DNA of 64,000 bases from Chloroflexota bacterium (GTDB lineage Bacteria > Chloroflexota > Dehalococcoidia > Tepidiformales > Tepidiformaceae). The DNA lies in assembly GCA_026705605.1 (NCBI GenBank), contig JAPPAK010000007.1, forward strand, positions 62,001 to 126,000, written 5' to 3'. The notes beneath the pieces are model-generated. The model made no database searches, was not told where the DNA came from, and saw nothing but the letters and a program-made list of their open reading frames with translations. A program made the position numbers and the translations under genes. Every line of letters begins with the position of its first letter. Position 1 is the stretch's first letter. This document shows positions 1 to 64,000 of the stretch, in pieces.

Positions 1-126
1 GCCGGGGCGAACGACCACCACAAGGCCGAGGCCTGCTTCAAGGCGCTCGCCCGCGCCCTCGACGCCGCCACCCGCGTCGACCCCCGCCGCGGCGGCGACC
101 TCCCCTCCACCAAGGGCGCGCTCTAG
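1..126 (+). CDS. hisB: Imidazoleglycerol-phosphate dehydratase, C-terminal end (partial)
   Basis: The window opens inside a reading frame that runs to a TAG at 124-126. The visible 41 residues contain [17 protein letters not shown] and end in PSTKGAL. This is the usual HisB C-terminus: a metal-binding HHxxEA helix followed by the PSTKG tail. HisB dehydrates imidazoleglycerol phosphate in histidine synthesis in the cytoplasm. The 5' part lies outside the window. Identity rests on this short tail but the match is characteristic. Confidence 0.85.
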
Positions 127-197
127 CCGTTCACGTTCGGTTGACGTCGTTTGACAGCCCGAGCGGGCGCGTTGACCATGCCCGGCGAGTCATCCGT

Positions 198-794
198 ATG
201 GCGCTCCAGGACCGCACCGCCGCCTCGCTCAGGGAGCAGTTACGCGCCGCACTCGCCACGTACGAGCCGGGCCGCACCGACCGTCGCGAGGCAACCCCCG
301 CCGCCGCCCTGCTCCTCCTCTACGAGCGCGACGACGGCATCCACCTGCTCTTCCAGGAACGCTCCCACCTGGTCGAACACCACAAGGGCGAGATCAGCTT
401 TCCCGGTGGCGCCCGCGACGAGGGTGACGGCAGCGCCGCCTTCACCGCCCTGCGCGAGACCCACGAGGAGGTCGGCGTTGCCCCCGAGGATGTCGACCTG
501 CTGGGGGAGATCGACGAGATCTGGACGCGCAGCGACTTCCGCCTGCGCCCGTTCGTCGGCTGGCTGCGCGAGTGGCCGTACACCTTCGAGTTTGCCCCCG
601 AGGAGGTTGCGTCCCTCCTTGAGGTGCCCCTTGCCCACCTCACCGACCCCGCCAACCTCGTCGACGACGTGCGCGAGATCGACGGCCGCCGGGTGGTCCT
701 CCCCTCCTACCGCTGGGGTGAGCACCTCATCTGGGGAGCGACCGCCCGCGTGCTCACGAATTTCCTTGACGTGTGTCGTACCCTCGATGACTGA
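198..794 (+). CDS. NUDIX hydrolase, CoA diphosphatase (NudL) type
   Basis: The 198-residue protein has the block FQERSHLVEHHKGEISFPGG followed by a NUDIX helix ending ALRETHEEVGV. The segment before the NUDIX box (RSxxLxxHxGxxxFPGG) is typical of the family that splits CoA into phosphopantetheine and 3',5'-ADP. The NUDIX box reads GDG where many members have GET or GES, which is also usual in this subfamily. I chose ATG 198; a TTG at 141 would add 19 residues without family support. It lies 24 bases upstream of murE on the same strand. Substrate is inferred from the motif only. Confidence 0.78.
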   Translation: MALQDRTAASLREQLRAALATYEPGRTDRREATPAAALLLLYERDDGIHLLFQERSHLVEHHKGEISFPGGARDEGDGSAAFTALRETHEEVGVAPEDVDLLGEIDEIWTRSDFRLRPFVGWLREWPYTFEFAPEEVASLLEVPLAHLTDPANLVDDVREIDGRRVVLPSYRWGEHLIWGATARVLTNFLDVCRTLDD

Positions 795-818
795 ACAGCT
801 CGGCGCCGGACGCGACCT

Positions 819-2357
819 ATGAGCGACGCTCGTGTACTTGCATCGCTCATCGAGGAGATTCCCGGCGCCGAGTTGGTGCGTGGCGACGGTGACGCCGTCA
901 TCGAGCACGTCGAGCACGACTCCCGCCGTGTCGAAACCGGGGCCCTCTTCGTCGCCGTTCCCGGCTTCAACGTCGATGGCCACGCCTTCCTCACGGATGC
1001 CCTCGATGCCGGAGCCGCCGCCGTCGTCGTCGAGCGGGGCCGGCGGGGAACCTGGCGCCACCTCCCCGGCGACCAGCCCATCGTCGCCGTCGAGGATACC
1101 CGCGCGGCGCTCGCGCAGGCCGCCGCCGCCCTCCACGGCCACCCCGGCCGCGAGCTCACCGTAATCGGCATCACCGGCACGGACGGCAAGACGACCACTG
1201 CCTACATCCTGACTGCCATCCTCGAAGCCGCCGGCGCCCGCGTCGGCCGCCTCGGCACCGTCGACGCCTACGTGCCCGGCACCGACATCGACAGCCACAC
1301 CCACCGCATGACCACCCCCGAGGCGCCCGAGGTGCAGCGTCTGCTCCGCGAGATGGTCGAGGCGGGCTGCGAGTACGCCGTCGTCGAAGCCACCAGCCAC
1401 GGCCTCGCCCTCCACCGCCTCGACGAGGTCGCCTTCGACATCGCCGTCCTCACGAACCTCACCGGGGACCACCTCGACTTCCACGAGACCTTCGAGGCCT
1501 ACCGCGAGGCCAAGGGCCAGCTCTTCGCCGCCCTCGACCACACGCCTGTCGCCCCCGGCAGGGCCGCCGTTGCCAACGCCGACGACCCCTCCGCCAGCTT
1601 TCTGCTCGGCCTCACCTCGCAGCGCGCCGTCCGCTACGGCCTTGAAACGCCCGGCGTCGATGTCACCGCTCGCCACATCGAGCTGCACGCCGACGGCAGC
1701 CAGTTCCGCCTCGCCCTCCCCGGCGCGGAGGTGGGCACGGAGATCCGCATGCCCGCCCTCTTCAACGTCGCCAACGCCCTTGCGGCCGCGGGCGCCGCCC
1801 TCGCCCTGGGCATCGAGCCCGAGGCCATCGGCCGCGGCATCGCCGCCTGTCACGGCGTGCCCGGCCGGATGGAGCGCATCGACATGGGCCAGCCGTTCAG
1901 CGTCGTCGTCGACTACGCCCACACCGGCGAATCCGTCCGCAAAGTGCTTTCCGTTCTGCGAGAGATCGCCGAGCACAGCCTCATCATCGTGGCCGGCGCC
2001 GCGGGCGAGCGCGATCCCGGACGCCGCTTCGGCGTCGGGCGCGCCGCCGCCGAAGGCGCCGATTTTGCCGTGTTCACGAACGAGGACCCGCGCGGCGAGG
2101 ATCCGGCCACCATCGTCCGCGAGATTGGCCGCCACGCCGAAGAGGCAGGACGCGTCCGTGGGCGCGACTTCATCGAGGTCGAGGACCGGCGCGAGGCCAT
2201 CGCCGCCGCGCTGGCCCGCGCCGAACCCGGCGACAGCATCGTCATCTGCGGCAAGGGCCACGAACGCTCCATCGAGCTCGGCGGCGAATCCATCCCCTGG
2301 GACGACCGCGAGGTCACGCGGGAGGAGCTCGCGAAGCTTGGCCACACCGGCGTCTGA
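819..2357 (+). CDS. murE: UDP-N-acetylmuramyl-tripeptide synthetase (MurE family)
   Basis: The 512-residue Mur ligase has an N-terminal UDP-binding domain, the ATP loop GITGTDGKTTT, the central EATSHGLALHRL and TNLTGDHLDFH blocks, a likely carbamylated lysine in AYREAKGQLF, and the C-terminal VDYAHTGES block. MurE adds the third amino acid of the peptidoglycan stem peptide in the cytoplasm. The loop that recognises the third residue reads EDPR instead of the DNPR of diaminopimelate-adding enzymes, so the amino acid added is uncertain. No other mur gene is in the window. A possible hairpin (arms 2357-2363 and 2380-2386) follows the stop. Confidence 0.88.
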   Translation: MSDARVLASLIEEIPGAELVRGDGDAVIEHVEHDSRRVETGALFVAVPGFNVDGHAFLTDALDAGAAAVVVERGRRGTWRHLPGDQPIVAVEDTRAALAQAAAALHGHPGRELTVIGITGTDGKTTTAYILTAILEAAGARVGRLGTVDAYVPGTDIDSHTHRMTTPEAPEVQRLLREMVEAGCEYAVVEATSHGLALHRLDEVAFDIAVLTNLTGDHLDFHETFEAYREAKGQLFAALDHTPVAPGRAAVANADDPSASFLLGLTSQRAVRYGLETPGVDVTARHIELHADGSQFRLALPGAEVGTEIRMPALFNVANALAAAGAALALGIEPEAIGRGIAACHGVPGRMERIDMGQPFSVVVDYAHTGESVRKVLSVLREIAEHSLIIVAGAAGERDPGRRFGVGRAAAEGADFAVFTNEDPRGEDPATIVREIGRHAEEAGRVRGRDFIEVEDRREAIAAALARAEPGDSIVICGKGHERSIELGGESIPWDDREVTREELAKLGHTGV

Positions 2358-2389
2358 GGCGGGCAAGTTTCGCCTAGCCCCCGCCTTCG

Positions 2390-2395
2390 TATACT
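2390..2395 (+). promoter_or_regulatory. Candidate -10 box (TATACT)
   Basis: TATACT lies in the short gap after murE and about 50 bases before the cyclophilin start. No clear -35 box is visible. It fits the TANANT pattern seen at other gene starts in this window. Confidence 0.35.
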
Positions 2396-2445
2396 CGCAG
2401 CCGCAGCAATGACGCGAGTAGCACGATCGCTCACCGAGGCCCGCC

Positions 2446-3360
2446 TTGCCCCCTAACCGACGCCGCCAGCAGCACCGGGGCCAGCGTCAGCGCCGCCAGC
2501 GCCGCTACGTCAGCGGCGGCCAGGGCCAGTCCTTCAAGCCCGGCTTCCCCATGAACCTGTTCACCGGGCGGGCGGCGCTCGCCACGTTCGCAGCGGTTGG
2601 CGTCGTGCTCATGGTTGCCGGCATCGCACTCGCGGCGTTCTTGCCCAACACGGGCGGCGATGCCGACATCGACGAGATCCCCACCGCCCCCGCCGCCGAG
2701 GAGACCGCAGCCGCCGAGCCGGACGAGGAGGAAGACGCCGCCGACGTCATCGTGCGCAACTACCCGGCTGCCGACTTCGTCATCGAGCCCGACTTCGAGC
2801 TCTATACGGCCACCATCTCCACCGCGAAGGGTGACATCGTCATCGAGCTCTTCGCCGACACCGCCCCCAACACCGTCAACAGCTTCGTCTTCCTTGCCGA
2901 GAACCGCTTCTTCGACGGCCTCGTCTTCCACCGCGTCGTCGAGAACTTCGTCATCCAGGGCGGCGACCCCCTCGGTACCGGACGGGGCGGTCCCGGCTAC
3001 ATTACCGGCGACGAGCCCAACGAGATTCGCAACGAGGCTGGCACGATCGCGATGGCGAAGGGCGCGGGCCAGCCATACTTCGGCAGCCAGTTCTTCATCA
3101 ACCTGAAGCACAATGTCGCTCTTGATTTCGATACCGACAGGGGAGACCGTTTCTACCCCTTCGGGCGCGTCATCGAGGGCATGGAAGTCGTCAACGCCAT
3201 CGTTGAAGGCGACGTCATGGAGTCCGTCACCATCACCCGCGCTCCCAACCCCGACGCGCCCACGCCCACGCCCGAGGCCGAGGAAGGCGCCGAGAGTGAC
3301 GAAGAGGGTGAGGAAGACGCCGAAGGCGAAGAAGCCGGGGACGAGGACGCCGGGAACTAG
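2446..3360 (+). CDS. Membrane-anchored cyclophilin-type peptidyl-prolyl isomerase
   Basis: The 304-residue protein has a basic Q/R-rich N-terminus, one membrane segment at about residues 43-68, then a cyclophilin domain with the signature FHRVVENFVIQGGDP, and an acidic Glu/Asp/Ala tail of about 45 residues. The domain probably faces outward and speeds proline isomerisation in exported proteins. The TTG start at 2446 is preceded by GAGG with six to seven bases of spacing; an ATG at 2551 would start just before the membrane segment. The stop TAG overlaps the stop of the convergent CoA-transferase within one CTAG. Some catalytic residues of classical cyclophilins may be missing; I did not check each one. 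Confidence 0.85.
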   Translation: MPPNRRRQQHRGQRQRRQRRYVSGGQGQSFKPGFPMNLFTGRAALATFAAVGVVLMVAGIALAAFLPNTGGDADIDEIPTAPAAEETAAAEPDEEEDAADVIVRNYPAADFVIEPDFELYTATISTAKGDIVIELFADTAPNTVNSFVFLAENRFFDGLVFHRVVENFVIQGGDPLGTGRGGPGYITGDEPNEIRNEAGTIAMAKGAGQPYFGSQFFINLKHNVALDFDTDRGDRFYPFGRVIEGMEVVNAIVEGDVMESVTITRAPNPDAPTPTPEAEEGAESDEEGEEDAEGEEAGDEDAGN

Positions 3361-4598
3361 GTGTGTGACTGCACGTTCGGTTCGTCGGCGGTGACCCCGT
3401 CGGCATAGAGCCGCGCGATCGTCTCCTCGTCCAGCCCCAGCAGGTCACGGAACACGTAGCTGTTGTGTTCGGCGAAGCCGGGCGCCGGGATGCGGGCGTG
3501 TCCGGGGGTGCGCGGCAGCTTCCAGGGGGGCGTCTCGACCTCCCATGCGCCCGCGTCGGGGTGTACCTGCTCCGACCACGCCCCCCGCGCTCGCAACTGT
3601 GGGTCGCTCATCACCTCGGGAATCGTCAGCACCGCGCCCGCGGGCACCCCGTGGCGCTGCAGGATGTGCATCGCCTCGTAGTGTCCCCACGTCGAGGTCC
3701 ACTCCTCGATGATCGCGTTCAACTCCTGCTCGTTCGCCTTGCGCGCCGCCACCGTGGCGAAGCGCTCGTCCTCGGCCAGTTCCTCCCGCTGCATGGCCCG
3801 GCAGAGCCCCGCGAACTGCTCGTCGTTCTCGCACGCGATCGTGATCCAGCGGTCCTCGCCGCCGCTCCGGTAGACGCCGTGCGGCGCGAAGTGCGGGTGG
3901 GTGTTGCCCGCCGGCGCGCGCAGCTCGCGGTTCATGCTGTAGTCGACCAGGTACTCGCCCACGAAGCCCGTCAGGTTCTCGCGCTGGGCCAGGTCGATGT
4001 GCACGCCCTCGCCCGTGCGGTTGCGCTGGCGCAGCCCCAGCGCGACAGCCGCCGGCACCGCCAGTCCCGCCGTCGGATCACCGTAGCTGAAGCCGGTCTT
4101 CAGCGGTTCCCCGCCCTCATACCCCGAGACGGAGACGAGCCCGGCCAGCTGCTCGACGTTCGTCCCGTAGGTTACGTAATGCGCTTCCGGGCCGGTCTTG
4201 CCGTGACCGGGCATCGACACGTACACGATGCGCGGGTTCACCGCCCGCACCTCCTCGAAGCTCAGTCCGAGGTTGTCCATCACGTTCGCGCGGTAGTTCT
4301 CGACCAGCACGTCGCTCTTCGCCAGCAGCTGCAGCAGCAGGTCGCGCCCCGCCTCCTGCCGCAGGTCGATCGCCGCGGAGTACTTGTTGCGGTTGTTGTG
4401 GTTGAAGTAGGCGGCGCGGTTGTACCAGCGGTCCACAGTCCGCGGGATGCCGCCCAGCCCCCGCAGCAGGTCCCACTGTCCCGGCCCCTCGACCTTGATG
4501 ACCTCCGCCCCGTAGTCGCCCAGGAGCCGCGTGCCGAACGGCCCCGCCCATACCATCGTCAGGTCGACAACGCGGATGCCCGCGAGCGGCGCCTTCAT
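3357..4598 (-). CDS. CoA-transferase family III (CaiB/BaiF)
   Basis: The 413-residue protein opens with PLAGIRVVDLTMVWAGPFGT and carries GDYGAEVIKVEGP and NRNKYSAAIDLR, all typical of family III CoA-transferases, which move CoA between carboxylic acids. The catalytic-region motif reads GEGVHIDLAQRENL, placing Glu where formyl-CoA transferase has its catalytic Asp (aligned by eye). The ATG at 4598 overlaps the stop of the upstream unknown gene by four bases (ATGA), so the two are probably translationally coupled. It is the last gene of the minus-strand cluster. Substrate unknown. Confidence 0.88.
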   Translation of the reverse strand: MKAPLAGIRVVDLTMVWAGPFGTRLLGDYGAEVIKVEGPGQWDLLRGLGGIPRTVDRWYNRAAYFNHNNRNKYSAAIDLRQEAGRDLLLQLLAKSDVLVENYRANVMDNLGLSFEEVRAVNPRIVYVSMPGHGKTGPEAHYVTYGTNVEQLAGLVSVSGYEGGEPLKTGFSYGDPTAGLAVPAAVALGLRQRNRTGEGVHIDLAQRENLTGFVGEYLVDYSMNRELRAPAGNTHPHFAPHGVYRSGGEDRWITIACENDEQFAGLCRAMQREELAEDERFATVAARKANEQELNAIIEEWTSTWGHYEAMHILQRHGVPAGAVLTIPEVMSDPQLRARGAWSEQVHPDAGAWEVETPPWKLPRTPGHARIPAPGFAEHNSYVFRDLLGLDEETIARLYADGVTADEPNVQSHT

Positions 4599-5062
4599 GC
4601 CGACCCTCCCGGTCGTGCGAGGCTGGGCGGTCCCTCCCAGCGCTTCCCGCTGTCCAGCTCGACCCGAAGCATCGTGCCCGTCGTCTCGACCGTACCCGCC
4701 ACCCAGTCGTCCGGCGGCGGAAAGGCGACGCGCTTCGGAACCATGATGCGCGCCCCCGCCGGAAACTCCGCCGAGGCCGCGATCTCCAGCGTCTCCGTGC
4801 GCTGCCCGATCGCGCGGGCGAGTGCCTGCAACTCCGCGAAGTCCTTCGTGCGTTCGACCAGCCTGCGCGCGTCCCGCTCTCGCGCGGGCGATGCCGGGGG
4901 CGGCTCCTCCGCCGGTGCGGGGATGGCGTCCTCTCCACCCTGCGCCATCGCCTGCGCGACGAAGCGCTTCGTCCTGCGCGCCACGACCGCCAGCAGCTCG
5001 TGCAGCAGCACCGGGTCGTCGCACTGCTCGAAGAACGCCACCGCCCGTGCGAGGTCGCTCAT
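4595..5062 (-). CDS. Unknown protein between two CoA-transferases
   Basis: I do not recognise this 155-residue protein. Residues 1-50 look helical (MSDLARAVAFFEQCDDPVLL...), then comes a Pro/Glu/Ala-rich linker and a second helical stretch. The last 50 residues look like a small beta domain (FPAGARIMVPKRVAFPPPDD followed by WVAGTVETTGTMLRVEL). It overlaps both CoA-transferase genes by four bases (ATGA at each end), which strongly supports co-translation and a shared job, perhaps as a partner or regulator of the transferases. That role is inference from position only. Confidence 0.75.
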   Translation of the reverse strand: MSDLARAVAFFEQCDDPVLLHELLAVVARRTKRFVAQAMAQGGEDAIPAPAEEPPPASPARERDARRLVERTKDFAELQALARAIGQRTETLEIAASAEFPAGARIMVPKRVAFPPPDDWVAGTVETTGTMLRVELDSGKRWEGPPSLARPGGSA

Positions 5063-6243
5063 GCCGGCGCCCCCGCGGCGGCGGCGATTTCTGACTCCGA
5101 CAGGCCGGCTTCCGCCAGCACTGCCTGCGTGTCCGCCCCCAGCAGCGGGGCCGGGCCGTCCCGCCAGGCATCCGGACCCATCCACCACGGCGGACCCGGG
5201 TACGAGGCCTCCCCCGCGACCGGGTGCTCGATGCGCCGCAGGAAGCCGCGCGCCTCAAGCTGCGGGCTCTCCAGAAGGTCCTCCATCGTGTGGATAAACG
5301 TGATCGGCGCCCGGAACTCCCCGCCGAGCGCGTACGCCTCCTTCTTCCGCATCCCCGCCGCCCACGCGATCACCTCCGCCATCAGGACGTCGTCGTGCTC
5401 GCGCCGCGACTCGGCAGTCGCGAAGCGCTCGTCCTCGAGCCACTCCGGGTGGCCCGTCGCCTCAGCGAACGGCGGCCAGTTGCGCGCCATCACGTGCACG
5501 CCAACCTGCCCGTCGAGGCAGGGGTAGACGCCCATGAAGCTCGACATCAGGTTCCCCCGGCGCTGCCCCAGCCAGAGGCCGTTGTACGAGTAGAACGGCA
5601 CGCCCGCCTCGAGGATCGGCGCCATGCAGTGCTGCACGCTGATGTCGACGTGCTGCCCCTCCCCGTCGCGCTCCGCCGCCAGCAGGGCGAGGTTCGCCGC
5701 CGAGAAGGCGTTCAGGCCGCCCTGGTAGTCGGCCTGGTAGCCCCCGTTCTTGACCGGCGGCTTGTCCGGATCGCCCGTCAGGAACATCTGCCCGCCCATG
5801 GCGAAGGCGATCAGGTTGTTCGAGCGGTACTCCGCGTACGGACCCTCCTGCCCGTAGGCCGTGATCGAGACCAGCACGAGCCGCGGGTTCACCGGCCGCA
5901 GGCGCTCGTAGTCGAGCCCGAGAGCGCGGGCGTCGCTCGGGCGGTAGTTCTCGATGATGACGTCGGCGTCGGCCGCCAGCCGCAGGAAGGCGTCACGCCC
6001 TGCCTGCGAGCCCAGGTCGAGCTCGACCGACCGCTTGCTCGTGTTCAGGTAGAGGAACAGCGCGCTCGTCTCGGGGTCCGGGACGCCGTCCTTGAAGGGG
6101 CCGTGCGCCCGGGAGATATCGCCCCCCGGCGGCTCGACCTTGATGACCTCCGCGCCGTAGCCCGCGAACAGGCGCCCGCAGTAGGGCGCAGAGACAAACG
6201 TGCCCACCTCCAGCACGCGGATGCCTTCCAGTGGGAGGGGCAT
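5059..6243 (-). CDS. CoA-transferase family III (CaiB/BaiF)
   Basis: The 394-residue protein begins PLEGIRVLEVGTFVSAPYCG and has GYGAEVIKVEPPGGD and the block IIENYRPSDARALGLDY. The catalytic-region motif is GEGQHVDISVQHCM, with His where formyl-CoA transferase has its catalytic Asp (aligned by eye). It may therefore be a non-catalytic partner of the other transferase at 3357-4598, or use another residue. The pair with a small protein between suggests a heteromeric CoA-transferase or acyl-CoA step in degradation of an organic acid. Its stop overlaps the start of the unknown gene by four bases. Confidence 0.88.
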   Translation of the reverse strand: MPLPLEGIRVLEVGTFVSAPYCGRLFAGYGAEVIKVEPPGGDISRAHGPFKDGVPDPETSALFLYLNTSKRSVELDLGSQAGRDAFLRLAADADVIIENYRPSDARALGLDYERLRPVNPRLVLVSITAYGQEGPYAEYRSNNLIAFAMGGQMFLTGDPDKPPVKNGGYQADYQGGLNAFSAANLALLAAERDGEGQHVDISVQHCMAPILEAGVPFYSYNGLWLGQRRGNLMSSFMGVYPCLDGQVGVHVMARNWPPFAEATGHPEWLEDERFATAESRREHDDVLMAEVIAWAAGMRKKEAYALGGEFRAPITFIHTMEDLLESPQLEARGFLRRIEHPVAGEASYPGPPWWMGPDAWRDGPAPLLGADTQAVLAEAGLSESEIAAAAGAPA

Positions 6244-6253
6244 GGTGTTGGGC

Positions 6254-6679
6254 CTACGGTCGCGAGGGGATCTCGACCTGCACGTTCCCGCGCACGGTGG
6301 GCTGGTCGTCCGCCAGCGTCACCACCTCGAGCTCGACGACGTTGACGCCGTCCTCCTGGCGCTTGTCGACCACCCGGCCCGCGAGCGTCAGCGGCCTGCC
6401 CGCGATGTCGGGGCGCCGGAACGCGACGCGCACGCTGCGCAGGTTCGCCTCCGAACCGGCCCACATCCCGACGTAGTTCGTGATCCACGAGAGCTTGAGC
6501 AGGCCCGGCACGAGCGCGCCCCCGAAGCCCATGCGCCGCCCCGCCTCGGCGTCGCCGAACGCGGGGTTGGTGGGGTTGTCGCGCCCGAAGAACTCGACCG
6601 CCTTGTCTTCTGTCGGGAGCTGCTCGCGAGGCTCCAGTTCGTCGTCGGTGGCGATGTCCTCGTAGTAAAGCTGGCTCAT
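6254..6679 (-). CDS. MaoC-like hot-dog dehydratase subunit
   Basis: The 141-residue protein has a single hot-dog domain: an N-terminal YYEDIATDDELEP, a DNPTNPAFGDAEAGRRMGFGG segment in the place of the MaoC hydratase motif, and a C-terminal beta sheet. Such proteins hydrate or dehydrate enoyl-CoA esters, often as half of a pair. The FAS1-type partner ends two bases upstream, matching the two-subunit hydratases of fatty acid and steroid side-chain metabolism. Substrate unknown. Confidence 0.72.
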   Translation of the reverse strand: MSQLYYEDIATDDELEPREQLPTEDKAVEFFGRDNPTNPAFGDAEAGRRMGFGGALVPGLLKLSWITNYVGMWAGSEANLRSVRVAFRRPDIAGRPLTLAGRVVDKRQEDGVNVVELEVVTLADDQPTVRGNVQVEIPSRP

Positions 6680-6681
6680 GG

Positions 6682-7131
6682 CTAGGACTCCGGCCGGTCG
6701 AACTGCGTAATGGTGCGCAGCGAGGCGGCCGCCTCCTCACCGGCGCTGTTCAGGTACGAGGTCTGGAACATCACGAGCACGCTGTAGCCGTAACGCCCCC
6801 CGAGCCGGTCGCGCACGTCGATCAGCTGCGTCACCGCCTGCAGCGGCTCCTCCAGCTTGATCGGCTGGCTGAACTTCCACTCCGTCTGCGTCAGGATGCC
6901 GCTGGAGAGCACCTGTGGCGAGAGCTCTGCCGGCAGTCGCGGTTCCAACATCGCGAGGATGTACGGCGGCGCGACGCCGGTGCCGTCCGCCCAGCGCGGG
7001 TCCGTATCGCCCAGCAGGTCGCGCATGCGCTGCGCGTCCGCCGTCTTCGGCACGACCTCGATGGGGTCGCTCCGCTGCCCGATCATGGCGCGGTGTTCGT
7101 CGGTGATCTTGCTCTCGGTTACGTCAGCCAC
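6682..7131 (-). CDS. FAS1-type/MaoC N-terminal dehydratase subunit
   Basis: The 149-residue protein matches the hot-dog half called FAS1-like dehydratase or MaoC N-terminal: IGQRSDPIEVVPKTADAQRM, GVAPPYILAMLEPRLP, and LGGRYGYSVLVMFQTSYLNS. With the MaoC protein two bases downstream it should form one hydratase. GTG 7131 is preceded by GAGGAG at proper spacing; an ATG at 7158 would add nine residues upstream of that site. A possible -10 TATTCT sits 15-20 bases upstream of the GTG, so this may begin a transcript. Confidence 0.72.
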   Translation of the reverse strand: MADVTESKITDEHRAMIGQRSDPIEVVPKTADAQRMRDLLGDTDPRWADGTGVAPPYILAMLEPRLPAELSPQVLSSGILTQTEWKFSQPIKLEEPLQAVTQLIDVRDRLGGRYGYSVLVMFQTSYLNSAGEEAAASLRTITQFDRPES

Positions 7132-7195
7132 GGTTGCTCCTCGGCGGGAGAATAGCACGCTGCTCCGCGGGGGCGCGGAGCCGGAAAAGGACAGG

Positions 7196-7867
7196 CTAGC
7201 GGGGCAGCCCGACCAGGACCTCGTCGTTCTCGATGCGGACGGGGTAGGTCTGGATGTCCTCCGCGCCCATGTTCCAGAAGAACAGCTTCGACTGGAATGC
7301 CCCGAGGAACGGATGGTTCGAGTTGAACTCGCTACTGAACGGTTGGCGAACGACGCTGCCGTTCGAGACGTCGAAGCGCGCCCCGTGGAAGGGGCACATC
7401 ACGCAACCGTCCCGAACCGGCTCCGCCTTGATCGGCGCGCCCGGGAAGCTGCCCAGCGGAAGCCGTGCATGGGGACACAGCGCCGCCATTGCGTTCACCT
7501 CTTCGCCCTGCCGCACGATCGCCACCCGCAGGCTGCGAAGCCGCACCTCCGTGGCGATACCGTCGGGGAAGCTGCGGAGGGGACCCGCGTTCGCCCATTC
7601 CTTCATGCGGTCGTGCGAGATGATGCTGCTTGCCTTGATCGGAAGCGGCGGATCGAGGCCCATCAGTGGCATCGCCACGATCTGCATCAGTCCACCCGAG
7701 ATCAGGCCGGCAATCAGCAGGAAGATGCCGACGGCAAGCCCGCTGGAGACGGTTTCGGCGTCGCCTGGAGCAACGATCAGGATGATGCCGCTCACGATGA
7801 GGGCGATCGTCGCGATCCCCCACGTCCCGAGGACCGAGACTCCGACCAGCGCCAGCGCTACCGACAC
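7196..7867 (-). CDS. Membrane-anchored Rieske [2Fe-2S] protein
   Basis: The 223-residue protein has two hydrophobic segments in the first 70 residues (about 5-30 and 44-66) and a C-terminal Rieske domain with CPHARLPLG and CPFHGARFD, giving the C-x-H and C-x2-H ligand pairs. It should carry electrons at the membrane. The nearby flavin reductase suggests an electron-transfer role in an oxygenase or dehydrogenase step. It lacks an oxygenase catalytic domain. The start is GTG 7867. Confidence 0.8.
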   Translation of the reverse strand: MSVALALVGVSVLGTWGIATIALIVSGIILIVAPGDAETVSSGLAVGIFLLIAGLISGGLMQIVAMPLMGLDPPLPIKASSIISHDRMKEWANAGPLRSFPDGIATEVRLRSLRVAIVRQGEEVNAMAALCPHARLPLGSFPGAPIKAEPVRDGCVMCPFHGARFDVSNGSVVRQPFSSEFNSNHPFLGAFQSKLFFWNMGAEDIQTYPVRIENDEVLVGLPR

Positions 7868-7947
7868 GACCTACCCTCCCCGGAAGCGGATCGTACGCGT
7901 CTGCCCGCGCCTGTGCAAAGTATCACGAACGCCCGGATCGCCCCGTC

Positions 7948-8433
7948 TCAGTCGAGCCCGTGGTAGCCGCGCCGGAAGTACATCAGCGGCTCCTTGTCCG
8001 GGTCGGAGGCGGCTCCCACCACGCGTCCCAGGGCGATCACATGGTCGCCGCCGGGCACCACCGCCTCGAGCTCGCAGTCGAGGTGCGCGATGGCGCCGGA
8101 CACGATCGGGCAGCCCGTCTGGTCGGTGAATGTGTCGAAGCCGTCCAGTTCCGGTCCCGGGTCACGGCCCGAGATCGCGAAGTGGTTGGAGATGTCGTCC
8201 TGGCCAGTCGCCAGCACGCTCACCGCGAACTTCCCGGAGGCTGGCACCATGCGTTCCAGGTGATTCCCGTTCTGGATGCAGACCAGCACCAGCAGCGGGT
8301 CCATCGAGAGGGTCGAGAAGCTCGAGGCGGTGATGCCGTACACCTGCCCCTCGTGCTCCGTCGTCAGGACCGTGACGCCTGAAGCCCAGGAAGCGAGTGC
8401 GTCTTTGAAGGTGTCAGCGTCAACTGGCGACAT
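7948..8433 (-). CDS. Flavin reductase-like FMN-binding protein
   Basis: The 161-residue protein is a split-barrel flavin reductase: FKDALASWASGVTVLTT, GITASSFSTLSMDPLLVLVC, FAVSVLATGQDDISNHFA, and HVIALGRVV near the end. These proteins reduce FMN or FAD with NAD(P)H and feed reduced flavin to a monooxygenase. It starts five bases after the muconolactone-isomerase-like gene, so the two are likely co-transcribed. No partner monooxygenase lies directly beside it. Confidence 0.85.
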   Translation of the reverse strand: MSPVDADTFKDALASWASGVTVLTTEHEGQVYGITASSFSTLSMDPLLVLVCIQNGNHLERMVPASGKFAVSVLATGQDDISNHFAISGRDPGPELDGFDTFTDQTGCPIVSGAIAHLDCELEAVVPGGDHVIALGRVVGAASDPDKEPLMYFRRGYHGLD

Positions 8434-8438
8434 CGGCG

Positions 8439-8732
8439 TTACGCATTCTCAAGCACGGGACCCATGTCCCAGATGGCGTTCGCCGAGACGCTGCTGAAGT
8501 AGCGGCCCATCGGCAGCCCGGCCAGGATCTGGTCCATCTCAGCGGCATCCGCTACGTCGAAGATGGCCAGCACGCCCACGCCCGTCTCGCGGTAGATGGC
8601 CTTGATCTTGCCCTCGTCCCGGAGCGCTTTCGTCGCTGCCAGCTGTTGGGCGACCACACCCTGCCAGGCCTCCGCATCGAGGTCCGCGGGCTGCCTCGAA
8701 ACCAGCCGTACCGAAAAGAGCACTCCTGCCAC
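8439..8732 (-). CDS. Muconolactone delta-isomerase-like protein
   Basis: The 97-residue protein resembles the small ferredoxin-fold muconolactone isomerase family: LFSVRLVSRQPADLDAEAWQ, the central LRDEGKIKAIYRETGVGVLA, and IFDVADAAEMDQILAGLP. True members isomerise muconolactone in aromatic ring degradation, but many relatives have other roles. Start could be GTG 8732 or GTG 8723. First gene of the minus-strand catabolic cluster. Confidence 0.65.
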   Translation of the reverse strand: MAGVLFSVRLVSRQPADLDAEAWQGVVAQQLAATKALRDEGKIKAIYRETGVGVLAIFDVADAAEMDQILAGLPMGRYFSSVSANAIWDMGPVLENA

Positions 8733-8817
8733 CCCCCGCTCCGGGCCCGTAACGCCCGGGCGTGATGTCGGAAGGCTACCGTACGGGCGCTGTGAAGCGC
8801 CAGACGCGGACCAGCCG

Positions 8818-8823
8818 TAGCAT
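8818..8823 (+). promoter_or_regulatory. Candidate -10 box (TAGCAT) for a leaderless gene
   Basis: TAGCAT ends seven bases before GTG 8831, so transcription would start at or next to the start codon. No ribosome-binding site is present. Confidence 0.4.
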
Positions 8824-8830
8824 TGGCCGT

Positions 8831-9388
8831 GTGGCCCGCTCCCGACCCCTCGTCACCTTCGACATGGACGGCGTCCTCTGCCGCAATCCCTGGGGCATCA
8901 ACCCCGGCCGCGTGAGCGCCGACGCCACCTCCCCCTCCCGCCTTCCCCGCCCCACCTGGCCCCTGGAGCGCTGGCTCTATCTCCGGCGCAAGCCCATGCC
9001 CGGAGCCGTCGAGGGGTTCCACGCGATCGCCGAGCGCTTCGAGTGCGCCGTCGTCTCCGCCCGTGGTGAGGGCTCCCGCGCCCTCACCGAGGACTGGCTC
9101 GCGCGCACGTTCGACGCCTCCCCGCCGGTTCGCCTGCGGTCTTCCTGGCGCGAGCGCTCATCCGCCTTCAAGGCGCGCGTCATCCCCCCGCTCCAGCCGC
9201 TCGCCCACTTCGAGGACGACGGCAACACCGCCCTGCTCCTCGCCGAGCGCATCCCCCACGTGTTTCTCGTCGACTGGCCGCGCAATCACGGCGTCGAACG
9301 CGAAAATATCCACCGCATCGAGCGCATCACCGACGCCCTCCCAATCCTGGAGGCCGTCGCCGGGGATTCGGGAGTGCCCGGGTCCTAG
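8831..9388 (+). CDS. HAD-like hydrolase
   Basis: The 185-residue protein has motif I as FDMDGVLC at residues 10-17 and a later HFEDDGNTALLLAER segment in the place of the acidic motif IV, so it looks like a HAD phosphatase. Substrate unknown. GTG 8831 is preferred because motif I then lies close to the N-terminus and a -10-like TAGCAT precedes it directly. An ATG at 8765 would add 22 basic residues with no family support. The stop shares CTAG 9385-9388 with the convergent gene. Confidence 0.68.
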   Translation: MARSRPLVTFDMDGVLCRNPWGINPGRVSADATSPSRLPRPTWPLERWLYLRRKPMPGAVEGFHAIAERFECAVVSARGEGSRALTEDWLARTFDASPPVRLRSSWRERSSAFKARVIPPLQPLAHFEDDGNTALLLAERIPHVFLVDWPRNHGVERENIHRIERITDALPILEAVAGDSGVPGS

Positions 9389-9762
9389 CCGCCCGACATC
9401 TGCTTCTGGAACGTCGCCAGGTCGAAGTAGTCGCGCCAGGACGCTATCTTCCCGTCCCGCAGCTCGAACACGCCCATCACGGGCAGCGCCACCTCGTTCC
9501 CGCCTGCGTCGAACTTGTCGACGCGCTCCGTCATCACGACGTTGCCGTCGGCCACGATGTTGAGCACGTCCCAGCCCTTGCTCACCATCGTCCCCGCCAT
9601 GCCCCCGAGCGCGTTTCGGATGTTGTCCCGCCCGCTGATCGGGTCCATCGGGATGTTGTGGTAGAACGCGTCCTCGGTGAAATACGAGGCGAGCGTGTCC
9701 CCGTCGGGCGCGGGCGCGTCCCACTCCGCGCAGAAGTTCCGCACGATCTCGGCGTTGTTCAT
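9385..9762 (-). CDS. Limonene-1,2-epoxide hydrolase-like / NTF2-fold protein
   Basis: The 125-residue NTF2-fold protein has TERVDKF (Arg and Asp) and KIASWRDYFD (Asp), matching the Asp-Arg-Asp triad of limonene-epoxide hydrolase. The PVMGVFELRDGKI strand also fits that family. It probably opens an epoxide or acts on a related small molecule; the actual substrate is unknown. GAGGAG precedes the ATG. cinA ends five bases upstream on the same strand. Confidence 0.75.
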   Translation of the reverse strand: MNNAEIVRNFCAEWDAPAPDGDTLASYFTEDAFYHNIPMDPISGRDNIRNALGGMAGTMVSKGWDVLNIVADGNVVMTERVDKFDAGGNEVALPVMGVFELRDGKIASWRDYFDLATFQKQMSGG

Positions 9763-9767
9763 CTCGG

Positions 9768-10961
9768 TTACTCCTCTTCCAGGATGCTGGTTCGAAGCAG
9801 CATCAGTGCCGTCGTGATGGCGCGCCGCTTCGTCGCCGCGCGCCCCTGTGCCATGACCATCTTCATCGAGCGCCGGCCCCCGGACGGGCTCGCGACCGCC
9901 ACGAAGAACGTGCCCGGCTGCTCGACCGTTGCGTCGCCTTCAAGCGAGGCCGTGATCCCGACCCCGTAGTCGCTTCCCAATCGCTCCCGGGCGGCGCCGG
10001 CCATCGCCTCCGCCGTCTCCGCCGACACGTCCGCGAACTCCGCCGCCGAACGCGGCGAGACGAGCCCGCCCGCGAACGAGCCGCCCGCCTCGGGCGCGTC
10101 GCTGAGCGTGCTCGCCAGCAGCCCGCCGGTCGCCGTCTCCAGCGCCCCGACGGTCTGGCCGCGCTCCCGCAGCGTCCGCGCGATGAACCCCTCGAGCGTG
10201 TCTTCGTCGCGACCCCAGATCGCGTTCCCGAAGATCGCGTCCAGCTCCCGCTCGACCGGCTCGATGAGCCGCTGCGCCTCCTCGCGTGTCGCCGCCTTCG
10301 CGCCGATGCGCAGGTGCACGCCGTCGGCGCGCGCGTACGTCCCCACGCCGATCCCCGGCATGTCGAATACCGGCCGCGCCATCTCGTCGACCGTCCCCTC
10401 GCCGAGGCCGGCCGTCTTCAGCGTGCGCGTCACGAGCACCGACCCCGACCGCCCCTCGAGCTGCGGCGAGACCTCGTGGGTCCACATCCGCTCCATCTCG
10501 GGGGGAACGCCCGGCATCGAGACGATCACGCGACCGTCCCGCTCCGTCCACCAGCCCGGGGCCGTCCCGCGCGGGTTGTCGATGACCCGCGCGCTCGGGA
10601 TGAGCCACGCCTGCTTGATGTTCGTCTCCGGCATCTCGATGCCCCGCCGCGAGAAGAACGACCGCAACCGCTCCTCCAGCTCGGGCACCACGTGCGGCTC
10701 CTCGTCCAGCAGGTTGGCAATCGACTCGCGCGTGAGGTCGTCCTCGGTCGGACCGAGCCCTCCTGTCGTGATCACGAGGTCCGAGCGCTCCCAGGCGCGC
10801 CGCAGCGTCCCCGTCACGCGATCGAGGTTGTCCCCCACGACGCTCGTGTGGTTCAGGTCGATACCGAGGGCGGGGAGCTGCTGGGCGATCCAGGCGCTGT
10901 TCGTGTCGACGATCTCGCCAAGCAGGATCTCGGTGCCGATCGCGACAATCTCCGCCTTCAC
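9768..10961 (-). CDS. cinA: CinA family protein (competence/damage-inducible; NMN deamidase)
   Basis: The 397-residue protein has the full CinA layout: an N-terminal MoaB/MogA-like domain starting EIVAIGTEILLGEIVDTNSA with ITTGGLGPTEDD, and a C-terminal nicotinamide-nucleotide amidase domain from about residue 250 with ETATGGLLASTLSDAPEAG. In the C-terminal domain the usual ESxTGG is ETATGG, so the nucleophile serine is replaced by threonine. Such proteins recycle NMN or clean up pyridine nucleotides. The start is GTG. Confidence 0.85.
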   Translation of the reverse strand: MKAEIVAIGTEILLGEIVDTNSAWIAQQLPALGIDLNHTSVVGDNLDRVTGTLRRAWERSDLVITTGGLGPTEDDLTRESIANLLDEEPHVVPELEERLRSFFSRRGIEMPETNIKQAWLIPSARVIDNPRGTAPGWWTERDGRVIVSMPGVPPEMERMWTHEVSPQLEGRSGSVLVTRTLKTAGLGEGTVDEMARPVFDMPGIGVGTYARADGVHLRIGAKAATREEAQRLIEPVERELDAIFGNAIWGRDEDTLEGFIARTLRERGQTVGALETATGGLLASTLSDAPEAGGSFAGGLVSPRSAAEFADVSAETAEAMAGAARERLGSDYGVGITASLEGDATVEQPGTFFVAVASPSGGRRSMKMVMAQGRAATKRRAITTALMLLRTSILEEE

Positions 10962-11004
10962 GCGCGCGAGTCTATCAGCCCATCCCGGACGGGGATGCTC
11001 GGGG

Positions 11005-11250
11005 CTAGACGAGGATGCGGAACGAGTGTCCGCTCCCCCCGATTAGCTCCTCGATCTGCTGGGCGAAGGGCACGTCACCAAGCTCAATGCCATCACTCGC
11101 CCCGACGAACTCCACACCGATCACAGAGCCGTCGGCCGAGTGGTCGATGATGCGGACGTCGTCGAGGTACGTCTGTCGCTCGACCGCCTCGTCATCAAGG
11201 AGCCGTACGTAGAGGATGTCGGCCTCAGGGTCGTAGGTAGCGGCGGGCAT
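11005..11250 (-). CDS. DUF2283 protein, likely antitoxin-like partner
   Basis: The 81-residue protein has the DUF2283 pattern YDPEADILYVRL near the start and GSVIGVEFVGAS in the middle. DUF2283 proteins are commonly encoded after a DUF4258 gene and are thought to act as its antitoxin. Here the ATG follows the DUF4258 stop with no space (TAGATG), and the ribosome-binding GGAGG lies inside the end of that gene, so translation is coupled. Confidence 0.75.
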   Translation of the reverse strand: MPAATYDPEADILYVRLLDDEAVERQTYLDDVRIIDHSADGSVIGVEFVGASDGIELGDVPFAQQIEELIGGSGHSFRILV

Positions 11251-11481
11251 CTAGTCCTCCCATGCCACTGTCGTAACGACTGGCGGGCTGGAATTCCGCC
11301 GAACGTACACGCGGAGTGTGCGGTTCTGCCATGTCCCAACGTAGATCACGGCTGGCCTTGCTCCCGGGCGACGGCTCGCAGGACGACTAGTGTGATAGCT
11401 CGCCAGAACCGCATCAACCGCCTCCTCGGAAACACGCCGCTCGCGCATGCGCTGGCGGGCGTGCCGGGTGAACCGCCTCAC
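11251..11481 (-). CDS. DUF4258 protein, likely toxin-like partner
   Basis: The 76-residue basic protein begins RRFTRHARQRMRERRVSEE and ends with a beta strand segment (IYVGTWQNRTLRVYVRRN), the DUF4258 layout. These small proteins have a RelE-like look and pair with DUF2283 partners. Toxic activity has not been shown for this pair and is an inference from the arrangement. The GTG start is 97 bases from the divergent nitrilase ATG, and the shared gap is AT-richer than the surroundings. Confidence 0.72.
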   Translation of the reverse strand: MRRFTRHARQRMRERRVSEEAVDAVLASYHTSRPASRRPGARPAVIYVGTWQNRTLRVYVRRNSSPPVVTTVAWED

Positions 11482-11565
11482 TCAGACCACCAGTTCGAAG
11501 GAACCACAAACATTAGTGTAAGGGAATATTGTGTCGCTGTTGAGGTACCCCTTTCTGGTGCCCTG

Positions 11566-11571
11566 TACAGT
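11566..11571 (+). promoter_or_regulatory. Candidate -10 box (TACAGT) for a leaderless nitrilase
   Basis: TACAGT ends six bases before ATG 11578 and there is no ribosome-binding site, so the mRNA probably starts at the ATG. Confidence 0.45.
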
Positions 11572-11577
11572 GATCCC

Positions 11578-12510
11578 ATGCCCGGCGCCCTCCCCGACCC
11601 CTATGTCGCCGCCGCCGTGCAGTGGGCGCCCGCGTACGGCGACCTGCAGGCAGGGGTCGCCCGCGCCGTCGACGCCATCGACGAAGCCGCGCGCGAGGGC
11701 GCCAGCCTCATCGTCCTGCCCGAGGCGTGGCTGCCGGGCTATCCCTACTGGTGCACCGAGCAGCGCCCCAACCGCGCCGTCCGCGACCTCTTTCGGAACC
11801 TCACCGAGAACAGCGTCGAGATTCCCGGTCCCGAAACCGAGGCAATCGGGCAGGCTGCGAAGCGCGCGAACGCAACCGTCGTCATCGGCGTGACCGAGCG
11901 CGCCGGCGGCACCCTCTACAACACCCTCTGCTACTTCGGCCCCGACGGCGCTCTTCTCGGGAGGCACCGCAAGCTCGTCCCGACCCTCTCCGAGCGCACC
12001 GTCTGGGGTATGGGCGACGGCTCCGACCTCGACGCCTACGACACGCCCGCCGGCCGCCTCAGCGGCCTCATCTGCTACGAGCACTTCATGGCCCCCGCCC
12101 GCTACGCCCTCGCCGGCCTGGACGTGCAGGCCCACGCCTCCGTCTGGCCCGGCTACCCCTTCCTCCACGCCAACGTCGACGCCGCCACCCGCCTCCTCGC
12201 AGTCGAGAACGCCTGCGCCGTCGTCGTCGCCCGCGAAGTCATGTCCGCCGACCGCCTCCCGCCCGGGACGCCCTTCGCCGAGCACTCCCGCATGTGGGAG
12301 ATGAACGGCGGCAGCGCCATCATCGCCCCCGGCGGGAAGTACCTCGCCGGACCCGTGTACGACGACGAGACCATCCTCTACGCCGGTGTCGACCCCGCTG
12401 ACCTCGTTGAGGCCCAGCGCTGGATCGACGGCGTCGGCCACTACAGCCGCCCCGATGTCTTCCGCCTGCACTGGGACCGCAGCCCCAAGCCCCCCGTCGT
12501 CCCCGAGTAG
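11578..12510 (+). CDS. Nitrilase-family carbon-nitrogen hydrolase
   Basis: The 310-residue protein has the nitrilase catalytic triad at Glu49 (LPEAWLPGYPYW), Lys132 (GRHRKLVPT) and Cys166 (GLICYEHF). The AWLPGYPYW and GRHRKLVPT segments are those of true nitrilases and cyanide dihydratases, which turn nitriles into acids plus ammonia. The ATG at 11578 is chosen because a -10-like TACAGT lies directly upstream and homology begins just after it. It is divergent from the DUF4258/DUF2283 pair. Exact nitrile unknown. Confidence 0.87.
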   Translation: MPGALPDPYVAAAVQWAPAYGDLQAGVARAVDAIDEAAREGASLIVLPEAWLPGYPYWCTEQRPNRAVRDLFRNLTENSVEIPGPETEAIGQAAKRANATVVIGVTERAGGTLYNTLCYFGPDGALLGRHRKLVPTLSERTVWGMGDGSDLDAYDTPAGRLSGLICYEHFMAPARYALAGLDVQAHASVWPGYPFLHANVDAATRLLAVENACAVVVAREVMSADRLPPGTPFAEHSRMWEMNGGSAIIAPGGKYLAGPVYDDETILYAGVDPADLVEAQRWIDGVGHYSRPDVFRLHWDRSPKPPVVPE

Positions 12511-12541
12511 CCCCGCCCCGCCTCACCACCGCCCGGCGTTG

Positions 12542-12547
12542 TAGAGT
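12542..12547 (+). promoter_or_regulatory. Candidate -10 box (TAGAGT)
   Basis: TAGAGT ends seven bases before ATG 12555; no ribosome-binding site is seen. This matches the leaderless pattern of the window. Confidence 0.35.
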
Positions 12548-12554
12548 GCCCCGC

Positions 12555-14906
12555 ATGCCCGCCGGGACCGCCCCCCTCGACTTCCGCGTGCTCAACCTCG
12601 CCCGCGGCGTCGCCGGGGCCTACGCCACCCGCCTCCTCGCCGACCTCGGCGCGCAATGCACCTGGTGGCGCTGGACCGACCCCCGTCCCGGCGACTGGCC
12701 CCCCAGCGACCTCGTCTACGCCTATTTCGAGGACGGCGTCGAGCTCCACGACGACCGCCTTGATCGCGACGCCCTCCTCGCTGCCCTTCCCGCCCTCGCC
12801 CCTCACTTCGACCTCGTCCTCACCGACTTCTCCCTCCCCGAGCTCGAGCAGGACGCGCTCTTCGAGCTCCTCCGTCCTGCCAACCCCGCGATCGTCGTCG
12901 CCAACGCCGACCACTTCGGCCGCAGCGGCCCATACGCCCGCTGGGCCGGCGACGAGCTGACCGACTACGCCCTCGGCGGCTACTGGTCGATCGCGGGCCA
13001 CCCCGAGCGCGAGCCCCTGCGCGTGCCCGGCCACCAGGCCCAGTTCCATGCCGGCCTCCAGGTCGCCTTCGCCTCGCTTGCGGCCCTGCGCCACGCCCGC
13101 CGCACTGGCGAGGGCCAGGAGATCGAGGTGAGCGCCGCCGAGGCCATGCTCGGCGCCCACTGGAGCACGACCGTCGCCTGGACCCATGAGGGCCGCGTCT
13201 TCATGCGCACCGGCTCCGACCTCTACCGCGCGAAGGACGGCTGGGTGCACTTCTTCAACGTCATCGTCCACCAGAACGTCCTCGTTCTCCTCGACCGCCC
13301 CGACCTCGCCGCCCACGAGGACTTCCAGACCATCCTCGGCCGCCGTGACCACATCGAGGAGATCGAAGCCATCGCCCGCGAATGGTGCGCCCAGCGCCCC
13401 ATGATGAAGATCATCGAGAAGGCGCAGTCGCTGCGCGTCCCCATGACCCCCATGGCCGACGCCGAGTGGCTCCTCGCCGACGACCATCTCGCCGACCGGG
13501 AGTACTTCCGCGACTGCCGCGGCAAGCCCATGCCCGGCCGCCCCTACCGCTGGACCGACCCCTGGCAGGAGCTCGGCGCCCCCGACACCCTCGCTCGCGC
13601 CCTCGCCGGCGCCGCCCCGCCGCCCCCGCCGGACGATCGCACGCCCTCGGCTTCCCCCTTCGAAGGGCTGCGCGTCATCGAGGTCACGAACAACTGGGCC
13701 GGACCGATCGCCTGCCGCCACCTCGCCGACCTCGGCGCCGAGGTCATCAAGGTCGAGCTCGCGACGCGCCCCGCCACGCGCGGCAGCCACTACCCCGGCC
13801 TCGACCCCGGCAAGTACCACTACAACCGCTCCGGCTACTTCAACGAGATGAACCGCAACAAGCGCGACATCTCCCTCAACATGGCCACCGACGAGGGGCG
13901 CCGGGTCTTCCTCGACCTCGCCGCGAAGGCCGATGTCGTTATCGAGAACAACAGCGCCCGCGTTATGCCCAATCTCGGCCTCGCCTACGAGAAGCTGGCC
14001 GAGGTTAACCCGCGGCTCGTCATGGTCTCCATCAGCGGCTTCGGCGCGACCGGCGTGCGCCGCGACTGGATCGCCTACGGTTCGAACATCGAGGCCGCCA
14101 GCGGGCTCGCCTCCACCACCGGCTATCCCGGCGACGAGCGCCCCTACCGCACCGGCTCCTTCATTGCCGACCCCATCGCCGGCGCCCATGCCGCCATCGC
14201 CGCTGTCGCAGGGCTCGAGCGGCTCGAACGCACCGGTCGCGGCTCGCACGTCGATATGGCCCTGACCGAGTCCGCCATGACCTTCATGGTCGCCGCCTTC
14301 GCCCACGTCCACGAGCAGGGCGGGTCCATGCCCCGACGGGGCAACATCGAGCCCGCCGATGCCCCCACCGGCGCCTACCCCGTCGACGGTCGCGACGACT
14401 GGGTCGCCGTGGCTGTCCGAGCCGACGAGCAGTGGCGCGCCCTCTGCGAGGTCGCCGGCCTCGGCGACCTCGCATCGCTCGATGCCCCCGCCCGCGTCGC
14501 CCGCCGCGAGGAGGTCGACGGGCGCCTCGCGGCCTGGACCAGGCCCCGCACGCGCTTCGAGGCCGTCCGCGAACTGCAGGCCGTGGGCGTCCCCGCCGCC
14601 TCCATCCTCCACAACTGGCAGCTTCACGCCGACCCCCATTTCCATGCCCGCGGCTCCTTCATCGACATTGAGCACCCCGACACCGGCGTCTACCCCTACC
14701 CTGGATTCATGTGGCGCTTCTCGAAGACGAGGCCGACCGTGCACAGCCCCGCACCTCGATTCGCCGAGGCCAACGACTACGTCTTCCGCGAGCTCCTCGG
14801 TCTCGACGCCGAAGCCATCGCGCACCTCTACGAGGTGGGCGCCACCGCCGACGAGCCCGCCGTCCCTGCCCCGCCCTTCGTCGTCGCGCCCCTCACCACG
14901 CCCTGA
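12555..14906 (+). CDS. Double-domain CoA-transferase family III
   Basis: The 783-residue protein is two CaiB/BaiF domains in tandem. The first (about 1-350) starts LDFRVLNLARGVAGAYATRL and is more diverged; the second (about 370-780) starts FEGLRVIEVTNNWAGPIACR and has LGAEVIKVELATRP and MNRNKRDISLNMA. The catalytic-site motifs are GEGQEIEVSAAEAM and GRGSHVDMALTESA, both with Glu at the position of the formyl-CoA transferase Asp. Fused transferases of this size are known in catabolic clusters. The enoyl-CoA hydratase follows 40 bases later. ATG 12555 is preferred over GTG 12546. Confidence 0.88.
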   Translation: MPAGTAPLDFRVLNLARGVAGAYATRLLADLGAQCTWWRWTDPRPGDWPPSDLVYAYFEDGVELHDDRLDRDALLAALPALAPHFDLVLTDFSLPELEQDALFELLRPANPAIVVANADHFGRSGPYARWAGDELTDYALGGYWSIAGHPEREPLRVPGHQAQFHAGLQVAFASLAALRHARRTGEGQEIEVSAAEAMLGAHWSTTVAWTHEGRVFMRTGSDLYRAKDGWVHFFNVIVHQNVLVLLDRPDLAAHEDFQTILGRRDHIEEIEAIAREWCAQRPMMKIIEKAQSLRVPMTPMADAEWLLADDHLADREYFRDCRGKPMPGRPYRWTDPWQELGAPDTLARALAGAAPPPPPDDRTPSASPFEGLRVIEVTNNWAGPIACRHLADLGAEVIKVELATRPATRGSHYPGLDPGKYHYNRSGYFNEMNRNKRDISLNMATDEGRRVFLDLAAKADVVIENNSARVMPNLGLAYEKLAEVNPRLVMVSISGFGATGVRRDWIAYGSNIEAASGLASTTGYPGDERPYRTGSFIADPIAGAHAAIAAVAGLERLERTGRGSHVDMALTESAMTFMVAAFAHVHEQGGSMPRRGNIEPADAPTGAYPVDGRDDWVAVAVRADEQWRALCEVAGLGDLASLDAPARVARREEVDGRLAAWTRPRTRFEAVRELQAVGVPAASILHNWQLHADPHFHARGSFIDIEHPDTGVYPYPGFMWRFSKTRPTVHSPAPRFAEANDYVFRELLGLDAEAIAHLYEVGATADEPAVPAPPFVVAPLTTP

Positions 14907-14911
14907 ACCCC

Positions 14912-14917
14912 TACAAT
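14912..14917 (+). promoter_or_regulatory. Candidate -10 box (TACAAT)
   Basis: TACAAT lies between the CoA-transferase stop and the hydratase start, followed by AGGAGG and ATG 14947. No clear -35. Confidence 0.4.
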
Positions 14918-14946
14918 CCCGCCCGCAACCCTGCAGGAGGCCCGAC

Positions 14947-15798
14947 ATGCCCGAGTACGAGAACATCCTCTACTCCACCGAAGACAAGATCGCGACGATC
15001 ACCCTCAACCGCCCGGAGAAGCTGAACGCCCTCAACCGCGACCTCCGCGGCGAGTTCGTCGACGCCCTCAAGGTCGCCGAACGCGACGACGACGTGACCG
15101 TCATCCTCGTGCGCGGCGCCGGACGCGCCTTCTCCGCGGGCTACGACATCACCCCCAACCAGCCCGCCGACGCCCGCGCCGGCATCCTCGTCTCGGAGAA
15201 GCACTTCGACACCTGGACCGACCCCTTCGCCCGCAGCTGCGTCCGCGACTGGATGACCATCTGGGACCTGCTCAAGCCCGTCGTCGCCATGGTGCACGGC
15301 TACTGCCTCGCCGGCGGCTCCGAGCTCATGTCGATGTGCGACATCGCCTTCGCCTCCGACGACTGCAAGATCGGCTACCCGCCCATGCGCGGTATGACCA
15401 CGCCCGACGTCATCTATTTCCCCTGGAAGCTGCAGATGGGCCGCGCCAAGTACCTCCAGCTCAGCGGCAACAGCCTGACCGGCAAGGAAGCCGCCGAATG
15501 GGGCTGGATCGCGAAGAGCTTCCCCGCCGACTCCCTCGAGGAAGAGGTCATGAAGGAAGTCCGCGCCCTCTCCAGCATCGCCCCCGACCTGCTCGCCGCG
15601 AACAAGCTCGCAATCAATCAGACCTACGAGATCCAGGGCATCCGCACCGCCCTCAACACCGGCCCCCAGTGGCACGCCCTCAGCGGACGCATGCGTCCCG
15701 GCGCCGGCGAGTTCGGCCGCATCTCCAACGCCGAAGGCCTGCGCGCCGCCCTCGCCTGGCGCGACGAACCCTTCAACCGCGAAGGCTTCCGGCCATAG
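14947..15798 (+). CDS. Enoyl-CoA hydratase/isomerase family protein
   Basis: The 283-residue crotonase-fold protein has TLNRPEKLNALNRDL, the oxyanion-hole segments GAGRAFSAGYDI and HGYCLAGGSELMSMCDIAFA, and a C-terminal helical region. It probably hydrates or isomerises an acyl-CoA made by the neighbouring CoA-transferase. Only one of the usual two hydratase glutamates is obvious (AGGSE), so a different crotonase reaction is possible. AGGAGG precedes the ATG with correct spacing. Confidence 0.85.
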   Translation: MPEYENILYSTEDKIATITLNRPEKLNALNRDLRGEFVDALKVAERDDDVTVILVRGAGRAFSAGYDITPNQPADARAGILVSEKHFDTWTDPFARSCVRDWMTIWDLLKPVVAMVHGYCLAGGSELMSMCDIAFASDDCKIGYPPMRGMTTPDVIYFPWKLQMGRAKYLQLSGNSLTGKEAAEWGWIAKSFPADSLEEEVMKEVRALSSIAPDLLAANKLAINQTYEIQGIRTALNTGPQWHALSGRMRPGAGEFGRISNAEGLRAALAWRDEPFNREGFRP

Positions 15799-15803
15799 TG
15801 GCG

Positions 15804-15880
15804 AGTGGTTAGTGGTTAGTGGCTAGTGGCTGGTGTTTCCTCACCGACCACCGACCACCGACCACCGACCACCGACCACC
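15804..15880. repeat. Opposed heptamer repeats between convergent genes
   Basis: Four copies of a 7-base unit AGTGG(T/C)T run from 15804 to 15831. Five exact copies of ACCGACC run from 15843 to 15877, followed by a partial copy. The two arrays have the same period and are largely complementary (one A-C mismatch and one G-T pair per unit), so RNA or DNA could fold into a long imperfect hairpin. The block fills the gap between two converging genes and may stop transcription from both sides. Confidence 0.85.
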
Positions 15881-15885
15881 ACCCC

Positions 15886-16284
15886 CTACGCCTCCGTGCC
15901 CGGAACCATCACCGGCCCGGAGTGGTGGTGCGTCATCCGCCACGACCCCTCCTCGCGCACGAACACGTTCGTCGCGTACAGCGGGCTCCCCGAAACCACC
16001 TCCCGGCACAGCACGACGGCGGTGTCCCCGTTCACCGTGACGCTCGCGCCGCCCCCGACGATGCGGGGCTGATTCGGGTTCGAGAGGATCGTGCGCCAGC
16101 TCTCGAGCACCTCTTCGCGGCCCGTCAGCAGTGTCCAGCCGGGGTGCAGGCACGTCACCCGCGCCATGCGCGCCCAGACCTGCTCCATCGCCCCCATGTC
16201 GGAGTTGCCGAGCGCGCGATAGAACCCCTCGTTCGCGAGGAGCGCTTCCTGCTCCGCTTCCGTGTGCGTTCCCGGCTCGGTCAC
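15886..16284 (-). CDS. SnoaL-like / NTF2-fold protein
   Basis: The 132-residue protein has the SnoaL-3 pattern: TEAEQEALLANEGFYRALGN, WARMARVTCLHPGWTLLTGR, and WRMTHHHSGPV at the end. The family serves as small enzymes or binding domains with varied ligands, so no reaction is assigned. GTG 16284 gives the usual length; an ATG at 16338 would add 18 residues. Confidence 0.68.
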   Translation of the reverse strand: MTEPGTHTEAEQEALLANEGFYRALGNSDMGAMEQVWARMARVTCLHPGWTLLTGREEVLESWRTILSNPNQPRIVGGGASVTVNGDTAVVLCREVVSGSPLYATNVFVREEGSWRMTHHHSGPVMVPGTEA

Positions 16285-16339
16285 GCGCCAAGGATAGCCG
16301 CCCCGCTCGGCCACCGTCCGTCCGCCTGTTACGGACACG

Positions 16340-16368
16340 AAAAACGGGGCCCGTCGAACGGGCCCCGT
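16340..16368 (-). terminator. Rho-independent terminator for the KamA-family gene
   Basis: A perfect 11-bp stem (16344-16354 with 16358-16368) closes a three-base loop and, on the minus strand, runs into TTTTT. It lies 28 bases after the stop of the radical SAM gene. Confidence 0.9.
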
Positions 16369-16395
16369 CTGGCCTTGTGCCGAGTCGCCGGCTGG

Positions 16396-17769
16396 TTAGC
16401 CTTCCGTACCGGCGCCGATGCCTGCCTCGTAGCGATGCGCCAGCTCGTCCTCGAAGAAGAACTTCTCCTCGCCGAAGGCGGGCCGAAGCTCGTTCAGCCA
16501 GGTAGCCGACTCGTCGTACTGCGCGAAGAACGGGCGCCCGACCCAGTCCGGGTCGCGACCCTGCAGGAAGGTCAGCGTCAGCACCTTCTGTCCCGCGACC
16601 TCGGCCGGACCGCTCACGGCAACCTTTCCGGGCTCCGCCGACATGCTCGGCCCGCGCACCGTTCGCGCCAGTCCGCTGACCTGGTTGTATGCGCCGCGGA
16701 AGATCTCCCACGCTCGTACGAGCGGGATCTCAAAGAAGTGCTTCGCGCCCGTGTCGCGCGCGACGAACATGTAGTACGGGATCATTCCGAGCCGTACCTG
16801 CTCGCGCCACATCTCCGCCCACGCGTCCGAGGTGTCGTTGATGTTCCGCATGATCGGCGACTGCGTCCGGATCTGGGCGCCCGTCTCGCGGATGCGCTCC
16901 GTCGCCTCGCGCACCGCCGGTGTGCTCAGCTCTCGCGGGTGGTTGAAGTGCGCCATGATCGAGAGGTGCCGCCCGGTCGCCGTGATGCGCCGGAAGATGT
17001 CCAGCATCTCCTCCGCGTCGTCGTCCGTCGTGAAGCGGTACGGCCAGTAGCCCAGCGCCTTCGTCCCGATGCGGATCGTCCGCAGGTTGGGCGGGTCGTC
17101 CTCCAGGATCGGGTCGATGTACTGCTTGAAGCGGCGCGTCTTCATCACCATCGGGTCGCCGCCGGTGATGAGCACGTCGCTCACGCGCGGCCGCTCCCGC
17201 AGGTACGCGACGAGGCCGTTCGCCTGCTTCGTCGCGAACTTCAGGTCGTCGAGGCCCACGAACTGCGGCCAGCGGAAGCAGAAGGTGCAGTAGGCGTGGC
17301 AGGTCTGCCCGTTGCTCGGGAAGAGGAGGACCGTCTCCTCGTACTTGTGCTGCAAGCCCTCGACGGTCTCCTCGTAGAGGACCGGCACGTTGTGCTCGAG
17401 CTGCCCCGCCGGATGCGGGTTGAGCGTCATGCGAATGCGGTTTGCCGCCTCGTCGATCTCGGCCCGGGAAGCGTCCCGCGAGACCAGCGTCGCCACCTCG
17501 TCGAAGTGCTCGTCGCGCAGCATGTGCTGCTGCGGGAACGTCAGCGTGAAGATCGGGTCGTTGGGAACGTCGTCCCAGTTGATCAGCTCGTTCACGACAT
17601 AATTATTGGTCTTGAACGGCAGCACCCGGGATACCACGTCGATCGCGAAGCGCTGATCGTCGGTCAGTCGCTCCGCCTGGGGCAGTCCTTCCACGTTGTG
17701 GAGAGTGATCGCGCGGTATTTGGCGCGCTCCGGGGATTCCTCGGAGAGGTCAACTACTGTGCTCGTCAT
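16396..17769 (-). CDS. KamA-family radical SAM aminomutase
   Basis: The 457-residue protein has the radical SAM cluster motif CHAYCTFC near residue 158, the GGDPMVM loop, and a later PGKVAVSGP segment whose Lys may bind PLP as in lysine 2,3-aminomutase. Aspartate equivalent to Asp293 of that enzyme looks kept (NINDTSD), while the second substrate aspartate is not evident, so the amino acid shifted may not be lysine. Products of this family (beta-lysine, beta-glutamate) can be osmolytes. AGAGGAGG precedes ATG 17769, and a c-di-AMP riboswitch lies about 100 bases upstream. Confidence 0.83.
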   Translation of the reverse strand: MTSTVVDLSEESPERAKYRAITLHNVEGLPQAERLTDDQRFAIDVVSRVLPFKTNNYVVNELINWDDVPNDPIFTLTFPQQHMLRDEHFDEVATLVSRDASRAEIDEAANRIRMTLNPHPAGQLEHNVPVLYEETVEGLQHKYEETVLLFPSNGQTCHAYCTFCFRWPQFVGLDDLKFATKQANGLVAYLRERPRVSDVLITGGDPMVMKTRRFKQYIDPILEDDPPNLRTIRIGTKALGYWPYRFTTDDDAEEMLDIFRRITATGRHLSIMAHFNHPRELSTPAVREATERIRETGAQIRTQSPIMRNINDTSDAWAEMWREQVRLGMIPYYMFVARDTGAKHFFEIPLVRAWEIFRGAYNQVSGLARTVRGPSMSAEPGKVAVSGPAEVAGQKVLTLTFLQGRDPDWVGRPFFAQYDESATWLNELRPAFGEEKFFFEDELAHRYEAGIGAGTEG

Positions 17770-17797
17770 AAGGGGCGCCTCCTCTGGCTACTGTATA

Positions 17798-17814
17798 CCC
17801 GCCATGGTGGCGGG
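17798..17814 (-). promoter_or_regulatory. GC hairpin between riboswitch and KamA-family start
   Basis: On the minus strand CCCGCC (17814-17809) pairs with GGCGGG (17803-17798) across five bases. It is followed by TATACA (17797-17792), a -10-like hexamer, and then the ribosome-binding site. It may be part of the riboswitch output or an internal promoter. Confidence 0.4.
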
Positions 17815-17845
17815 GCGGGCGATCTCTGCTCGAAACCACCGACTG

Positions 17846-17874
17846 GGAGGCTGGTCGCGTAGTCGCGAGCCTCC
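17846..17874 (-). promoter_or_regulatory. Candidate expression-platform hairpin of the riboswitch
   Basis: GGAGGCT (17874-17868) pairs perfectly with AGCCTCC (17852-17846). The 5' arm lies where the closing stem of the riboswitch ends, so the two folds could compete. There is no U-run behind it, so it is not a simple terminator. Confidence 0.5.
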
Positions 17875-17996
17875 GAACGCCTGCGGGGTTAGCTGACGGG
17901 TTCGGCGTCGGAGATCGCCTGTGCGCTCTCGCGCACTTCACCCCAACAATGGGTCCCCCGCTCCCCGTGCGACCCGGGTGAGTCGCGCGAAGATTC
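17858..17996 (-). ncRNA. c-di-AMP riboswitch (ydaO/yuaA motif)
   Basis: Read on the minus strand, this segment shows the conserved ydaO pieces in order: GAGCGGGGGACCCA, then GGGGTGAA, a variable hairpin (GTGCGCGAGAGCGCAC), and CCGAACCCGTCAGCTAACC followed by CCGCAGGCG. These are the hallmark bases of the c-di-AMP-sensing RNA. It lies in the 344-base gap between the divergent ku and KamA-family genes and points toward the latter. Confidence 0.93.
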
Positions 17997-18005
17997 GGCC
18001 CCTCC

Positions 18006-18011
18006 AGTTTA
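18006..18011 (-). promoter_or_regulatory. Candidate -10 box (TAAACT) for the riboswitch transcript
   Basis: TAAACT on the minus strand lies 10 bases upstream of the conserved riboswitch core. No good -35 box is seen. Confidence 0.35.
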
Positions 18012-18040
18012 TCACGCGTTATGGAACCCCCCGCCGTGAT

Positions 18041-18070
18041 CTGACCTACATGCGCCAGTGGTCGTACACT
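18041..18070 (+). promoter_or_regulatory. Candidate ku promoter
   Basis: CTGACC (18041-18046) and TACACT (18065-18070) are 18 bases apart and resemble -35 and -10 boxes. The ku ATG follows 43 bases later with GGAGG at good spacing. Confidence 0.5.
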
Positions 18071-18113
18071 GACAGGTGCTGCCGACATAAGTTGGCATTC
18101 CCGGAGGCGCGCA

Positions 18114-18956
18114 ATGCCCCGAGCCATCTGGAAGGGTGTCATCAGCTTCGGCATGGTGAGCATCCCCATCCGCCTCTTCCCCGCCACCGAGAGCAAGGAC
18201 ATCGGCTTCCGCCAGCTCCGCCGCGACACGAACACCCGCGTCCGCATGCTCCGCTGGGATCCCGTCGAGGAGCAGGAAGTGCCCTACGAGGAGATCGTGA
18301 AGGGCTACGAGTACGCCAAGGACCGCTACGTCATCGTCGACGATGAGGACCTGGAGAAGCTGCCCCTTCCCACCAAGCACACCATTGAGCTCACCGCCTT
18401 CGTCGAGGAAGCCGAGATCGATCCCGTCCACTACGAGAAGTCCTATTACCTCTCCCCCGAGGACGCGGGTATCAAGCCCTACTCCCTCCTGATCCGCGCC
18501 ATGCAGGCGAAGGGCCTCATCGCCATCGCCAAGGTCGCCATCCGAACCAAGGAGCGCCTCTGCGCTCTCCGTGCGCGCGGCGACCAGCTCATCCTCGAAA
18601 CGCTCTACTACCCCGACGAGATCCGCGATCCCGGCGAGTCCGTCGCCGTCGACGAGGTCTCCGAAGAGGAGATGGAGATGGCCCGCGCCCTCATCGAGAT
18701 GCTCGAAGAGCCCTTCGACCCCGAGAAGTACAAGGACCAGTACCGCGAGGCGCTGATGACCATCATCAACGCCAAGCTCGAAGGCCAGGAGGTCGCGACC
18801 CCCGAGGCGGCCGCGCCGCAGCCTGCCGTCGACCTCATGGCCGCCCTCCGCGCGAGCGTCGAGGCCGCCAAGGCCCGCAAGGAGAGCGAGTCGGCCGCCC
18901 CGGCCGCGGACAACGGCGCCACGGCCGACGAGAAAGCCGCCGTCGCCGCAGACTAG
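18114..18956 (+). CDS. ku: Ku DNA end-binding protein
   Basis: The 280-residue protein begins MPRAIWKGVISFGMVSIPIR, the standard start of bacterial Ku, and has the central YEKSYYLSPED block. The last 60 residues are an Ala/Glu/Lys-rich tail, which in other Ku proteins helps contact DNA or LigD. Ku forms a ring on broken DNA ends and recruits LigD. The next gene starts three bases after its stop, making this the first gene of an end-joining operon. Confidence 0.95.
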   Translation: MPRAIWKGVISFGMVSIPIRLFPATESKDIGFRQLRRDTNTRVRMLRWDPVEEQEVPYEEIVKGYEYAKDRYVIVDDEDLEKLPLPTKHTIELTAFVEEAEIDPVHYEKSYYLSPEDAGIKPYSLLIRAMQAKGLIAIAKVAIRTKERLCALRARGDQLILETLYYPDEIRDPGESVAVDEVSEEEMEMARALIEMLEEPFDPEKYKDQYREALMTIINAKLEGQEVATPEAAAPQPAVDLMAALRASVEAAKARKESESAAPAADNGATADEKAAVAAD

Positions 18957-18958
18957 CC

Positions 18959-19774
18959 ATGCCTCACCACGCGGCTCGTCTGGCGGAGGTCATTGCCAGC
19001 GACTTCTACGGAGGGCAGGGGCTGAAGCTGAAAGGACAGCCACCAAGAAAGTGGGAGGAATCGTGCGAGGTAAGGGCCGTTGAGGAGTTGCGGGACCGTG
19101 GCGCTGACGACCGCCAAGTACGGCTTTTCCTGACCTTTGTCGCTGCGGTGTCTCGCGACAGGGACTTCAAGCAACTCCTAGACGCCGCTGTCGATCTCTT
19201 CAAGACCCGCCGAGAGCTGTATGAGCCCGGCGAGGTTGCTGAGATGCCCCTCGATGCCCTCCGAAACTGGCTCCGAGAGGCTAGGGTTAGTCGGAAGCAC
19301 AGGCCCGACTCGGACGCTTGGTCCGCCATTGCTAGCAGTCTGACGCAGCCAGGCCCAATTGCGACTGCCATCCATGACGGCACAGGAGACGCTAGGAGGC
19401 TCCTGTGGGAACTGGATGCGCTAGCTGACGGCGACCCCCGCTATCCCCTCCTTAAGGGCGACAAGTCCGGTCCGCTGTGGTTGGGGTGGCTCGCTGTCTT
19501 GGGTTCCGCTGACCTAGAGAACCTTGCCCTTGTGCCCGTAGCGGTAGACACCCATGTCCGGCGAGTAAGCAAGGCGCTTGGAGTTGTTGATGCAGGCAAG
19601 GCTAGGGCTCCCATCGTGGACCGGGCGATTCGTGCGGCTTGGTTGGCCGTGGTCGACGAGGCTGAACTAGTGGGTCCTGTGGGCGCGGCAGGCACATGCG
19701 CCGCACTCAACTCGCCGCTGTGGCTACTGGGGAAGCACGGTTGGCAGTGCTACAAGCGGTGGGTACCGGAGTGA
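18959..19774 (+). CDS. HhH-GPD-like DNA glycosylase candidate inside the end-joining operon
   Basis: The 271-residue protein has [19 protein letters not shown] near residues 190-208, which resembles the VDTHVxRVxxRLG segment holding the catalytic Asp of endonuclease III-type glycosylases (here Asp197). A lysine in [13 protein letters not shown] (Lys169) could be the lyase residue. The four-cysteine Fe-S loop of endonuclease III is absent; only two C-terminal cysteines remain. Codon use is unlike that of its neighbours (many AGG, TTG, CTA and AAA) and GC is lower, suggesting acquisition. It starts three bases after ku and overlaps ligD by four bases (GTGA). Confidence 0.6.
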
Positions 19775-22491
19775 CCGAACCCCTCGACCAATACCGCGAG
19801 AAGCGCGACTTCGCGGCCACCCCCGAACCCCCCGACGCCGTCCCCGAGGGGCGTGCCGGCCCCCTCACCTTTGTCGTCCAGAAGCACGACGCGACCCGCC
19901 TTCACTACGACCTCCGCCTTGAGGTTGGCGGTGTCATGAAGTCCTGGGCCGTGCCCCGCGGCCCTTCCAGCGACCCCGCTGTCCGCCGCCACGCCGTCAT
20001 GACCGAGGACCATCCCATCGCCTACTCCGCCTTCGAGGGCGTCATTCCGAAGGGCCAGTACGGCGCAGGTCAGGTAATCGTCTGGGACGCCGGCACCTAC
20101 GCGCCCGAGCACGAACGCGTCTACGACTTCTCCTCCCGCGAGGAGGCCGAGGCAGCCATGGAGGCGGCCATCGAGGCCGGCAAGCTCTCCGTCCAGATGC
20201 GCGGCCGCAAGCTCAAGGGCTCCTGGTCCCTCGTCAAGACCTCAACCGACTGGCTCCTTCTCAAGCACGACGACCCCCTCGCCGACCCCGACGCTGACCT
20301 CACCGCCCTCGATCGCTCCGTCGTCTCCGGCCTCACCCTCGACGACATCCGAGACGGCCACCTCCCCCGCCACCGCAAGGCCCCCTCCGACTACACTCCC
20401 GACGCCCTCAACGGATCGAGTGCCGCGCCCTTCCCCGACACCCTCCCGCCCATGATGGCGAGCGTCCGCGAGCCCTTCTCCCATCCCGACTGGCTCTTCG
20501 AACCCAAGCTCGACGGCATCCGCGCCGTCGCCCACATCTCCGGCGGCGAGGCCCACCTCTACTCGCGTCGTGGCACCGACCTCACCGCCACCTACCCCGG
20601 CCTCGTCGCCGCCCTCGCCGCCCAGCCCGTCGCCGAGGCCGTCTACGACGGCGAGATCTGCGCCTTCGACGAGCGCGGTGTGCCCTCCTTTGAGCTCCTC
20701 CAGCAGCGCATGAACCTCGCCGGCGAACTCGACATCGCCGGAGCCGAGGCGCGTGTTCCCGTCAGCTACATGGCCTTCGACCTGCTCCACCTCGACGGCT
20801 TCGATCTCACCGGCGTCGTCCTCGAGGAGCGCAAGGAGACTCTGGCCCGCGTCCTTTTGCCGGTCGGCCCCGTCGCCCTCGTCGAGCACTTTCAGGCCGA
20901 GGGCAAGGAGGCCTACGACGGCGCCGTCGCACTCGGGTTGGAAGGGGTCGTCGCCAAGCGCCGCGGGAGTCGCTACCTCCCCGGGAAGCGCTCCGACTCA
21001 TGGGCCAAGATCAAGGCCCGCCAGACCGCCGAGTTCGTCGTGGCCGGCTTCACCCCCGGCGAGGGCCTCCGCGAGCCGACCTTCGGCGCGCTCCTGCTCG
21101 CCGCCCGCGAGGAAGACGGCGCCCTCACCTACCGCGGTCGCGCCGGCGGAGGCTTCAGCGACGCCCTCCTCGTCGACCTCCGCGCCCGGCTCGACACGCT
21201 GACGACCGACGCCTCCCCACTCCCCGAGACCCCGCCCGAAGCCCAGGACGCGACCTTCGTCCGCCCCGAGCTGGTCGTCGAGGTCGAATACACCGAGGTC
21301 ACGTCAGCCGGGCTGTTGCGAGCCCCCGTCTTCAAGCGCCTCCGCCCCGACATCGCCCCCGACGACGTCGTCTTCGTCGCGGAACCGGCGTCGGCTGCCC
21401 CCGCTCCTCCCACCGCCCCCTCGCTGTCGAGCCAGGTCGCCTCGGTGCTCGCCCAACTCGACGAGAATCGCGAGGAACTGCGCCTCGATGTCGAGGGCCA
21501 CGAGATTCCGGTAACGAATCTCGGGAAGGCGCTCTGGCCGGAGCACGGCTCCCAGCGCGCCGTCACCAAGCGCGACCTGCTGCGCTATCTCGCGACGGTC
21601 GCCCCCCTCATGCTCCCCCACCTGCGCGACCGCCTCATCACCCTCACCCGCTACCCCAACGGCATCGGCGACCTTCACTTCTACCAGAAGCACTCCGAAG
21701 CTCCGCCCCCGGAATTCGTCGAGACCGTGACCCACCACTCCGAGGGCGCCGGCGGTGACCGCGAGTTCCTGCTCTGCAACAACCTCGCGACGCTGCTCTG
21801 GCTGGGGCAGCTTGCCAACCTCGAGTTTCACGCGACCATGGCCCGTGTCTCTCCCGAGCCCGACGCCCACGGCCTCCCCCGCGACTTCACCGGTTCGCGC
21901 GAGAACGTTGAGGCATCCGTCCTCAACTACCCCGACTTCCTCCTCTTCGACCTCGACCCCTACATCTACCGGGGCGACGAGGCTGCCGGCGAGGAACCCC
22001 AGCTCAACCGCAAGGCCTTCGCCAAGACCGTCGAGGTGGCCCGCGCCTTCAAGGAGATCCTCGATGCCGCCGCTCTCCCCTCCTACGTGAAGACGTCGGG
22101 CGCGACCGGCCTGCACATCTACGTGCCCGTCCTCCGCCAGTTCCCCTACCCCGTCATTCGCTCCCTCTGCGAGACCGTCAGCGGGGAGCTGCTCGCCCGC
22201 ATGTCCCGCGATGTCACCCTTGAGTGGGCCTCCGAGAAGCGCACCGGCAAGATCTTCCTCGACGTCAACCAGAACGCCCGCGCCAAGAACGTCGCCGCCA
22301 TCTTTTCGCCCCGCGCCAAGCCCGGCGCGCCCGTCTCCGTGCCCGTCCGCTGGGACGAGCTCGACGACCTCTACCCGACCGACTTCACCGTGCTCACCGC
22401 CCTCGAACGATTCGCCGAGACCGGCGATCTCTGGGCCGGCATCCTCGACGCGAAGCAGGACCTGACCGCCCTCCTCGGGATCGACGCATGA
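19771..22491 (+). CDS. ligD: Multifunctional end-joining DNA ligase LigD
   Basis: The 906-residue protein has three domains in the order phosphoesterase (about 30-175, with [20 protein letters not shown]), ATP-dependent ligase (about 215-530, catalytic Lys246 in [10 protein letters not shown], with [16 protein letters not shown]), and primase-polymerase (about 565-900, with DLDPYIYRG and [14 protein letters not shown]). This is the Pseudomonas order, not the mycobacterial one. It trims, fills and seals broken ends held by Ku. The GTG at 19771 overlaps the upstream stop, and its own stop overlaps the next ATG. Confidence 0.95.
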
Positions 22492-22859
22492 GCGAAGAAC
22501 GCCCCCTCGACCTGCGCGGACGCGACCGCAAAGAGGCCATCGAGATGGTCCAGCGCGCCCTCATCGAAGCGGGCTACGAGACGAGTGACCGCGTCGAAGT
22601 GCTGGGTGGGGCGTTCGTCGCTGAGGCCGTCCGCGGCTACTGGGCCGAGGGCCTCAGCGCCGCCGAGGCGCACCACCGCCTCTGCGCCGAGGATCCCGAG
22701 CTCGCCCGCGCCATCGAGGCGCTCGCGCCCCTCCTCCTCAACCGCGCCGAGGCCCGCAACCAGCGAGAGGCGGCAGTCGCCGCCGTCGAGCTCCTGCTCG
22801 CCGGCAGCGCTCCGGAGCGGGACCAGCTCCGCTTCCCGCTGGACCCGGACTCCCCCTAG
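22488..22859 (+). CDS. Small acidic protein at the end of the end-joining operon
   Basis: I do not recognise this 123-residue protein. It is helical and acidic, with [20 protein letters not shown], a middle segment [20 protein letters not shown], and an Ala-rich helix before a short tail. The ATG overlaps the ligD stop by four bases (ATGA), so it is co-translated with LigD and may serve in the same repair process; that is inference. Its stop shares CTAG 22856-22859 with the convergent acs. Confidence 0.75.
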
Positions 22860-24826
22860 ACCTTCGCCCCCGCCACGATGTCCTCGACGACCGCCGGATC
22901 GGCGAGCGTCGTCACATCGCCCACGTTTTCGGGCTCGCCCTCGGCGATCTTGCGCAGGATGCGCCGCATGATCTTGCCCGACCGCGTCTTCGGCAGGCCC
23001 GGTACGAACTGGATTTGGTCCGGCGTCGCGATCGGGCTGATCTCCGTGCGAACCGCCATCCGCAGCTCCCGCTCGATGTCGTCCGAGCCGCTCCAGCCCT
23101 GGTTCAGCATCACGTACGCGTAGATGCCCGTTCCCTTCACGTCGTGCGGGTAGCCGACCACGGCCGCCTCCGCACAGGCCTCGTGACCCACGAGCGCGCC
23201 CTCGATCTCGGCGCTCCCCAGCCGGTGCCCGGCCACGTTCATCACGTCGTCCACACGCCCCGTGATCCAGTAGTAGCCGTCCTGGTCGCGGTGGCAACCG
23301 TCGCCCGTGAAGTACTTCCCCGGGTAGGTCGTGAGGTACGTGTCGATGAAGCGTTGGTGGTCGCCGTAGACCGTGCGCATCATCCCCGGCCACGAGGCCA
23401 GCATGCAGAGCCGCCCCGTTACCCCGTTCCCCTCAATGACGTTGCCGCCCTCGTCCACCACCGCCGGCTCCACCCCCAGGAACGGGAGCGAGGCCGACCC
23501 CGGCTTCATGTCATTCGCGCCCGGGAGGCCCGTGATCATGTGGCCACCCGTCTCCGTCTGCCAGTACGTGTCGACGACGGAGCAGCGCTCCCCGCCCACG
23601 ACGCCGTAGTACCAGCGCCAGGCCTCCGGGTTGATGGGCTCGCCCACCGACCCCAGCACGCGCAGGCTCTCGCGACTGTAGCGCGTCACGTGCTCGTCGC
23701 CCTCGGCCGCGATTGCCCGGATCGCCGTGGGCGCCGTGTAGAAGCTGTTGATCCCCAGCCGGTCCACCATGTCCCAGTAGCGACCCGCGTCCGGGTACGT
23801 CGGCACCGACTCGAACAGCACCGACGTCGCCCCGTTCGCCAGCGGCCCGTACACGATGTAGCTGTGCCCCGTGATCCAGCCGACGTCCGCGGCGCAGCAG
23901 TAGATGTCGCCGTCGCGGTAGTCGAACGTGTAGCGGTGCGAGAGCATCGTGTAGAGCAGGTAGCCCGCCTTCGTGTGGAGCACGCCCTTCGGCTTCCCCG
24001 TCGAACCGGATGTGTACAGGATGAACAGCGGATCCTCCGCCCCCATCTCCTCCGGCGCGGCCTCCGTCGACTGCCCCGCCAGCGCTTCGTCCCACCAGAC
24101 GTCGCGCCCCTCGGTCATTGAGATGTCGGCGTCGGTGCGTTTGTAGACGATGACGAACTCGATGCTCTCGCCGCCCATCGTCAACGCTTCGTCGACGTTC
24201 GCCTTCAGCGCCACCGTCCGGCCGCCCCGCATCCCCTCGTCCTGCGTGATGATCGCCTTGCAGGTCGAGTCTTCCACCCGGTCCACGATCGAGCGCGGGC
24301 TGAACCCGCCGAAGATGACGGAGTGCACCGCCCCGATGCGCGCGCACGCCAGCATCGCCACGACCAGCTCGGGCACCATGCCCATGTAGATCGCGATACG
24401 GTCGCCCTTCTGTACGCCGCGCGAACGCAGGGCATTCGCCAGCCGCCCGACCTCGTCGGCGACCTCCTGGTAGGTGAGCGAGCGGTTGTCGCCCGGCTCG
24501 TCGCCCTCCAGCAGGAGTGCGACCTGGTCGCCGCGCGTCGCCAGGTGCCGGTCGAGGCAGTTCACGCTCACGTTGAGCGTGCCCTCCTTGAACCACGCGA
24601 TGTGGCCCGTCGTGAAGTCCTCCTCGACCACCGTCTGGAAGTCGCTCATCCACTCGAGGTTGGTCCGTGCCTGCTCCGCCCAGAACGCCTCGCGGTCCTC
24701 GATCGAGCGGCGGCGCATCTCGTCGTACTCCTCGCGGGAGCCCACGTAGGCGCCCTCGCGGACCCGCGCCGGCGGCGCGTAGTGCTCGTCGACCGGCAGT
24801 CCGATGTCGCTCGATCCGTTGCTCAC
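22856..24826 (-). CDS. acs: Acetyl-CoA synthetase
   Basis: The 656-residue protein has the N-terminal ACAS block ([20 protein letters not shown]), the AMP-binding loop [37 protein letters not shown], and the C-terminal [14 protein letters not shown] with the lysine that is acetylated in other Acs enzymes. It activates acetate to acetyl-CoA through acetyl-AMP. The GTG start is preceded by AGGAGG. A -10-like TAGAAT (24878-24883, minus strand) lies about 50 bases upstream. Confidence 0.95.
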
Positions 24827-24877
24827 GTCTGGCCTCCTGCGCGCCCACCGGCACGCCTCAATCAGGTCGTGCGCGAG

Positions 24878-24883
24878 ATTCTA
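24878..24883 (-). promoter_or_regulatory. acs: Candidate acs -10 box (TAGAAT)
   Basis: TAGAAT on the minus strand, 51 bases upstream of the acs start, in the short gap shared with a divergent small gene. Confidence 0.4.
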
Positions 24884-24922
24884 CCGATACGCTCCGTGCT
24901 TCCGCGCCACACCGGCCCGCGT

Positions 24923-24928
24923 TACGAT
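24923..24928 (+). promoter_or_regulatory. Candidate -10 box (TACGAT) for a leaderless gene
   Basis: TACGAT ends eight bases before ATG 24937, with no ribosome-binding site between. Confidence 0.4.
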
Positions 24929-24936
24929 CGTCGGCG

Positions 24937-25179
24937 ATGAGTTCCCGTCGGCCCCGACGCCAGCGCCGCCGCCGCGAGCGCGCCTCGACCCTCCCGCGTC
25001 CCGGCGCGACCCCCACCCCCCAGCCCGCCGGCGCGCCCACCGCGAGCATCCCCGACCAGACCCCCCGCGAGCACCACGTCGCCACCGACTACCGCTACGT
25101 CCGCCGCGACCTCGGCGCCGTCGCCGTCGTCAGCGTGCTCACGCTCGCCTTCGTCCTGGTCATGGCCGTTATCGCCTGA
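24937..25179 (+). CDS. Small single-pass membrane protein
   Basis: This 80-residue protein is unknown. The first 20 residues are very basic (MSSRRPRRQRRRRER), followed by a Pro/Ala/Thr-rich stretch and one C-terminal membrane helix (residues 60-79, GAVAVVSVLTLAFVLVMAVI). The layout suggests a cytoplasmic basic tail with a membrane anchor. High GC makes short frames common, but the membrane helix and the upstream -10 box support it. Confidence 0.6.
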   Translation: MSSRRPRRQRRRRERASTLPRPGATPTPQPAGAPTASIPDQTPREHHVATDYRYVRRDLGAVAVVSVLTLAFVLVMAVIA

Positions 25180-25196
25180 GATCGCGCCTTCGTGCG

Positions 25197-25679
25197 CTAC
25201 CGCAGGTTCTGGTACGCGAACCAGACGCCGATCCCCGCGGCCACCAGCCCCCACAACGCGAAGTGCTGCCCGCCGAACAGGATCAGCACCACCCACGCCA
25301 GCACGATCCCGCCGATTGCGAATCCCACCATCCCCGGCCCTCGCTTCCCACCCGTCGCGAACTCCAGCAGCCGCGTGAATCCGTAGCCCAGCGCCACCCC
25401 CACGATGAGCGCGAAGAACCCTCGTGTGAACGGCAACAGGATGAGCGCCCAGAGAAGGCCCATCACCACCCCGCCCACGACCGACGCCAGCCCCGCCCGC
25501 AGCATGTTCTGACCGGACAGCACGTACATGGGCGCGCGCACCACCCGGGCGCAGTCCGGGCAGCGCGCCCCCACGGGCGACTGGATCAGGCAGGACGGAC
25601 AGATCGGGGCTTCGCAGCGGCTGCAGCGCAGGGCGGTCTGGACCCCGGCGTTGCAGGGGCACTCCACCGTTTCGGGCAT
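25197..25679 (-). CDS. Zinc-ribbon membrane protein
   Basis: The 160-residue protein opens with eight cysteines in C-x-C and three C-x2-C pairs (CPCNAG, CSRCEAPICPSC, CPDC), a B-box-like zinc module, followed by four membrane helices. Similar proteins are widespread in Chloroflexota and actinobacteria without known function. ATG 25679 is preferred over ATG 25688 because TAGCAT (25687-25692) lies seven bases upstream of it. Converges on the small membrane protein. Confidence 0.72.
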   Translation of the reverse strand: MPETVECPCNAGVQTALRCSRCEAPICPSCLIQSPVGARCPDCARVVRAPMYVLSGQNMLRAGLASVVGGVVMGLLWALILLPFTRGFFALIVGVALGYGFTRLLEFATGGKRGPGMVGFAIGGIVLAWVVLILFGGQHFALWGLVAAGIGVWFAYQNLR

Positions 25680-25686
25680 CGATTCC

Positions 25687-25692
25687 ATGCTA
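25687..25692 (-). promoter_or_regulatory. Candidate -10 box (TAGCAT) for a leaderless gene
   Basis: TAGCAT on the minus strand, seven bases before ATG 25679; it would overlap the alternative start at 25688. Confidence 0.38.
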
Positions 25693-25743
25693 GCAGACGC
25701 CCCGGATGCCTCCGGTAACGGACCGTGAGGGGTGTGAGCGGCT

Positions 25744-26193
25744 CTACTGGCCGGTCGGGTTCTCCACCAGCGCGAACGAGATCGTGCCGTCCGCCACCAC
25801 CTGCCCGTCGACGCTCGCCTCCACCGCCCCGCGCCCCACCGGCCCCCGCATCCGCTCCAGCGTGAACGACAGCCGCAGCTGGTCGCCCGGTGTGACGGGA
25901 CGCCGGAAACGCATCTTCTCGATGCCCCCGAACATCGGGATCTTCCCCGCCTGGTCCACGTCCCGCAGCAGCGTGATCGCCGCCACCTGCGCCAGCGCCT
26001 CTGCGATGAGCACGCCCGGCATAACCCGGTTCCCCGGGAAGTGCCCCTCGAAGAACCACTCATTTGCGGTCACGCTCTTGATGCCGACGCCGCGCGCCCC
26101 GTCCTCGATTTCGACCATCCGGTCGACCAGCAGCATCGGGTAGCGGTGGGGGATGATCTGCTCGATCTCGTCGGCGCTCAGGTTCACGTCCAT
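25744..26193 (-). CDS. fabZ: 3-hydroxyacyl-ACP dehydratase FabZ
   Basis: The 149-residue protein has IPHRYPMLLVDRM, the active-site histidine in FFEGHFPGNRVMPGVL, and the glutamate in IAEALAQVAA. It dehydrates 3-hydroxyacyl-ACP in fatty acid synthesis. The ATG overlaps the stop of the PHP gene by one base (TGATG), so it is coupled to it. Confidence 0.95.
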   Translation of the reverse strand: MDVNLSADEIEQIIPHRYPMLLVDRMVEIEDGARGVGIKSVTANEWFFEGHFPGNRVMPGVLIAEALAQVAAITLLRDVDQAGKIPMFGGIEKMRFRRPVTPGDQLRLSFTLERMRGPVGRGAVEASVDGQVVADGTISFALVENPTGQ

Positions 26194-27056
26194 CAGGATG
26201 CTCCCGCTTGCGCGAGTCCGGGGACCGCGCGCTCTTCGAGGAAGGCCACGAACTCCGCGACGGCGCTGTCCGCGAAGGGAATGTCGCCGATCTCGCGGTC
26301 ATTCGGATTGCCCAGCCCGTGGTAGTCGCTCCCGCCCGAGCGGGCCAGGCCGAGCTTCTCCGAGAGCGCCTCGTGCGCGGCTATGGTTTCCGCGTCGTAG
26401 AACTTGTAGTACGTCTCGATGCCGTCGAGTCCCATCCCCGTGAGTTCGGCCACGCGTTCCTCGTAGTTTTCCCCGAGGTAGATGGGATGCGCCACGAAGA
26501 CCGCCCCGCCCGCTTCGTGCAGCAGCGCGATCGCTTCCGCCGGCGTCAGCCGGTCGCGTGTGATGTGGGCGGGCTTGCCGTCACCGAGCCATGTGCCGAA
26601 TGCCTCTGCCACGCTCCCCACGTACCCCGCCTCGACGAGCGCGCGCGCCACGTGGGGTCGCCCGACGCTCGCATCACCGGCGATCTCCTGCACCCGCTCG
26701 ACATCAAGAGTGACTCCGTGCTCGCCCAGCACGCGCACCATGCGCTTCATGCGCCCCACCCGGCCCTCGCGCTGCTCGCTCAGGTAGGCCTGCAGCGGCC
26801 CGTGCCCGATGTCGAACCCGAAGCCGAGCAAGTGCGCATCCGCCCCGTCGATGTCCACGCTCAGCTCGATGCCGGAGATGAGGCGCAGTCCAACCCGCTC
26901 CGCGGCGGCGCCCGCTTCCTCCAACCCTTCAGTCGTGTCGTGGTCGGTCAACGCAAGCGTACGTACGCCGTTCGCCGCCGCTGTTTCCATCACCCACGTA
27001 GGGCTGTGCACGCCGTCGGAGGCGGTGCTGTGCATGTGGAAGTCGCCGATCGCCAC
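26193..27056 (-). CDS. PHP-domain phosphoesterase
   Basis: The 287-residue protein has the PHP metal motif DFHMHSTASDGVHSP, LALTDHDTTEG, ISGIELSVDIDGADAHLLGF, VFVAHPIYLG and the late SGGSDYHG. This matches the RNase AM / nucleoside bisphosphate phosphatase (YciV/TrpH) group, which acts on RNA 5' ends or pAp. It follows rny by eight bases, so it may work with RNase Y in RNA decay. Confidence 0.85.
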   Translation of the reverse strand: MAIGDFHMHSTASDGVHSPTWVMETAAANGVRTLALTDHDTTEGLEEAGAAAERVGLRLISGIELSVDIDGADAHLLGFGFDIGHGPLQAYLSEQREGRVGRMKRMVRVLGEHGVTLDVERVQEIAGDASVGRPHVARALVEAGYVGSVAEAFGTWLGDGKPAHITRDRLTPAEAIALLHEAGGAVFVAHPIYLGENYEERVAELTGMGLDGIETYYKFYDAETIAAHEALSEKLGLARSGGSDYHGLGNPNDREIGDIPFADSAVAEFVAFLEERAVPGLAQAGAS

Positions 27057-27064
27057 GTTGCCGC

Positions 27065-28594
27065 CTAACGCGCGTACTCCGTCGCGCGCGTCTCCCGCAC
27101 GACGGTCACCTTGATCTGTCCCGGGTAGTCGACGCTCTCCTCGATCTTCTGGCTCACGTCGCGCGCGATGCGCATCGATTCGAGGTCGTCGACCTGCTCG
27201 GGGCTGACAACGATCCGGAGCTCGCGGCCCGCCTGGATGGCGAACGCCTGCTCCACGCCCTTCTGGTCCTTCGCGATCTCTTCAAGCGTCTCGAGCCGCT
27301 TCACGTAGCTGTCGAGCGATTCGCGCCGCGCGCCGGGGCGCCCGCCGCTGATGGCGTCCGCCATCTGCACGATCACGGCCTCCACCGTGCCGAGCTCGAC
27401 CTCCTCGTGGTGCGCCTCGATGCAGTGCGCGACCTCCTCGCGGATGCGGTAGCGCCGCGCGATGTCCGCCCCGATGAGGGCGTGCGTCCCCTCGACCTCG
27501 TGGTCGACGGCTTTCCCGAGGTCGTGCAGGAAGCCGCCGGCGCGCGCGATGTCTTCGTCGGCGCCCACTTCCCGCGCGATCATCGCGGCGATATGCGCCG
27601 TCTCGACGGAGTGGCGCATGACGTTCTGGCCGTAGCTCGTGCGGTACCGCAACCGCCCCAGAGTCTTCATCACCTCGGGGTGCAGGTTGAGCACGTCCGC
27701 CTCCGCCGCTGCCGCCTCCGCCGATTCGGCCATCGTCGTTTCGACGTTGCGCTGCGCCTTCGAGACCGCCTCTTCGATGCGGGTCGGGTGGATGCGGCCG
27801 TCCTGAACAAGGCCGGCGAGCGCCACCCGCGCGACCTCGCGCCTCACCGGGTCGAACGAGCTGATCGTCACGGCGTCGGGCGTGTCGTCGATGATCAGGT
27901 CGACGCCCGTCGCGGCCTCGATGGCGCGGATGTTGCGCCCCTCGCGCCCGATGATGCGCCCCTTCATGTCATCGCTGCCGATGGGCACGACGGAAACGGT
28001 TGTCTCCGCGGTCACCTCGCCTGCGTACCGCTGGATCGCCGTGGCAATGACGTCGCGGGCGCGCGTCGCCGCGGTCTGCTCCGCTTCGCGCTCCATCTCT
28101 CGAACGCGGCGGCTTGCTTCGTCCCGGATTTCATCATCCACGGCGGCGAGAAGCTGTTCGCGAGCCTCTTCGCGGCTCAGCCCGCTGACGCGCTCGATGG
28201 CGCGCTCCTGCTCCGCACGCAACTCCGCCATGTCTTCCTCGGAAGCGCGTAGCGCCTCCGACCGGTCCTGCAGGGCAATTTCGCGCGAATCAATCCCCTC
28301 GGCCTTGCGGTCGAGGTTCTCCTCGCGCTGGGAGAGGCGGTTTTCCGTCCGCGAGAGCTCCGAACGCCACTCGCGGATATTGGCTTCTGCTTCGTTTCTG
28401 AGCTTGAGCGCCTCCTCCTTGGTTTCCAGCTCAAGCTCGCGGCTCTTGGTTTCGGCCTCAGAGAGTATCTGCCGGGCGTCCTCCTCCGCCTGCTGCAATG
28501 AGTGTTGCGCAGAGCGGCGGCGAAGGACGTAGCCCACGCCGATCCCGATCAGAATGCCCACGAGGCCGGCGACAACGGCAATGATCGCCGGCAT
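27065..28594 (-). CDS. rny: Ribonuclease Y
   Basis: The 509-residue protein has an N-terminal membrane helix (AIIAVVAGLVGILIGIGVGY), a long coiled coil (about 30-190), a KH domain with DMKGRIIGREGRNIRAIE, and an HD domain with QNVMRHSVETAHIAAMIA and FLHDLGKAVDHE. It cuts mRNA at the membrane. ATG 28594 is preceded by GGAG at six bases; a GTG/ATG-type start further upstream would add residues before the membrane helix without support. Confidence 0.95.
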   Translation of the reverse strand: MPAIIAVVAGLVGILIGIGVGYVLRRRSAQHSLQQAEEDARQILSEAETKSRELELETKEEALKLRNEAEANIREWRSELSRTENRLSQREENLDRKAEGIDSREIALQDRSEALRASEEDMAELRAEQERAIERVSGLSREEAREQLLAAVDDEIRDEASRRVREMEREAEQTAATRARDVIATAIQRYAGEVTAETTVSVVPIGSDDMKGRIIGREGRNIRAIEAATGVDLIIDDTPDAVTISSFDPVRREVARVALAGLVQDGRIHPTRIEEAVSKAQRNVETTMAESAEAAAAEADVLNLHPEVMKTLGRLRYRTSYGQNVMRHSVETAHIAAMIAREVGADEDIARAGGFLHDLGKAVDHEVEGTHALIGADIARRYRIREEVAHCIEAHHEEVELGTVEAVIVQMADAISGGRPGARRESLDSYVKRLETLEEIAKDQKGVEQAFAIQAGRELRIVVSPEQVDDLESMRIARDVSQKIEESVDYPGQIKVTVVRETRATEYAR

Positions 28595-28734
28595 GGTCTT
28601 GCTCCAGGTGAATCGCAAGTTGCGACATCGTGTTCCCAAAGCGGCGGTGCGCCGCTCTCGGGCGATGGTACGTGTCTTGCCAAGAAGCCGTCAAAGCTTT
28701 CATGGTGCAATGAGCGCCACCCGAGGGCGTGCCC

Positions 28735-29394
28735 CTACCGCCGGTCGGACTCCGGTGCGGTCTCGTTCCAGACCGTTCGCACCGCCTCCTGGATGTCGTC
28801 GTAGGCGAACCCCCGACGCCGCAGAAAGCCCCCGAGCCGCTGGCTGAACACCCGGAATTCGAGGTCCGCCAATCGGTGCGCCCGGCCCCGCGCCACCGCC
28901 AGGGCGGCCGTTCGGTCGTCCACCGACAACACCGCCTCATCGGCCACTTCGGCCTGAACGCCCTTGCCCAGCAATTCGTAGCGCAGGAGGCGCTGGCCGC
29001 GCGGTGCGCTCGACTGCCGCTCCCCCACCCACGACTGTGCGAACGCCTCGTCATCCACCAGGCCCGTCCCCCTCAGCCGCTCCACCTCTTCCTCGATGAT
29101 GTCCGCTGGGATGCGCCGCTGCCGCAGGTACGTGCGCAACTCCTTCTCGCTGCGGGGTCGGCGCGACAGGTGACGGAGCGCTCCGTTGTGCGCAGTCTGG
29201 CGGTACTTCTCAAGGTCCAGCTTCTTTCGCGCCTTGTGGTCGAAGATGTCCCCTTCGCGTATCCCCGCCAGCTTGAGCGCTTCCGCCTGCACGATGACGG
29301 TCTCGCCGTCGCTTGTGGTCAGCACGGCAGGCCCCTCCGGCCGCCGCTTGATCGCCGTGACCCGGGGAGGTCCGTCCCGTTCATCCGGGGACAT
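28735..29394 (-). CDS. recX: RecX regulatory protein
   Basis: The 219-residue protein has the RecX three-helix repeats: ALRHLSRRPRSEKELRTYL, VERLRGTGLVDDEAFAQSWV and LGGFLRRRGFAYDDIQEAV. RecX binds RecA filaments and limits them. It starts eight bases after recA on the same strand. The N-terminal 70 residues form a separate small domain seen in some RecX proteins. Confidence 0.92.
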   Translation of the reverse strand: MSPDERDGPPRVTAIKRRPEGPAVLTTSDGETVIVQAEALKLAGIREGDIFDHKARKKLDLEKYRQTAHNGALRHLSRRPRSEKELRTYLRQRRIPADIIEEEVERLRGTGLVDDEAFAQSWVGERQSSAPRGQRLLRYELLGKGVQAEVADEAVLSVDDRTAALAVARGRAHRLADLEFRVFSQRLGGFLRRRGFAYDDIQEAVRTVWNETAPESDRR

Positions 29395-29402
29395 CGAACC
29401 GC

Positions 29403-30482
<1,080 letters not shown>

Positions 30483-30511
30483 GGGGTGTCCCTCCCCGCT
30501 GTGTTGGACCG

Positions 30512-30539
30512 CATGCTACGGGAATAGAACGTATGTACG
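30512..30539 (-). promoter_or_regulatory. recA: recA promoter with LexA (SOS) box
   Basis: Bases 30526-30539 read AGAACGTATGTACG on the plus strand and match 12 of 14 positions of the Gram-positive SOS consensus CGAACRNRYGTTCG. On the minus strand TAGCAT (30517-30512) is a likely -10, and the box sits where it would block RNA polymerase. Confidence 0.7.
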
Positions 30540-30556
30540 CAACCACCTCGGCCTGA

Positions 30557-31321
30557 CTAGAACACGTCGAACAGGTTGAACCGGGGCCCGTCCTTGCAGC
30601 ACAGCCGAACGCCGTGGCGGGTGAAGATCGCGCACCCGTAGCAGAGTCCCCAGCCGCAGGGCATGTTCTCTTCCATCAGGATCTCGGGACGCTGGCGCCG
30701 ACCGTTCTGCCGCAACGCCTCCGCCATCGACGCGAACATCGGGTTCGGACCGCACGCGTACAGCCTGCTCGACCACGCCACGTACTCGTCCAGGTGCTCC
30801 GTGACCCGCCCCCGCAGCCCCTGCGATCCATCCTCCGTCACGACCACGTACTCGACCTCGCTCGGCCAGGCCGAAGCCGGCAGGAGTTGTGAGGCCGTCC
30901 GTGCGCCCATCATCGCTGTCACCTGGTGCCCCTGCGCCAGTGCCACCTCGGCAAGGTCGACCATCGGCGCGACGCCCACGCCCCCTGCCACCAGCAGCAG
31001 ATTCCCGGAGCCGTCGGGAAGCCGGAAGCCGTTCCCGAGCGGGCCGTAGAGCGACACCGTGTCCCCCCGGCGGCGCCCTGCCAGCCAGGCCGTCCCTCGC
31101 CCCGCGACTGTGTAGAGCAGCGCGATCCGCCCCTCCTGCGCGCGGTGGTAGCTGAACGCGCGTGAGAACTCGGGATCTCCACCTTCGGCGGAGCAGCGCA
31201 CCATCACGAACTGTCCGGGCGTGTGTCCCGCCGCCGCCAGGTTGGGTGCATCGAGCCAGATGACGTAGCCGCCTTCGTAGCACGGCTCGTTCGAGAGGAC
31301 CGTCGCCTCTTCGCGGATCAT
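30557..31321 (-). CDS. pyrK: Dihydroorotate dehydrogenase electron-transfer subunit
   Basis: The 254-residue protein has an FAD domain (GQFVMVRCSAEGGDPEFSRAF), an NAD domain (NLLLVAGGVGVAPMVDLAE) and a C-terminal [2Fe-2S] site with CGWGLCYGC and a fourth cysteine. PyrK passes electrons from PyrD to NAD. Its ATG overlaps the carB stop by four bases. The partner pyrD is not in this window, since recA follows. Confidence 0.92.
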   Translation of the reverse strand: MIREEATVLSNEPCYEGGYVIWLDAPNLAAAGHTPGQFVMVRCSAEGGDPEFSRAFSYHRAQEGRIALLYTVAGRGTAWLAGRRRGDTVSLYGPLGNGFRLPDGSGNLLLVAGGVGVAPMVDLAEVALAQGHQVTAMMGARTASQLLPASAWPSEVEYVVVTEDGSQGLRGRVTEHLDEYVAWSSRLYACGPNPMFASMAEALRQNGRRQRPEILMEENMPCGWGLCYGCAIFTRHGVRLCCKDGPRFNLFDVF

Positions 31322-34300
31322 CGCGCCACGTACTCGTCCAGCCGCGCGACCTCCGGCGTCACGGTCCCGCGCATCGTCTCGATGGCCGCCCGCGCCGTGT
31401 CGATCGACGTGAAGCAGGGGATGCGCTTCTCCGCCGCCGCCCGCCGGATGTGGAAGCCGTCCCGCAACGAACCCGTCATGCGGTTCTCGGACGTGTTCAG
31501 CACACAGCGAACCGTACCGTCCTCGATCACGTCCACCACGTTCGGATGAGTGCCGCTCAGCACCTTCGTCACGACCGTTGAGGGGATGCCGAGCCCGTCC
31601 AGCATCGCCCCCGTGCCCTCCGTCGCGTAGAGATCGCAGCCGGCGTCGTGGAGCGCGTGGACAAGCGACAGCGCCTCAGCCTTCGTCTGGTCGCTCAACG
31701 AAAGAAGCACGGGCGTCCCTGGCTCCAGCGCCAGGTCCGAGGCGACGAGCGCCTTCGCCAGCGCAGGCTCGTAGGTGCTGTCGATGCCCATCACCTCGCC
31801 CGTGCTCTTCATCTCCGGCCCGAGGTACGTGTCAACCTCCGCCAGTTTCGACATCGAGAAGACGGGCGCCTTCACCGCCACCAGGTTCCGTTCCGGCCAG
31901 AGGCCGCCGTCGTACCCCTGGCTCTCCAGCGACTCGCCGCACATGGCTCGCACCGCCAGCTGCACCATGGGCACGCCCGTCACCTTCGAGATGAACGGTA
32001 CCGTGCGGCTCGCCCGCGGATTCACCTCCAGCACGTACACCTGCGGCGCCCCCGAGGCATCCCTGGGCAACACCACGTACTGGATGTTCGTAAGCCCGAT
32101 GGCGCCCATGCCGAGCACGATCTGCTCCGTGTGGCGGCAGATGGTCTCCCGCTCCTCGTCGTCCAGGTGGACCGGCGGGTAGACCGCCATCGAGTCGCCC
32201 GAGTGCACTCCCGCCCGCTCGATGTGCTCCATGATCCCGGGGATGAGGACGCGCTCACCGTCGCAGATCGCGTCCACCTCCACCTCCCGGCCCTCCAGGT
32301 ACTTGTCGATCAGGATCGGCCGCCCCTCCGCCGCCTCAGCCGCCTGCGCCAGGAACCCGACCATCTCCCGCGGGTTCTGCACGATCTCCATCGCCCGCCC
32401 CCCGAGCACGTACGAGGGCCGCACGAGCACCGGGTAGCCGATCGTCTGCGCCGTCTTCAGCCCCTCCTCCAGCGTGCGTACCGCCGCGCCTGGAGGCTGG
32501 GGAATCCCGAGGTTCTGCAGGAACCGCTCGAACAGCTCGCGGTCCTCTGCCGTATCGATCGCCTCCGCGCTCGACCCGATGATTCCCTGTCCCGCCCGCC
32601 ACAGCGGCTCCGCCAGGTTCACCGCCGTCTGCCCGCCGAACTGCACGATGCTCGTCGGCGTCTCGCCCGTTTCCCCCGCCTCGTTCTCGAGGATGTTGCG
32701 AACCGCCTCCTCGTCCAGCGGCTCGAAGTAGAGCCGGTCGCTCGTGTCGAAGTCCGTCGAGACCGTCTCCGGGTTCGAGTTCACCAAGATCGCCCGCCGC
32801 CCCGCGTCCTGGAGCGCCCAGGCCGCGTGCACGCTCGCGTAGTCGAACTCGATCCCCTGCCCGATCCTGATTGGCCCGCTCCCCAGCACCACCGTCGAGA
32901 CGCCTGGCTCCGGCGTCGCCTCGTTCTCCTGCTCGTAGGTCGAATAGAAGTAGGGCGTGAACGCATCGAACTCGGCCGCGCAGGTGTCGACCATCTTGTA
33001 CACCGGTCGCATCCCGAGCTGGAGGCGCAGTTCGCGCACGTGCTCCGCGAGCCGGTCGGCGAGTTGCCCCACCATCTCGTCGCTGAACCCCATCTGCTTC
33101 GCTTCCAGCAGCAGGTCGGCGTCGAGCGGCTCCGAGAGCAGCCGGCGCTCCACCCCCACGATCCGCTGCAGGCGCTCCAGGAACCACGGGTCGACCCCCG
33201 TCTCCGTCGCGAGGTCGGCGACCGGCACGTCCCGCCGCAGCGCCGCCATCAGCGCCCAGAGGCGCGTGTCCGTTGCCCGCAGATCGATGGCCTTGGCGTC
33301 GCGCCACGCCGCGTCCTCCCAAAGCAACGTTCGCCGTCCGAACTCGAGCGAGCGCACGGCCTTGTTCAACGCGCCCTCGAAGGTGCGGTCGATCGCCATT
33401 ACCTCGCCGGTGGCCTTCATCTGTGTGCCCAGTCCCCGGTCGCCCAGGGCGAACTTGTCGAAGGGCCAGCGCGGAATCTTGACGACGCAGTAGTCGAGCG
33501 CTGGCTCGAACGCCGCCGTCGTGCGCTGCGTAACCGCGTTCGGGATCTCGTCGAGCGTCTTGCCGCAGGCGATCTTCGCCGCCACCCGTGCGATCGGGTA
33601 CCCGGTTGCCTTCGAGGCAAGGGCCGACGAGCGCGAGACGCGTGGGTTCACCTCGATCACGAAGTACGGAAGCGGTTCGCTCGGGTCACCCTCCCAGTCG
33701 CGTACGTCCTTGCGCGGCGCCATCGAGAACTGGATGTTGCAGCCGCCCTCGATGCCGAGCTCGTCGATGATGCGTAGCGCCGCCGAGCGCAGCATCTGGT
33801 AGTCCTTGTCCGTCAACGTCTGTGAGGGCGCGACCACGATTGAGTCGCCCGTGTGGACGCCCATCGGGTCGAGGTTCTCCATGTTGCAGATCGTCACGCA
33901 GTTGCCCGCGCTGTCCCGCATGACCTCGTACTCGACTTCTTTCCAGCCGCCGAGGTAGCGCTCGACCAGCACCTGCGTGATCGGGCTGGCCGCCAGGCCG
34001 CTCGTCGCGATCGTGCGCAGCTCTTCCGGCGTGAAGGCGATGCCTCCACCCGTCCCGCCGAGCGTGTAGGCGGGTCGGATTACCACTGGCAGCCCGATCC
34101 GCTCCGCCGCCGCCTCGCACGCCTCGACCGTCTCGCAGGGCTCGCTCTCGAGCACGGGCTCGCCGATCTTCGCCAGCAGGTCGTTGAACAGCTCCCGGTC
34201 CTCCGCTCGCCGGATCGACTCCAGCGGCGTGCCCAGCAGCTTCACGTTGTACTTCTCGAGAATCCCCGCGTTCGCGAGGTCCACAGCGAGGTTGAGGCCG

Positions 34301-34572
34301 GTCTGGCCCCCGAGCGTCGGTAGCAGGCCGTCCGGCCGCTCCCGGGCGATGATGCGCTCGATCGTCGGCACCGTGAGCGGTTCGATGTAGACCGCATCCG
34401 CCACGTCGAGGTCGGTCATGATCGTGGCCGGATTCGAGTTCACGAGGATGCTGCGCACCCCCTCCTCGCGCACGGCCTTGCAGGCCTGCGTGCCGGCGTA
34501 GTCGAACTCCGCCGCCTGCCCAATGACGATCGCGCCGGAGCCGATGATCAGGACGCTTTCCGGCTTCGTCAT
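31318..34572 (-). CDS. carB: Carbamoyl-phosphate synthase large subunit
   Basis: The 1084-residue protein has two ATP-grasp halves (first from KPESVLIIGSGAIVIGQAAE, second from VVLGSGPIRIGQGIEFDYA near residue 560) and a C-terminal MGS-like regulatory domain. It makes carbamoyl phosphate from ammonia, bicarbonate and ATP, with CarA supplying ammonia. ATG 34572 is preceded by GGAGGG and overlaps the stop of the membrane protein gene (ATGA). Two unrelated genes separate it from carA. Confidence 0.96.
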   Translation of the reverse strand: MTKPESVLIIGSGAIVIGQAAEFDYAGTQACKAVREEGVRSILVNSNPATIMTDLDVADAVYIEPLTVPTIERIIARERPDGLLPTLGGQTGLNLAVDLANAGILEKYNVKLLGTPLESIRRAEDRELFNDLLAKIGEPVLESEPCETVEACEAAAERIGLPVVIRPAYTLGGTGGGIAFTPEELRTIATSGLAASPITQVLVERYLGGWKEVEYEVMRDSAGNCVTICNMENLDPMGVHTGDSIVVAPSQTLTDKDYQMLRSAALRIIDELGIEGGCNIQFSMAPRKDVRDWEGDPSEPLPYFVIEVNPRVSRSSALASKATGYPIARVAAKIACGKTLDEIPNAVTQRTTAAFEPALDYCVVKIPRWPFDKFALGDRGLGTQMKATGEVMAIDRTFEGALNKAVRSLEFGRRTLLWEDAAWRDAKAIDLRATDTRLWALMAALRRDVPVADLATETGVDPWFLERLQRIVGVERRLLSEPLDADLLLEAKQMGFSDEMVGQLADRLAEHVRELRLQLGMRPVYKMVDTCAAEFDAFTPYFYSTYEQENEATPEPGVSTVVLGSGPIRIGQGIEFDYASVHAAWALQDAGRRAILVNSNPETVSTDFDTSDRLYFEPLDEEAVRNILENEAGETGETPTSIVQFGGQTAVNLAEPLWRAGQGIIGSSAEAIDTAEDRELFERFLQNLGIPQPPGAAVRTLEEGLKTAQTIGYPVLVRPSYVLGGRAMEIVQNPREMVGFLAQAAEAAEGRPILIDKYLEGREVEVDAICDGERVLIPGIMEHIERAGVHSGDSMAVYPPVHLDDEERETICRHTEQIVLGMGAIGLTNIQYVVLPRDASGAPQVYVLEVNPRASRTVPFISKVTGVPMVQLAVRAMCGESLESQGYDGGLWPERNLVAVKAPVFSMSKLAEVDTYLGPEMKSTGEVMGIDSTYEPALAKALVASDLALEPGTPVLLSLSDQTKAEALSLVHALHDAGCDLYATEGTGAMLDGLGIPSTVVTKVLSGTHPNVVDVIEDGTVRCVLNTSENRMTGSLRDGFHIRRAAAEKRIPCFTSIDTARAAIETMRGTVTPEVARLDEYVAR

Positions 34573-35045
34573 CGCGCCCTCCCTCCGGCCCCGCGCCGCA
34601 TCAGCCACCCGAGCCCCTCCCGCAGCGGCGGCGTCGCGAGCAGGAGCAGCAGCAGCGGCGCGAGCACGGCCCCGCGGCCCGCCCCGTCCAGCACCAGCGC
34701 CCCCACGATCGCGCCCGTCGCGATGCCCGTCGCGACCGGAACCAGGTAGCGGCCGCCCTCTCGCGCCCCCTCGCCCAGCAGCACCAGCCCCAACATCCCC
34801 AGGAACAGCCCGGAAAGCCCGAGCCCGCCCGCGAACAGCAACGCCCAGAACCGCCCCGCCTCGTCGCCGGCCACGTTCTCGCCGGCGAAGGTCGCGACAA
34901 GGATGAACACCGCCATCGCGAGCGCCGTCGCCGCGAGGGCGATGAGCACGTCGGTCCAGCTCGCGGCCGCGCGCGACGCGTCGCGCCGGACGGCTCCGCC
35001 GCGCGTTGGCGGCAGGGGGCGGCGTGTGCTGCTCACGGCTGCCAT
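34569..35045 (-). CDS. Small membrane protein within the pyrimidine operon
   Basis: The 158-residue protein is unknown. It has four likely membrane helices (from about residue 33, VLIALAATALAMAVFILVAT, to about 145) and a basic C-terminal tail. Its ATG follows the GNAT stop with no gap and its stop overlaps carB, so it is fully embedded in the operon. A transport or anchoring role is only a guess. Confidence 0.75.
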   Translation of the reverse strand: MAAVSSTRRPLPPTRGGAVRRDASRAAASWTDVLIALAATALAMAVFILVATFAGENVAGDEAGRFWALLFAGGLGLSGLFLGMLGLVLLGEGAREGGRYLVPVATGIATGAIVGALVLDGAGRGAVLAPLLLLLLATPPLREGLGWLMRRGAGGRAR

Positions 35046-35498
35046 CTAAAGGGGCAGCTCGAACGTCATGTCGGGGTTGCGCAGGGGAACCATCCCCCCG
35101 ATCGAGGAAAGGAAGCTGAGCGCCGGCTCGTTGCCTTCCGGCAGCCGCCCGCGGATTCGGCGCAGGCCGCGCTCGCGCGCGAGCGCCAGCAGCTCTTCCG
35201 CGAGCTGCGTGGCGATGCCCCGCTGGCGGTGGTCCGGCAGCACCCAGACCCCGAGCTCCGCCGTCTCCGGTTCGTCGGGGCTCGCTTCGACCATCCCGAA
35301 CGCCACCGGAATCGACCCGTCCAGCGCGATCGCGGCGGCCCCGTGCTCCCCGATGCGCGAGAGCCAGCCTCGTGCCATGTCGGTGTCGAGGTTTGGCGGA
35401 AGGCTCGTGTTCGACTCGTCGCGCAGGGCGTGCGCGATGGAGGCGACGGCTGCCGCGTCGTCGCTTGTCGCCTGCCGCATCGCCGTCGTGCGCGTCAT
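35046..35498 (-). CDS. GNAT-family N-acetyltransferase
   Basis: The 150-residue protein has the GNAT acetyl-CoA loop VLPDHRQRGIATQLAEELLA and the following ARERGLRRIRGRLPEGNEPA. Acceptor unknown. AGGAGG precedes the ATG, which overlaps the carA stop by four bases. Its place between carA and carB is unusual; it could modify a pyrimidine enzyme or be a passenger. Confidence 0.82.
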   Translation of the reverse strand: MTRTTAMRQATSDDAAAVASIAHALRDESNTSLPPNLDTDMARGWLSRIGEHGAAAIALDGSIPVAFGMVEASPDEPETAELGVWVLPDHRQRGIATQLAEELLALARERGLRRIRGRLPEGNEPALSFLSSIGGMVPLRNPDMTFELPL

Positions 35499-36661
35499 CG
35501 CTTGCCTCCTGCCGAGTCCATCATCTCCACGAAGCGGTCGAACATATCCATGCTGTCGAGCGGCCCCGGACTCGCTTCTGAGTGGTACTGGATGGTCATC
35601 ACCGGCTCGTCGCGCATGCTGAGCCCTTCGACCGTGCCGTCGTTCAGGTTCACGTGGCTTACCGCCGCCGATGCCGCCAGACGCTCGGGGTCGACGGCGT
35701 AGCCGTGGTTCTGCGCCGTAATCGTCACCGTGCCCGTGCGCTCGTCGCGAACGGGGTGGTTCCCGCCCCGGTGCCCGAACGGCAGTTTGAAGGTGCCTGC
35801 TCCCAGCGCCCGCGCGATCACCTGGTGCCCCAGGCAGATGCCGAACAGGGGAACCCTCCCGATCAGCTTGCGGGTTTCCTCGACTTGCGCGTTCTGGACC
35901 TGTGGGTCGCCCGGCCCCGGCGACCACAGGACGCCGTCTGGCCTGAGCGCGAGCACCTCCTCCGCGTTCGCGTCGATGGGGAGAACGGTGACCTCGCAGT
36001 TTCGCGCGACGAGCGAACGCATGATGTTGCGTTTCACCCCGCCGTCGATGAGGGCCACCCGCTTCGGGCTCCCCGCCGCCTCCGCTCTCTCAGGCTTCAC
36101 GATTGCCTTGTTCGACCGCGACTCCATGGCAGGCCGGAGCTCGTGCTTCTCCGCGAACGACTCCCAGGCGTACTGCTCCGCCGTCGAGACCTGCGACGCC
36201 CAGTCGATGCCGTCATAGCCGGGGAGCGACTGAACGCGCTCCCGCGCCTCCTCGACCCGCTCCGTTGTGATCACGCCCAGCATCACCCCGTGACGCCGGA
36301 TGCGCCGCGTGATCGCGCGGGTGTCGACGCCATCGATAGCGACAACGCCGCGCTCGGCCAGGAACGTCGCGAGGTCGCTCGTCGAAAGCGGGTGGCTCGA
36401 GACCGGCGCCACCTCGCGCACGATCAATCCCCGTGGCTGGATCTGCCCTGACTCCTCCACCGCCGTGTCGACCCCGTAGTTCCCGATCATCGGGTAGGTC
36501 AGCGTGAGCAGTTGCCCCGCGTAGGAGGGGTCCGTCAGCATCTCCTGGTAGCCCGTCATCGAGGTGTTGAACACCACCTCGCCGCCCACCGACCCGGTCG
36601 CGCCCACCGCGCGGCCTTCGAACACGCCCCCGTCGGCGAGCACCAGCCTTGCGCTAGACAT
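35495..36661 (-). CDS. carA: Carbamoyl-phosphate synthase small subunit
   Basis: The 388-residue protein has the N-terminal CarA domain (FEGRAVGATGSVGGEVVFNT, GYQEMLTDPSYAGQLLTLTY) and a glutaminase domain with the nucleophile in FGICLGHQ and the His-Glu pair in QYHSEASPGP. It releases ammonia from glutamine for CarB. ATG 36661 overlaps the end of pyrC by eight bases. Confidence 0.96.
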   Translation of the reverse strand: MSSARLVLADGGVFEGRAVGATGSVGGEVVFNTSMTGYQEMLTDPSYAGQLLTLTYPMIGNYGVDTAVEESGQIQPRGLIVREVAPVSSHPLSTSDLATFLAERGVVAIDGVDTRAITRRIRRHGVMLGVITTERVEEARERVQSLPGYDGIDWASQVSTAEQYAWESFAEKHELRPAMESRSNKAIVKPERAEAAGSPKRVALIDGGVKRNIMRSLVARNCEVTVLPIDANAEEVLALRPDGVLWSPGPGDPQVQNAQVEETRKLIGRVPLFGICLGHQVIARALGAGTFKLPFGHRGGNHPVRDERTGTVTITAQNHGYAVDPERLAASAAVSHVNLNDGTVEGLSMRDEPVMTIQYHSEASPGPLDSMDMFDRFVEMMDSAGGKR

Positions 36662-37976
36662 GCACCGCCTCCACCGCGTGCCGCAGCTCCCCGCCGACCA
36701 CAACCGCTCGCACGCGGCCCTGCAGCTCGAGACCCCCAAGCGGCGTGTTCTTCCCCTTCGACGCGAACGCCGCCGGGTCGACCGTCCAGCGCTCCTCGGG
36801 GTCGAACACGGTCACGTCCCCGGGCGCCCCGACCGCGAGCGTGCCGATGCCGGGAATATGGCCATCGAGCGCGAACGTCTCCGCCGGTCCCTGCGTCAGC
36901 GCCCGCAGCGCCGCGCCCAGCTCAAGCTCCCCGCGCGACACGAGCGTTGTGACGGTTGCGAGCGCCGTCTCGGCGCAGCTGATGCCGAAGGGCGCATGGT
37001 CGAACTCGCGCAGCTTCTCTTCCGGCGCGTGCGGGGCGTGGTCCGTCGCGATCGCGTCGATCACGCCGGAATTGACGCCCGCCAGCAGGGCCAGCCGGTC
37101 CGTCTCGGTGCGCAGTGGCGGGTTCACCTTCGCCGAGGTGTCATAGGCGGGAGTCAGGTCACTCCCCGCGACCGCCTCGTCGGTCAGGAAGAGGTGGCTG
37201 GGGGTGACCTCGCACGTCACCGGCAACCCACGCTCCTTCGCCTGCGCCACTTGCTCTACGCCTCTCGCCGTCGTCACGTGCATGATGTGGAAACGTCCGC
37301 CGGTAAGCTCGCAGAGTTCGATGTTTCGGGCTATCGCGACCGTCTCCGCCGCCGCCGGTTGCCCCGGCAGCCCCAGCCGCTCGCTCACCGCTCCCTCGTG
37401 CATCGAGCCGTTTCCGCTAAGCGACGGCTCATCGCAGTGCTCCGCCACCGCCAGCCCCAGCGCCCCCGCCAGCGTGAGCGCGTTACGCATCAGGTTGCCG
37501 CCGGGAACTGGGCTGCCGTCGTCGCTCAGCGCGACGCACCCCGCCTCCGCCAGCTCGCTCAGCGCCGCCAGCCGCTCCCCCTTGCGCCCCACTGTCGTCG
37601 ACCCCACGGGCAGGACACGCACGCGCGCCTTCTGCGCCACAAGCTTCAGGAATCCATCCACCGCCGGAGCGCTGTCGGGCGCCGGGTTCGTGTTCGGCAT
37701 CGCGCACACCGTGGTGAAGCCGCCCCGCAGGGCCGCCTCCGTCTCCGTCGCGAGCGTGCCCTTCTGCTCGAATCCCGGCTCGCGCAGGTGCGCGTGCAGG
37801 TCGATGAACCCAGGTGTCACGATGCACCCCGCGGCGTCCACCACCTCCGCCCCGTCGGCGGCGATGCTGCCGCCGGCCGCCCGTATGTGGCCGTTTTCGA
37901 TGAGCACGTCACCCTGCTCGTCGCGACCCGTTGCCGGGTCGATTAGCCGCCCCCCACGAATAAGAACCACGCTCAT
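36654..37976 (-). CDS. pyrC: Dihydroorotase
   Basis: The 440-residue protein is a class I dihydroorotase: the zinc motif DLHAHLREPG, MPNTNPAPDSA, CVALSDDGSPV, and ATDHAPHAPEEK. It closes carbamoyl aspartate to dihydroorotate. ATG 37976 overlaps the pyrB stop by four bases (ATGA). Confidence 0.95.
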   Translation of the reverse strand: MSVVLIRGGRLIDPATGRDEQGDVLIENGHIRAAGGSIAADGAEVVDAAGCIVTPGFIDLHAHLREPGFEQKGTLATETEAALRGGFTTVCAMPNTNPAPDSAPAVDGFLKLVAQKARVRVLPVGSTTVGRKGERLAALSELAEAGCVALSDDGSPVPGGNLMRNALTLAGALGLAVAEHCDEPSLSGNGSMHEGAVSERLGLPGQPAAAETVAIARNIELCELTGGRFHIMHVTTARGVEQVAQAKERGLPVTCEVTPSHLFLTDEAVAGSDLTPAYDTSAKVNPPLRTETDRLALLAGVNSGVIDAIATDHAPHAPEEKLREFDHAPFGISCAETALATVTTLVSRGELELGAALRALTQGPAETFALDGHIPGIGTLAVGAPGDVTVFDPEERWTVDPAAFASKGKNTPLGGLELQGRVRAVVVGGELRHAVEAVHV

Positions 37977-38998
37977 GGACGCCTCGCTGTCGCCATCAAG
38001 TAGAGGATGGCCATGCGAACCGCCACCCCGTTCGTAACCTGCTCCTCGACCACCGAGCGCAACCCGTGCGCGACCTCGGGCGCGAGCTCGACACCCTCGT
38101 TCATCGGGCCGGGATGCATCACCAGCGCCCCTGCGTTCGCCCGCGCCAGCCGCTCCTCCGTGATCTGGTACTGCCGGATGTATTCGCGCAGGGAGGGCAG
38201 CAAGCCCTGGTCCTGCCGTTCCCGCTGGATGCGGAGCGCCATTACCACGTCCGCGCCCGCCAGCGCCCCCTCGAGGTCGGTCGTGACCTCGCAGCCCCGC
38301 GGCCCCTCGTATCCGGGCAGCGAGCGCAGCGATTGCGGCAGCAACGTCGCAGGACCGCAGAGCGTCACCTGCGCCCCCGCCGCCTGCAGCGCCCACAGGT
38401 TCGAGCGCGCCACGCGGCTGTGCAGGATGTCGCCCACGATGACGACCTTGCGACCTTCGATCTCGCCCACGTGCCGGCGCATCGTGTACAGGTCGAGCAG
38501 CGCCTGCGTCGGGTGCGCATGCGACCCGTCGCCGCCGTTCACGACGCTCGCGCTCGTGTGCCGCGCTGCCAGCGCCGCCGCCCCCGAGTTCGGGTGGCGC
38601 ATCACCACCACGTCCGCCCCCACCGCCTCGATCGTGCGCACCGTGTCGACCAGCGACTCGCCCTTGCCCACGCTGCTCCCCGCCGCCGCGAGGTTGATGA
38701 CGTCGGCGCCGAGCGCCTTCGCCGCAATCTCGAAGCTGGCGCGCGTGCGCGTGCTGTTCTCATAGAAGAGCGTCACGACGGTCGTGCCCCGAAGCGTCGC
38801 GACCCGCCCCACGGGCCGCTCTCGCACCTCCGCCATCGCGTCCGCCGTCTCCAGCACGAGGTCGATCTCCTCGGCCGAGAGCGTGTCCGTATCGAGCAGG
38901 TCCTTCCGCCCCCAGACGGCCGGGTCTTCCGTTACGGCCGGCGTCTGCTGCTCTTCCGGCTCGGTGGCTGTCGGGGCGGCCGGTTCAATGCTCACCAT
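37973..38998 (-). CDS. pyrB: Aspartate carbamoyltransferase
   Basis: The 341-residue protein has the carbamoyl-phosphate loop FYENSTRTRASFE, HPNSGAAALAARH, GDGSHAHPTQALLDLY and MHPGPMNEGVEL. It joins carbamoyl phosphate and aspartate. An extra N-terminal stretch of about 25 Pro/Thr/Glu-rich residues precedes the usual start. It overlaps the end of pyrR by 14 bases. No pyrI is present. Confidence 0.95.
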   Translation of the reverse strand: MVSIEPAAPTATEPEEQQTPAVTEDPAVWGRKDLLDTDTLSAEEIDLVLETADAMAEVRERPVGRVATLRGTTVVTLFYENSTRTRASFEIAAKALGADVINLAAAGSSVGKGESLVDTVRTIEAVGADVVVMRHPNSGAAALAARHTSASVVNGGDGSHAHPTQALLDLYTMRRHVGEIEGRKVVIVGDILHSRVARSNLWALQAAGAQVTLCGPATLLPQSLRSLPGYEGPRGCEVTTDLEGALAGADVVMALRIQRERQDQGLLPSLREYIRQYQITEERLARANAGALVMHPGPMNEGVELAPEVAHGLRSVVEEQVTNGVAVRMAILYLMATARRP

Positions 38999-39539
38999 GA
39001 CTGTCGGCTCCCTCCATCAGGTAGATCGCGTCCTCGCCGTCTGTTTCCGCCAGCCGCACCTCGACCGTTTGCGAGGGCGCCGTCGGGATGTTGCGGCCAA
39101 CGTAGTCGGGGCGAATCGGCAGCTCGCGGTGGCCGCGGTCCACCATCACCGCCAGGCGCACCCGCGCCGGCCGCCCGAAGTCCATGATTGCGTCCATTGC
39201 CGCCCGGATGGTGCGTCCCGTGAAGAGCACGTCGTCGACGAGCACGACCGTGGCGCCGTCGACCCCGAGTGGGATGTCGCTGGGGCGTACGGGAGGAGGG
39301 GGGTCGCGGTGGGCCACATCGTCCCGGTACAGCCCTACGTCCAGCCGTCCGACCGGCGGGCATTCGCCCTCGAACGCCTCAATCGCCGACGCCAGCCGCC
39401 CCGCCAGTGGCGCACCCCGCGTCAGCAGCCCTACCAGCACAAGGTTCTCCGCGCCGCCGTTGCTCTCGACGATCTCGTGCGCGAGCCGCCGGATTGTGCG
39501 CGCAACTTCCTGGCCCCGTTGCAGCTCAACGGGACTCAC
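38985..39539 (-). CDS. pyrR: Bifunctional pyr operon regulator / uracil phosphoribosyltransferase
   Basis: The 184-residue protein has the PRPP loop VVLVDDVLFTGRTIRAAMDA and the PyrR strand LDVGLYRDD. PyrR senses UMP and binds a loop in pyr mRNA. The GTG 39539 has only a weak site of its own; it overlaps the stop of a 20-codon upstream frame (GTGA), so it likely depends on coupling to that frame. Confidence 0.94.
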   Translation of the reverse strand: MSPVELQRGQEVARTIRRLAHEIVESNGGAENLVLVGLLTRGAPLAGRLASAIEAFEGECPPVGRLDVGLYRDDVAHRDPPPPVRPSDIPLGVDGATVVLVDDVLFTGRTIRAAMDAIMDFGRPARVRLAVMVDRGHRELPIRPDYVGRNIPTAPSQTVEVRLAETDGEDAIYLMEGADSHGEH

Positions 39540-39598
39540 AGCGGGAACGCCTCGGTCAGGTGGGGGGTATTCGGGCCTGCGCAGGGCCAGCCGCTCAT
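39536..39598 (-). CDS. pyr leader peptide (20 codons)
   Basis: ATG 39598 opens a 20-codon frame (MSGWPCAGPNTPHLTEAFPL) whose TGA overlaps the pyrR GTG by four bases. A strong AAGGGAGGAGG (39616-39606) lies seven bases before it. Ribosomes that start here would arrive at pyrR directly. The peptide itself need not have a function. Confidence 0.65.
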   Translation of the reverse strand: MSGWPCAGPNTPHLTEAFPL

Positions 39599-39605
39599 GG
39601 CGGCG

Positions 39606-39636
39606 CCTCCTCCCTTGGCAGCCTCTCGGGACCGCC
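39606..39636 (-). promoter_or_regulatory. PyrR-binding loop next to the leader ribosome-binding site
   Basis: On the minus strand bases 39633-39620 read GGTCCCGAGAGGCT, matching the PyrR recognition pattern UCCNGNGAGG(C/U)U. Flanking GGC and GCC can close the stem. The 3' side ends three bases before the ribosome-binding AAGGGAGGAGG, so bound PyrR would block it. No terminator hairpin is seen, arguing for translational repression. Confidence 0.82.
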
Positions 39637-39668
39637 TTAAAGGGCTAACCAAGATTAGCGAGTGTCCT

Positions 39669-39675
39669 CGTATAA
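39669..39675 (-). promoter_or_regulatory. Candidate pyr operon -10 box
   Basis: TTATACG on the minus strand contains TTATAC/TATACG about 35 bases upstream of the PyrR loop, the expected distance for a leader. No clear -35. Confidence 0.4.
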
Positions 39676-39744
39676 CACCAGCGCCGAACGTCTAGCTTCC
39701 ACCCAGAAGTTCATTCGCAAGGGCCAAGTTCAGGCGCCATGAAA

Positions 39745-40089
39745 CTAGGAAGGCTGTCCACCGCTCGTGGGGAGCCGGAAACCGATAGAGCGGTTGGCAC
39801 GGTCCTCGTCGACCAATACATCCACAGCCTTCAGCGACACAGACATTAACTCTTCACCGAGGCTTGCAGCGGCTATAGCCAAGTCAGTTGCCGCGTTGAG
39901 TATCCTCGCAGCTTCCGCTCCTGGGATTCGATGCGCTTCGGCGGCAGCGATGATCAGGGACTGCAAGTGGTACATCGCTTCAACGGCCCTGTGATCAGCA
40001 AGCGTCAGTGTGGAGTCGTTGACTTGGTCAACGGCTCGTCTTATTCGTTCCCGCTCTTGGTCTCCGGTGCTCATGTTCATGCGATACAT
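39745..40089 (-). CDS. Unknown helical protein in a lower-GC patch
   Basis: This 114-residue protein is unrecognised. It is helical (RRAVDQVNDSTLTLADHRAV, GAEAARILNAATDLAIAAAS) with no membrane segment. Three in-frame ATGs (40089, 40080, 40074) compete for the start. GC content and codon use are lower than in the pyr operon, suggesting foreign origin. Confidence 0.5.
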   Translation of the reverse strand: MYRMNMSTGDQERERIRRAVDQVNDSTLTLADHRAVEAMYHLQSLIIAAAEAHRIPGAEAARILNAATDLAIAAASLGEELMSVSLKAVDVLVDEDRANRSIGFRLPTSGGQPS

Positions 40090-40163
40090 GGTGAGCGGCT
40101 TCTCTGGGGAGTCAAGACGCGCGGAGGTGGCTAGTGTGAAGATCTCTCGGATGGGAGACCGTC

Positions 40164-40442
40164 CTAGTCGTCTGGCAGTAGGCCCGCCATCGTGATGACC
40201 GGCGGATCGCCAAGGGGCTCTACAGGCTCCCGTGGTTGCTGCTGCCTCCTACTGGAGTGAACCCAGTGGTTCTCCCGCTGTTCGGGAGTCATCCGCAGAT
40301 ACCCACGCCAGAACTTGAACAGATACGGCAGGAGACCGATGAACAACCTAACCACGTTGGCCAGAAGGTAAGTGATCACAAGGACTCGCCAGACCGTCTT
40401 TGCGGAGAGGTCTAGGACCCAGTCTTCAATGGTCTCAAACAT
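40164..40442 (-). CDS. Small membrane protein in a lower-GC patch
   Basis: The 92-residue protein has one or two membrane helices (about residues 17-45, VWRVLVITYLLANVVRLFIG) and a polar C-terminus. GAGGGG lies ten bases before the ATG. Function unknown; it shares the lower GC of its neighbour. Confidence 0.5.
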   Translation of the reverse strand: MFETIEDWVLDLSAKTVWRVLVITYLLANVVRLFIGLLPYLFKFWRGYLRMTPEQRENHWVHSSRRQQQPREPVEPLGDPPVITMAGLLPDD

Positions 40443-40555
40443 GGGCGATTGCCCCTCTTGGTGGGGAGTCGCCCCATCCGGCCCATCCTACCGACTCAGG
40501 GCCGTTACGGGTCACCCGAGTAAGCCCTTGCCAGCGACAGACTGGCTGCGGCCTG

Positions 40556-41896
40556 CTAGCTTCCGCCCGCCGCCTCGCCCGCGATCTGCGCCTCCGCGAA
40601 GGGCGTGATCGTCTCCGCCACATCCACCGTGCTGTCGAGCCGCTTCTGCAGACCGCTCATCAGGCCCAGCACCCGCAGGATCAGCAGGATGTCCGGCGGC
40701 ATCTCCGTCACCGGGTTTTCCGACAGCAACCGCGCGAGCCGCTCGTTCACCTCGCCGATCACCTCGGCGTCCGCGTAGGGACGCTGCTCCGGTCCCGCCG
40801 ACTCGAAGAACGAGCGCCCCAGCGCCACCAGCATCTCCGGGTCGTCGTACCGGGTCTTGAACCCGAGGTCCTGGAATCCCTTCAGCATCCCGGCGTCGTT
40901 CTGGCTCAGGACGGCCAGCGTGAAGAGGTTGTAGGTCTTGCGGAAGTCGTCGGGCAGGTGCTTGCTCATCCCGAAGTCGAGGAACACCACCACCGGACCC
41001 GGCAGCACCAGCAGGTTCCCCGGGTGCGGGTCGGCGTGGAAGAAGCCGTTCACGAGAATCTGCTCGCAGTACGCCTCCATCATGATCTGCGCCACAGCGT
41101 CCGGGTCGATCCCCGCCGCCACCAGCTCGTCCGTCGCCGAGATCTTGATGCCGTCGATGTACTCCATCGTCAAGACACGCCGCTCGGTGTGTTCCCAGAC
41201 GATCTCGGGAACGCGCACGTCCGTCCGGTGCGACAGCTCCCGCGCCACCCGCTCCGCGCTCTGCCCCTCCGCCACGAAGTCCAGCTCCCGCGGCGTGTAG
41301 TCCGCGATCTCCGCGATCAGCATGCGGAAGTCCCAGCGCCGCTCGATACGCGCCAGGATCTCGATCAGGATGCTGATGCTGCGGAGGTCCGTCTCCACCA
41401 CCCGCGAGATGCCCGGGTACTGCACCTTCACCGCCACCTCGCGACCCTCGTGCGTAACCGCCTGGTGCACCTGCGCCAGCGACGCCGCCGCGATCGGCTC
41501 GCGCTCGAAGCTTGCGAACGCCACCTCCGGCGCCGCGCCGAGCTCCCGCCGCACCTGCCCCGCGATCTCCTCGTACGACCGTGGCGGCACCGAATCCTGC
41601 AGTCGGCTCAGCACCGCTACCAGCTCCGGCGGCGCTACGTCCGCGCGACTGCTCAGGAACTGGCACGACTTGATCAGCAGCCCCTGCATTCGGATCGCCA
41701 GCCCGTAGAGCCGTTCGCCCGTCGCCCGGTGCTGATCGCGGTAGCGCGCCTTGCGCTCCGCCTCGCTCAGACCAGGCGTCTTCTGGATGCGCTTGTAGCC
41801 CAGGTAGAGGACGACGAAGTTCCAGGCGACGAGCCCGAACCGCCAGATGCGTCGGGGCCAGGGAAGGGGTTGGAGGCCCGTGTGAATCCTGGCCAT
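40556..41896 (-). CDS. ABC1/UbiB-family atypical kinase
   Basis: The 446-residue protein has the family signatures: an Ala-rich loop PIAAASLAQVHQA, VAVKVQYPGI, ETDLRSISI, the catalytic HADPHPGNLLV and the metal site FLDFGMSKHL. The KxGQ motif is KSCQ here (IKSCQFLSSRAD), with Cys for Gly. UbiB-type proteins support quinone or lipid metabolism at the membrane. The ATG lies about 100 bases from the divergent tRNA. Confidence 0.88.
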   Translation of the reverse strand: MARIHTGLQPLPWPRRIWRFGLVAWNFVVLYLGYKRIQKTPGLSEAERKARYRDQHRATGERLYGLAIRMQGLLIKSCQFLSSRADVAPPELVAVLSRLQDSVPPRSYEEIAGQVRRELGAAPEVAFASFEREPIAAASLAQVHQAVTHEGREVAVKVQYPGISRVVETDLRSISILIEILARIERRWDFRMLIAEIADYTPRELDFVAEGQSAERVARELSHRTDVRVPEIVWEHTERRVLTMEYIDGIKISATDELVAAGIDPDAVAQIMMEAYCEQILVNGFFHADPHPGNLLVLPGPVVVFLDFGMSKHLPDDFRKTYNLFTLAVLSQNDAGMLKGFQDLGFKTRYDDPEMLVALGRSFFESAGPEQRPYADAEVIGEVNERLARLLSENPVTEMPPDILLILRVLGLMSGLQKRLDSTVDVAETITPFAEAQIAGEAAGGS

Positions 41897-41997
41897 AAAT
41901 CCACTGTAGCAGAGCCCCCGATGGGGGCTGCCGGAGCCAATCCGGGGGGCCTTACCTGTTGCCCGTTCCCCCTCCCCGCCGGAAACTGAGAGCCCGT

Positions 41998-42072
41998 TCC
42001 CCGGTAGCTCAACGGTAGAGCGAGCGGCTGTTAACCGCTAGGTTCGAGGTTCGAATCCTCGCCGGGGAGCCA
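41998..42072 (+). tRNA. tRNA-Asn (anticodon GTT)
   Basis: A full cloverleaf folds here: acceptor TCCCCGG with CCGGGGA, D-stem GCTC/GAGC, anticodon stem AGCGG/CCGCT with loop CTGTTAA (anticodon GTT at 42030-42032), T-stem CGAGG/CCTCG with TTCGAAT, then discriminator G and an encoded CCA. Confidence 0.97.
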
Positions 42073-42307
42073 GCACCTGTGCCCGACCCGTCCGGTGGCC
42101 GAGCTGCCTGCGGGGCGGCGCAAGCACAGCCCGACCACTGCGCGGGCCGGCCCGCCGAGCTCTCGGTCACCATGGTGAGGTTGGTGAGGCTGTGGCAGTA
42201 GGGGTTAGGCGTGGTTGTCGGCTCTGGAAGAAGAAGTGGCGCCTCAGAGCCACAGGCGGTTAAGGATCCGGGGCGGCAGCGAGGGCGACGTACTTCAAGC
42301 TTCATCT
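42073..42307. other. Gene-free stretch after tRNA-Asn
   Basis: No convincing coding frame is seen. An inverted repeat (GGCTCTG at 42220-42226 with CAGAGCC at 42245-42251) lies downstream of the minus-strand lipoprotein gene and may help end its transcript, but lacks a U-run. Confidence 0.5.
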
Positions 42308-42796
42308 CTACTGTTGGCAGATGGTATCGAGTTCGTTGGCTGAGGAGTGCAGCATGTTCTTGACGTGCTTCATGTATATGAAGGCGGTATCGATGTATTT
42401 TGGGGAGACCATGTCGAGCGCTAGGTTCATGTTCTTGACAACCAGACGGATGGTCGCGGCAATCCTTCCGATAAACGCGTCGAAGTTTGCGAGCCACTCC
42501 GTAGGCCCCTCGAGGGCGTCCAGCATCTCGGCTGCCGTTTCGAGCTCCTCAATGGATTTGATCAGGGCGCTCTGGTGCCCCTGGTTCTCAAAGAGCTGTT
42601 CGAAGAGCACCATCTCGTCGAACAGCTGCTCGATCTCAATCAGTCCGACCCAAGCTTGGGCGTAGGCCTGGGCAGCCTCGTCGTAATAGGTGTCCTCGAC
42701 TTCCGTGAGACAGGTCTGCTCCTCGCCGGGCGTGGCCTCAGTGCCGCATCCAACAAGGAGCAGGACGATGGCGCAGGCGATGGCGAGGTATTTCAC
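42308..42796 (-). CDS. Putative lipoprotein, helical
   Basis: The 162-residue protein has a lipoprotein signal (VKYLAIACAIVLLLVGCG, lipobox LVGC) and then long helices rich in Glu and Leu (IEIEQLFDEMVLFEQLFE). Function unknown. The GTG 42796 overlaps the stop of the upstream LRR-gene fragment by four bases (GTGA). Base composition is lower in GC than the core genes. Confidence 0.62.
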   Translation of the reverse strand: MKYLAIACAIVLLLVGCGTEATPGEEQTCLTEVEDTYYDEAAQAYAQAWVGLIEIEQLFDEMVLFEQLFENQGHQSALIKSIEELETAAEMLDALEGPTEWLANFDAFIGRIAATIRLVVKNMNLALDMVSPKYIDTAFIYMKHVKNMLHSSANELDTICQQ

Positions 42797-42930
42797 GGGC
42801 CTGGATGGGACGTAGCTCTCGACGGACGCCCCTGTGCACAAGCGTTGCCCACGACGGTCACGGCGATGACGCTCGCCAGGGCCGTCAGTGTCCAGAGTCT
42901 CAGGGGCTTCGCCGGGCGGAGCCTACGCAT
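42793..42930 (-). pseudogene. Duplicated 5' fragment of the leucine-rich-repeat gene
   Basis: This frame gives MRRLRPAKPLRLWTLTAL followed by ASVIAVTVVGNACAQG, nearly the same as the signal peptide of the LRR protein at 43115-45328. Homology at DNA level covers about 42816-43086 versus 45213-45485, including the promoter. After the signal peptide one base is missing, the frame shifts and the repeats are gone. It now reads into the lipoprotein gene. Confidence 0.78.
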
Positions 42931-43043
42931 GCCCGCAGCTCGGAGCGAGAAGTAGCCAGCAGATCCCGGCATAGCCACTGCCGAGGGTTGGCTCAGGCGC
43001 AGGCCTGCCTGCCGCTCCGCGCGTGCCTTCGTGCATGTGCCCG

Positions 43044-43049
43044 ACTGTA
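43044..43049 (-). promoter_or_regulatory. Candidate -10 box (TACAGT), duplicated copy
   Basis: TACAGT on the minus strand in the duplicated upstream region; it aligns with TATAGT at 45443-45448 before the intact LRR gene. Confidence 0.5.
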
Positions 43050-43114
43050 GAGGCGGCACCGCCGAATTACCCCATCCCCCTACAGTGCAGTTTGCGCCAG
43101 CGACAGGGAGAGCC

Positions 43115-45328
43115 CTATTCGCTACAGAATGGAAGCCCGTCCGAAAGAACATTCCGGACATCCCCCAGAGCAGCAGGTATGCACCCTGTCAATTGATTTC
43201 CACTGAGGTCTAGCGTAACCAGGTTGGCGAGGTCGCCCAGCTCGGTCGGGATCGTCCCCGTCAACTGGTTTCCAGCGAGGTCCAGATACGTCAGGTTGGC
43301 GAGGTCCCCGAGTTCGGCCGGGATCGTCCCCGTCAACTGGTTTCCGGCGAGGTCCAGAGACGTCAGGTTGGCGAGGTCGCCCAGCTCGGCCGGGATCGTC
43401 CCCGTCAACTGGTTTCTGCTGAGGTCCAGAGACGTCAGGTTGGCGAGGTCGCTCAGCTCGGCCGGGATCGTCCCCGTCAACTGGTTTCCGCTGAGGCCCA
43501 GATGCGCCAGGTTGGCGAGGTCTCCCAACTCGGCCGGGATCGTCCCTGTCAACTGGTTTCCACTGAGGTCTAGCGCTTCCAGGTTGGCGAGGTCGCTCAA
43601 CTTGACCGGGATGGTCCCCGTCAACTGGTTTCTGCTGAGGCCCAGATGCGCCAGGTTGGTGAGGTCTCCCAACTCGGTCGGGATCATCCCTGTCAACTGG
43701 TTTCCGCTGAGGTTTAGCGCTTCCAGGTTGGCGAGGTCACCCAGGTTGGCCGGGATCGTCCCAGTCAACCGGTTTCCACTGAGGGCCAACACTTCCAGGT
43801 TGGCGAGGTCAACGAGGGCGGACGGGATCATCCCCGTCAACTGGTTTCCCCAGAGAGACAGCCATGTCAGGTTGGTGAGGTCGCCCAGCTCGGCCGGGAT
43901 CGCTCCCGTTAGCTCGTTTCCCCAGAGGTCCAGCCACGTCAGGTTGGCGAGGTCCCCGAGTTCGGCCGGGATCGTCCCGGTCAACTCGTTTCCACCGAGG
44001 TACAGCACTTCCAGACTAACGAGGTCGCCTAGTTCGGTCGGCATCGGCCCCGTCAACTGGTTTGCATAGAGGTCCAGATGCTTCAGTTTGGTTAGGTGGC
44101 CTAGTTCGGCCGGGATCGTTCCCGCTAACCCGTTATGGCCAAGGTTCAGCTCTACCAGGTTGGCGAGGTCACCGAGGTCGGCCGGGATCATCCCCGTCAG
44201 CTCATTGCCAGAGAGGTCCAGGTGAGTGACACGGCCGTCGCTGTTCACGGTGACGCCGTCCCACTCGTCAAATGGAGAATCGCTCAGCCAGCCGGAATTG
44301 AAGTACCAGTTCGTACCATCCGTGGAGTCGTAGAGGACGACCAGCGCTCTTCGGTCTCCCTGGTCAATACCCCCCTGTGGGACCCCAGTCGGCGGTTGGG
44401 TGGCTGTATCGCTACAGACTGGAAGCTCCTCCTCCGAGAGGACGTGGCGGATGTCCCGCAGGCCAGCAGGCACGCACAACTGGTTTCCCTCCAGGTCCAG
44501 CACTTCGAGGTTGGCGAGGTTACCCAGTTCGGCCGGGATCGTACCCGTCAACTGGTTTCCACCGAGGTCCAGACGCTCCAGCTTAGTGAGGTCGCCAAGT
44601 TCAGCCGGGATCGTCCCTGTCAACCGGTTTCCCTCCAGTTCGAGGGTCAGCAGGTTGGTGAGGTTACCCAACTCGGCCGGGATCGTTCCCGTCAACTGGT
44701 TAAAGCCGAGGTACAGCTCCAACAGGTTGGCGAGGTCGCCCAGCTCGGCCGGGATGGTCCCTGACAACTCGTTGCTCCAGAGATACAGGCCCTTCAAATT
44801 GGCGAGGTCGCCCAGTTCAGCCGGGATCGTCCCTGTCAACTGGTTTCCACCGAGGTACAGCCATTCCAGGTCGGCGAGGTCGCCCAGTTGGGCCGGGATC
44901 GTCCCTGTTAACTCATTGCTCCAGAGGGACAGATACTGCACGTTGGCGAGGTCGCCCAGTTCGGCCGGGATCGTACCCGTCAACTGGTTTCCACCGAGGT
45001 CCAGACGCTCCAGCTTAGTGAGGTCGCCCAGTTCAGCCGGGATCGTACCCGCCAACTGGTTTGCCCCGAGGTCCAGAATAGTGACGCGGCCGTCACTATT
45101 CGTGGTGATGCCGTACCACTCGTCGAGCGGAGAATCGCTCAGCCAGCCTGAATTCGACTCCCAGTTCGTGCCGTCCGTGGAGTTGTAGAGAGCGACCAGC
45201 GCACTCCGGTCTCCCTCGACGGACCCCCCCTGTGCGCAAGCGTTGCCCATGACGGAGAGGGCGAGGACGCTCACCAGGGCCGTCAGTTTCCAGAGTCTCA
45301 GGGGCTTTGCCGGGCGGAGCTTACGCAT
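43115..45328 (-). CDS. Secreted leucine-rich-repeat protein (plant-type repeats)
   Basis: The 737-residue protein has a signal peptide (MRKLRPAKPLRLWKLTALVS, cut likely after ACA) and two modules. Each module starts with a cap (ALYNSTDGTNW, then NSGWLSDSP) and runs into 24-residue repeats of the type LxxLDLxGNQLTGTIPAELG: eight in the first, fifteen in the second, each ending in a Cys-containing cap (VCSD, FCSE). Such surfaces bind proteins or sugars outside the cell. ATG 45328 is preferred over 45394 because only it is kept in the duplicated copy and it gives a normal signal peptide. Confidence 0.88.
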   Translation of the reverse strand: MRKLRPAKPLRLWKLTALVSVLALSVMGNACAQGGSVEGDRSALVALYNSTDGTNWESNSGWLSDSPLDEWYGITTNSDGRVTILDLGANQLAGTIPAELGDLTKLERLDLGGNQLTGTIPAELGDLANVQYLSLWSNELTGTIPAQLGDLADLEWLYLGGNQLTGTIPAELGDLANLKGLYLWSNELSGTIPAELGDLANLLELYLGFNQLTGTIPAELGNLTNLLTLELEGNRLTGTIPAELGDLTKLERLDLGGNQLTGTIPAELGNLANLEVLDLEGNQLCVPAGLRDIRHVLSEEELPVCSDTATQPPTGVPQGGIDQGDRRALVVLYDSTDGTNWYFNSGWLSDSPFDEWDGVTVNSDGRVTHLDLSGNELTGMIPADLGDLANLVELNLGHNGLAGTIPAELGHLTKLKHLDLYANQLTGPMPTELGDLVSLEVLYLGGNELTGTIPAELGDLANLTWLDLWGNELTGAIPAELGDLTNLTWLSLWGNQLTGMIPSALVDLANLEVLALSGNRLTGTIPANLGDLANLEALNLSGNQLTGMIPTELGDLTNLAHLGLSRNQLTGTIPVKLSDLANLEALDLSGNQLTGTIPAELGDLANLAHLGLSGNQLTGTIPAELSDLANLTSLDLSRNQLTGTIPAELGDLANLTSLDLAGNQLTGTIPAELGDLANLTYLDLAGNQLTGTIPTELGDLANLVTLDLSGNQLTGCIPAALGDVRNVLSDGLPFCSE
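43220..45080. repeat. 72-base tandem repeats coding for LRR units
   Basis: The DNA under the LRR protein is built of 72-base units with a conserved core (for example GGCCGGGATCGTCCC followed by GTCAACTGGTTTCC). Copies in the second module are most alike, implying recent expansion by recombination or slippage. Confidence 0.85.
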
Positions 45329-45663
45329 TCCCGCAGCTCGAAGCGGGGGGTAGCCAGCAAGTACGGCCATAGCCGCTGCCGAGGGTTGGCTCATGCGCGG
45401 GGCTGACGGCCCCTCCGGGAGTGCCTTCGTGCATTGCGCCCGACTATAGATGCGGCCTCGCCGAATTACCCCATCCCTCTACAGCTCCAGCGTCAGCTCG
45501 AACGTTCGTCGTTCAGTCTCCCTTGGTGAGCCACCCCTGACCACAGCGGGTTCCTCATCTGTCCGTTCCGCCTCGCCCCACCCGTGGGCCCGTAAAGCCC
45601 CCGTCAGGAAACGACTTCCGTACGGGCCGCATACTCTGTCTATGGCGGGAGGGGAGTGAACCG
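45329..45663. other. Intergenic region upstream of the LRR gene
   Basis: It holds the LRR promoter and the part duplicated at 42931-43086 (to about 45485). From 45486 to 45640 nothing recognisable is seen. GGAGGGG at 45648-45654 serves the next gene. Confidence 0.6.
45443..45448 (-). promoter_or_regulatory. Candidate LRR-gene -10 box (TATAGT)
   Basis: TATAGT on the minus strand lies about 115 bases before ATG 45328 and is preserved as TACAGT in the duplicated copy. Confidence 0.5.
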
Positions 45664-46443
45664 GTGACGCTTCTCGTTTCGCATGCCCTCGTTGTCGCCG
45701 TCTTCGCAGTGGTCGCGGCTGTTGCAGCCGCCTGTGGGTCCGGATCGGAGGGCGTGATCACCGGCGAGGTGCGCTTTGCCCGCGAAGTCGACCTGCCTGA
45801 AGGCGCCGTCGTCACCGTCAGGCTGCTCGATACCTCGCTGGCGGACGCATCGTCTGTGGAGCTCGGCCGCGACGTGATCCATGACGCCGATCGCCTCCCC
45901 GTTCGCTTCCGCATCGAGTACGACCCCGACGAGGTCTCCGACCGCAACGAATACTCGCTCAGCGCCAGGGTCGAGTTTGGTGATGACCTGCTCTACATCA
46001 ACGACACGGTCCACACCGTCCTCACGCGGGGCGCTCCGCGCAACAGCGATGTCGTCGTGATCTCTACGAACCCCTTCGACGCATGCGTGGAACCCCTGCC
46101 GGGAGTCCTCCACTCTGGTTTCCCCGATCGAGAACTGCCCGACGACGCCGTGCTCCACGTTCGCCTGGTTGACGTCACCGACCCCGGCGGCCCGGTCGTG
46201 GTCACGCAGTTGACTCGGGGCGACCTTGGCGACTTCCCCCTCAAGTTCGAGCTGCCTCACGAGGGCGTCGAGATCAGTCGCCACCACCGCTACGAGCTTG
46301 AGGCCGAGATCGTGGCCGGCGACGAGGTCCTCTTCCACATCCCCCGGGAGGAGTGGCGCCGTATCTGGCTGCCGCACTGCCCGAACGACGACCTGCAACT
46401 GGTGAACGACGTCTTCCCGGCCGACGAGTTTCCCGCGGAGTAG
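45664..46443 (+). CDS. Lipoprotein with two YbaY-type domains
   Basis: The 259-residue protein has a lipoprotein signal (VVAAVAAACGSG) and two copies of the YbaY/YscW-like beta domain: LPEGAVVTVRLLDTSLADAS at about 43-62 and LPDDAVLHVRLVDVTDPGGP at about 158-177, each followed by a PVRFRIEYDP- or PLKFELPHEG-like strand. Single YbaY domains sit in envelope lipoproteins of unclear role. GGAGGGG precedes the GTG start. Confidence 0.8.
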   Translation: MTLLVSHALVVAVFAVVAAVAAACGSGSEGVITGEVRFAREVDLPEGAVVTVRLLDTSLADASSVELGRDVIHDADRLPVRFRIEYDPDEVSDRNEYSLSARVEFGDDLLYINDTVHTVLTRGAPRNSDVVVISTNPFDACVEPLPGVLHSGFPDRELPDDAVLHVRLVDVTDPGGPVVVTQLTRGDLGDFPLKFELPHEGVEISRHHRYELEAEIVAGDEVLFHIPREEWRRIWLPHCPNDDLQLVNDVFPADEFPAE

Positions 46444-46457
46444 TCGAGCCGCTCAGC

Positions 46458-47456
46458 TCAACCTCTCTCCCGCGAGTTCGCCACCAGCGATTCGCTCGCT
46501 TCCCACAACCTGGCGCCGTTCTCCGGATCCGAGGCGGTGGGCGAGACCGTCTTGCGTTGCATCAGGTGCAGGTACATGCCCGTCGTCCGCCCCGCCTCCT
46601 CCGCGCAACACAGGTAGATGACGGGCCGGATCGCCTCTTCCGGCGTCTGGAAGAAGTGCTTGAGCACGGCCCTCGCCAGCGGCTTGAGCAGGAGCGGCGT
46701 GTCCCGCGCGATGTTCGACGCCACGCCTCCCGGGCAGAGGGCGTGCACCGCCACCTCGACGCTCCCCTCCGGGTTGAGCCTGCGCGACAGCTCCGTCGCG
46801 AACGTGCACTGCACGAGCTTGGTGAGGCCGTAGCGCACCATGCTTTCCTTCATGCCGTAGTCCATGAAGGCGCCGAAGTGCTCGAAGTCGATGGTGTGAT
46901 CGGACCGGTGCGCCTCCGATGAGACGAACACCACCCGCGGAACCTCGCCGGCGACACCGCCCGGTCGAACCACGCCGTCCTCGAGCCAACGGTCGAGCAT
47001 CACCCGGCTGGAGAGGAAGTGGACCGCGAACATCGTCTCGTACCCCTGCGGGGTCATCTGAGCCGTTCGCGGCATCAGGCCGGCGTTGAACACCGCGATG
47101 TCGATCCGGGTGTCGCGCTCGGCGAGGCGGTCGCAGAGGCGGTGCACGGAAGCGAGGTCCGCCAGGTCGACCTCCATCATCTCCACCGCCTCGGACCCCG
47201 ACAGCCGCGCGACCTCGTCGCGGATGCCTGCGTGCCCCGGCCTGCAGGCGAGGATCATGTTGCCCCCGCGCCGGGCCAGCTCCACCGCCGCCGCCTTCCC
47301 CAACCCGCTGTTGGCTCCCGTGATCAGGCAGGTCTTGCCGTCGATGCGAGCGTCCGTCGGAGCCGGGTCCACCTCCGCAACCTTCGGAGCCCTGAGGTCC
47401 CGGCTTGCTCTGACGAAAGCGTTCACGAAGCTGCCATCGCCCATCTGCCTGGCCAT
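46458..47456 (-). CDS. Short-chain dehydrogenase/reductase
   Basis: The 332-residue SDR has the nucleotide loop TGANSGLGKAAA, the FNAGLM segment, Ser in FVSSEAHRSD and the YGLTK (Tyr-x3-Lys) active site. It resembles retinol-dehydrogenase/WWOX-type SDRs. Substrate unknown. AGGGG precedes the ATG. It follows the sulfotransferase by nine bases and is likely co-transcribed. Confidence 0.85.
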   Translation of the reverse strand: MARQMGDGSFVNAFVRASRDLRAPKVAEVDPAPTDARIDGKTCLITGANSGLGKAAAVELARRGGNMILACRPGHAGIRDEVARLSGSEAVEMMEVDLADLASVHRLCDRLAERDTRIDIAVFNAGLMPRTAQMTPQGYETMFAVHFLSSRVMLDRWLEDGVVRPGGVAGEVPRVVFVSSEAHRSDHTIDFEHFGAFMDYGMKESMVRYGLTKLVQCTFATELSRRLNPEGSVEVAVHALCPGGVASNIARDTPLLLKPLARAVLKHFFQTPEEAIRPVIYLCCAEEAGRTTGMYLHLMQRKTVSPTASDPENGARLWEASESLVANSRERG

Positions 47457-47465
47457 GTCTTGCCC

Positions 47466-48725
47466 CTATTCGACCGGGATCGCGTGCCTGGCCCGGTAGG
47501 CCGCGAACGCCCGGTCGATGGTTTCCTCGTCCAGCCCGAAGTCGTCCAGCCGGTAGCTATGCCTGCCGAATCGGTTCTGGGGATTGGCGTCCCGGTACTC
47601 CTCGGCGTTCCGCACGGCCTCGCCGTCGAACGCAAGCCCCGCGCGCTCGGTAATGCGCCGAAGCTGGCCGATGGGGTCTTCCATGAGGTCGTAGTACGAC
47701 ACGTCGATGAACTGGTCGGGATTCGCCGTGACTCGCGTCTCCATGGCCGATTCCACCATCCGCTGCGTCTTCCTGAGCCAGTGGCTGGCAATTTCCTGGG
47801 GGTCGACGGCGTCGCTGAAGATGCCTCGGCCGTGCGCGACCATGCTGCAGAACGAAGGCACCGTCTTGCGCGGGTCGCGATGGGTCTGGACCACCAGCGC
47901 TTCGGGAAAGACCTTCAGGAACACGTCGAGGTGCTCCATGTGTTGCGGCGTCTTGAGCACCCAGTGCCGGCTGGGATGCCGCCGGCACAGGATCTTCAGC
48001 ACCTTCGCAAAGTACTCGTAGGCGGGTTCTTGGTCCTGCGCCTCCAGCCAGCGGGCGTACGTCGGGACATGCATGGTCGCTTCCGGCGTCTGACTCATGA
48101 GGCTCAGATCGAGCAGCAAGATGTCTTCCTCCGGCTCACCCGGGTCCATCGGATGAATCGCGTTGAAGTTCGGGGACAGGTACCCGATCGCGCGTTGCGC
48201 CAGCGCAGCGCGGGTGATCGGGATGGCAGGCCGCCGCGCGTTCACGGCCCGTGCCGGGACAGGCTCCATCGCCTCGAAACCCGTCACGCCGCGTATCTCC
48301 GGGTGCGAGAACAGCAGGCGGTGCAGCAGCGTCGTTCCGGTTCGCTGCAGCCCCGTGATCACGATGATGGAGCCGAGGTCGATCTCCTGGATTTCCGGAT
48401 GTTGCCTGACCAACTCCTCGATGCGCAGGCGCTGCACGAGCGCCCCGTCGAGCCGCGACCGTTGCACCACTCTGCCGGTGGCGGTCAGGTGCGCCTCCTC
48501 GTTCATCGACCGCACCAGCACCTCCAGCGCCTCGACGTGGCCATCGTCCCCGAAGTCCGAAAGCCCGGTCTTCCGTTTCGCGGAGTCGAGGAGCGCCTCC
48601 ACGCTCAGCGCGTTCGACCAGCCAACGGCTCCCGCGGCCCGACCAAGGGCATTGAATGCCTTCACCGGGAGAGGGCGGTAGGGGTGCCGGTAGTCGGTGG
48701 AGGTCGCCTCGGTGCGGCTTGCCAT
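47466..48725 (-). CDS. Sulfotransferase-family protein
   Basis: The 419-residue protein has the PAPS 5'-phosphosulfate loop VITGLQRTGTTLLHRLL at about residue 130 and the 3'-phosphate motif VQTHRDPRKTVPSF. It should transfer sulfate from PAPS to an alcohol or lipid. ATG 48725 is inferred from the domain boundary; the frame is open further upstream through the DUF1214 region, so the two could be read as one 820-residue protein. Confidence 0.8.
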   Translation of the reverse strand: MASRTEATSTDYRHPYRPLPVKAFNALGRAAGAVGWSNALSVEALLDSAKRKTGLSDFGDDGHVEALEVLVRSMNEEAHLTATGRVVQRSRLDGALVQRLRIEELVRQHPEIQEIDLGSIIVITGLQRTGTTLLHRLLFSHPEIRGVTGFEAMEPVPARAVNARRPAIPITRAALAQRAIGYLSPNFNAIHPMDPGEPEEDILLLDLSLMSQTPEATMHVPTYARWLEAQDQEPAYEYFAKVLKILCRRHPSRHWVLKTPQHMEHLDVFLKVFPEALVVQTHRDPRKTVPSFCSMVAHGRGIFSDAVDPQEIASHWLRKTQRMVESAMETRVTANPDQFIDVSYYDLMEDPIGQLRRITERAGLAFDGEAVRNAEEYRDANPQNRFGRHSYRLDDFGLDEETIDRAFAAYRARHAIPVE

Positions 48726-48739
48726 GTCTCTGTATCCGG

Positions 48740-49919
48740 CTAGTGCAGGCTGCTCAGCTTGACCAGCCGCGTCTGGGGTTGCGGGTGCTCCTCCGCCTGT
48801 ACCCAGCGGAAGCACATGGTTCCCGACGTGTCCCGTGGTCTCGAGCCAGTTGGGATGTCCGGGATCCGTGTGCGCCACCACCAGGCGAATGGAGCCGTCA
48901 TCCTCGTAGCTGGCAAGGTGCTTGTTCGTGTGGATCCGGTGGTGGCGGTAGTCCAGCGACTCCATCCAGTAGTTGTTCAGCTGGAAGTTCCAGTACTCGC
49001 ACTCCGGCGGCATCACCTCGATCACGAGTGCCTCGTCCTCCGCCACTGCCCAGTGGCTGTGGTAGTAGGCGATGTTGGGGTCACCTCCCGCCGCAAGTGA
49101 TCGGTCGGGGTCGAACTGCGGCAGCTCGTTACTGTGCTGCTGGAAGTCGCGCGCCCACTTGGCGAAGAGCAGCGGCGCGCCAGCGACCAGCGCGCCCGCT
49201 TGCTGCAGGCCCTCATCGAGCTGGCTGGCCGTGAACGGCGAGGGCCTGCGCTCGTCTTCCGGGCAGTTGATGCGCTCGATGTGGAGGTCCGCCGGCACTT
49301 CCGTCTCGCTGTCGCGGTACGTCTGCCGGATGACCAGGGTCCGCGTTTCCGGCGTCATCGGGAGCCAGTTCCCCTCTTGGGGACGGCTGCTGAGGGTCAG
49401 TTCGAAGGAGCCGTCGGCATCCATCTCGATCTGGTCCGATTCGATGTGGCCCGTGGGTGGCAGCCCGCGTCCCTGCCCGTAGTTGCCCGACTGCGTGCCG
49501 AGGCTCAGGTAGGCGATCGTGTTGCGCCGCCCCGTGATCCGGTACTCGTAGTCGCCATGCAGCGCGGCCGTCTGATAGAAGTTGTCGGGGTTGTCGGCGC
49601 CCAGCTTGGTGATGTCGTTGACCACACGGTGCAGAACCGGCGCCTTCGGGTCCGAGTGCTCGATGAACGCCATCAAGCCCGCCCGCGTGAGACGGCTCAG
49701 GTATCGGTAGCCCTCCGCCTGGCTGAACGCGTCCCGGGGCGCCCCGGGGAACTGCAACGCGACGCCTGCGGCCTTCAGCGTGTCGCAGAAGTCACTCCAC
49801 GAGTCACCGCGGGTCACGCGCTGCGCGGTCACATCCTCTTCTGTCTTGCCGCGCAGCTTCCAGAACAGCAAAGAGACCCATCGAAACAGGGCAAGCAGGC
49901 GAACGGCGAATCTCGGCAA
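48740..49919 (-). pseudogene. DUF1214-domain gene with apparent frameshift near its 3' end
   Basis: The protein begins at TTG 49919 (AGGAGG upstream) with [19 protein letters not shown] and has DUF1214 features (GDYEYRITGRRNTIAYLSLG, YYHSHWAVAEDEALVIEV). Near 48818-48833 the expected C-terminus GTMCFRWVQAEEHPQPQTRL and a proper TAG stop (48742-48740) are in another frame. A one- or two-base change would restore it. In the frame as given it runs on into the sulfotransferase. Confidence 0.7.
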
Positions 49920-50027
49920 GGCGTACCTCCTTGCAGCGCAGCTGGTCCGGGCCAGTCTACTGGCCCGCACGGCGCCGCCTGCCTGGCCCGGTTAAGCCAC
50001 CTGACCGGGTCGCGACCGCGCACCCCG

Positions 50028-50033
50028 TATCAT
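50028..50033 (+). promoter_or_regulatory. msrA: Candidate msrA -10 box (TATCAT)
   Basis: TATCAT about 78 bases before ATG 50111; no good -35 seen. Confidence 0.3.
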
Positions 50034-50110
50034 GGATAGCGAAAGCGCAGCCCGTGCCCTTGAGGCGCCCCGGCGCGCACCGCAACACACACGGAACGAG
50101 AGGCGCAGCC

Positions 50111-50767
50111 ATGGCCTGGCTCTTCGGCAAGAAGCACGAGATCCCTACCCCGGAGGAGGCCCTGCCGGGCCGCTCCGAGCGCATGCCCGTCCCCCCGCAG
50201 CACTACGTCCACGGCAGCCCCCTCGAGGGGCCGTTCCCCGAGGGCCTGGAGCGCGCAATCTTCGGGCTGGGCTGCTTCTGGGGCGCGGAGCGCATCTTCT
50301 GGGAGCTCCCCGGCGTCTACAGCACCGCCGTCGGCTACGCCGCCGGGCACACCCCCAATCCCACCTACCACGAGGTCTGCAGCGCCCTCACCGGCCACAA
50401 CGAGGTCGTCCTCGTCGTCTTCGACCCCTCGCAGATCAGCTACGCCGACCTGCTGCGCGCCTTCTGGGAGGGCCACGACCCCACCCAGGGCATGCGCCAG
50501 GGTAACGATGTCGGCACCCAGTACCGCTCCGGCATCTACGTCTACGACGAGGCCCAGCGCGAGGCCGCCGAGCAGAGCCGCGACCGCTACCAGCAGGCGC
50601 TCACGGCCGCCGGCTACGGCCCCATCACCACCGAGATCATCGACGCCCCCGAGTTCTACTACGCCGAGGACTACCACCAGCAGTACCTCGCCAAGAATCC
50701 CTTCGGCTACTGTGGCATCGGTGGCACCGGCGTCGGCTGCCCCGTCGGGGTCGTCGAGGCGACCTAG
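50111..50767 (+). CDS. msrA: Peptide-methionine (S)-S-oxide reductase
   Basis: The 218-residue protein has the MsrA active site [29 protein letters not shown] and the [19 protein letters not shown] block. It repairs oxidised methionine in proteins. An N-terminal stretch of about 45 residues precedes the core, as in longer MsrA proteins. The resolving cysteines are likely in the C-terminal [15 protein letters not shown]. Confidence 0.94.
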
Positions 50768-50779
50768 CGCGCCACCCGG

Positions 50780-51763
50780 CTACTCGCCGGCGCTGCTCTC
50801 CCGGATGAGGCTCAGGTACGCCTCCTCCAGCGACGGCTCTCGCGTGACGACGCTCTGGATCGCGTCCGCCCCCGCCAGGTTCCGGAGGCCGGAGGCGATG
50901 TCCCGCCCCGCATCCGCGTAGACCCTCACGCGCTGCGCCGCCCCCTCCATGTCGGACTCGACCGCCGTGACCCCGCGCAGGGCCCGCAGCCGCTCCGCGA
51001 GTCCCGGGGTCGCCGCTCGCAGCGTCGCCTCGGTCACCTGCCCCTGCCCGAACCGCCGCTTCAACCCCTCCGGCGTGTCCAGCGCCACCAGCCTCCCGTG
51101 GTCGATCACGGCGATGCGCTCGCAGAGGACGTCCGCCTCCAGCATGTAGTGGGTCGTGAGCAGCACCGTCTTGCCCCGCTCCCGTAGCTCCGGGACCAGC
51201 CGCCGGAAGTCCTGCGCTGCCTCCGGGTCCAGCCCGATCGTGGGCTCGTCCATGAAGATGACGTCCGGGTCGGGAAGCAGCCCCCGCGCGACGTGCAGCC
51301 GCTGCCGCATCCCCCGCGAGTACTGCTCGACCTTGCGATCGGCTGCGTGTGTCAGCCCCACCTCCTCCAGCGCCTCGCCCGCCCGTTCCGCGCCCCGCCG
51401 GGGGCTCATCAGGTACAGCGAGGCGAAGTACTGGAGGTTCTGCCGCCCCGTAAGGCGCTCGTAGAGCCCCCGTTCACCGCCGAGGATGAGCCCGATGCGC
51501 CGCCGGACCTCGCCCGCTGCCTTCACCACGTCGTGCCCCATAACGTGCGCGGAACCTGCCGTCGGGATGAGGAGCGTCGAGAAGATGCGGATGGCGGTCG
51601 TCTTGCCCGCCCCGTTCGGCCCCAGCACCCCGTACACCTCGCCCGGCTGCACCTGCAGGCTGAGCGAGTCGAGCGCCACCACCTCCTCCACCTGGCCCGT
51701 CAGCCTCCGCGAGCGGAACACGCGCCGCAGCCCGTCGCACTCGATTGCATAGCCGCCCGTCAT
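50780..51763 (-). CDS. ABC exporter ATP-binding protein
   Basis: The 327-residue protein has Walker A GPNGAGKTT, signature YSRGMRQRLHVARGL, Walker B VIFMDEPTIGLDP and switch His in LLTTHYMLEAD. The C-terminal 100 residues form the regulatory domain common to DrrA-type exporters. Works with the two permeases directly upstream. Confidence 0.93.
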   Translation of the reverse strand: MTGGYAIECDGLRRVFRSRRLTGQVEEVVALDSLSLQVQPGEVYGVLGPNGAGKTTAIRIFSTLLIPTAGSAHVMGHDVVKAAGEVRRRIGLILGGERGLYERLTGRQNLQYFASLYLMSPRRGAERAGEALEEVGLTHAADRKVEQYSRGMRQRLHVARGLLPDPDVIFMDEPTIGLDPEAAQDFRRLVPELRERGKTVLLTTHYMLEADVLCERIAVIDHGRLVALDTPEGLKRRFGQGQVTEATLRAATPGLAERLRALRGVTAVESDMEGAAQRVRVYADAGRDIASGLRNLAGADAIQSVVTREPSLEEAYLSLIRESSAGE

Positions 51764-51772
51764 AGCCCGCTC

Positions 51773-52573
51773 CTATCCCGCCCGCGCCAGCACGCCGCGC
51801 CGCTTCGCCTGCACTTCGGCCAGCCGGAAGAGCAGCAGCCCCACCACGCCGTACCCCAGCCCAAGGATCGCCTCCCGTGCGAGGTCGGGCCAGTAGCCCG
51901 AGATCGGCCCGCCCGCGAACGCTTCCCGTAGCCCGTCGAGCCCGTGCGTCACCGGCAGCATCTGCCCGAGTTCGAACAGCACTGGCGGCAGCTCCGCTGT
52001 CGGGATGATGATGCCGGTCAGGCTCAGGAGCAGCCCGTCGAGGATGATGATCCAGTTCGCCCAGTTCGTGCCCGAGAGCAGGATGAGCGTGGCCACGAAC
52101 AGCGAGAACAGCATCGTCGAGAACGTCATGACCGCGAACGCCGCGACGAGCCCGCCCCAGTCCACGTCGGCGAATCCGAGGTCCAGGAACACCGCTGCCG
52201 ACACGAGCACGCTCGCCGCCACGAGGATGGCGTTGGGCACGTGCAGGATGCAGCGGCTGAAGTACAGCATCCCCCGGTTCACCGGCGAGGCGTAGACAGC
52301 CGCCAGCGTCCCGAACGCGGCGTCGCGGTAGAGCGACTGCATCACGCCCCCGGCGATGATCCGTCCCACCGAGTACCCCGCCAGCCCCACGGCGTACACG
52401 CGGGCCGTCTCCTCGTCGATGGCGTACTGCGCGAGGAAGCCGAACATGATCACCGCGAGCACCGGCCGCAGGACGACGTTCGACACGTAGCTCACGGGCG
52501 TGAGCCACAGGAACAACCCCCGGTACGACAGGTACGACTGCAGGGCGAAGCGGCGAACGGACGTCAGCATCAT
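51773..52573 (-). CDS. ABC-2 type permease
   Basis: The 266-residue protein has six membrane helices and the ABC-2 pattern near the end (LPVTHGLDGLREAFAGG). It begins MMLTSVRRFALQSYLSYRG. Its ATG overlaps the stop of the other permease by one base (TGATG), and the ATPase gene follows nine bases later. Cargo unknown; drug or lipid export is usual for this type. Confidence 0.9.
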   Translation of the reverse strand: MMLTSVRRFALQSYLSYRGLFLWLTPVSYVSNVVLRPVLAVIMFGFLAQYAIDEETARVYAVGLAGYSVGRIIAGGVMQSLYRDAAFGTLAAVYASPVNRGMLYFSRCILHVPNAILVAASVLVSAAVFLDLGFADVDWGGLVAAFAVMTFSTMLFSLFVATLILLSGTNWANWIIILDGLLLSLTGIIIPTAELPPVLFELGQMLPVTHGLDGLREAFAGGPISGYWPDLAREAILGLGYGVVGLLLFRLAEVQAKRRGVLARAG

Positions 52574-53355
52574 CACATCGCCAGGTCTCCCGAGAGCCGC
52601 ACCTTGCGTTCGACCACCCGCAAGAGCGCCTGCGCGAACCCGAAGAACACCACCATCAGCAGCACGCCCAGCGCCAGCTGGCCGGCAATCTCGCCCCACG
52701 GGGCTCCGCGGATCGAGCCGTCAACCGCCCGCATCGCCCAGGCCGTCGGCCAGAACCACGTGAACACCTCCAGTCCTATGGGAAGCACCGGGGCCGCGAA
52801 CGTGAACCCGCTGATGACCGCGGCGAACGGCCGCACGGCGTTCGTGAACCCGCTCCGCTCCCGCGAGAGCACCATCAGCGGCGAGAGCAGCAGCCCGAGG
52901 CAGAGCAAGGTCACGTATCCGAACACGGCCGAGAGGGCGAACAGCGGCACGTTCGCGACCTGCAGCGGCACGTCCGTGATCGCCGCGATCGTGAGGACGC
53001 CCCCGATCGCCGCCACCAACCCCAGCGTCAGGTCGGCCGCGACCCGCCCCGCGAGGATCACGAAGAGGGGCGCGCGCGTCAGCAGGCTCGGCCCGAACGT
53101 CCCCAGGGAGAATTCTGTCTCCAGCGAGAACCCCGTCCGGAAGGCGGCCCCGTTCCAGACCCCGAACAGCACCACCCCCACGCACAGGTAGGTGAAGATC
53201 ACCTCGTCCCCGCGGGAGTTGGCCACCCACGCCACCACCGCCGCCGTCGGCACGCCCGTGGCCAGCCCCATCAGGAACGCGTCGAAATCCCGGCCCTCGC
53301 GCAGCCCCTTCGTGTACGACCCCACGAAGGCGTGCACGTAGCCCCACTCGATCAC
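52573..53355 (-). CDS. ABC-2 type permease
   Basis: The 260-residue protein has six membrane helices and the ABC-2 end motif VFTWFWPTAWAMRAVDG. It probably pairs with the next permease to form a heterodimeric channel. The start is GTG 53355. Confidence 0.9.
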   Translation of the reverse strand: MIEWGYVHAFVGSYTKGLREGRDFDAFLMGLATGVPTAAVVAWVANSRGDEVIFTYLCVGVVLFGVWNGAAFRTGFSLETEFSLGTFGPSLLTRAPLFVILAGRVAADLTLGLVAAIGGVLTIAAITDVPLQVANVPLFALSAVFGYVTLLCLGLLLSPLMVLSRERSGFTNAVRPFAAVISGFTFAAPVLPIGLEVFTWFWPTAWAMRAVDGSIRGAPWGEIAGQLALGVLLMVVFFGFAQALLRVVERKVRLSGDLAM

Positions 53356-53472
53356 TTGTGCTCTCTCCCGAGCACGTTCACGCTGAAGTGCGACACCCCT
53401 GACAGACTACAGCCGAAGAGCGCGGGTGGCCGAGGCGCCCCATCATGACCAGACCAGCCTGAGGAGTCCGAA

Positions 53473-54861
53473 GTGACCGACATCCGTATCGAGTCCGACA
53501 CGATGGGAACTGTCGAGGTTCCCGCCGATCGCTACTGGGGCGCCCAGACCCAGCGCTCCCTGCAGAACTTCCGCATCGGCGGCGAACGCATGCCCCGACC
53601 CCTCCTCCGCGCCCTCGGGATCGTCAAGCACGCCTCCGGGACCGCCAACGAGGAGCTGGGCAAGCTCGATGCCGAGCTCGCCGGCGCCATTCGCACCGCC
53701 GCCCAGCAGGTCATCGATGGCGACCTCGACGATCACTTCCCTCTCGTCGTCTGGCAGACCGGCTCGGGCACGCAATCGAACATGAACGCCAACGAGGTCA
53801 TCTCGAACCGCGCCATCGAGCTCCTCGGCGGGGAGATCGGCTCCAAGTCGCCCGTCCACCCCAACGACCACGTCAACATGTCGCAGTCCTCGAACGATGT
53901 CTTCCCCGGGGCGATGGCGGTCGCCACCGCCGAGCAGACCGTGCACCACCTCGTCCCCGGCCTCCGGCACCTGTGCGACGCCCTCCAGGCCAAGGCCGAC
54001 GAGTGGTCCGAGATCGTCAAGATCGGCCGCACCCACTTCATGGACGCCGTGCCCCTCACGCTCGGGCAGGAGTTCAGCGGCTACGTGCAGCAGGTCTCCT
54101 ACGGCATCGAACGCGCCGAGCAGGTGCTTCCCCGTCTCTACGAGCTCGCCCTCGGCGGCACCGCTGTCGGGACCGGCATCAACTCGCACCCCGAATACGC
54201 CGGACGGGTGGCGGAGGAGATCGCCCGCTACACCGGCCTCCCCTTCGTCACTGCCCCCAACAAGTTCGAAGCCCTCGCCGCCCACGACGCCCAGGTCGAG
54301 CTGGCCGGCGCGCTCAACACCATCGCCGTGTCCCTCATGAAGATCGCGAACGACGTGCGCATGCTCGGGTCCGGTCCCCGCGCCGGCCTCGGCGAGCTGC
54401 AGCTCCCCGCGAACGAGCCCGGCTCCTCGATCATGCCCGGCAAGGTCAACCCGACGCAGTCCGAGGCCATGACCATGGTCTGCGCGCAGGTCATGGGGAA
54501 CGCCGTCTCGGTGTCCGTCGCCGGAGCGACCGGCCACTTCGAGCTCAACGTCTTCAAGCCCGTCATCGCCTTCAACAACCTGCAGAGCGTCCGCCTGCTC
54601 GGCGACGCGGCCGTCTCGTTCACCGACAACTGCATCGCCGGCGCCGAGCCCAACCTGTCCCGCATCGACGAGCTCATGCGCTCCTCCCTGATGCTCGTCA
54701 CCGCGCTCAACCCGCACATCGGCTACGACAACGCCGCCGCCATCGCGAAGAAGGCGCACGCCGACAACAGCACCCTGCTCGAAGCCGGCCTCGCCCTCGG
54801 CCTCCTGACCGAGGAGCAGTTCGCCGAGTGGGTTCGGCCCGAGGACATGACCCGCCCTTAA
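53473..54861 (+). CDS. fumC: Class II fumarate hydratase
   Basis: The 462-residue protein has [34 protein letters not shown] and the signature [15 protein letters not shown]. It converts fumarate and malate in the TCA cycle. The GTG start is preceded by GAGGAG. Confidence 0.96.
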
Positions 54862-54864
54862 CGA

Positions 54865-55584
54865 GTGGATGACGTGAACCTTCCCCGTGCCCTCCTCGTC
54901 GACCTCGACGACACCATCCTGGACGCCCACCGGAACCCCGACGAAGCCTGGATCGGCGTCTGTCGCGAGTACGCCGCCCGCCTCGGCGCGGCCTCCCCGG
55001 AAGCCCTCCACGAGGTGATCCTCGAGGCGCGCGACTGGATCTGGGGCGACCCCGCGCGCTCCCGTCGAGCCCGCCTCAACATGACCGGGATTCGCCGGGA
55101 GATCGTGCGGCGGGCCCTCGGCGACCTCGACCTCCCCTACTCCCCCGCGGCCGAGGCCATGGCCGACCGCTTCACGGCCCTTCGCGACGAGGCGATACGG
55201 CCCTTCCCCGGCGCCACCGACACCCTCCGGCGCCTTAGGGATGACGGAATTCGTCTGGCGCTGCTCAGCAACGGCGACGGCCCGACCCAGCGCGACAAGA
55301 TCGAGCGGTTCGCGCTCGAAGGCTATTTCGACCACATCCAGATCGAAGGGGAGTTCGGTGTTGGGAAACCCGACGAGCGCGCGTTCCGCAACGCCCTCGC
55401 AACGCTGGACGTGGAGCCCGCGGACGCTTGGATGGTCGGCGACAACCTGGAGGCGGACATCCTCGGCGCCCAGCAAGTCGGCGTCCACGCCATTTGGGTC
55501 GACCCGGACGGGGCCGGCCTGCCTGAAGGAAGTCCGGTCCGTCCGGACAGAGTGATCCGCTCCCTGGCCGACCTGCTCCCCTGA
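54865..55584 (+). CDS. HAD-family hydrolase
   Basis: The 239-residue protein has motif I LVDLDDTILDA, motif II LALLSNGDG, Lys in FGVGKPDERAF and motif IV WMVGDNLEADILGAQ. It is a HAD phosphatase of the PGP/dehalogenase-like type with a helical cap. GTG 54865 or GTG 54874 may be the start. It follows fumC by three bases. Confidence 0.87.
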   Translation: MDDVNLPRALLVDLDDTILDAHRNPDEAWIGVCREYAARLGAASPEALHEVILEARDWIWGDPARSRRARLNMTGIRREIVRRALGDLDLPYSPAAEAMADRFTALRDEAIRPFPGATDTLRRLRDDGIRLALLSNGDGPTQRDKIERFALEGYFDHIQIEGEFGVGKPDERAFRNALATLDVEPADAWMVGDNLEADILGAQQVGVHAIWVDPDGAGLPEGSPVRPDRVIRSLADLLP

Positions 55585-55610
55585 GCCCGCCACCTTGGCG
55601 GCAGGCGCGC

Positions 55611-55616
55611 TACAGT
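55611..55616 (+). promoter_or_regulatory. Candidate -10 box (TACAGT)
   Basis: TACAGT lies 34 bases before ATG 55651, in the gap after the HAD gene. Confidence 0.38.
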
Positions 55617-55650
55617 CGTTAGCAGGGCCCCTGCCCACGAGAGACGCGCC

Positions 55651-56394
55651 ATGGACAACCCGAACGCCGCGATCTACGGCGATCGCTTCGCCGGAATCTA
55701 CGACGAAGTCCACGCGCATCTGAGCACGCCCGAGGTCATCGACCCCATGGTCGACGTGCTCTCTGAGCTTGCCGGCGAGGGCCGCGCGCTCGAGCTCGGG
55801 ATCGGGACGGGCCGTATCGCCCTGCCCCTCGCCCAACGCGGCGTCGAGGTCCACGGCCTCGACGCCTCCGAGGCCATGGTCGCGAAGATGCGCGAAAAGC
55901 CGGACGGCGCCGACATCCCCGTCACGTTCGGTGACTTCGAACAGTTGAACGTCGAAGGGCCCTACTCCCTCATCTACGTCGTCTTCAACACCCTCTTCGC
56001 CCTCTCCTCACAAGAAGCGCAGGTCAACTGCCTCCGCAGCGTCGCCGAGCGCCTCACCGACGGTGGAGCCTTCCTCATCGAGGCGTTCGTGCCCGACATG
56101 ACCCGCTTCGACCGCGGCCAGCGCGTCTCGACGGGCATCGTCGAGCACGACCTCGTCTCCATCGACCTCGACCGCCACGACCCCACCACCCAGACGGTCG
56201 CCTCATCTCATATCTACATAACGCCCGAAGGCGTCCAGATGTACCCCGTCGACATCCGCTACGCCTGGCCCTCCGAGCTCGACCTGATGGCCCAACTCGC
56301 CGGCATGCGCCTCCGCTCCCGCTGGGCCGACTGGCGCCGCAACCCCTTCACCGCCGCCAGCACCGGCCACGTCTCGATCTACGAGCTGGCGTAG
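55651..56394 (+). CDS. Class I SAM-dependent methyltransferase
   Basis: The 247-residue protein has the SAM loop LELGIGTGRIALPLA at about residue 48, the acidic end of strand 2 in VHGLDASEAMV and the following VTFGDFEQL. It methylates an unknown small molecule. Start ATG 55651. Confidence 0.88.
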   Translation: MDNPNAAIYGDRFAGIYDEVHAHLSTPEVIDPMVDVLSELAGEGRALELGIGTGRIALPLAQRGVEVHGLDASEAMVAKMREKPDGADIPVTFGDFEQLNVEGPYSLIYVVFNTLFALSSQEAQVNCLRSVAERLTDGGAFLIEAFVPDMTRFDRGQRVSTGIVEHDLVSIDLDRHDPTTQTVASSHIYITPEGVQMYPVDIRYAWPSELDLMAQLAGMRLRSRWADWRRNPFTAASTGHVSIYELA

Positions 56395-56401
56395 GAGGCC
56401 C

Positions 56402-56806
56402 CTATGCCTCGCTGGGCGGAGTAACGAAGGCGCACTGCGGCCCTGGGGCCCGGCTAAGCCTGAGGTCGAGGGTCACGAGCGGGCAATCCAGCGCCTCGGC
56501 GACCGCCACGTACCAGGCGTCGTAGCTGGACAGGTTTCGGCGAAGCTGCCAGATGCGATCCGCGAACAGCCTGTATGGACGCAGATCGAGGTCCAACTCC
56601 AGCAAGTCCTCGTAGGCCCGGGTTGCCTGCTCCCGGGTGAGGTCGCCCGCCTGTTCCAGCCGTCTCAGAGTATTGGCGGCCTCGGCGAGCACCACCTCCG
56701 GGCAAGCCAGGGAATCCCTGGCCGTCTCAGCCCTCGCCCAGCGCCCCTCGGGTCCAAGGTCCGTTAGTGCTGCGACGAGAGCTGATGCGTCGACGGCGAC
56801 CGTCAC
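56402..56806 (-). CDS. PIN-domain ribonuclease toxin (VapC/FitB type)
   Basis: The 134-residue protein has the PIN acidic residues in order: Asp6 (VDASALVAAL), Glu42 (VVLAEAANTLRR), Asp in SSYDAWYVAVAEA and Asp in LVTLDLRL. Such toxins cut tRNA or rRNA. The GTG overlaps the antitoxin stop (GTGA). Confidence 0.9.
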   Translation of the reverse strand: MTVAVDASALVAALTDLGPEGRWARAETARDSLACPEVVLAEAANTLRRLEQAGDLTREQATRAYEDLLELDLDLRPYRLFADRIWQLRRNLSSYDAWYVAVAEALDCPLVTLDLRLSRAPGPQCAFVTPPSEA

Positions 56807-57036
56807 TTCCGGTCCGCGTCGCGCGCCGCCAGGATGTCCGCAGCGGAGATGCGCGTGCCCGATGCTTCCACGCGCTGCCGGATACGCTCCATCAACTCCT
56901 CATTCGAGGGCTGTGTCGCGAGCTCCTCAAGCTCCGCGCGCAGATACTCCTGCATCGACTGCCGGTTCCGAGCCGCACGCAGCGCCAGCCTGTCACGGAC
57001 TTCCTGGGGCACGTTCCGGATGGTGATCTGGACCAT
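56803..57036 (-). CDS. Antitoxin (FitA-type ribbon-helix-helix)
   Basis: The 77-residue protein begins MVQITIRNVPQEVRDRLALR, the FitA/VapB ribbon-helix-helix pattern, followed by the toxin-binding tail with EELMERIRQRVEASG. ATG 57036 is preferred; a -10-like CATAAT lies six bases upstream and no ribosome-binding site is present. Confidence 0.88.
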   Translation of the reverse strand: MVQITIRNVPQEVRDRLALRAARNRQSMQEYLRAELEELATQPSNEELMERIRQRVEASGTRISAADILAARDADRK

Positions 57037-57072
57037 GCCAGTATTATGCCAGCATTGCCAGCACTTTGCCAG
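57036..57072 (-). promoter_or_regulatory. Repeat operator and promoter of the toxin-antitoxin pair
   Basis: Four copies of TGCCAG (plus strand: 57036, 57047, 57056, 57067) are spaced 11, 9 and 11 bases, about one helix turn each. The minus-strand -10 CATAAT (57048-57043) lies among them. Ribbon-helix-helix dimers bind such repeats, so this is a likely autoregulation site. Confidence 0.7.
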
Positions 57073-57078
57073 CACTGG

Positions 57079-57570
57079 CTACACGCCCGACGCGTCCTCC
57101 CACGGGGCCGATGTCAGCTTCGGGTGCCGCCCCGCGATCTCGTCCCCAAGCGCGTCCAGCTCGCCGTCGGTGAGCTCCGCCTGTGCGGCTTCGAACAGCT
57201 CCCGCTCTTCCCACCGGATGTGGTCATGAAGCGTGACTCCGAACTCGCGTAGCGCCTCGCGCCGCTCGCCCGGCGACGCGGCGTCCTGCATGCGCGCGAC
57301 CAGCCCGTACATCGTCAGGTGCTCGGTATGGAGACGCTCGATCTGGGGGTCGTACAGCGGGCGGTGGCGGATGAGCCTCGCCAGCAGGCACTCGCTCTCC
57401 GTGTGGAAGTGAGGCAGCAGCCCCCCCGACCAGAACCGCAGGAGCTGCGAGTAGAGGTGCTCGACATCGTCGTCACTGGCGGCCGGCAGCTCTCGTTCCA
57501 CGCGGCGGGCGAACACGAGCCCGTGGTGATGCTCCTCCGAGAGCCGGGCAAGCCTTCGATCTCGTTGCAC
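57079..57570 (-). CDS. Hemerythrin-like HHE protein
   Basis: The 163-residue protein is a four-helix HHE protein with EEHHHGLVFARRV, HFHTESECLLARL, LHTEHLTMYGLV and LHDHIRWEERELFEAAQ supplying His and Glu for a di-iron site. Role may be oxygen, NO or iron sensing or protection. GTG 57570 is used because TATGCT (57577-57582) lies six bases upstream. Its stop lies next to the toxin-antitoxin operator. Confidence 0.83.
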   Translation of the reverse strand: MQRDRRLARLSEEHHHGLVFARRVERELPAASDDDVEHLYSQLLRFWSGGLLPHFHTESECLLARLIRHRPLYDPQIERLHTEHLTMYGLVARMQDAASPGERREALREFGVTLHDHIRWEERELFEAAQAELTDGELDALGDEIAGRHPKLTSAPWEDASGV

Positions 57571-57576
57571 GCATCC

Positions 57577-57582
57577 AGCATA
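57577..57582 (-). promoter_or_regulatory. Candidate -10 box (TATGCT) for a leaderless gene
   Basis: TATGCT on the minus strand, six bases before GTG 57570; no ribosome-binding site. Confidence 0.4.
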
Positions 57583-57684
57583 GCCGCCGTTTGGCGCCTG
57601 CATCCCCGACCGGACGGCGCTGCTACCATCGGGCGGGCGCGCCGCAGCGTCGTCGCCCTGTGGAGGCCTCCCGTTCTCGCTCGC

Positions 57685-58968
57685 CTGCCGGGACTGCAGC
57701 AAGTCGCGCACCCCAGCCAGCTCTTCTACGGCTGGTGGATCGTGGGCGCGGGCATGGTGCTCAACGCCCTCATAGGCGCCCTCGTCATGCACGCCTACGG
57801 CGCCTATGTCGCCGTCTTCAAGACCGAGTTCGGCTGGAGCAGCACGATGCTCGCGCTTGGCTACTCCACCATCCAGGGCACGAACGGGGTCGTGGGCCCC
57901 GGCCAGGGCTATCTGACCGACCGCTTCGGGCCCCGCGCCATCATCCGCGTCGGACTCGTGATCCTGGCTGGCGGACTCATCCTCTTCAGCCAGATATCCC
58001 AGCTGGGCCACCTCTTCCCCACGCTCTTCGTCGTTGCGATCGGGATGAGCCTTGGTGGCTTCCTCTCCGTCATGGTCGCCATCGTCAACTGGTTCGAGCG
58101 CTACCGCGCCACCGCCATCAGCTTCATCACCGGTGGCTTCGCCATCGGCGGCGTGGTCGTCGCCCTCGTTGTGCTCGCAATCGAGGCCTTTGGCTGGCGC
58201 ACGACCGCGTTCAGCTCCGCCATCATCGTGCTCGTCCTTGGCCTCCCCGCCTCCCAGCTCATCCGCACGCGCCCCGAGGACTACGGCGAGCGCATCGATG
58301 GCGCCCCTCCCCCCGAACGCCCCGCCTCCGCCGCCCCCGGCGCCGTCGCTGAGGTCCCCCACGAGGCCTCTGGCTTCACGGTCGGCGAGGCCCTGCGGAC
58401 GCGCCAGTTCTGGTTCATCTCGCTCGGCCACGGGTCCGCCCTCCTCGTCGTCTCCGCGGTCATGGTCCACCTCATCACGCACCTCACGGAAAGCCTCGGG
58501 TACTCCTTCACCGAGGCCGGCATCATCCAGAGCATCATCCCCATCGCCATGGTCGTGGGCACGCTCGGCGGTGGCATCCTCGGCGACCGCGTGAACAAGC
58601 GCGCCCTCGGCGCCGGCGCGATGATCACCGCGGGCATCGCCATCCTCATCCTCGTCGCGGCCAACGCCCTCTGGATGATCTTCGTGTTCGCCCTCCTGCA
58701 CGGGCTCGCCTGGGGCGTCCGCGGCCCCGTGCTGCTTGCCCTCCGCGCCGACTACTTCGGTCCCCGCGACTTCGGCAAGATCATGGGCCTCTCCCAGCTC
58801 GTCATGACCTCCGGCATGATGACCGGGCCCCTTTTCGCCGGCCTCATGCGCGACTTCACCGGCGGCTTCGAGACCGGGTTCTTCATCCTCGCCGTCATCG
58901 CCCTCGCCGGCGCGCTCCTGATCGTGTTCTCGCCCCCGCCTCGCCGCCCATTCGCTGCCGCCGCCTGA
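57685..58968 (+). CDS. Major facilitator superfamily transporter
   Basis: The protein has twelve likely membrane helices, the MFS loop GYLTDRFGPRAIIR and a long central loop (about 195-235). It resembles monocarboxylate-type MFS carriers (FYGWWIVGAGMVLNALIG at the start). The start is unresolved: helix 1 needs coding from before 57720, but the first ordinary start is GTG 57742 inside that helix. CTG 57685 (after GGAGG at 57662) or CTG 57658 may be used. Confidence 0.82.
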   Translation: MPGLQQVAHPSQLFYGWWIVGAGMVLNALIGALVMHAYGAYVAVFKTEFGWSSTMLALGYSTIQGTNGVVGPGQGYLTDRFGPRAIIRVGLVILAGGLILFSQISQLGHLFPTLFVVAIGMSLGGFLSVMVAIVNWFERYRATAISFITGGFAIGGVVVALVVLAIEAFGWRTTAFSSAIIVLVLGLPASQLIRTRPEDYGERIDGAPPPERPASAAPGAVAEVPHEASGFTVGEALRTRQFWFISLGHGSALLVVSAVMVHLITHLTESLGYSFTEAGIIQSIIPIAMVVGTLGGGILGDRVNKRALGAGAMITAGIAILILVAANALWMIFVFALLHGLAWGVRGPVLLALRADYFGPRDFGKIMGLSQLVMTSGMMTGPLFAGLMRDFTGGFETGFFILAVIALAGALLIVFSPPPRRPFAAAA

Positions 58969-58972
58969 GCCG

Positions 58973-58978
58973 TACAAT
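58973..58978 (+). promoter_or_regulatory. Candidate -10 box (TACAAT)
   Basis: TACAAT is followed by GGAGG and ATG 59011; it lies just after the MFS stop. Confidence 0.42.
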
Positions 58979-59010
58979 CGCGCTCCCATCCCCCGGAGGC
59001 AGCCACGTCT

Positions 59011-60003
59011 ATGACGACCACCGATCACGGCCCCGACCCCGGCGTCGCCCAGTTCGCCGTCAGCGCCAGCGACATGCCCCGCGCCGCCCAGCTCTACTGC
59101 GACGTCATCGGCTGCCTCAAGGCCGGCGGCCTCCTCATCTGGGGCGACTTCCTCGCCACCCTCCAGAAGGTGCCCGACCCCGCCGCCGCCCTCTGGTGGC
59201 TTATCGACCGCCAGGACTTCGTCCAGCTCGAGGTCTGGGGCTACACCCGCCCCATCCCCCGCCCCCTCCCCCTCGACTGGCGCCCTTGCGACATCGGCTA
59301 CACCCGCATGTCCTTCCACGTCGACGACTTCGACGCCGTCGTCGCCCGCGTTCCCACCGTCGGCGCCTCCACCGTCACCCCGCCCATGGGTCTCGAAGGC
59401 GACCGGCGCGTCTGCATCCGCGACCAGGACGGCCGCATCATCGAGATCATGGAGCGCGACCCGCTCGACGACGTCCGTCCGGCGCGCTGGCCCGAGTCCG
59501 GCGCCGCTATTCGCGCCGTCAGCCTCTCCGTGCCTGACCTCGACAAGGCCCGGCGCTTCTGGGTCGAGACGCTCTCCCTCGAGGTCGTCGACCCCACCGT
59601 CCTCCACACCCCCGACATGGAAGCGCTCTGGGGCCTCCCCGGCGCCCAGTCCGAGACCCTCCTCCTGCGCGCCGGCGACCAGCTCATCGAGGTCCAGCAG
59701 TACAGGGACCCTGCGCCCAGGCCTCGTCCCCTGGGCTACCTCCTCAGCGATGTTGGCATCCTCAACATCGCGCTCGGCTACCGCACCCGCGAAGCCTTCA
59801 CCGCCGCCTTCACCAGCCTTATCGAGAACGGCTACACCGCTAACGTCCAGCCCAACGACGAAGGGCCGTTCACTTCCTCATACGTGAACGACGACCAGGG
59901 CTTCTCCCTCGAGATGTTCCACTGCGCCGAGGAGATCGACGGCTACCTCGGGTTCATGCCCGAAGGCACGTGGCGCTCGGCCACGGGACGCCCGCCCCGC
60001 TAG
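59011..60003 (+). CDS. VOC-superfamily protein, two domains
   Basis: The 330-residue protein has two glyoxalase/dioxygenase (VOC) units, about 12-150 (FAVSASDMPRAAQLYCDVIG) and 165-315 (VSLSVPDLDKARRFWVETLS). Metal ligands may include His104 (MSFHVDDFD), Glu in IIEIMERD and Glu/His near FSLEMFHC. Reaction unknown; isomerases, dioxygenases and glyoxalases share this fold. The stop shares CTAG 60000-60003. Confidence 0.78.
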   Translation: MTTTDHGPDPGVAQFAVSASDMPRAAQLYCDVIGCLKAGGLLIWGDFLATLQKVPDPAAALWWLIDRQDFVQLEVWGYTRPIPRPLPLDWRPCDIGYTRMSFHVDDFDAVVARVPTVGASTVTPPMGLEGDRRVCIRDQDGRIIEIMERDPLDDVRPARWPESGAAIRAVSLSVPDLDKARRFWVETLSLEVVDPTVLHTPDMEALWGLPGAQSETLLLRAGDQLIEVQQYRDPAPRPRPLGYLLSDVGILNIALGYRTREAFTAAFTSLIENGYTANVQPNDEGPFTSSYVNDDQGFSLEMFHCAEEIDGYLGFMPEGTWRSATGRPPR

Positions 60004-60545
60004 GTAAACGGCCCCGCGAACCAGTCCGCGATCGCTTCCACCGCCTCGATCGCCGTGAAGCTGTCGAGCCACTTCCCCCCGTGCAGGGCGTACTCCTGGA
60101 ACACCTTCAGCGCCGTCAGCGGGATGAGCGCCAGGATGATGTTCCGCTTCGAGAACGCGAAGTCCGGGCGCCAGTGCGGCAGGCTCGCCACGAACAGGAA
60201 CCACACCTCGAAGACGTTCGGCACGGCGAGCAGCACGTAGCGCTCCTCCGTGAACTCGAAGATGACGAACCCCACCAGCCGGAACGCGAACAGGGCCACC
60301 GCCACGCTCCGCGCCGGACCCGCCCAGCGCAGCGCCACGATCAGAAACGCCACCATGTAGACCTGGTCGAGCCACTTGTCGAACGCCTGGTAGTTGCTCA
60401 CCCCGCCCAGGTCGAGCAGGTTCCGCAGGAAGAGGTCGCTCAGGTCGATGAGGATCGCGACCCAGCCCCCGATGAAGGCCCACTTGAAGACAAGCAGCGA
60501 GCCCAGCACGCGGACGACGGCGATGATTAGCTCTTCGAGAGACAT
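60000..60545 (-). CDS. Unknown multi-pass membrane protein
   Basis: The 181-residue protein has about four or five membrane helices (for example VVRVLGSLLVFKWAFIGGWV and VYMVAFLIVALRW) and charged loops. No family is recognised. It is divergent from glutamate dehydrogenase with an 84-base gap. Confidence 0.72.
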   Translation of the reverse strand: MSLEELIIAVVRVLGSLLVFKWAFIGGWVAILIDLSDLFLRNLLDLGGVSNYQAFDKWLDQVYMVAFLIVALRWAGPARSVAVALFAFRLVGFVIFEFTEERYVLLAVPNVFEVWFLFVASLPHWRPDFAFSKRNIILALIPLTALKVFQEYALHGGKWLDSFTAIEAVEAIADWFAGPFT

Positions 60546-60591
60546 GCCCGCTCCCTGTGCAGGCCTTTCCGGCTGCTTCCGGACGCCCGCC

Positions 60592-60597
60592 TATACT
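60592..60597 (+). promoter_or_regulatory. Candidate -10 box (TATACT)
   Basis: TATACT lies 32 bases before ATG 60630, followed by AGGGAG as ribosome-binding site. Confidence 0.48.
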
Positions 60598-60629
60598 ACG
60601 GTCGCGGTCTACCGCTGACAGGGAGATTC

Positions 60630-62051
60630 ATGGACAGCGATCCCCACGCCGGCAACCTGCTCGACGATGTCAACGCCCAGTTCGAGCGGGCCGCCGTCTA
60701 CAGCGACTACCCCCGCGGTCTCCTCGACCAGGTCAAGATGTGCAACGTCGTCCATCGCATGAGCTTCCCCGTGCGCGACGACGACGGCTCGATCCGCGTC
60801 GTCGAGGCCTACCGCGCCGAGCACAGCTTTCACCGCCTCCCCACCAAAGGCGGCATCCGCTTCAGCCCCGACGTGACCGAAGATGAGGTCTGCGCCCTTG
60901 CCAGCCTCATGACCTACAAGTGCGCGATAGTCGAGGCCCCCTTCGGCGGGGCCAAGGGCGGCGTCTGCATCGACTCCCGCAACGAGAGCGAGGGCTTCCT
61001 CGAGCGCGCCACCCGCCGCTACGTCGCCGAGCTCAACCGCAAGAACATGATCGGCCCCGCCGTCGACGTCCCCGCCCCCGACTACGGCACGGGCGAGCGC
61101 GAGATGGCCTGGATCGTCGATACCTACACCGCCCTCAACCCCGACCAGCTCAACCCCTTCGCCTGCGTCACCGGTAAGCCCATCTCCCTCCACGGCATTT
61201 CCGGCCGCACCGAGGCCACCGGCCGCGGCGTCGCCATCGGCATCGCCGAGGCGACGGACTCCGCCGAGGACATGGAGGCCATCGGCCTCACCCGCGGCAT
61301 CGAGGGAAAGCGGGTCATCGTGCAGGGGCTGGGCAAGGTCGGCTACCACGCCGCGCGGCTGCTCCAGGAAGCGGGCGCCCGCATCGTCGCCATCGCCGAG
61401 TACGACGGTGGTATCGCCTCCGACTCGGGCATCGATGTCGAGGCGGTCCAGCGCCACCGCGCCGAGACCGGCTCGATCCTTGGCGCGGCCGGGACGCGCA
61501 CCATCGACAGCCCCTTCCAGGTGCTCGAGCTCGACTGCGACATCCTCGTGCCCGCCGCCCTCGAGAACCAGATCACCGCCGACAACGCCCCCCGCATCAA
61601 GGCCCCCATCGTCGCCGAGGCTGCCAACGGACCCGTCGACAGCGAGGGCGACGCCATCCTTCGTGAGCGCGGCATCCTCGTCATCCCCGACCTCTTCCTC
61701 AACGCCGGCGGCGTCACGGTCTCCTACTTCGAGTGGCTCAAGAACATCCAGCACGTCTCCCCCGAGCGGCTCACGAGCCGTTACCAGGAGGTCGCCACCA
61801 CCCGCGTCGTGAAGGCGCTGGAGGGCGCCACCGGCGCCCACCTCAGCGACGTCGACTTCATGAAGGCCGTCAAGGGGCCCGAGGAGATCGACCTCGTCGA
61901 GGCCGCACTCGCCGACACGATCACCCACGCCTACCACGCCGTCCACGACCTGTGGAAGTCGCGCGCCATGCCCGACCTGCGAGTGGCCGCCTACACCCTC
62001 GCGATCAACCGCGTGGCCCAGTCCTACCAGGTCCAGGGCATCTTCCCCTAG
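60630..62051 (+). CDS. Glutamate dehydrogenase (Glu/Leu/Phe/Val family)
   Basis: The 473-residue protein has the substrate lysines in LPTKGGIRFSPDV and FGGAKGGVCID, PAPDYGTGEREMAW, and the NAD loop VIVQGLGKVGYHAARLL. It links glutamate and 2-oxoglutarate plus ammonia. Length fits the family. Confidence 0.92.
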   Translation: MDSDPHAGNLLDDVNAQFERAAVYSDYPRGLLDQVKMCNVVHRMSFPVRDDDGSIRVVEAYRAEHSFHRLPTKGGIRFSPDVTEDEVCALASLMTYKCAIVEAPFGGAKGGVCIDSRNESEGFLERATRRYVAELNRKNMIGPAVDVPAPDYGTGEREMAWIVDTYTALNPDQLNPFACVTGKPISLHGISGRTEATGRGVAIGIAEATDSAEDMEAIGLTRGIEGKRVIVQGLGKVGYHAARLLQEAGARIVAIAEYDGGIASDSGIDVEAVQRHRAETGSILGAAGTRTIDSPFQVLELDCDILVPAALENQITADNAPRIKAPIVAEAANGPVDSEGDAILRERGILVIPDLFLNAGGVTVSYFEWLKNIQHVSPERLTSRYQEVATTRVVKALEGATGAHLSDVDFMKAVKGPEEIDLVEAALADTITHAYHAVHDLWKSRAMPDLRVAAYTLAINRVAQSYQVQGIFP

Positions 62052-62062
62052 GGGGCGCCGCG

Positions 62063-62503
62063 ATGATCACCTTCGACGACATCTACCACGTCGGCATCAT
62101 CGTCCCGGACATGGAGGCGGCTATGGACGAGCTCGGCCGCCGTTTCGGCTGCGGGTGGCGCGACCCCTCCACCGCCACCGTCCGCGTCCGCGACGAGGGC
62201 GGCGACCGCATCCTCTCCCCCCGCGTCACCTTCTGCGACCGGAGCACGCCCATCGCCCTGGAGCTGATCGAGGCCATCCCCGGCACCGTCTGGCACGTCG
62301 GCGAACGCTCGCAGCTCCACCACTTCGGCCTCTATGTCGATAGCGTCCAGGCCGCCATCGACGAGCTCGGCCCCGGCATGACGCTCGAGATGGCCGGCCT
62401 CGACCGCGACGGCATGCTCGCCGGCTTCTGCTACGTCACCGATGACCTCGGCGTCCGCATGGAGCTCGTCGCGCGCGGCGGCCTCCCGCCCCTCGACGAT
62501 TGA
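62063..62503 (+). CDS. VOC-superfamily protein (epimerase-like)
   Basis: The 146-residue single-domain VOC protein has IYHVGIIVPDMEAAMDELG with His9, Glu in IALELIEAIPG, His in LHHFGLYVDSV and Glu in VRMELVARG, a full set of metal ligands like methylmalonyl-CoA epimerase or glyoxalase. Its exact reaction is unknown. ATG 62063 follows the GDH stop by 11 bases. Confidence 0.8.
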   Translation: MITFDDIYHVGIIVPDMEAAMDELGRRFGCGWRDPSTATVRVRDEGGDRILSPRVTFCDRSTPIALELIEAIPGTVWHVGERSQLHHFGLYVDSVQAAIDELGPGMTLEMAGLDRDGMLAGFCYVTDDLGVRMELVARGGLPPLDD

Positions 62504-63075
62504 TGCGGCGGGCCTTCTGGCTGTTGGTCGCCCTCCCCGCCGCCCTCGCGATCGCCTGCGGCAGCGGCTCGTCCGACCCCGCCCCAACCGCCAGCCCCGA
62601 CCCCGGCACCCCAGCCCCCGCGACCGCCAGCCCCAGCCCCACGGCCACGCCCGCCCCCGCCTGGTGGGAGGAGGAAACGCCCGAGCCCACGCCCGACATC
62701 CCCATGTCCCGCGTCTGGAACGTGCGCGTCGAAGCCACCTCCGCCGAGGAGGTGACCCTTACCTTCGACTACCACCTTGACCTCGCCCCCGAGGCCAACG
62801 TCTTCGTGCACATGGGACTGCTGCCCAACGTGAACATCGGCCTCCTCGACGCGGAGGGCGAAACCATCGACTGGGTTGGCGGCGAGCTCGACCCCACCGA
62901 GTTCGGCGACGACACCGTCGGTGGTCAGGGCACCTTCACCTTCGCCACCGCCCGCTTCGCCGACGTCGTCGCCGTGCATTTCTGCATCCGCGTCGTCACC
63001 GGCAACTACGACGATTTCACCGGACGTACCGAGATCTTCTGCGAGCCCATCCCCGCCGAGAGAGTCGAGCCGTAA
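62503..63075 (+). CDS. Putative lipoprotein
   Basis: The 190-residue protein has a lipoprotein signal (LLVALPAALAIACGSG, lipobox AIAC), a Pro/Ala/Ser/Thr linker (about 22-60), and a beta-rich domain from about 68. Function unknown. ATG overlaps the upstream stop by one base (TGATG). Confidence 0.78.
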   Translation: MRRAFWLLVALPAALAIACGSGSSDPAPTASPDPGTPAPATASPSPTATPAPAWWEEETPEPTPDIPMSRVWNVRVEATSAEEVTLTFDYHLDLAPEANVFVHMGLLPNVNIGLLDAEGETIDWVGGELDPTEFGDDTVGGQGTFTFATARFADVVAVHFCIRVVTGNYDDFTGRTEIFCEPIPAERVEP

Positions 63076-63102
63076 TGAACTGTGCAGGGGCCAATCTTGT
63101 GC

Positions 63103-63131
63103 TTCTCAAATGTGGTATCGTTGGCTACACT
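63103..63131 (+). promoter_or_regulatory. Candidate promoter of the retropepsin-like gene
   Basis: TTCTCA (63103-63108) and TACACT (63126-63131) are separated by 17 bases in an AT-richer stretch; GAGG and GTG 63154 follow. Confidence 0.52.
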
Positions 63132-63153
63132 ACTCGGAGGTGGCGAGGTAGCA

Positions 63154-63534
63154 GTGGGACTGTTTGAAGTCGTCGTCAGGGTTGCCAATCCAGCCGACCG
63201 TGTCTTCCACAAGCGAACGATGCTTGTCGACACCGGCGCTACTCACTCGGCGCTGCCTGCTTCGTTTCTCACGGATTTGGGAATTTCCCCCGACGACGAG
63301 CGCGAGTTTTCGCTCGCCGACCAGGAAACGAGGGTCTATCGCGTCGGCGAACTGCGCTTCAGCATTGGGGACCGGGAGAGGACGGCTCCCGTCATCTTCG
63401 GTGATGAAGGCATGTACCTTCTCGGCGCCACGTCCCTCCAGAACCTGGATCTGGTCCCTGACACGACCAACCATCAGCTCATCCCCGCTCCCTCGCTACT
63501 GGTGGGCATCAGGGGAAACCCGGTCTTCGAGTAG
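63154..63534 (+). CDS. Retropepsin-like aspartic protease family protein
   Basis: The 126-residue protein has the aspartic protease triad LVDTGATHSALP and a later hydrophobic loop VIFGDEGMYLLGATSLQNL, the pattern of single-domain retropepsin-like proteins, which work as dimers. Whether it is proteolytic is unknown. GTG 63154 has GAGG six bases upstream; a more distant ATG 63082 would lie before the promoter. GC is lower than its neighbours. Confidence 0.75.
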   Translation: MGLFEVVVRVANPADRVFHKRTMLVDTGATHSALPASFLTDLGISPDDEREFSLADQETRVYRVGELRFSIGDRERTAPVIFGDEGMYLLGATSLQNLDLVPDTTNHQLIPAPSLLVGIRGNPVFE

Positions 63535-63570
63535 CGGGACGAGCGCCCCTTGCAGCAAACTGAGTCCTGA

Positions 63571-64000
63571 CTACAGCAGAACGTAGTCGGCCGGGTCCAT
63601 CGTCTTCGTCTGCTGCCAGTACTCCAGCAGCGTGAACGGCCAGTTCTGCGCCACCCGCCCCGAGTCGCTCTTGTACCAGCTCGGCACGCTCGAGACGCCC
63701 CACGCCCGCTTCAGGTTCCCCGCGTCGATGCGCTCGTTGTAGGCGTCGTGGACGTCCGTGCGGCAGTCGATGGCCTGCTGCCCGCTCTCCAGCAGGAACT
63801 TCAGGCACTCCAGCACGTACTGCACCTCGCACTCTGAGAAGTACACGATGCTGCCGTTCACCACGATGTTCGTGTTCGGCCCGTACAGGAAGAAGAAGTT
63901 GGGGAAGTTCGGCATCGTGATGCCCAGGTAGGCGCGCGCGTCGCCGTCCCACTGCTCGTGCATGTCCGCCCCGCCGCGACCCACGACCTTCATCGGCGTC
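63571..64000 (-). CDS. Flavin-containing monooxygenase, C-terminal part (partial)
   Basis: The visible 142 residues contain YLGITMPNFPNFFFLYGPNT and a C-terminal domain with AWGVSSVPSWYKSDSGRV, typical of Baeyer-Villiger/4-hydroxyacetophenone monooxygenase-type flavoproteins. These insert oxygen next to a ketone using FAD and NADPH. The FAD- and NADPH-binding parts lie outside the window. Confidence 0.85.
   Translation of the reverse strand, partial: TPMKVVGRGGADMHEQWDGDARAYLGITMPNFPNFFFLYGPNTNIVVNGSIVYFSECEVQYVLECLKFLLESGQQAIDCRTDVHDAYNERIDAGNLKRAWGVSSVPSWYKSDSGRVAQNWPFTLLEYWQQTKTMDPADYVLL

Follow-up and report, generated by a model that had tools for sequence, protein, structure and literature searches.

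The minus strand of a 64 kb stretch of Dehalococcoidia DNA (the window) carries an RNA element ahead of the gene of a KamA-like enzyme, which raises the question of whether c-di-AMP controls this enzyme, at which step of gene expression, and what the enzyme makes. We consider it probable that the element is a c-di-AMP riboswitch acting as a translational OFF switch, and that the product of the enzyme is a beta-amino acid, perhaps serving as a compatible solute, made from a substrate other than lysine. Computation supplies the aptamer with its placement and conservation, the complementarities and the fold; ligand binding, the sign of the switch, aminomutase activity, the substrate and a role as osmolyte producer are inferred from these. 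The novelty that the first-pass annotation attached to a link between c-di-AMP, an aminomutase and an osmolyte has to be given up, because the lysine 2,3-aminomutase gene ablA of Dehalobacter sp. CF is described, in the available part of the source, as carrying a tandem Na+/c-di-AMP riboswitch that was assayed by transcription in vitro (PMC9337991); as a general idea, the link is thus not new. The enzyme family, the lineage and the switch design appear to be new. In the open-licence literature, represented mostly by titles and the beginnings of abstracts, no description was found of the enzyme family, of its link to c-di-AMP or of a tail imitating a Shine-Dalgarno (SD) sequence, and PMC9337991 was the only paper to combine a c-di-AMP riboswitch or ydaO with an aminomutase; an earlier ydaO survey may nonetheless list KamA. 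Here and below, statements on published systems draw on parts of the cited papers. If the proposed reading is right, it provides a functional clue (turgor or osmolyte metabolism) for an uncharacterised enzyme family of archaea and many bacterial phyla, extends c-di-AMP control of solute synthesis from one Dehalobacter case to another phylum and enzyme family, and proposes a candidate translational c-di-AMP switch whose mechanism is spelled out.

A c-di-AMP riboswitch ahead of a KamA-like gene

A covariance search with the RF00379 (ydaO/yuaA) model of Rfam returned a match at 18010-17866 on the minus strand, with 74.1 bits against a gathering threshold of 38, an E-value of 2.5e-15 and coverage of the full model (positions 1-134), in agreement with the ydaO/yuaA core that had been recognised on this strand from the letters. 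At gathering thresholds Rfam gives one further match in the window, to a tRNA. The locus is made up of the following elements.

17866..18010, minus strand: c-di-AMP (ydaO/yuaA) riboswitch aptamer (RF00379, 74.1 bits, full model)
16396..17769, minus strand: KamA-like radical SAM/PLP aminomutase-like protein, 457 aa (open reading frame, profile and fold searches)
16340..16367, minus strand: candidate intrinsic terminator, a 9-bp GC stem and then TTTTT after the stop codon, read from the sequence

The spacer between the end of the aptamer and the ATG of the KamA-like gene measures 96 bases, close to the 100 or so estimated earlier. The upstream neighbour of the riboswitch is a divergent Ku gene, so that the KamA-like gene is the next one on the strand of the RNA. 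The source genome contains three RF00379 RNAs in 2.79 Mb, that of the window among them, and one diadenylate cyclase domain. There is strong support for the identity of the riboswitch and for a position from which it can control the KamA-like gene. A promoter scan gave no match to the sigma-70 consensus. As for the claim that the gene ends with its own terminator, the 9-bp GC hairpin followed by TTTTT is present at 16367-16340, but the terminator scan listed a 5-bp part of it only. Shuffled sequences contain an average of 0.7 such sites, so the scan has no significance by itself. The riboswitch is apparently the 5' end of a one-gene transcript.

Divergent from the riboswitch gene, the segment 18114-22491 of the plus strand encodes Ku, a protein with a weak, below-cut-off HhH-GPD match, and a LigD that combines nuclease, ligase and polymerase domains, a cluster for non-homologous end-joining.

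The leader as a predicted translational switch

Five short strands of the leader and spacer, all on the minus strand, are relevant to the proposed mechanism.

17908..17914, minus strand: pseudoknot loop strand UCUCCGA, a 7-bp complement (one G-U) to the 3' tail
17870..17876, minus strand: pseudoknot 3' tail strand UCGGAGG, complement to UCUCCGA
17868..17874, minus strand: anti-sequestor 5' arm GGAGGCU, overlapping the pseudoknot tail (complementarity, folding)
17846..17852, minus strand: AGCCUCC (antitail), predicted to pair with the tail in the ON state and with the ribosome-binding site in the OFF state (complementarity, folding, shuffles)
17777..17782, minus strand: GGAGGC in the SD region AGAGGAGGC of the KamA-like gene (sequence, folding)

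A pseudoknot is mentioned for the solved ydaO RNA, and the ydaO sequence printed in the accessible part of the same paper, compared by eye, contains the same kind of complement between loop and tail (PMC5393176). Since their strands overlap, the pseudoknot, the tail/antitail helix and the antitail/SD helix are mutually exclusive. With ligand, the aptamer would keep its 3' tail in the pseudoknot, and AGCCUCC would then be available to mask the ribosome-binding site by pairing with its GGAGGC; without ligand, the tail GGAGGCU would pair with AGCCUCC, leaving the ribosome-binding site freer. In physiological terms, translation of the aminomutase-like enzyme would be off at high c-di-AMP (low osmotic stress) and allowed at low c-di-AMP (hyperosmotic stress). 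The OFF sign is adopted by analogy, because the published c-di-AMP switches repress according to the portions of the reports at hand (PMC6488665, PMC9960051, PMC9337991).

The GGAGGCT/AGCCTCC hairpin that had been proposed as the switch is indeed found at the riboswitch end (17874-17868 with 17852-17846), and complementarities, folding and helix counts fit such a role. Shuffling the spacer 5000 times with its dinucleotide content preserved produced some 7-base complement of the tail in 7.6% of cases, a 6-mer able to pair with tail and SD alike in 3.4%, and AGCCTCC itself in 0.9%; the hairpin by itself is mildly unusual, and its conservation is the stronger argument. Helices were counted raw, with G-U pairs allowed, over 17 family-type loci, some of them nearly identical and with L005, a near-copy of L085, left out. 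A pseudoknot of at least 5 bp is present in all 17, and a tail/antitail helix of at least 6 bp in 16, L166 having 5 bp. An antitail/SD helix of at least 6 bp with a plausible SD occurs in 13 of the 17, with 4 bp in L006, L164 and L168 and no credible SD in L166; the SD concerned is the enzyme's own in nine of these 13 loci and that of a short intervening reading frame in L090, L094, L165 and L167. Letters also change together, as in L167 (GGGGGCUG/CAGCCUCC), in L006 (CGGAGU/GCUCCG) and in L162, where AGCCUCC accompanies the SD GGAGGCU.

In equilibrium folding, the ligand-bound state was imitated by withholding the pseudoknot strands. In the leader of the window this lowers the probability of the tail:antitail helix from 0.88 to 0.00 and raises that of antitail:SD from 0.01 to 0.56, with a modest change in SD exposure from 0.52 to 0.29 (0.49 to 0.36 in L085); in the window's platform alone, antitail:SD rises from 0.11 to 0.93. 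The full leaders of L085 and L004 shift in the same direction. Against the model, the L004 platform without aptamer gives antitail:SD a probability of 0.75 already when the tail is free, and in L090 and L094, from two other genera, the SD is paired in both states. On these folding models, the leader in the window's genus looks like a translational OFF switch.

It seems rather unlikely that the leader of this genus acts instead on transcription, by Rho-dependent or weak intrinsic termination. The GGAGGCU/AGCCUCC hairpin does resemble a terminator stem, and terminator-like hairpins stand at the same place in relatives of two other families (f59 and f70), where a GC-rich hairpin and a U-rich tract follow the tail in six of six loci (a raw count, with the tract weak in L087 and L088). 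On the other hand, the hairpin of the window has no U tract after it, L084, L162 and L163 yielded no terminator-like site, and complementarity to the SD persists in loci whose SD differs (L162, L163).

Translational repression by this leader would have partial precedents. The c-di-AMP riboswitch of Corynebacterium glutamicum nlpC likewise lacks a canonical terminator and is described, in the part of the paper available, as repressing and probably translational, but its gene encodes a cell-wall peptidase (PMC9960051). That of Bacillus thuringiensis kdpFABC is also an OFF switch, in which K+ limitation lowers c-di-AMP and the gene is expressed, and differs by its intrinsic terminator and its K+ transporter operon, on the same partial basis (PMC6488665). 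Dehalobacter ablA is similar in having a c-di-AMP riboswitch upstream of a radical SAM/PLP aminomutase, in being off at high c-di-AMP and in its reading as osmolyte control; as far as the accessible text goes, it is distinguished by a lysine 2,3-aminomutase, two tandem riboswitches (Na+-I and c-di-AMP) and two intrinsic terminators (PMC9337991). The window, in contrast, has a single riboswitch and an uncharacterised aminomutase-like family in Dehalococcoidia, and the leaders of its genus show no U-tract terminator and a predicted masking of the SD. No Dehalobacter-like tandem with a Na+ riboswitch was found, RF00379 being the only riboswitch in the scanned KamA loci at gathering thresholds.

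The enzyme family and its possible product

A scan for the enzyme over 84,980 species genomes returned relatives of which the best 80 loci, 56-97% identical, were listed. These belong to Chloroflexota, Bacteroidota, Pseudomonadota, Nitrososphaerota, Balneolota, Ignavibacteriota, Aquificota and others, the closest named ones being Dehalococcoidia with an enzyme 97% identical. Titles among these 80 include Halomonas, Nitrosopumilales and Thioalkalivibrio, as well as Sideroxydans and a Gallionellaceae bacterium; the last two represent mainly freshwater groups, so the link to salt is not strict. One set of KamA-like proteins drawn up for comparison comprises 44 of 52, with L021 (stop codon) and, by way of precaution, L027, L043, L055, L056, L061, L069 and L072 left out.

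In their accessible parts, published accounts connect c-di-AMP riboswitches with K+ transport, amino acid transport, the cell wall and osmotic genes (PMC10117811, PMC7266159). It is plausible that the enzyme makes a beta-amino-acid osmolyte. Its product may be a compatible solute, and our guess would be the conversion of glutamate into beta-glutamate, which is named among osmoprotectants or their precursors in the portion of PMC9337991 available. A second possibility, to which we attach a rather low probability, is that the c-di-AMP switch works and the enzyme modifies an amino acid for a purpose other than an osmolyte (envelope, protein modification or catabolism). Such a purpose would suit the cell-wall enzymes among known ydaO targets (PMC10117811, in part), an enzyme that bears neither the lysine nor the glutamate aminomutase signatures, and the very varied neighbours of the relatives: 93 of 111 chosen neighbour proteins, themselves selected from 295, were scanned, and these 93 contain 119 Pfam families, mostly single occurrences in the 25 shown. 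No conserved operon partner that could name the substrate was found, and none recurs widely among the best 80 relatives. Evidence pointing back to an osmolyte is that 56 of the best 80 loci have no same-strand reading frame within 100 bp of the enzyme gene, as against 24 that do; in the 56 the gene seemingly stands alone, as fits an enzyme that makes its product by itself. Some relatives also have MscS, Na+/H+ exchanger or sucrose-phosphate-synthase-like neighbours, the latter two in few cases and the sucrose gene named from sequence alone. The MscS mechanosensitive channel is the commonest neighbour family (6 of 93 scanned proteins), with L039 as the named match and three more as L039 orthologues, 65-76% identical, which probably leaves about three independent cases; these neighbours of distant relatives lend weak support to an osmolyte role.

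The other ydaO loci, 30 of the class and two of the source genome, with a downstream reading frame called in 24, some of them doubtful, also bear on the osmolyte reading. RF00379 RNAs of the class precede GT20 genes (trehalose-phosphate-synthase type), which argues against a non-osmolyte purpose, as well as VTT-domain genes and genes with weak, below-cut-off zinc-ribbon and MFS matches.

Beyond this, we put forward only tentatively that the enzyme represents a new, widespread class of radical SAM aminomutases, common to Dehalococcoidia, marine Nitrosopumilales, Halomonas, Bacteroidota and others, which would turn an acidic or neutral substrate into a beta-amino-acid solute in one step and would be gated by c-di-AMP in Dehalococcoidia through the SD-imitating tail.

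Several minor observations were made at these loci. The GT20 genes follow the ydaO RNA in L119, L139 and L140 of Dehalococcoidia, the first two by PF00982 and L140 by similar sequence. The best-scoring ydaO RNA of the source genome (G000:C4:162037-162172; L001 1200-1700, minus strand) lies ahead of a small zinc-ribbon-like protein (CPKCGGS...CIMCGY); similar frames follow ydaO in L129, L132, L141 and L143, with Pfam matches below cut-off in L129, and this small protein may be a recurring c-di-AMP target. The third ydaO RNA of that genome (G000:C2:355048-355175; L003 900-1700, minus strand; 64.8 bits) is followed by a reading frame of some 60 codons and, farther on, by a dnaX-like frame, both recognised by visual inspection. 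In ten loci (L012, L020, L026, L039, L046, plus five further ones of thaumarchaeal or archaeal origin) a protein of around 580 aa, shorter where a contig ends, is encoded divergently beside the KamA-like gene, and its L039 copy has an MscS beta-domain. A neighbour in L026 (Nitrosopumilus) was taken for glutamine synthetase from its sequence and set aside as too little to use as a substrate clue.

The relation of the enzyme to the known aminomutases was addressed with profiles, folds and residues. The window protein reaches 120.2 bits with TIGR00238 (KamA family; cut-off 199.2), 114.7 bits with TIGR03820 (lysine 2,3-aminomutase; cut-off 525.4) and 92.6 bits with TIGR04368 (glutamate 2,3-aminomutase; cut-off 650). 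The label of KamA family given earlier is therefore right only loosely: the protein is a relative of the KamA aminomutases and not a member by the curated cut-offs. It shows the lysine-2,3-aminomutase fold, and its best solved relative in a fold search is L-lysine 2,3-aminomutase (PDB 2a5h), other radical SAM entries scoring far lower; identity to 2a5h is about 20%, with a different motif, RTVRGPSMSxxPGK. The cysteines of the CxxxCxxC iron-sulphur motif (C157, C161, C164) are kept in 110 of 110 aligned KamA-like proteins. K382, likewise invariant (110/110), aligns with the GGGK lysine of aminomutases, which we take to be the PLP-binding lysine. At the positions that presumably correspond to the two lysine-binding aspartates, the window protein has D312, kept in 87 of the 110 with Ala in 15 and Asn in 5, and, in the alignment with lysine aminomutases, Ser375, which is Ser in 105; the absence of one such aspartate had been noticed before and applies to the second. 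Two aspartates bind lysine in lysine 2,3-aminomutase, and a Lys/Asn pair replacing them is said to mark glutamate 2,3-aminomutase, a member of the same superfamily subgroup, in the part of PMC3965090 available; the window protein has Asp312/Ser375 in place of that pair. For the aminomutase reference alignment 12 loci were fetched, and L148, L151, L152 and L155 gave no row under the motif filter.

The identification as a true lysine or glutamate aminomutase was rejected on the curated cut-offs together with these residues. The looser proposal that the enzyme nevertheless functions as a lysine 2,3-aminomutase, and the locus is the Dehalobacter ablA case in another phylum, we regard as improbable. 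The best solved relative and the frequent first aspartate speak for it; yet TIGR03820 is passed by four of six aminomutases from other Chloroflexota and missed widely by the window protein, the second aspartate is replaced by serine almost throughout, and the first is Ala or Asn in some relatives. Missing C-terminal cysteines were dropped as an argument against a lysine aminomutase, given that L153 and L154 pass TIGR03820 without that motif too. The likeliest reaction of the enzyme would be the conversion of some alpha-amino acid, though not lysine, into the beta form.

Conservation of the riboswitch-enzyme pairing

In a draw of 197 genomes of the class, the enzyme was detected in 32 (E up to 1e-60) and an RF00379 RNA in 79. 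Of 30 enzyme loci scanned, 11 carry the RNA upstream of the gene and in its orientation, and 19 show none within the flanks, which span 1.5 kb unless the contig ends earlier; of the remaining two enzyme genomes, G183 has a single RNA on another contig and G124 has no match. Within the window's family the enzyme occurs in 16 of 38 genomes and the RNA precedes it in 15 of these 16, which do not represent 15 independent events, the same-genus loci with RNA often being near-copies. The exception, G092 (locus L086), belongs to the same genus and has an enzyme 87% identical behind a short plain leader with no aptamer match up to E 1, so riboswitch control is dispensable.

A tree of 108 proteins, built without the near-copies L004 and L085, groups 11 RNA-bearing rows with G092 in one clade (SH-aLRT 96) and places the RNA-bearing L098 in a remote clade that belongs to the same class. 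The association of the RNA with KamA arose at least twice, or once with several losses. A chance match of the aptamer is ruled out by covariance score and conservation. As 14 family genomes of the draw contain two to seven RF00379 RNAs each in 2.3-3.5 Mb, chance placement beside the enzyme gene would be negligible. That the position is incidental, the RNA controlling nothing here or belonging to another transcript, is very improbable: its absence from one same-genus genome and the lack of a match in the promoter scan would allow it, but it accompanies the enzyme in nearly all enzyme-bearing family genomes and in a second KamA clade, and the divergence of Ku leaves the enzyme gene next on its strand. 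The retention of the pairing in most enzyme-bearing relatives suggests that the enzyme helps cells under osmotic stress.

Farther away, a genome-wide RF00379 scan with strict filters took in 50 genomes of the best 80 relatives, 30 of the 80 loci lying outside it, and found no match in 48, so that elsewhere the enzyme works without riboswitch control. The two matching genomes are the Dehalococcoidia genome of L006 and one from Blastocatellia, in which the RNA is missing from the KamA locus (L061).

In six loci of the family (L090, L094, L165-L168) the RNA lies 302-772 bases ahead of the enzyme gene, and the nearby SD serves a short reading frame rather than the enzyme. A small reading frame stands between RNA and enzyme gene in at least L090 and L168, and with such a distance and an intervening frame the RNA would act there on a larger unit. 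The intervening small proteins of L090 and L168 are homologous (152-156 aa, 37% identical), the L090 copy having no Pfam match. In L166 (G390), the enzyme match is crossed by two stop codons.
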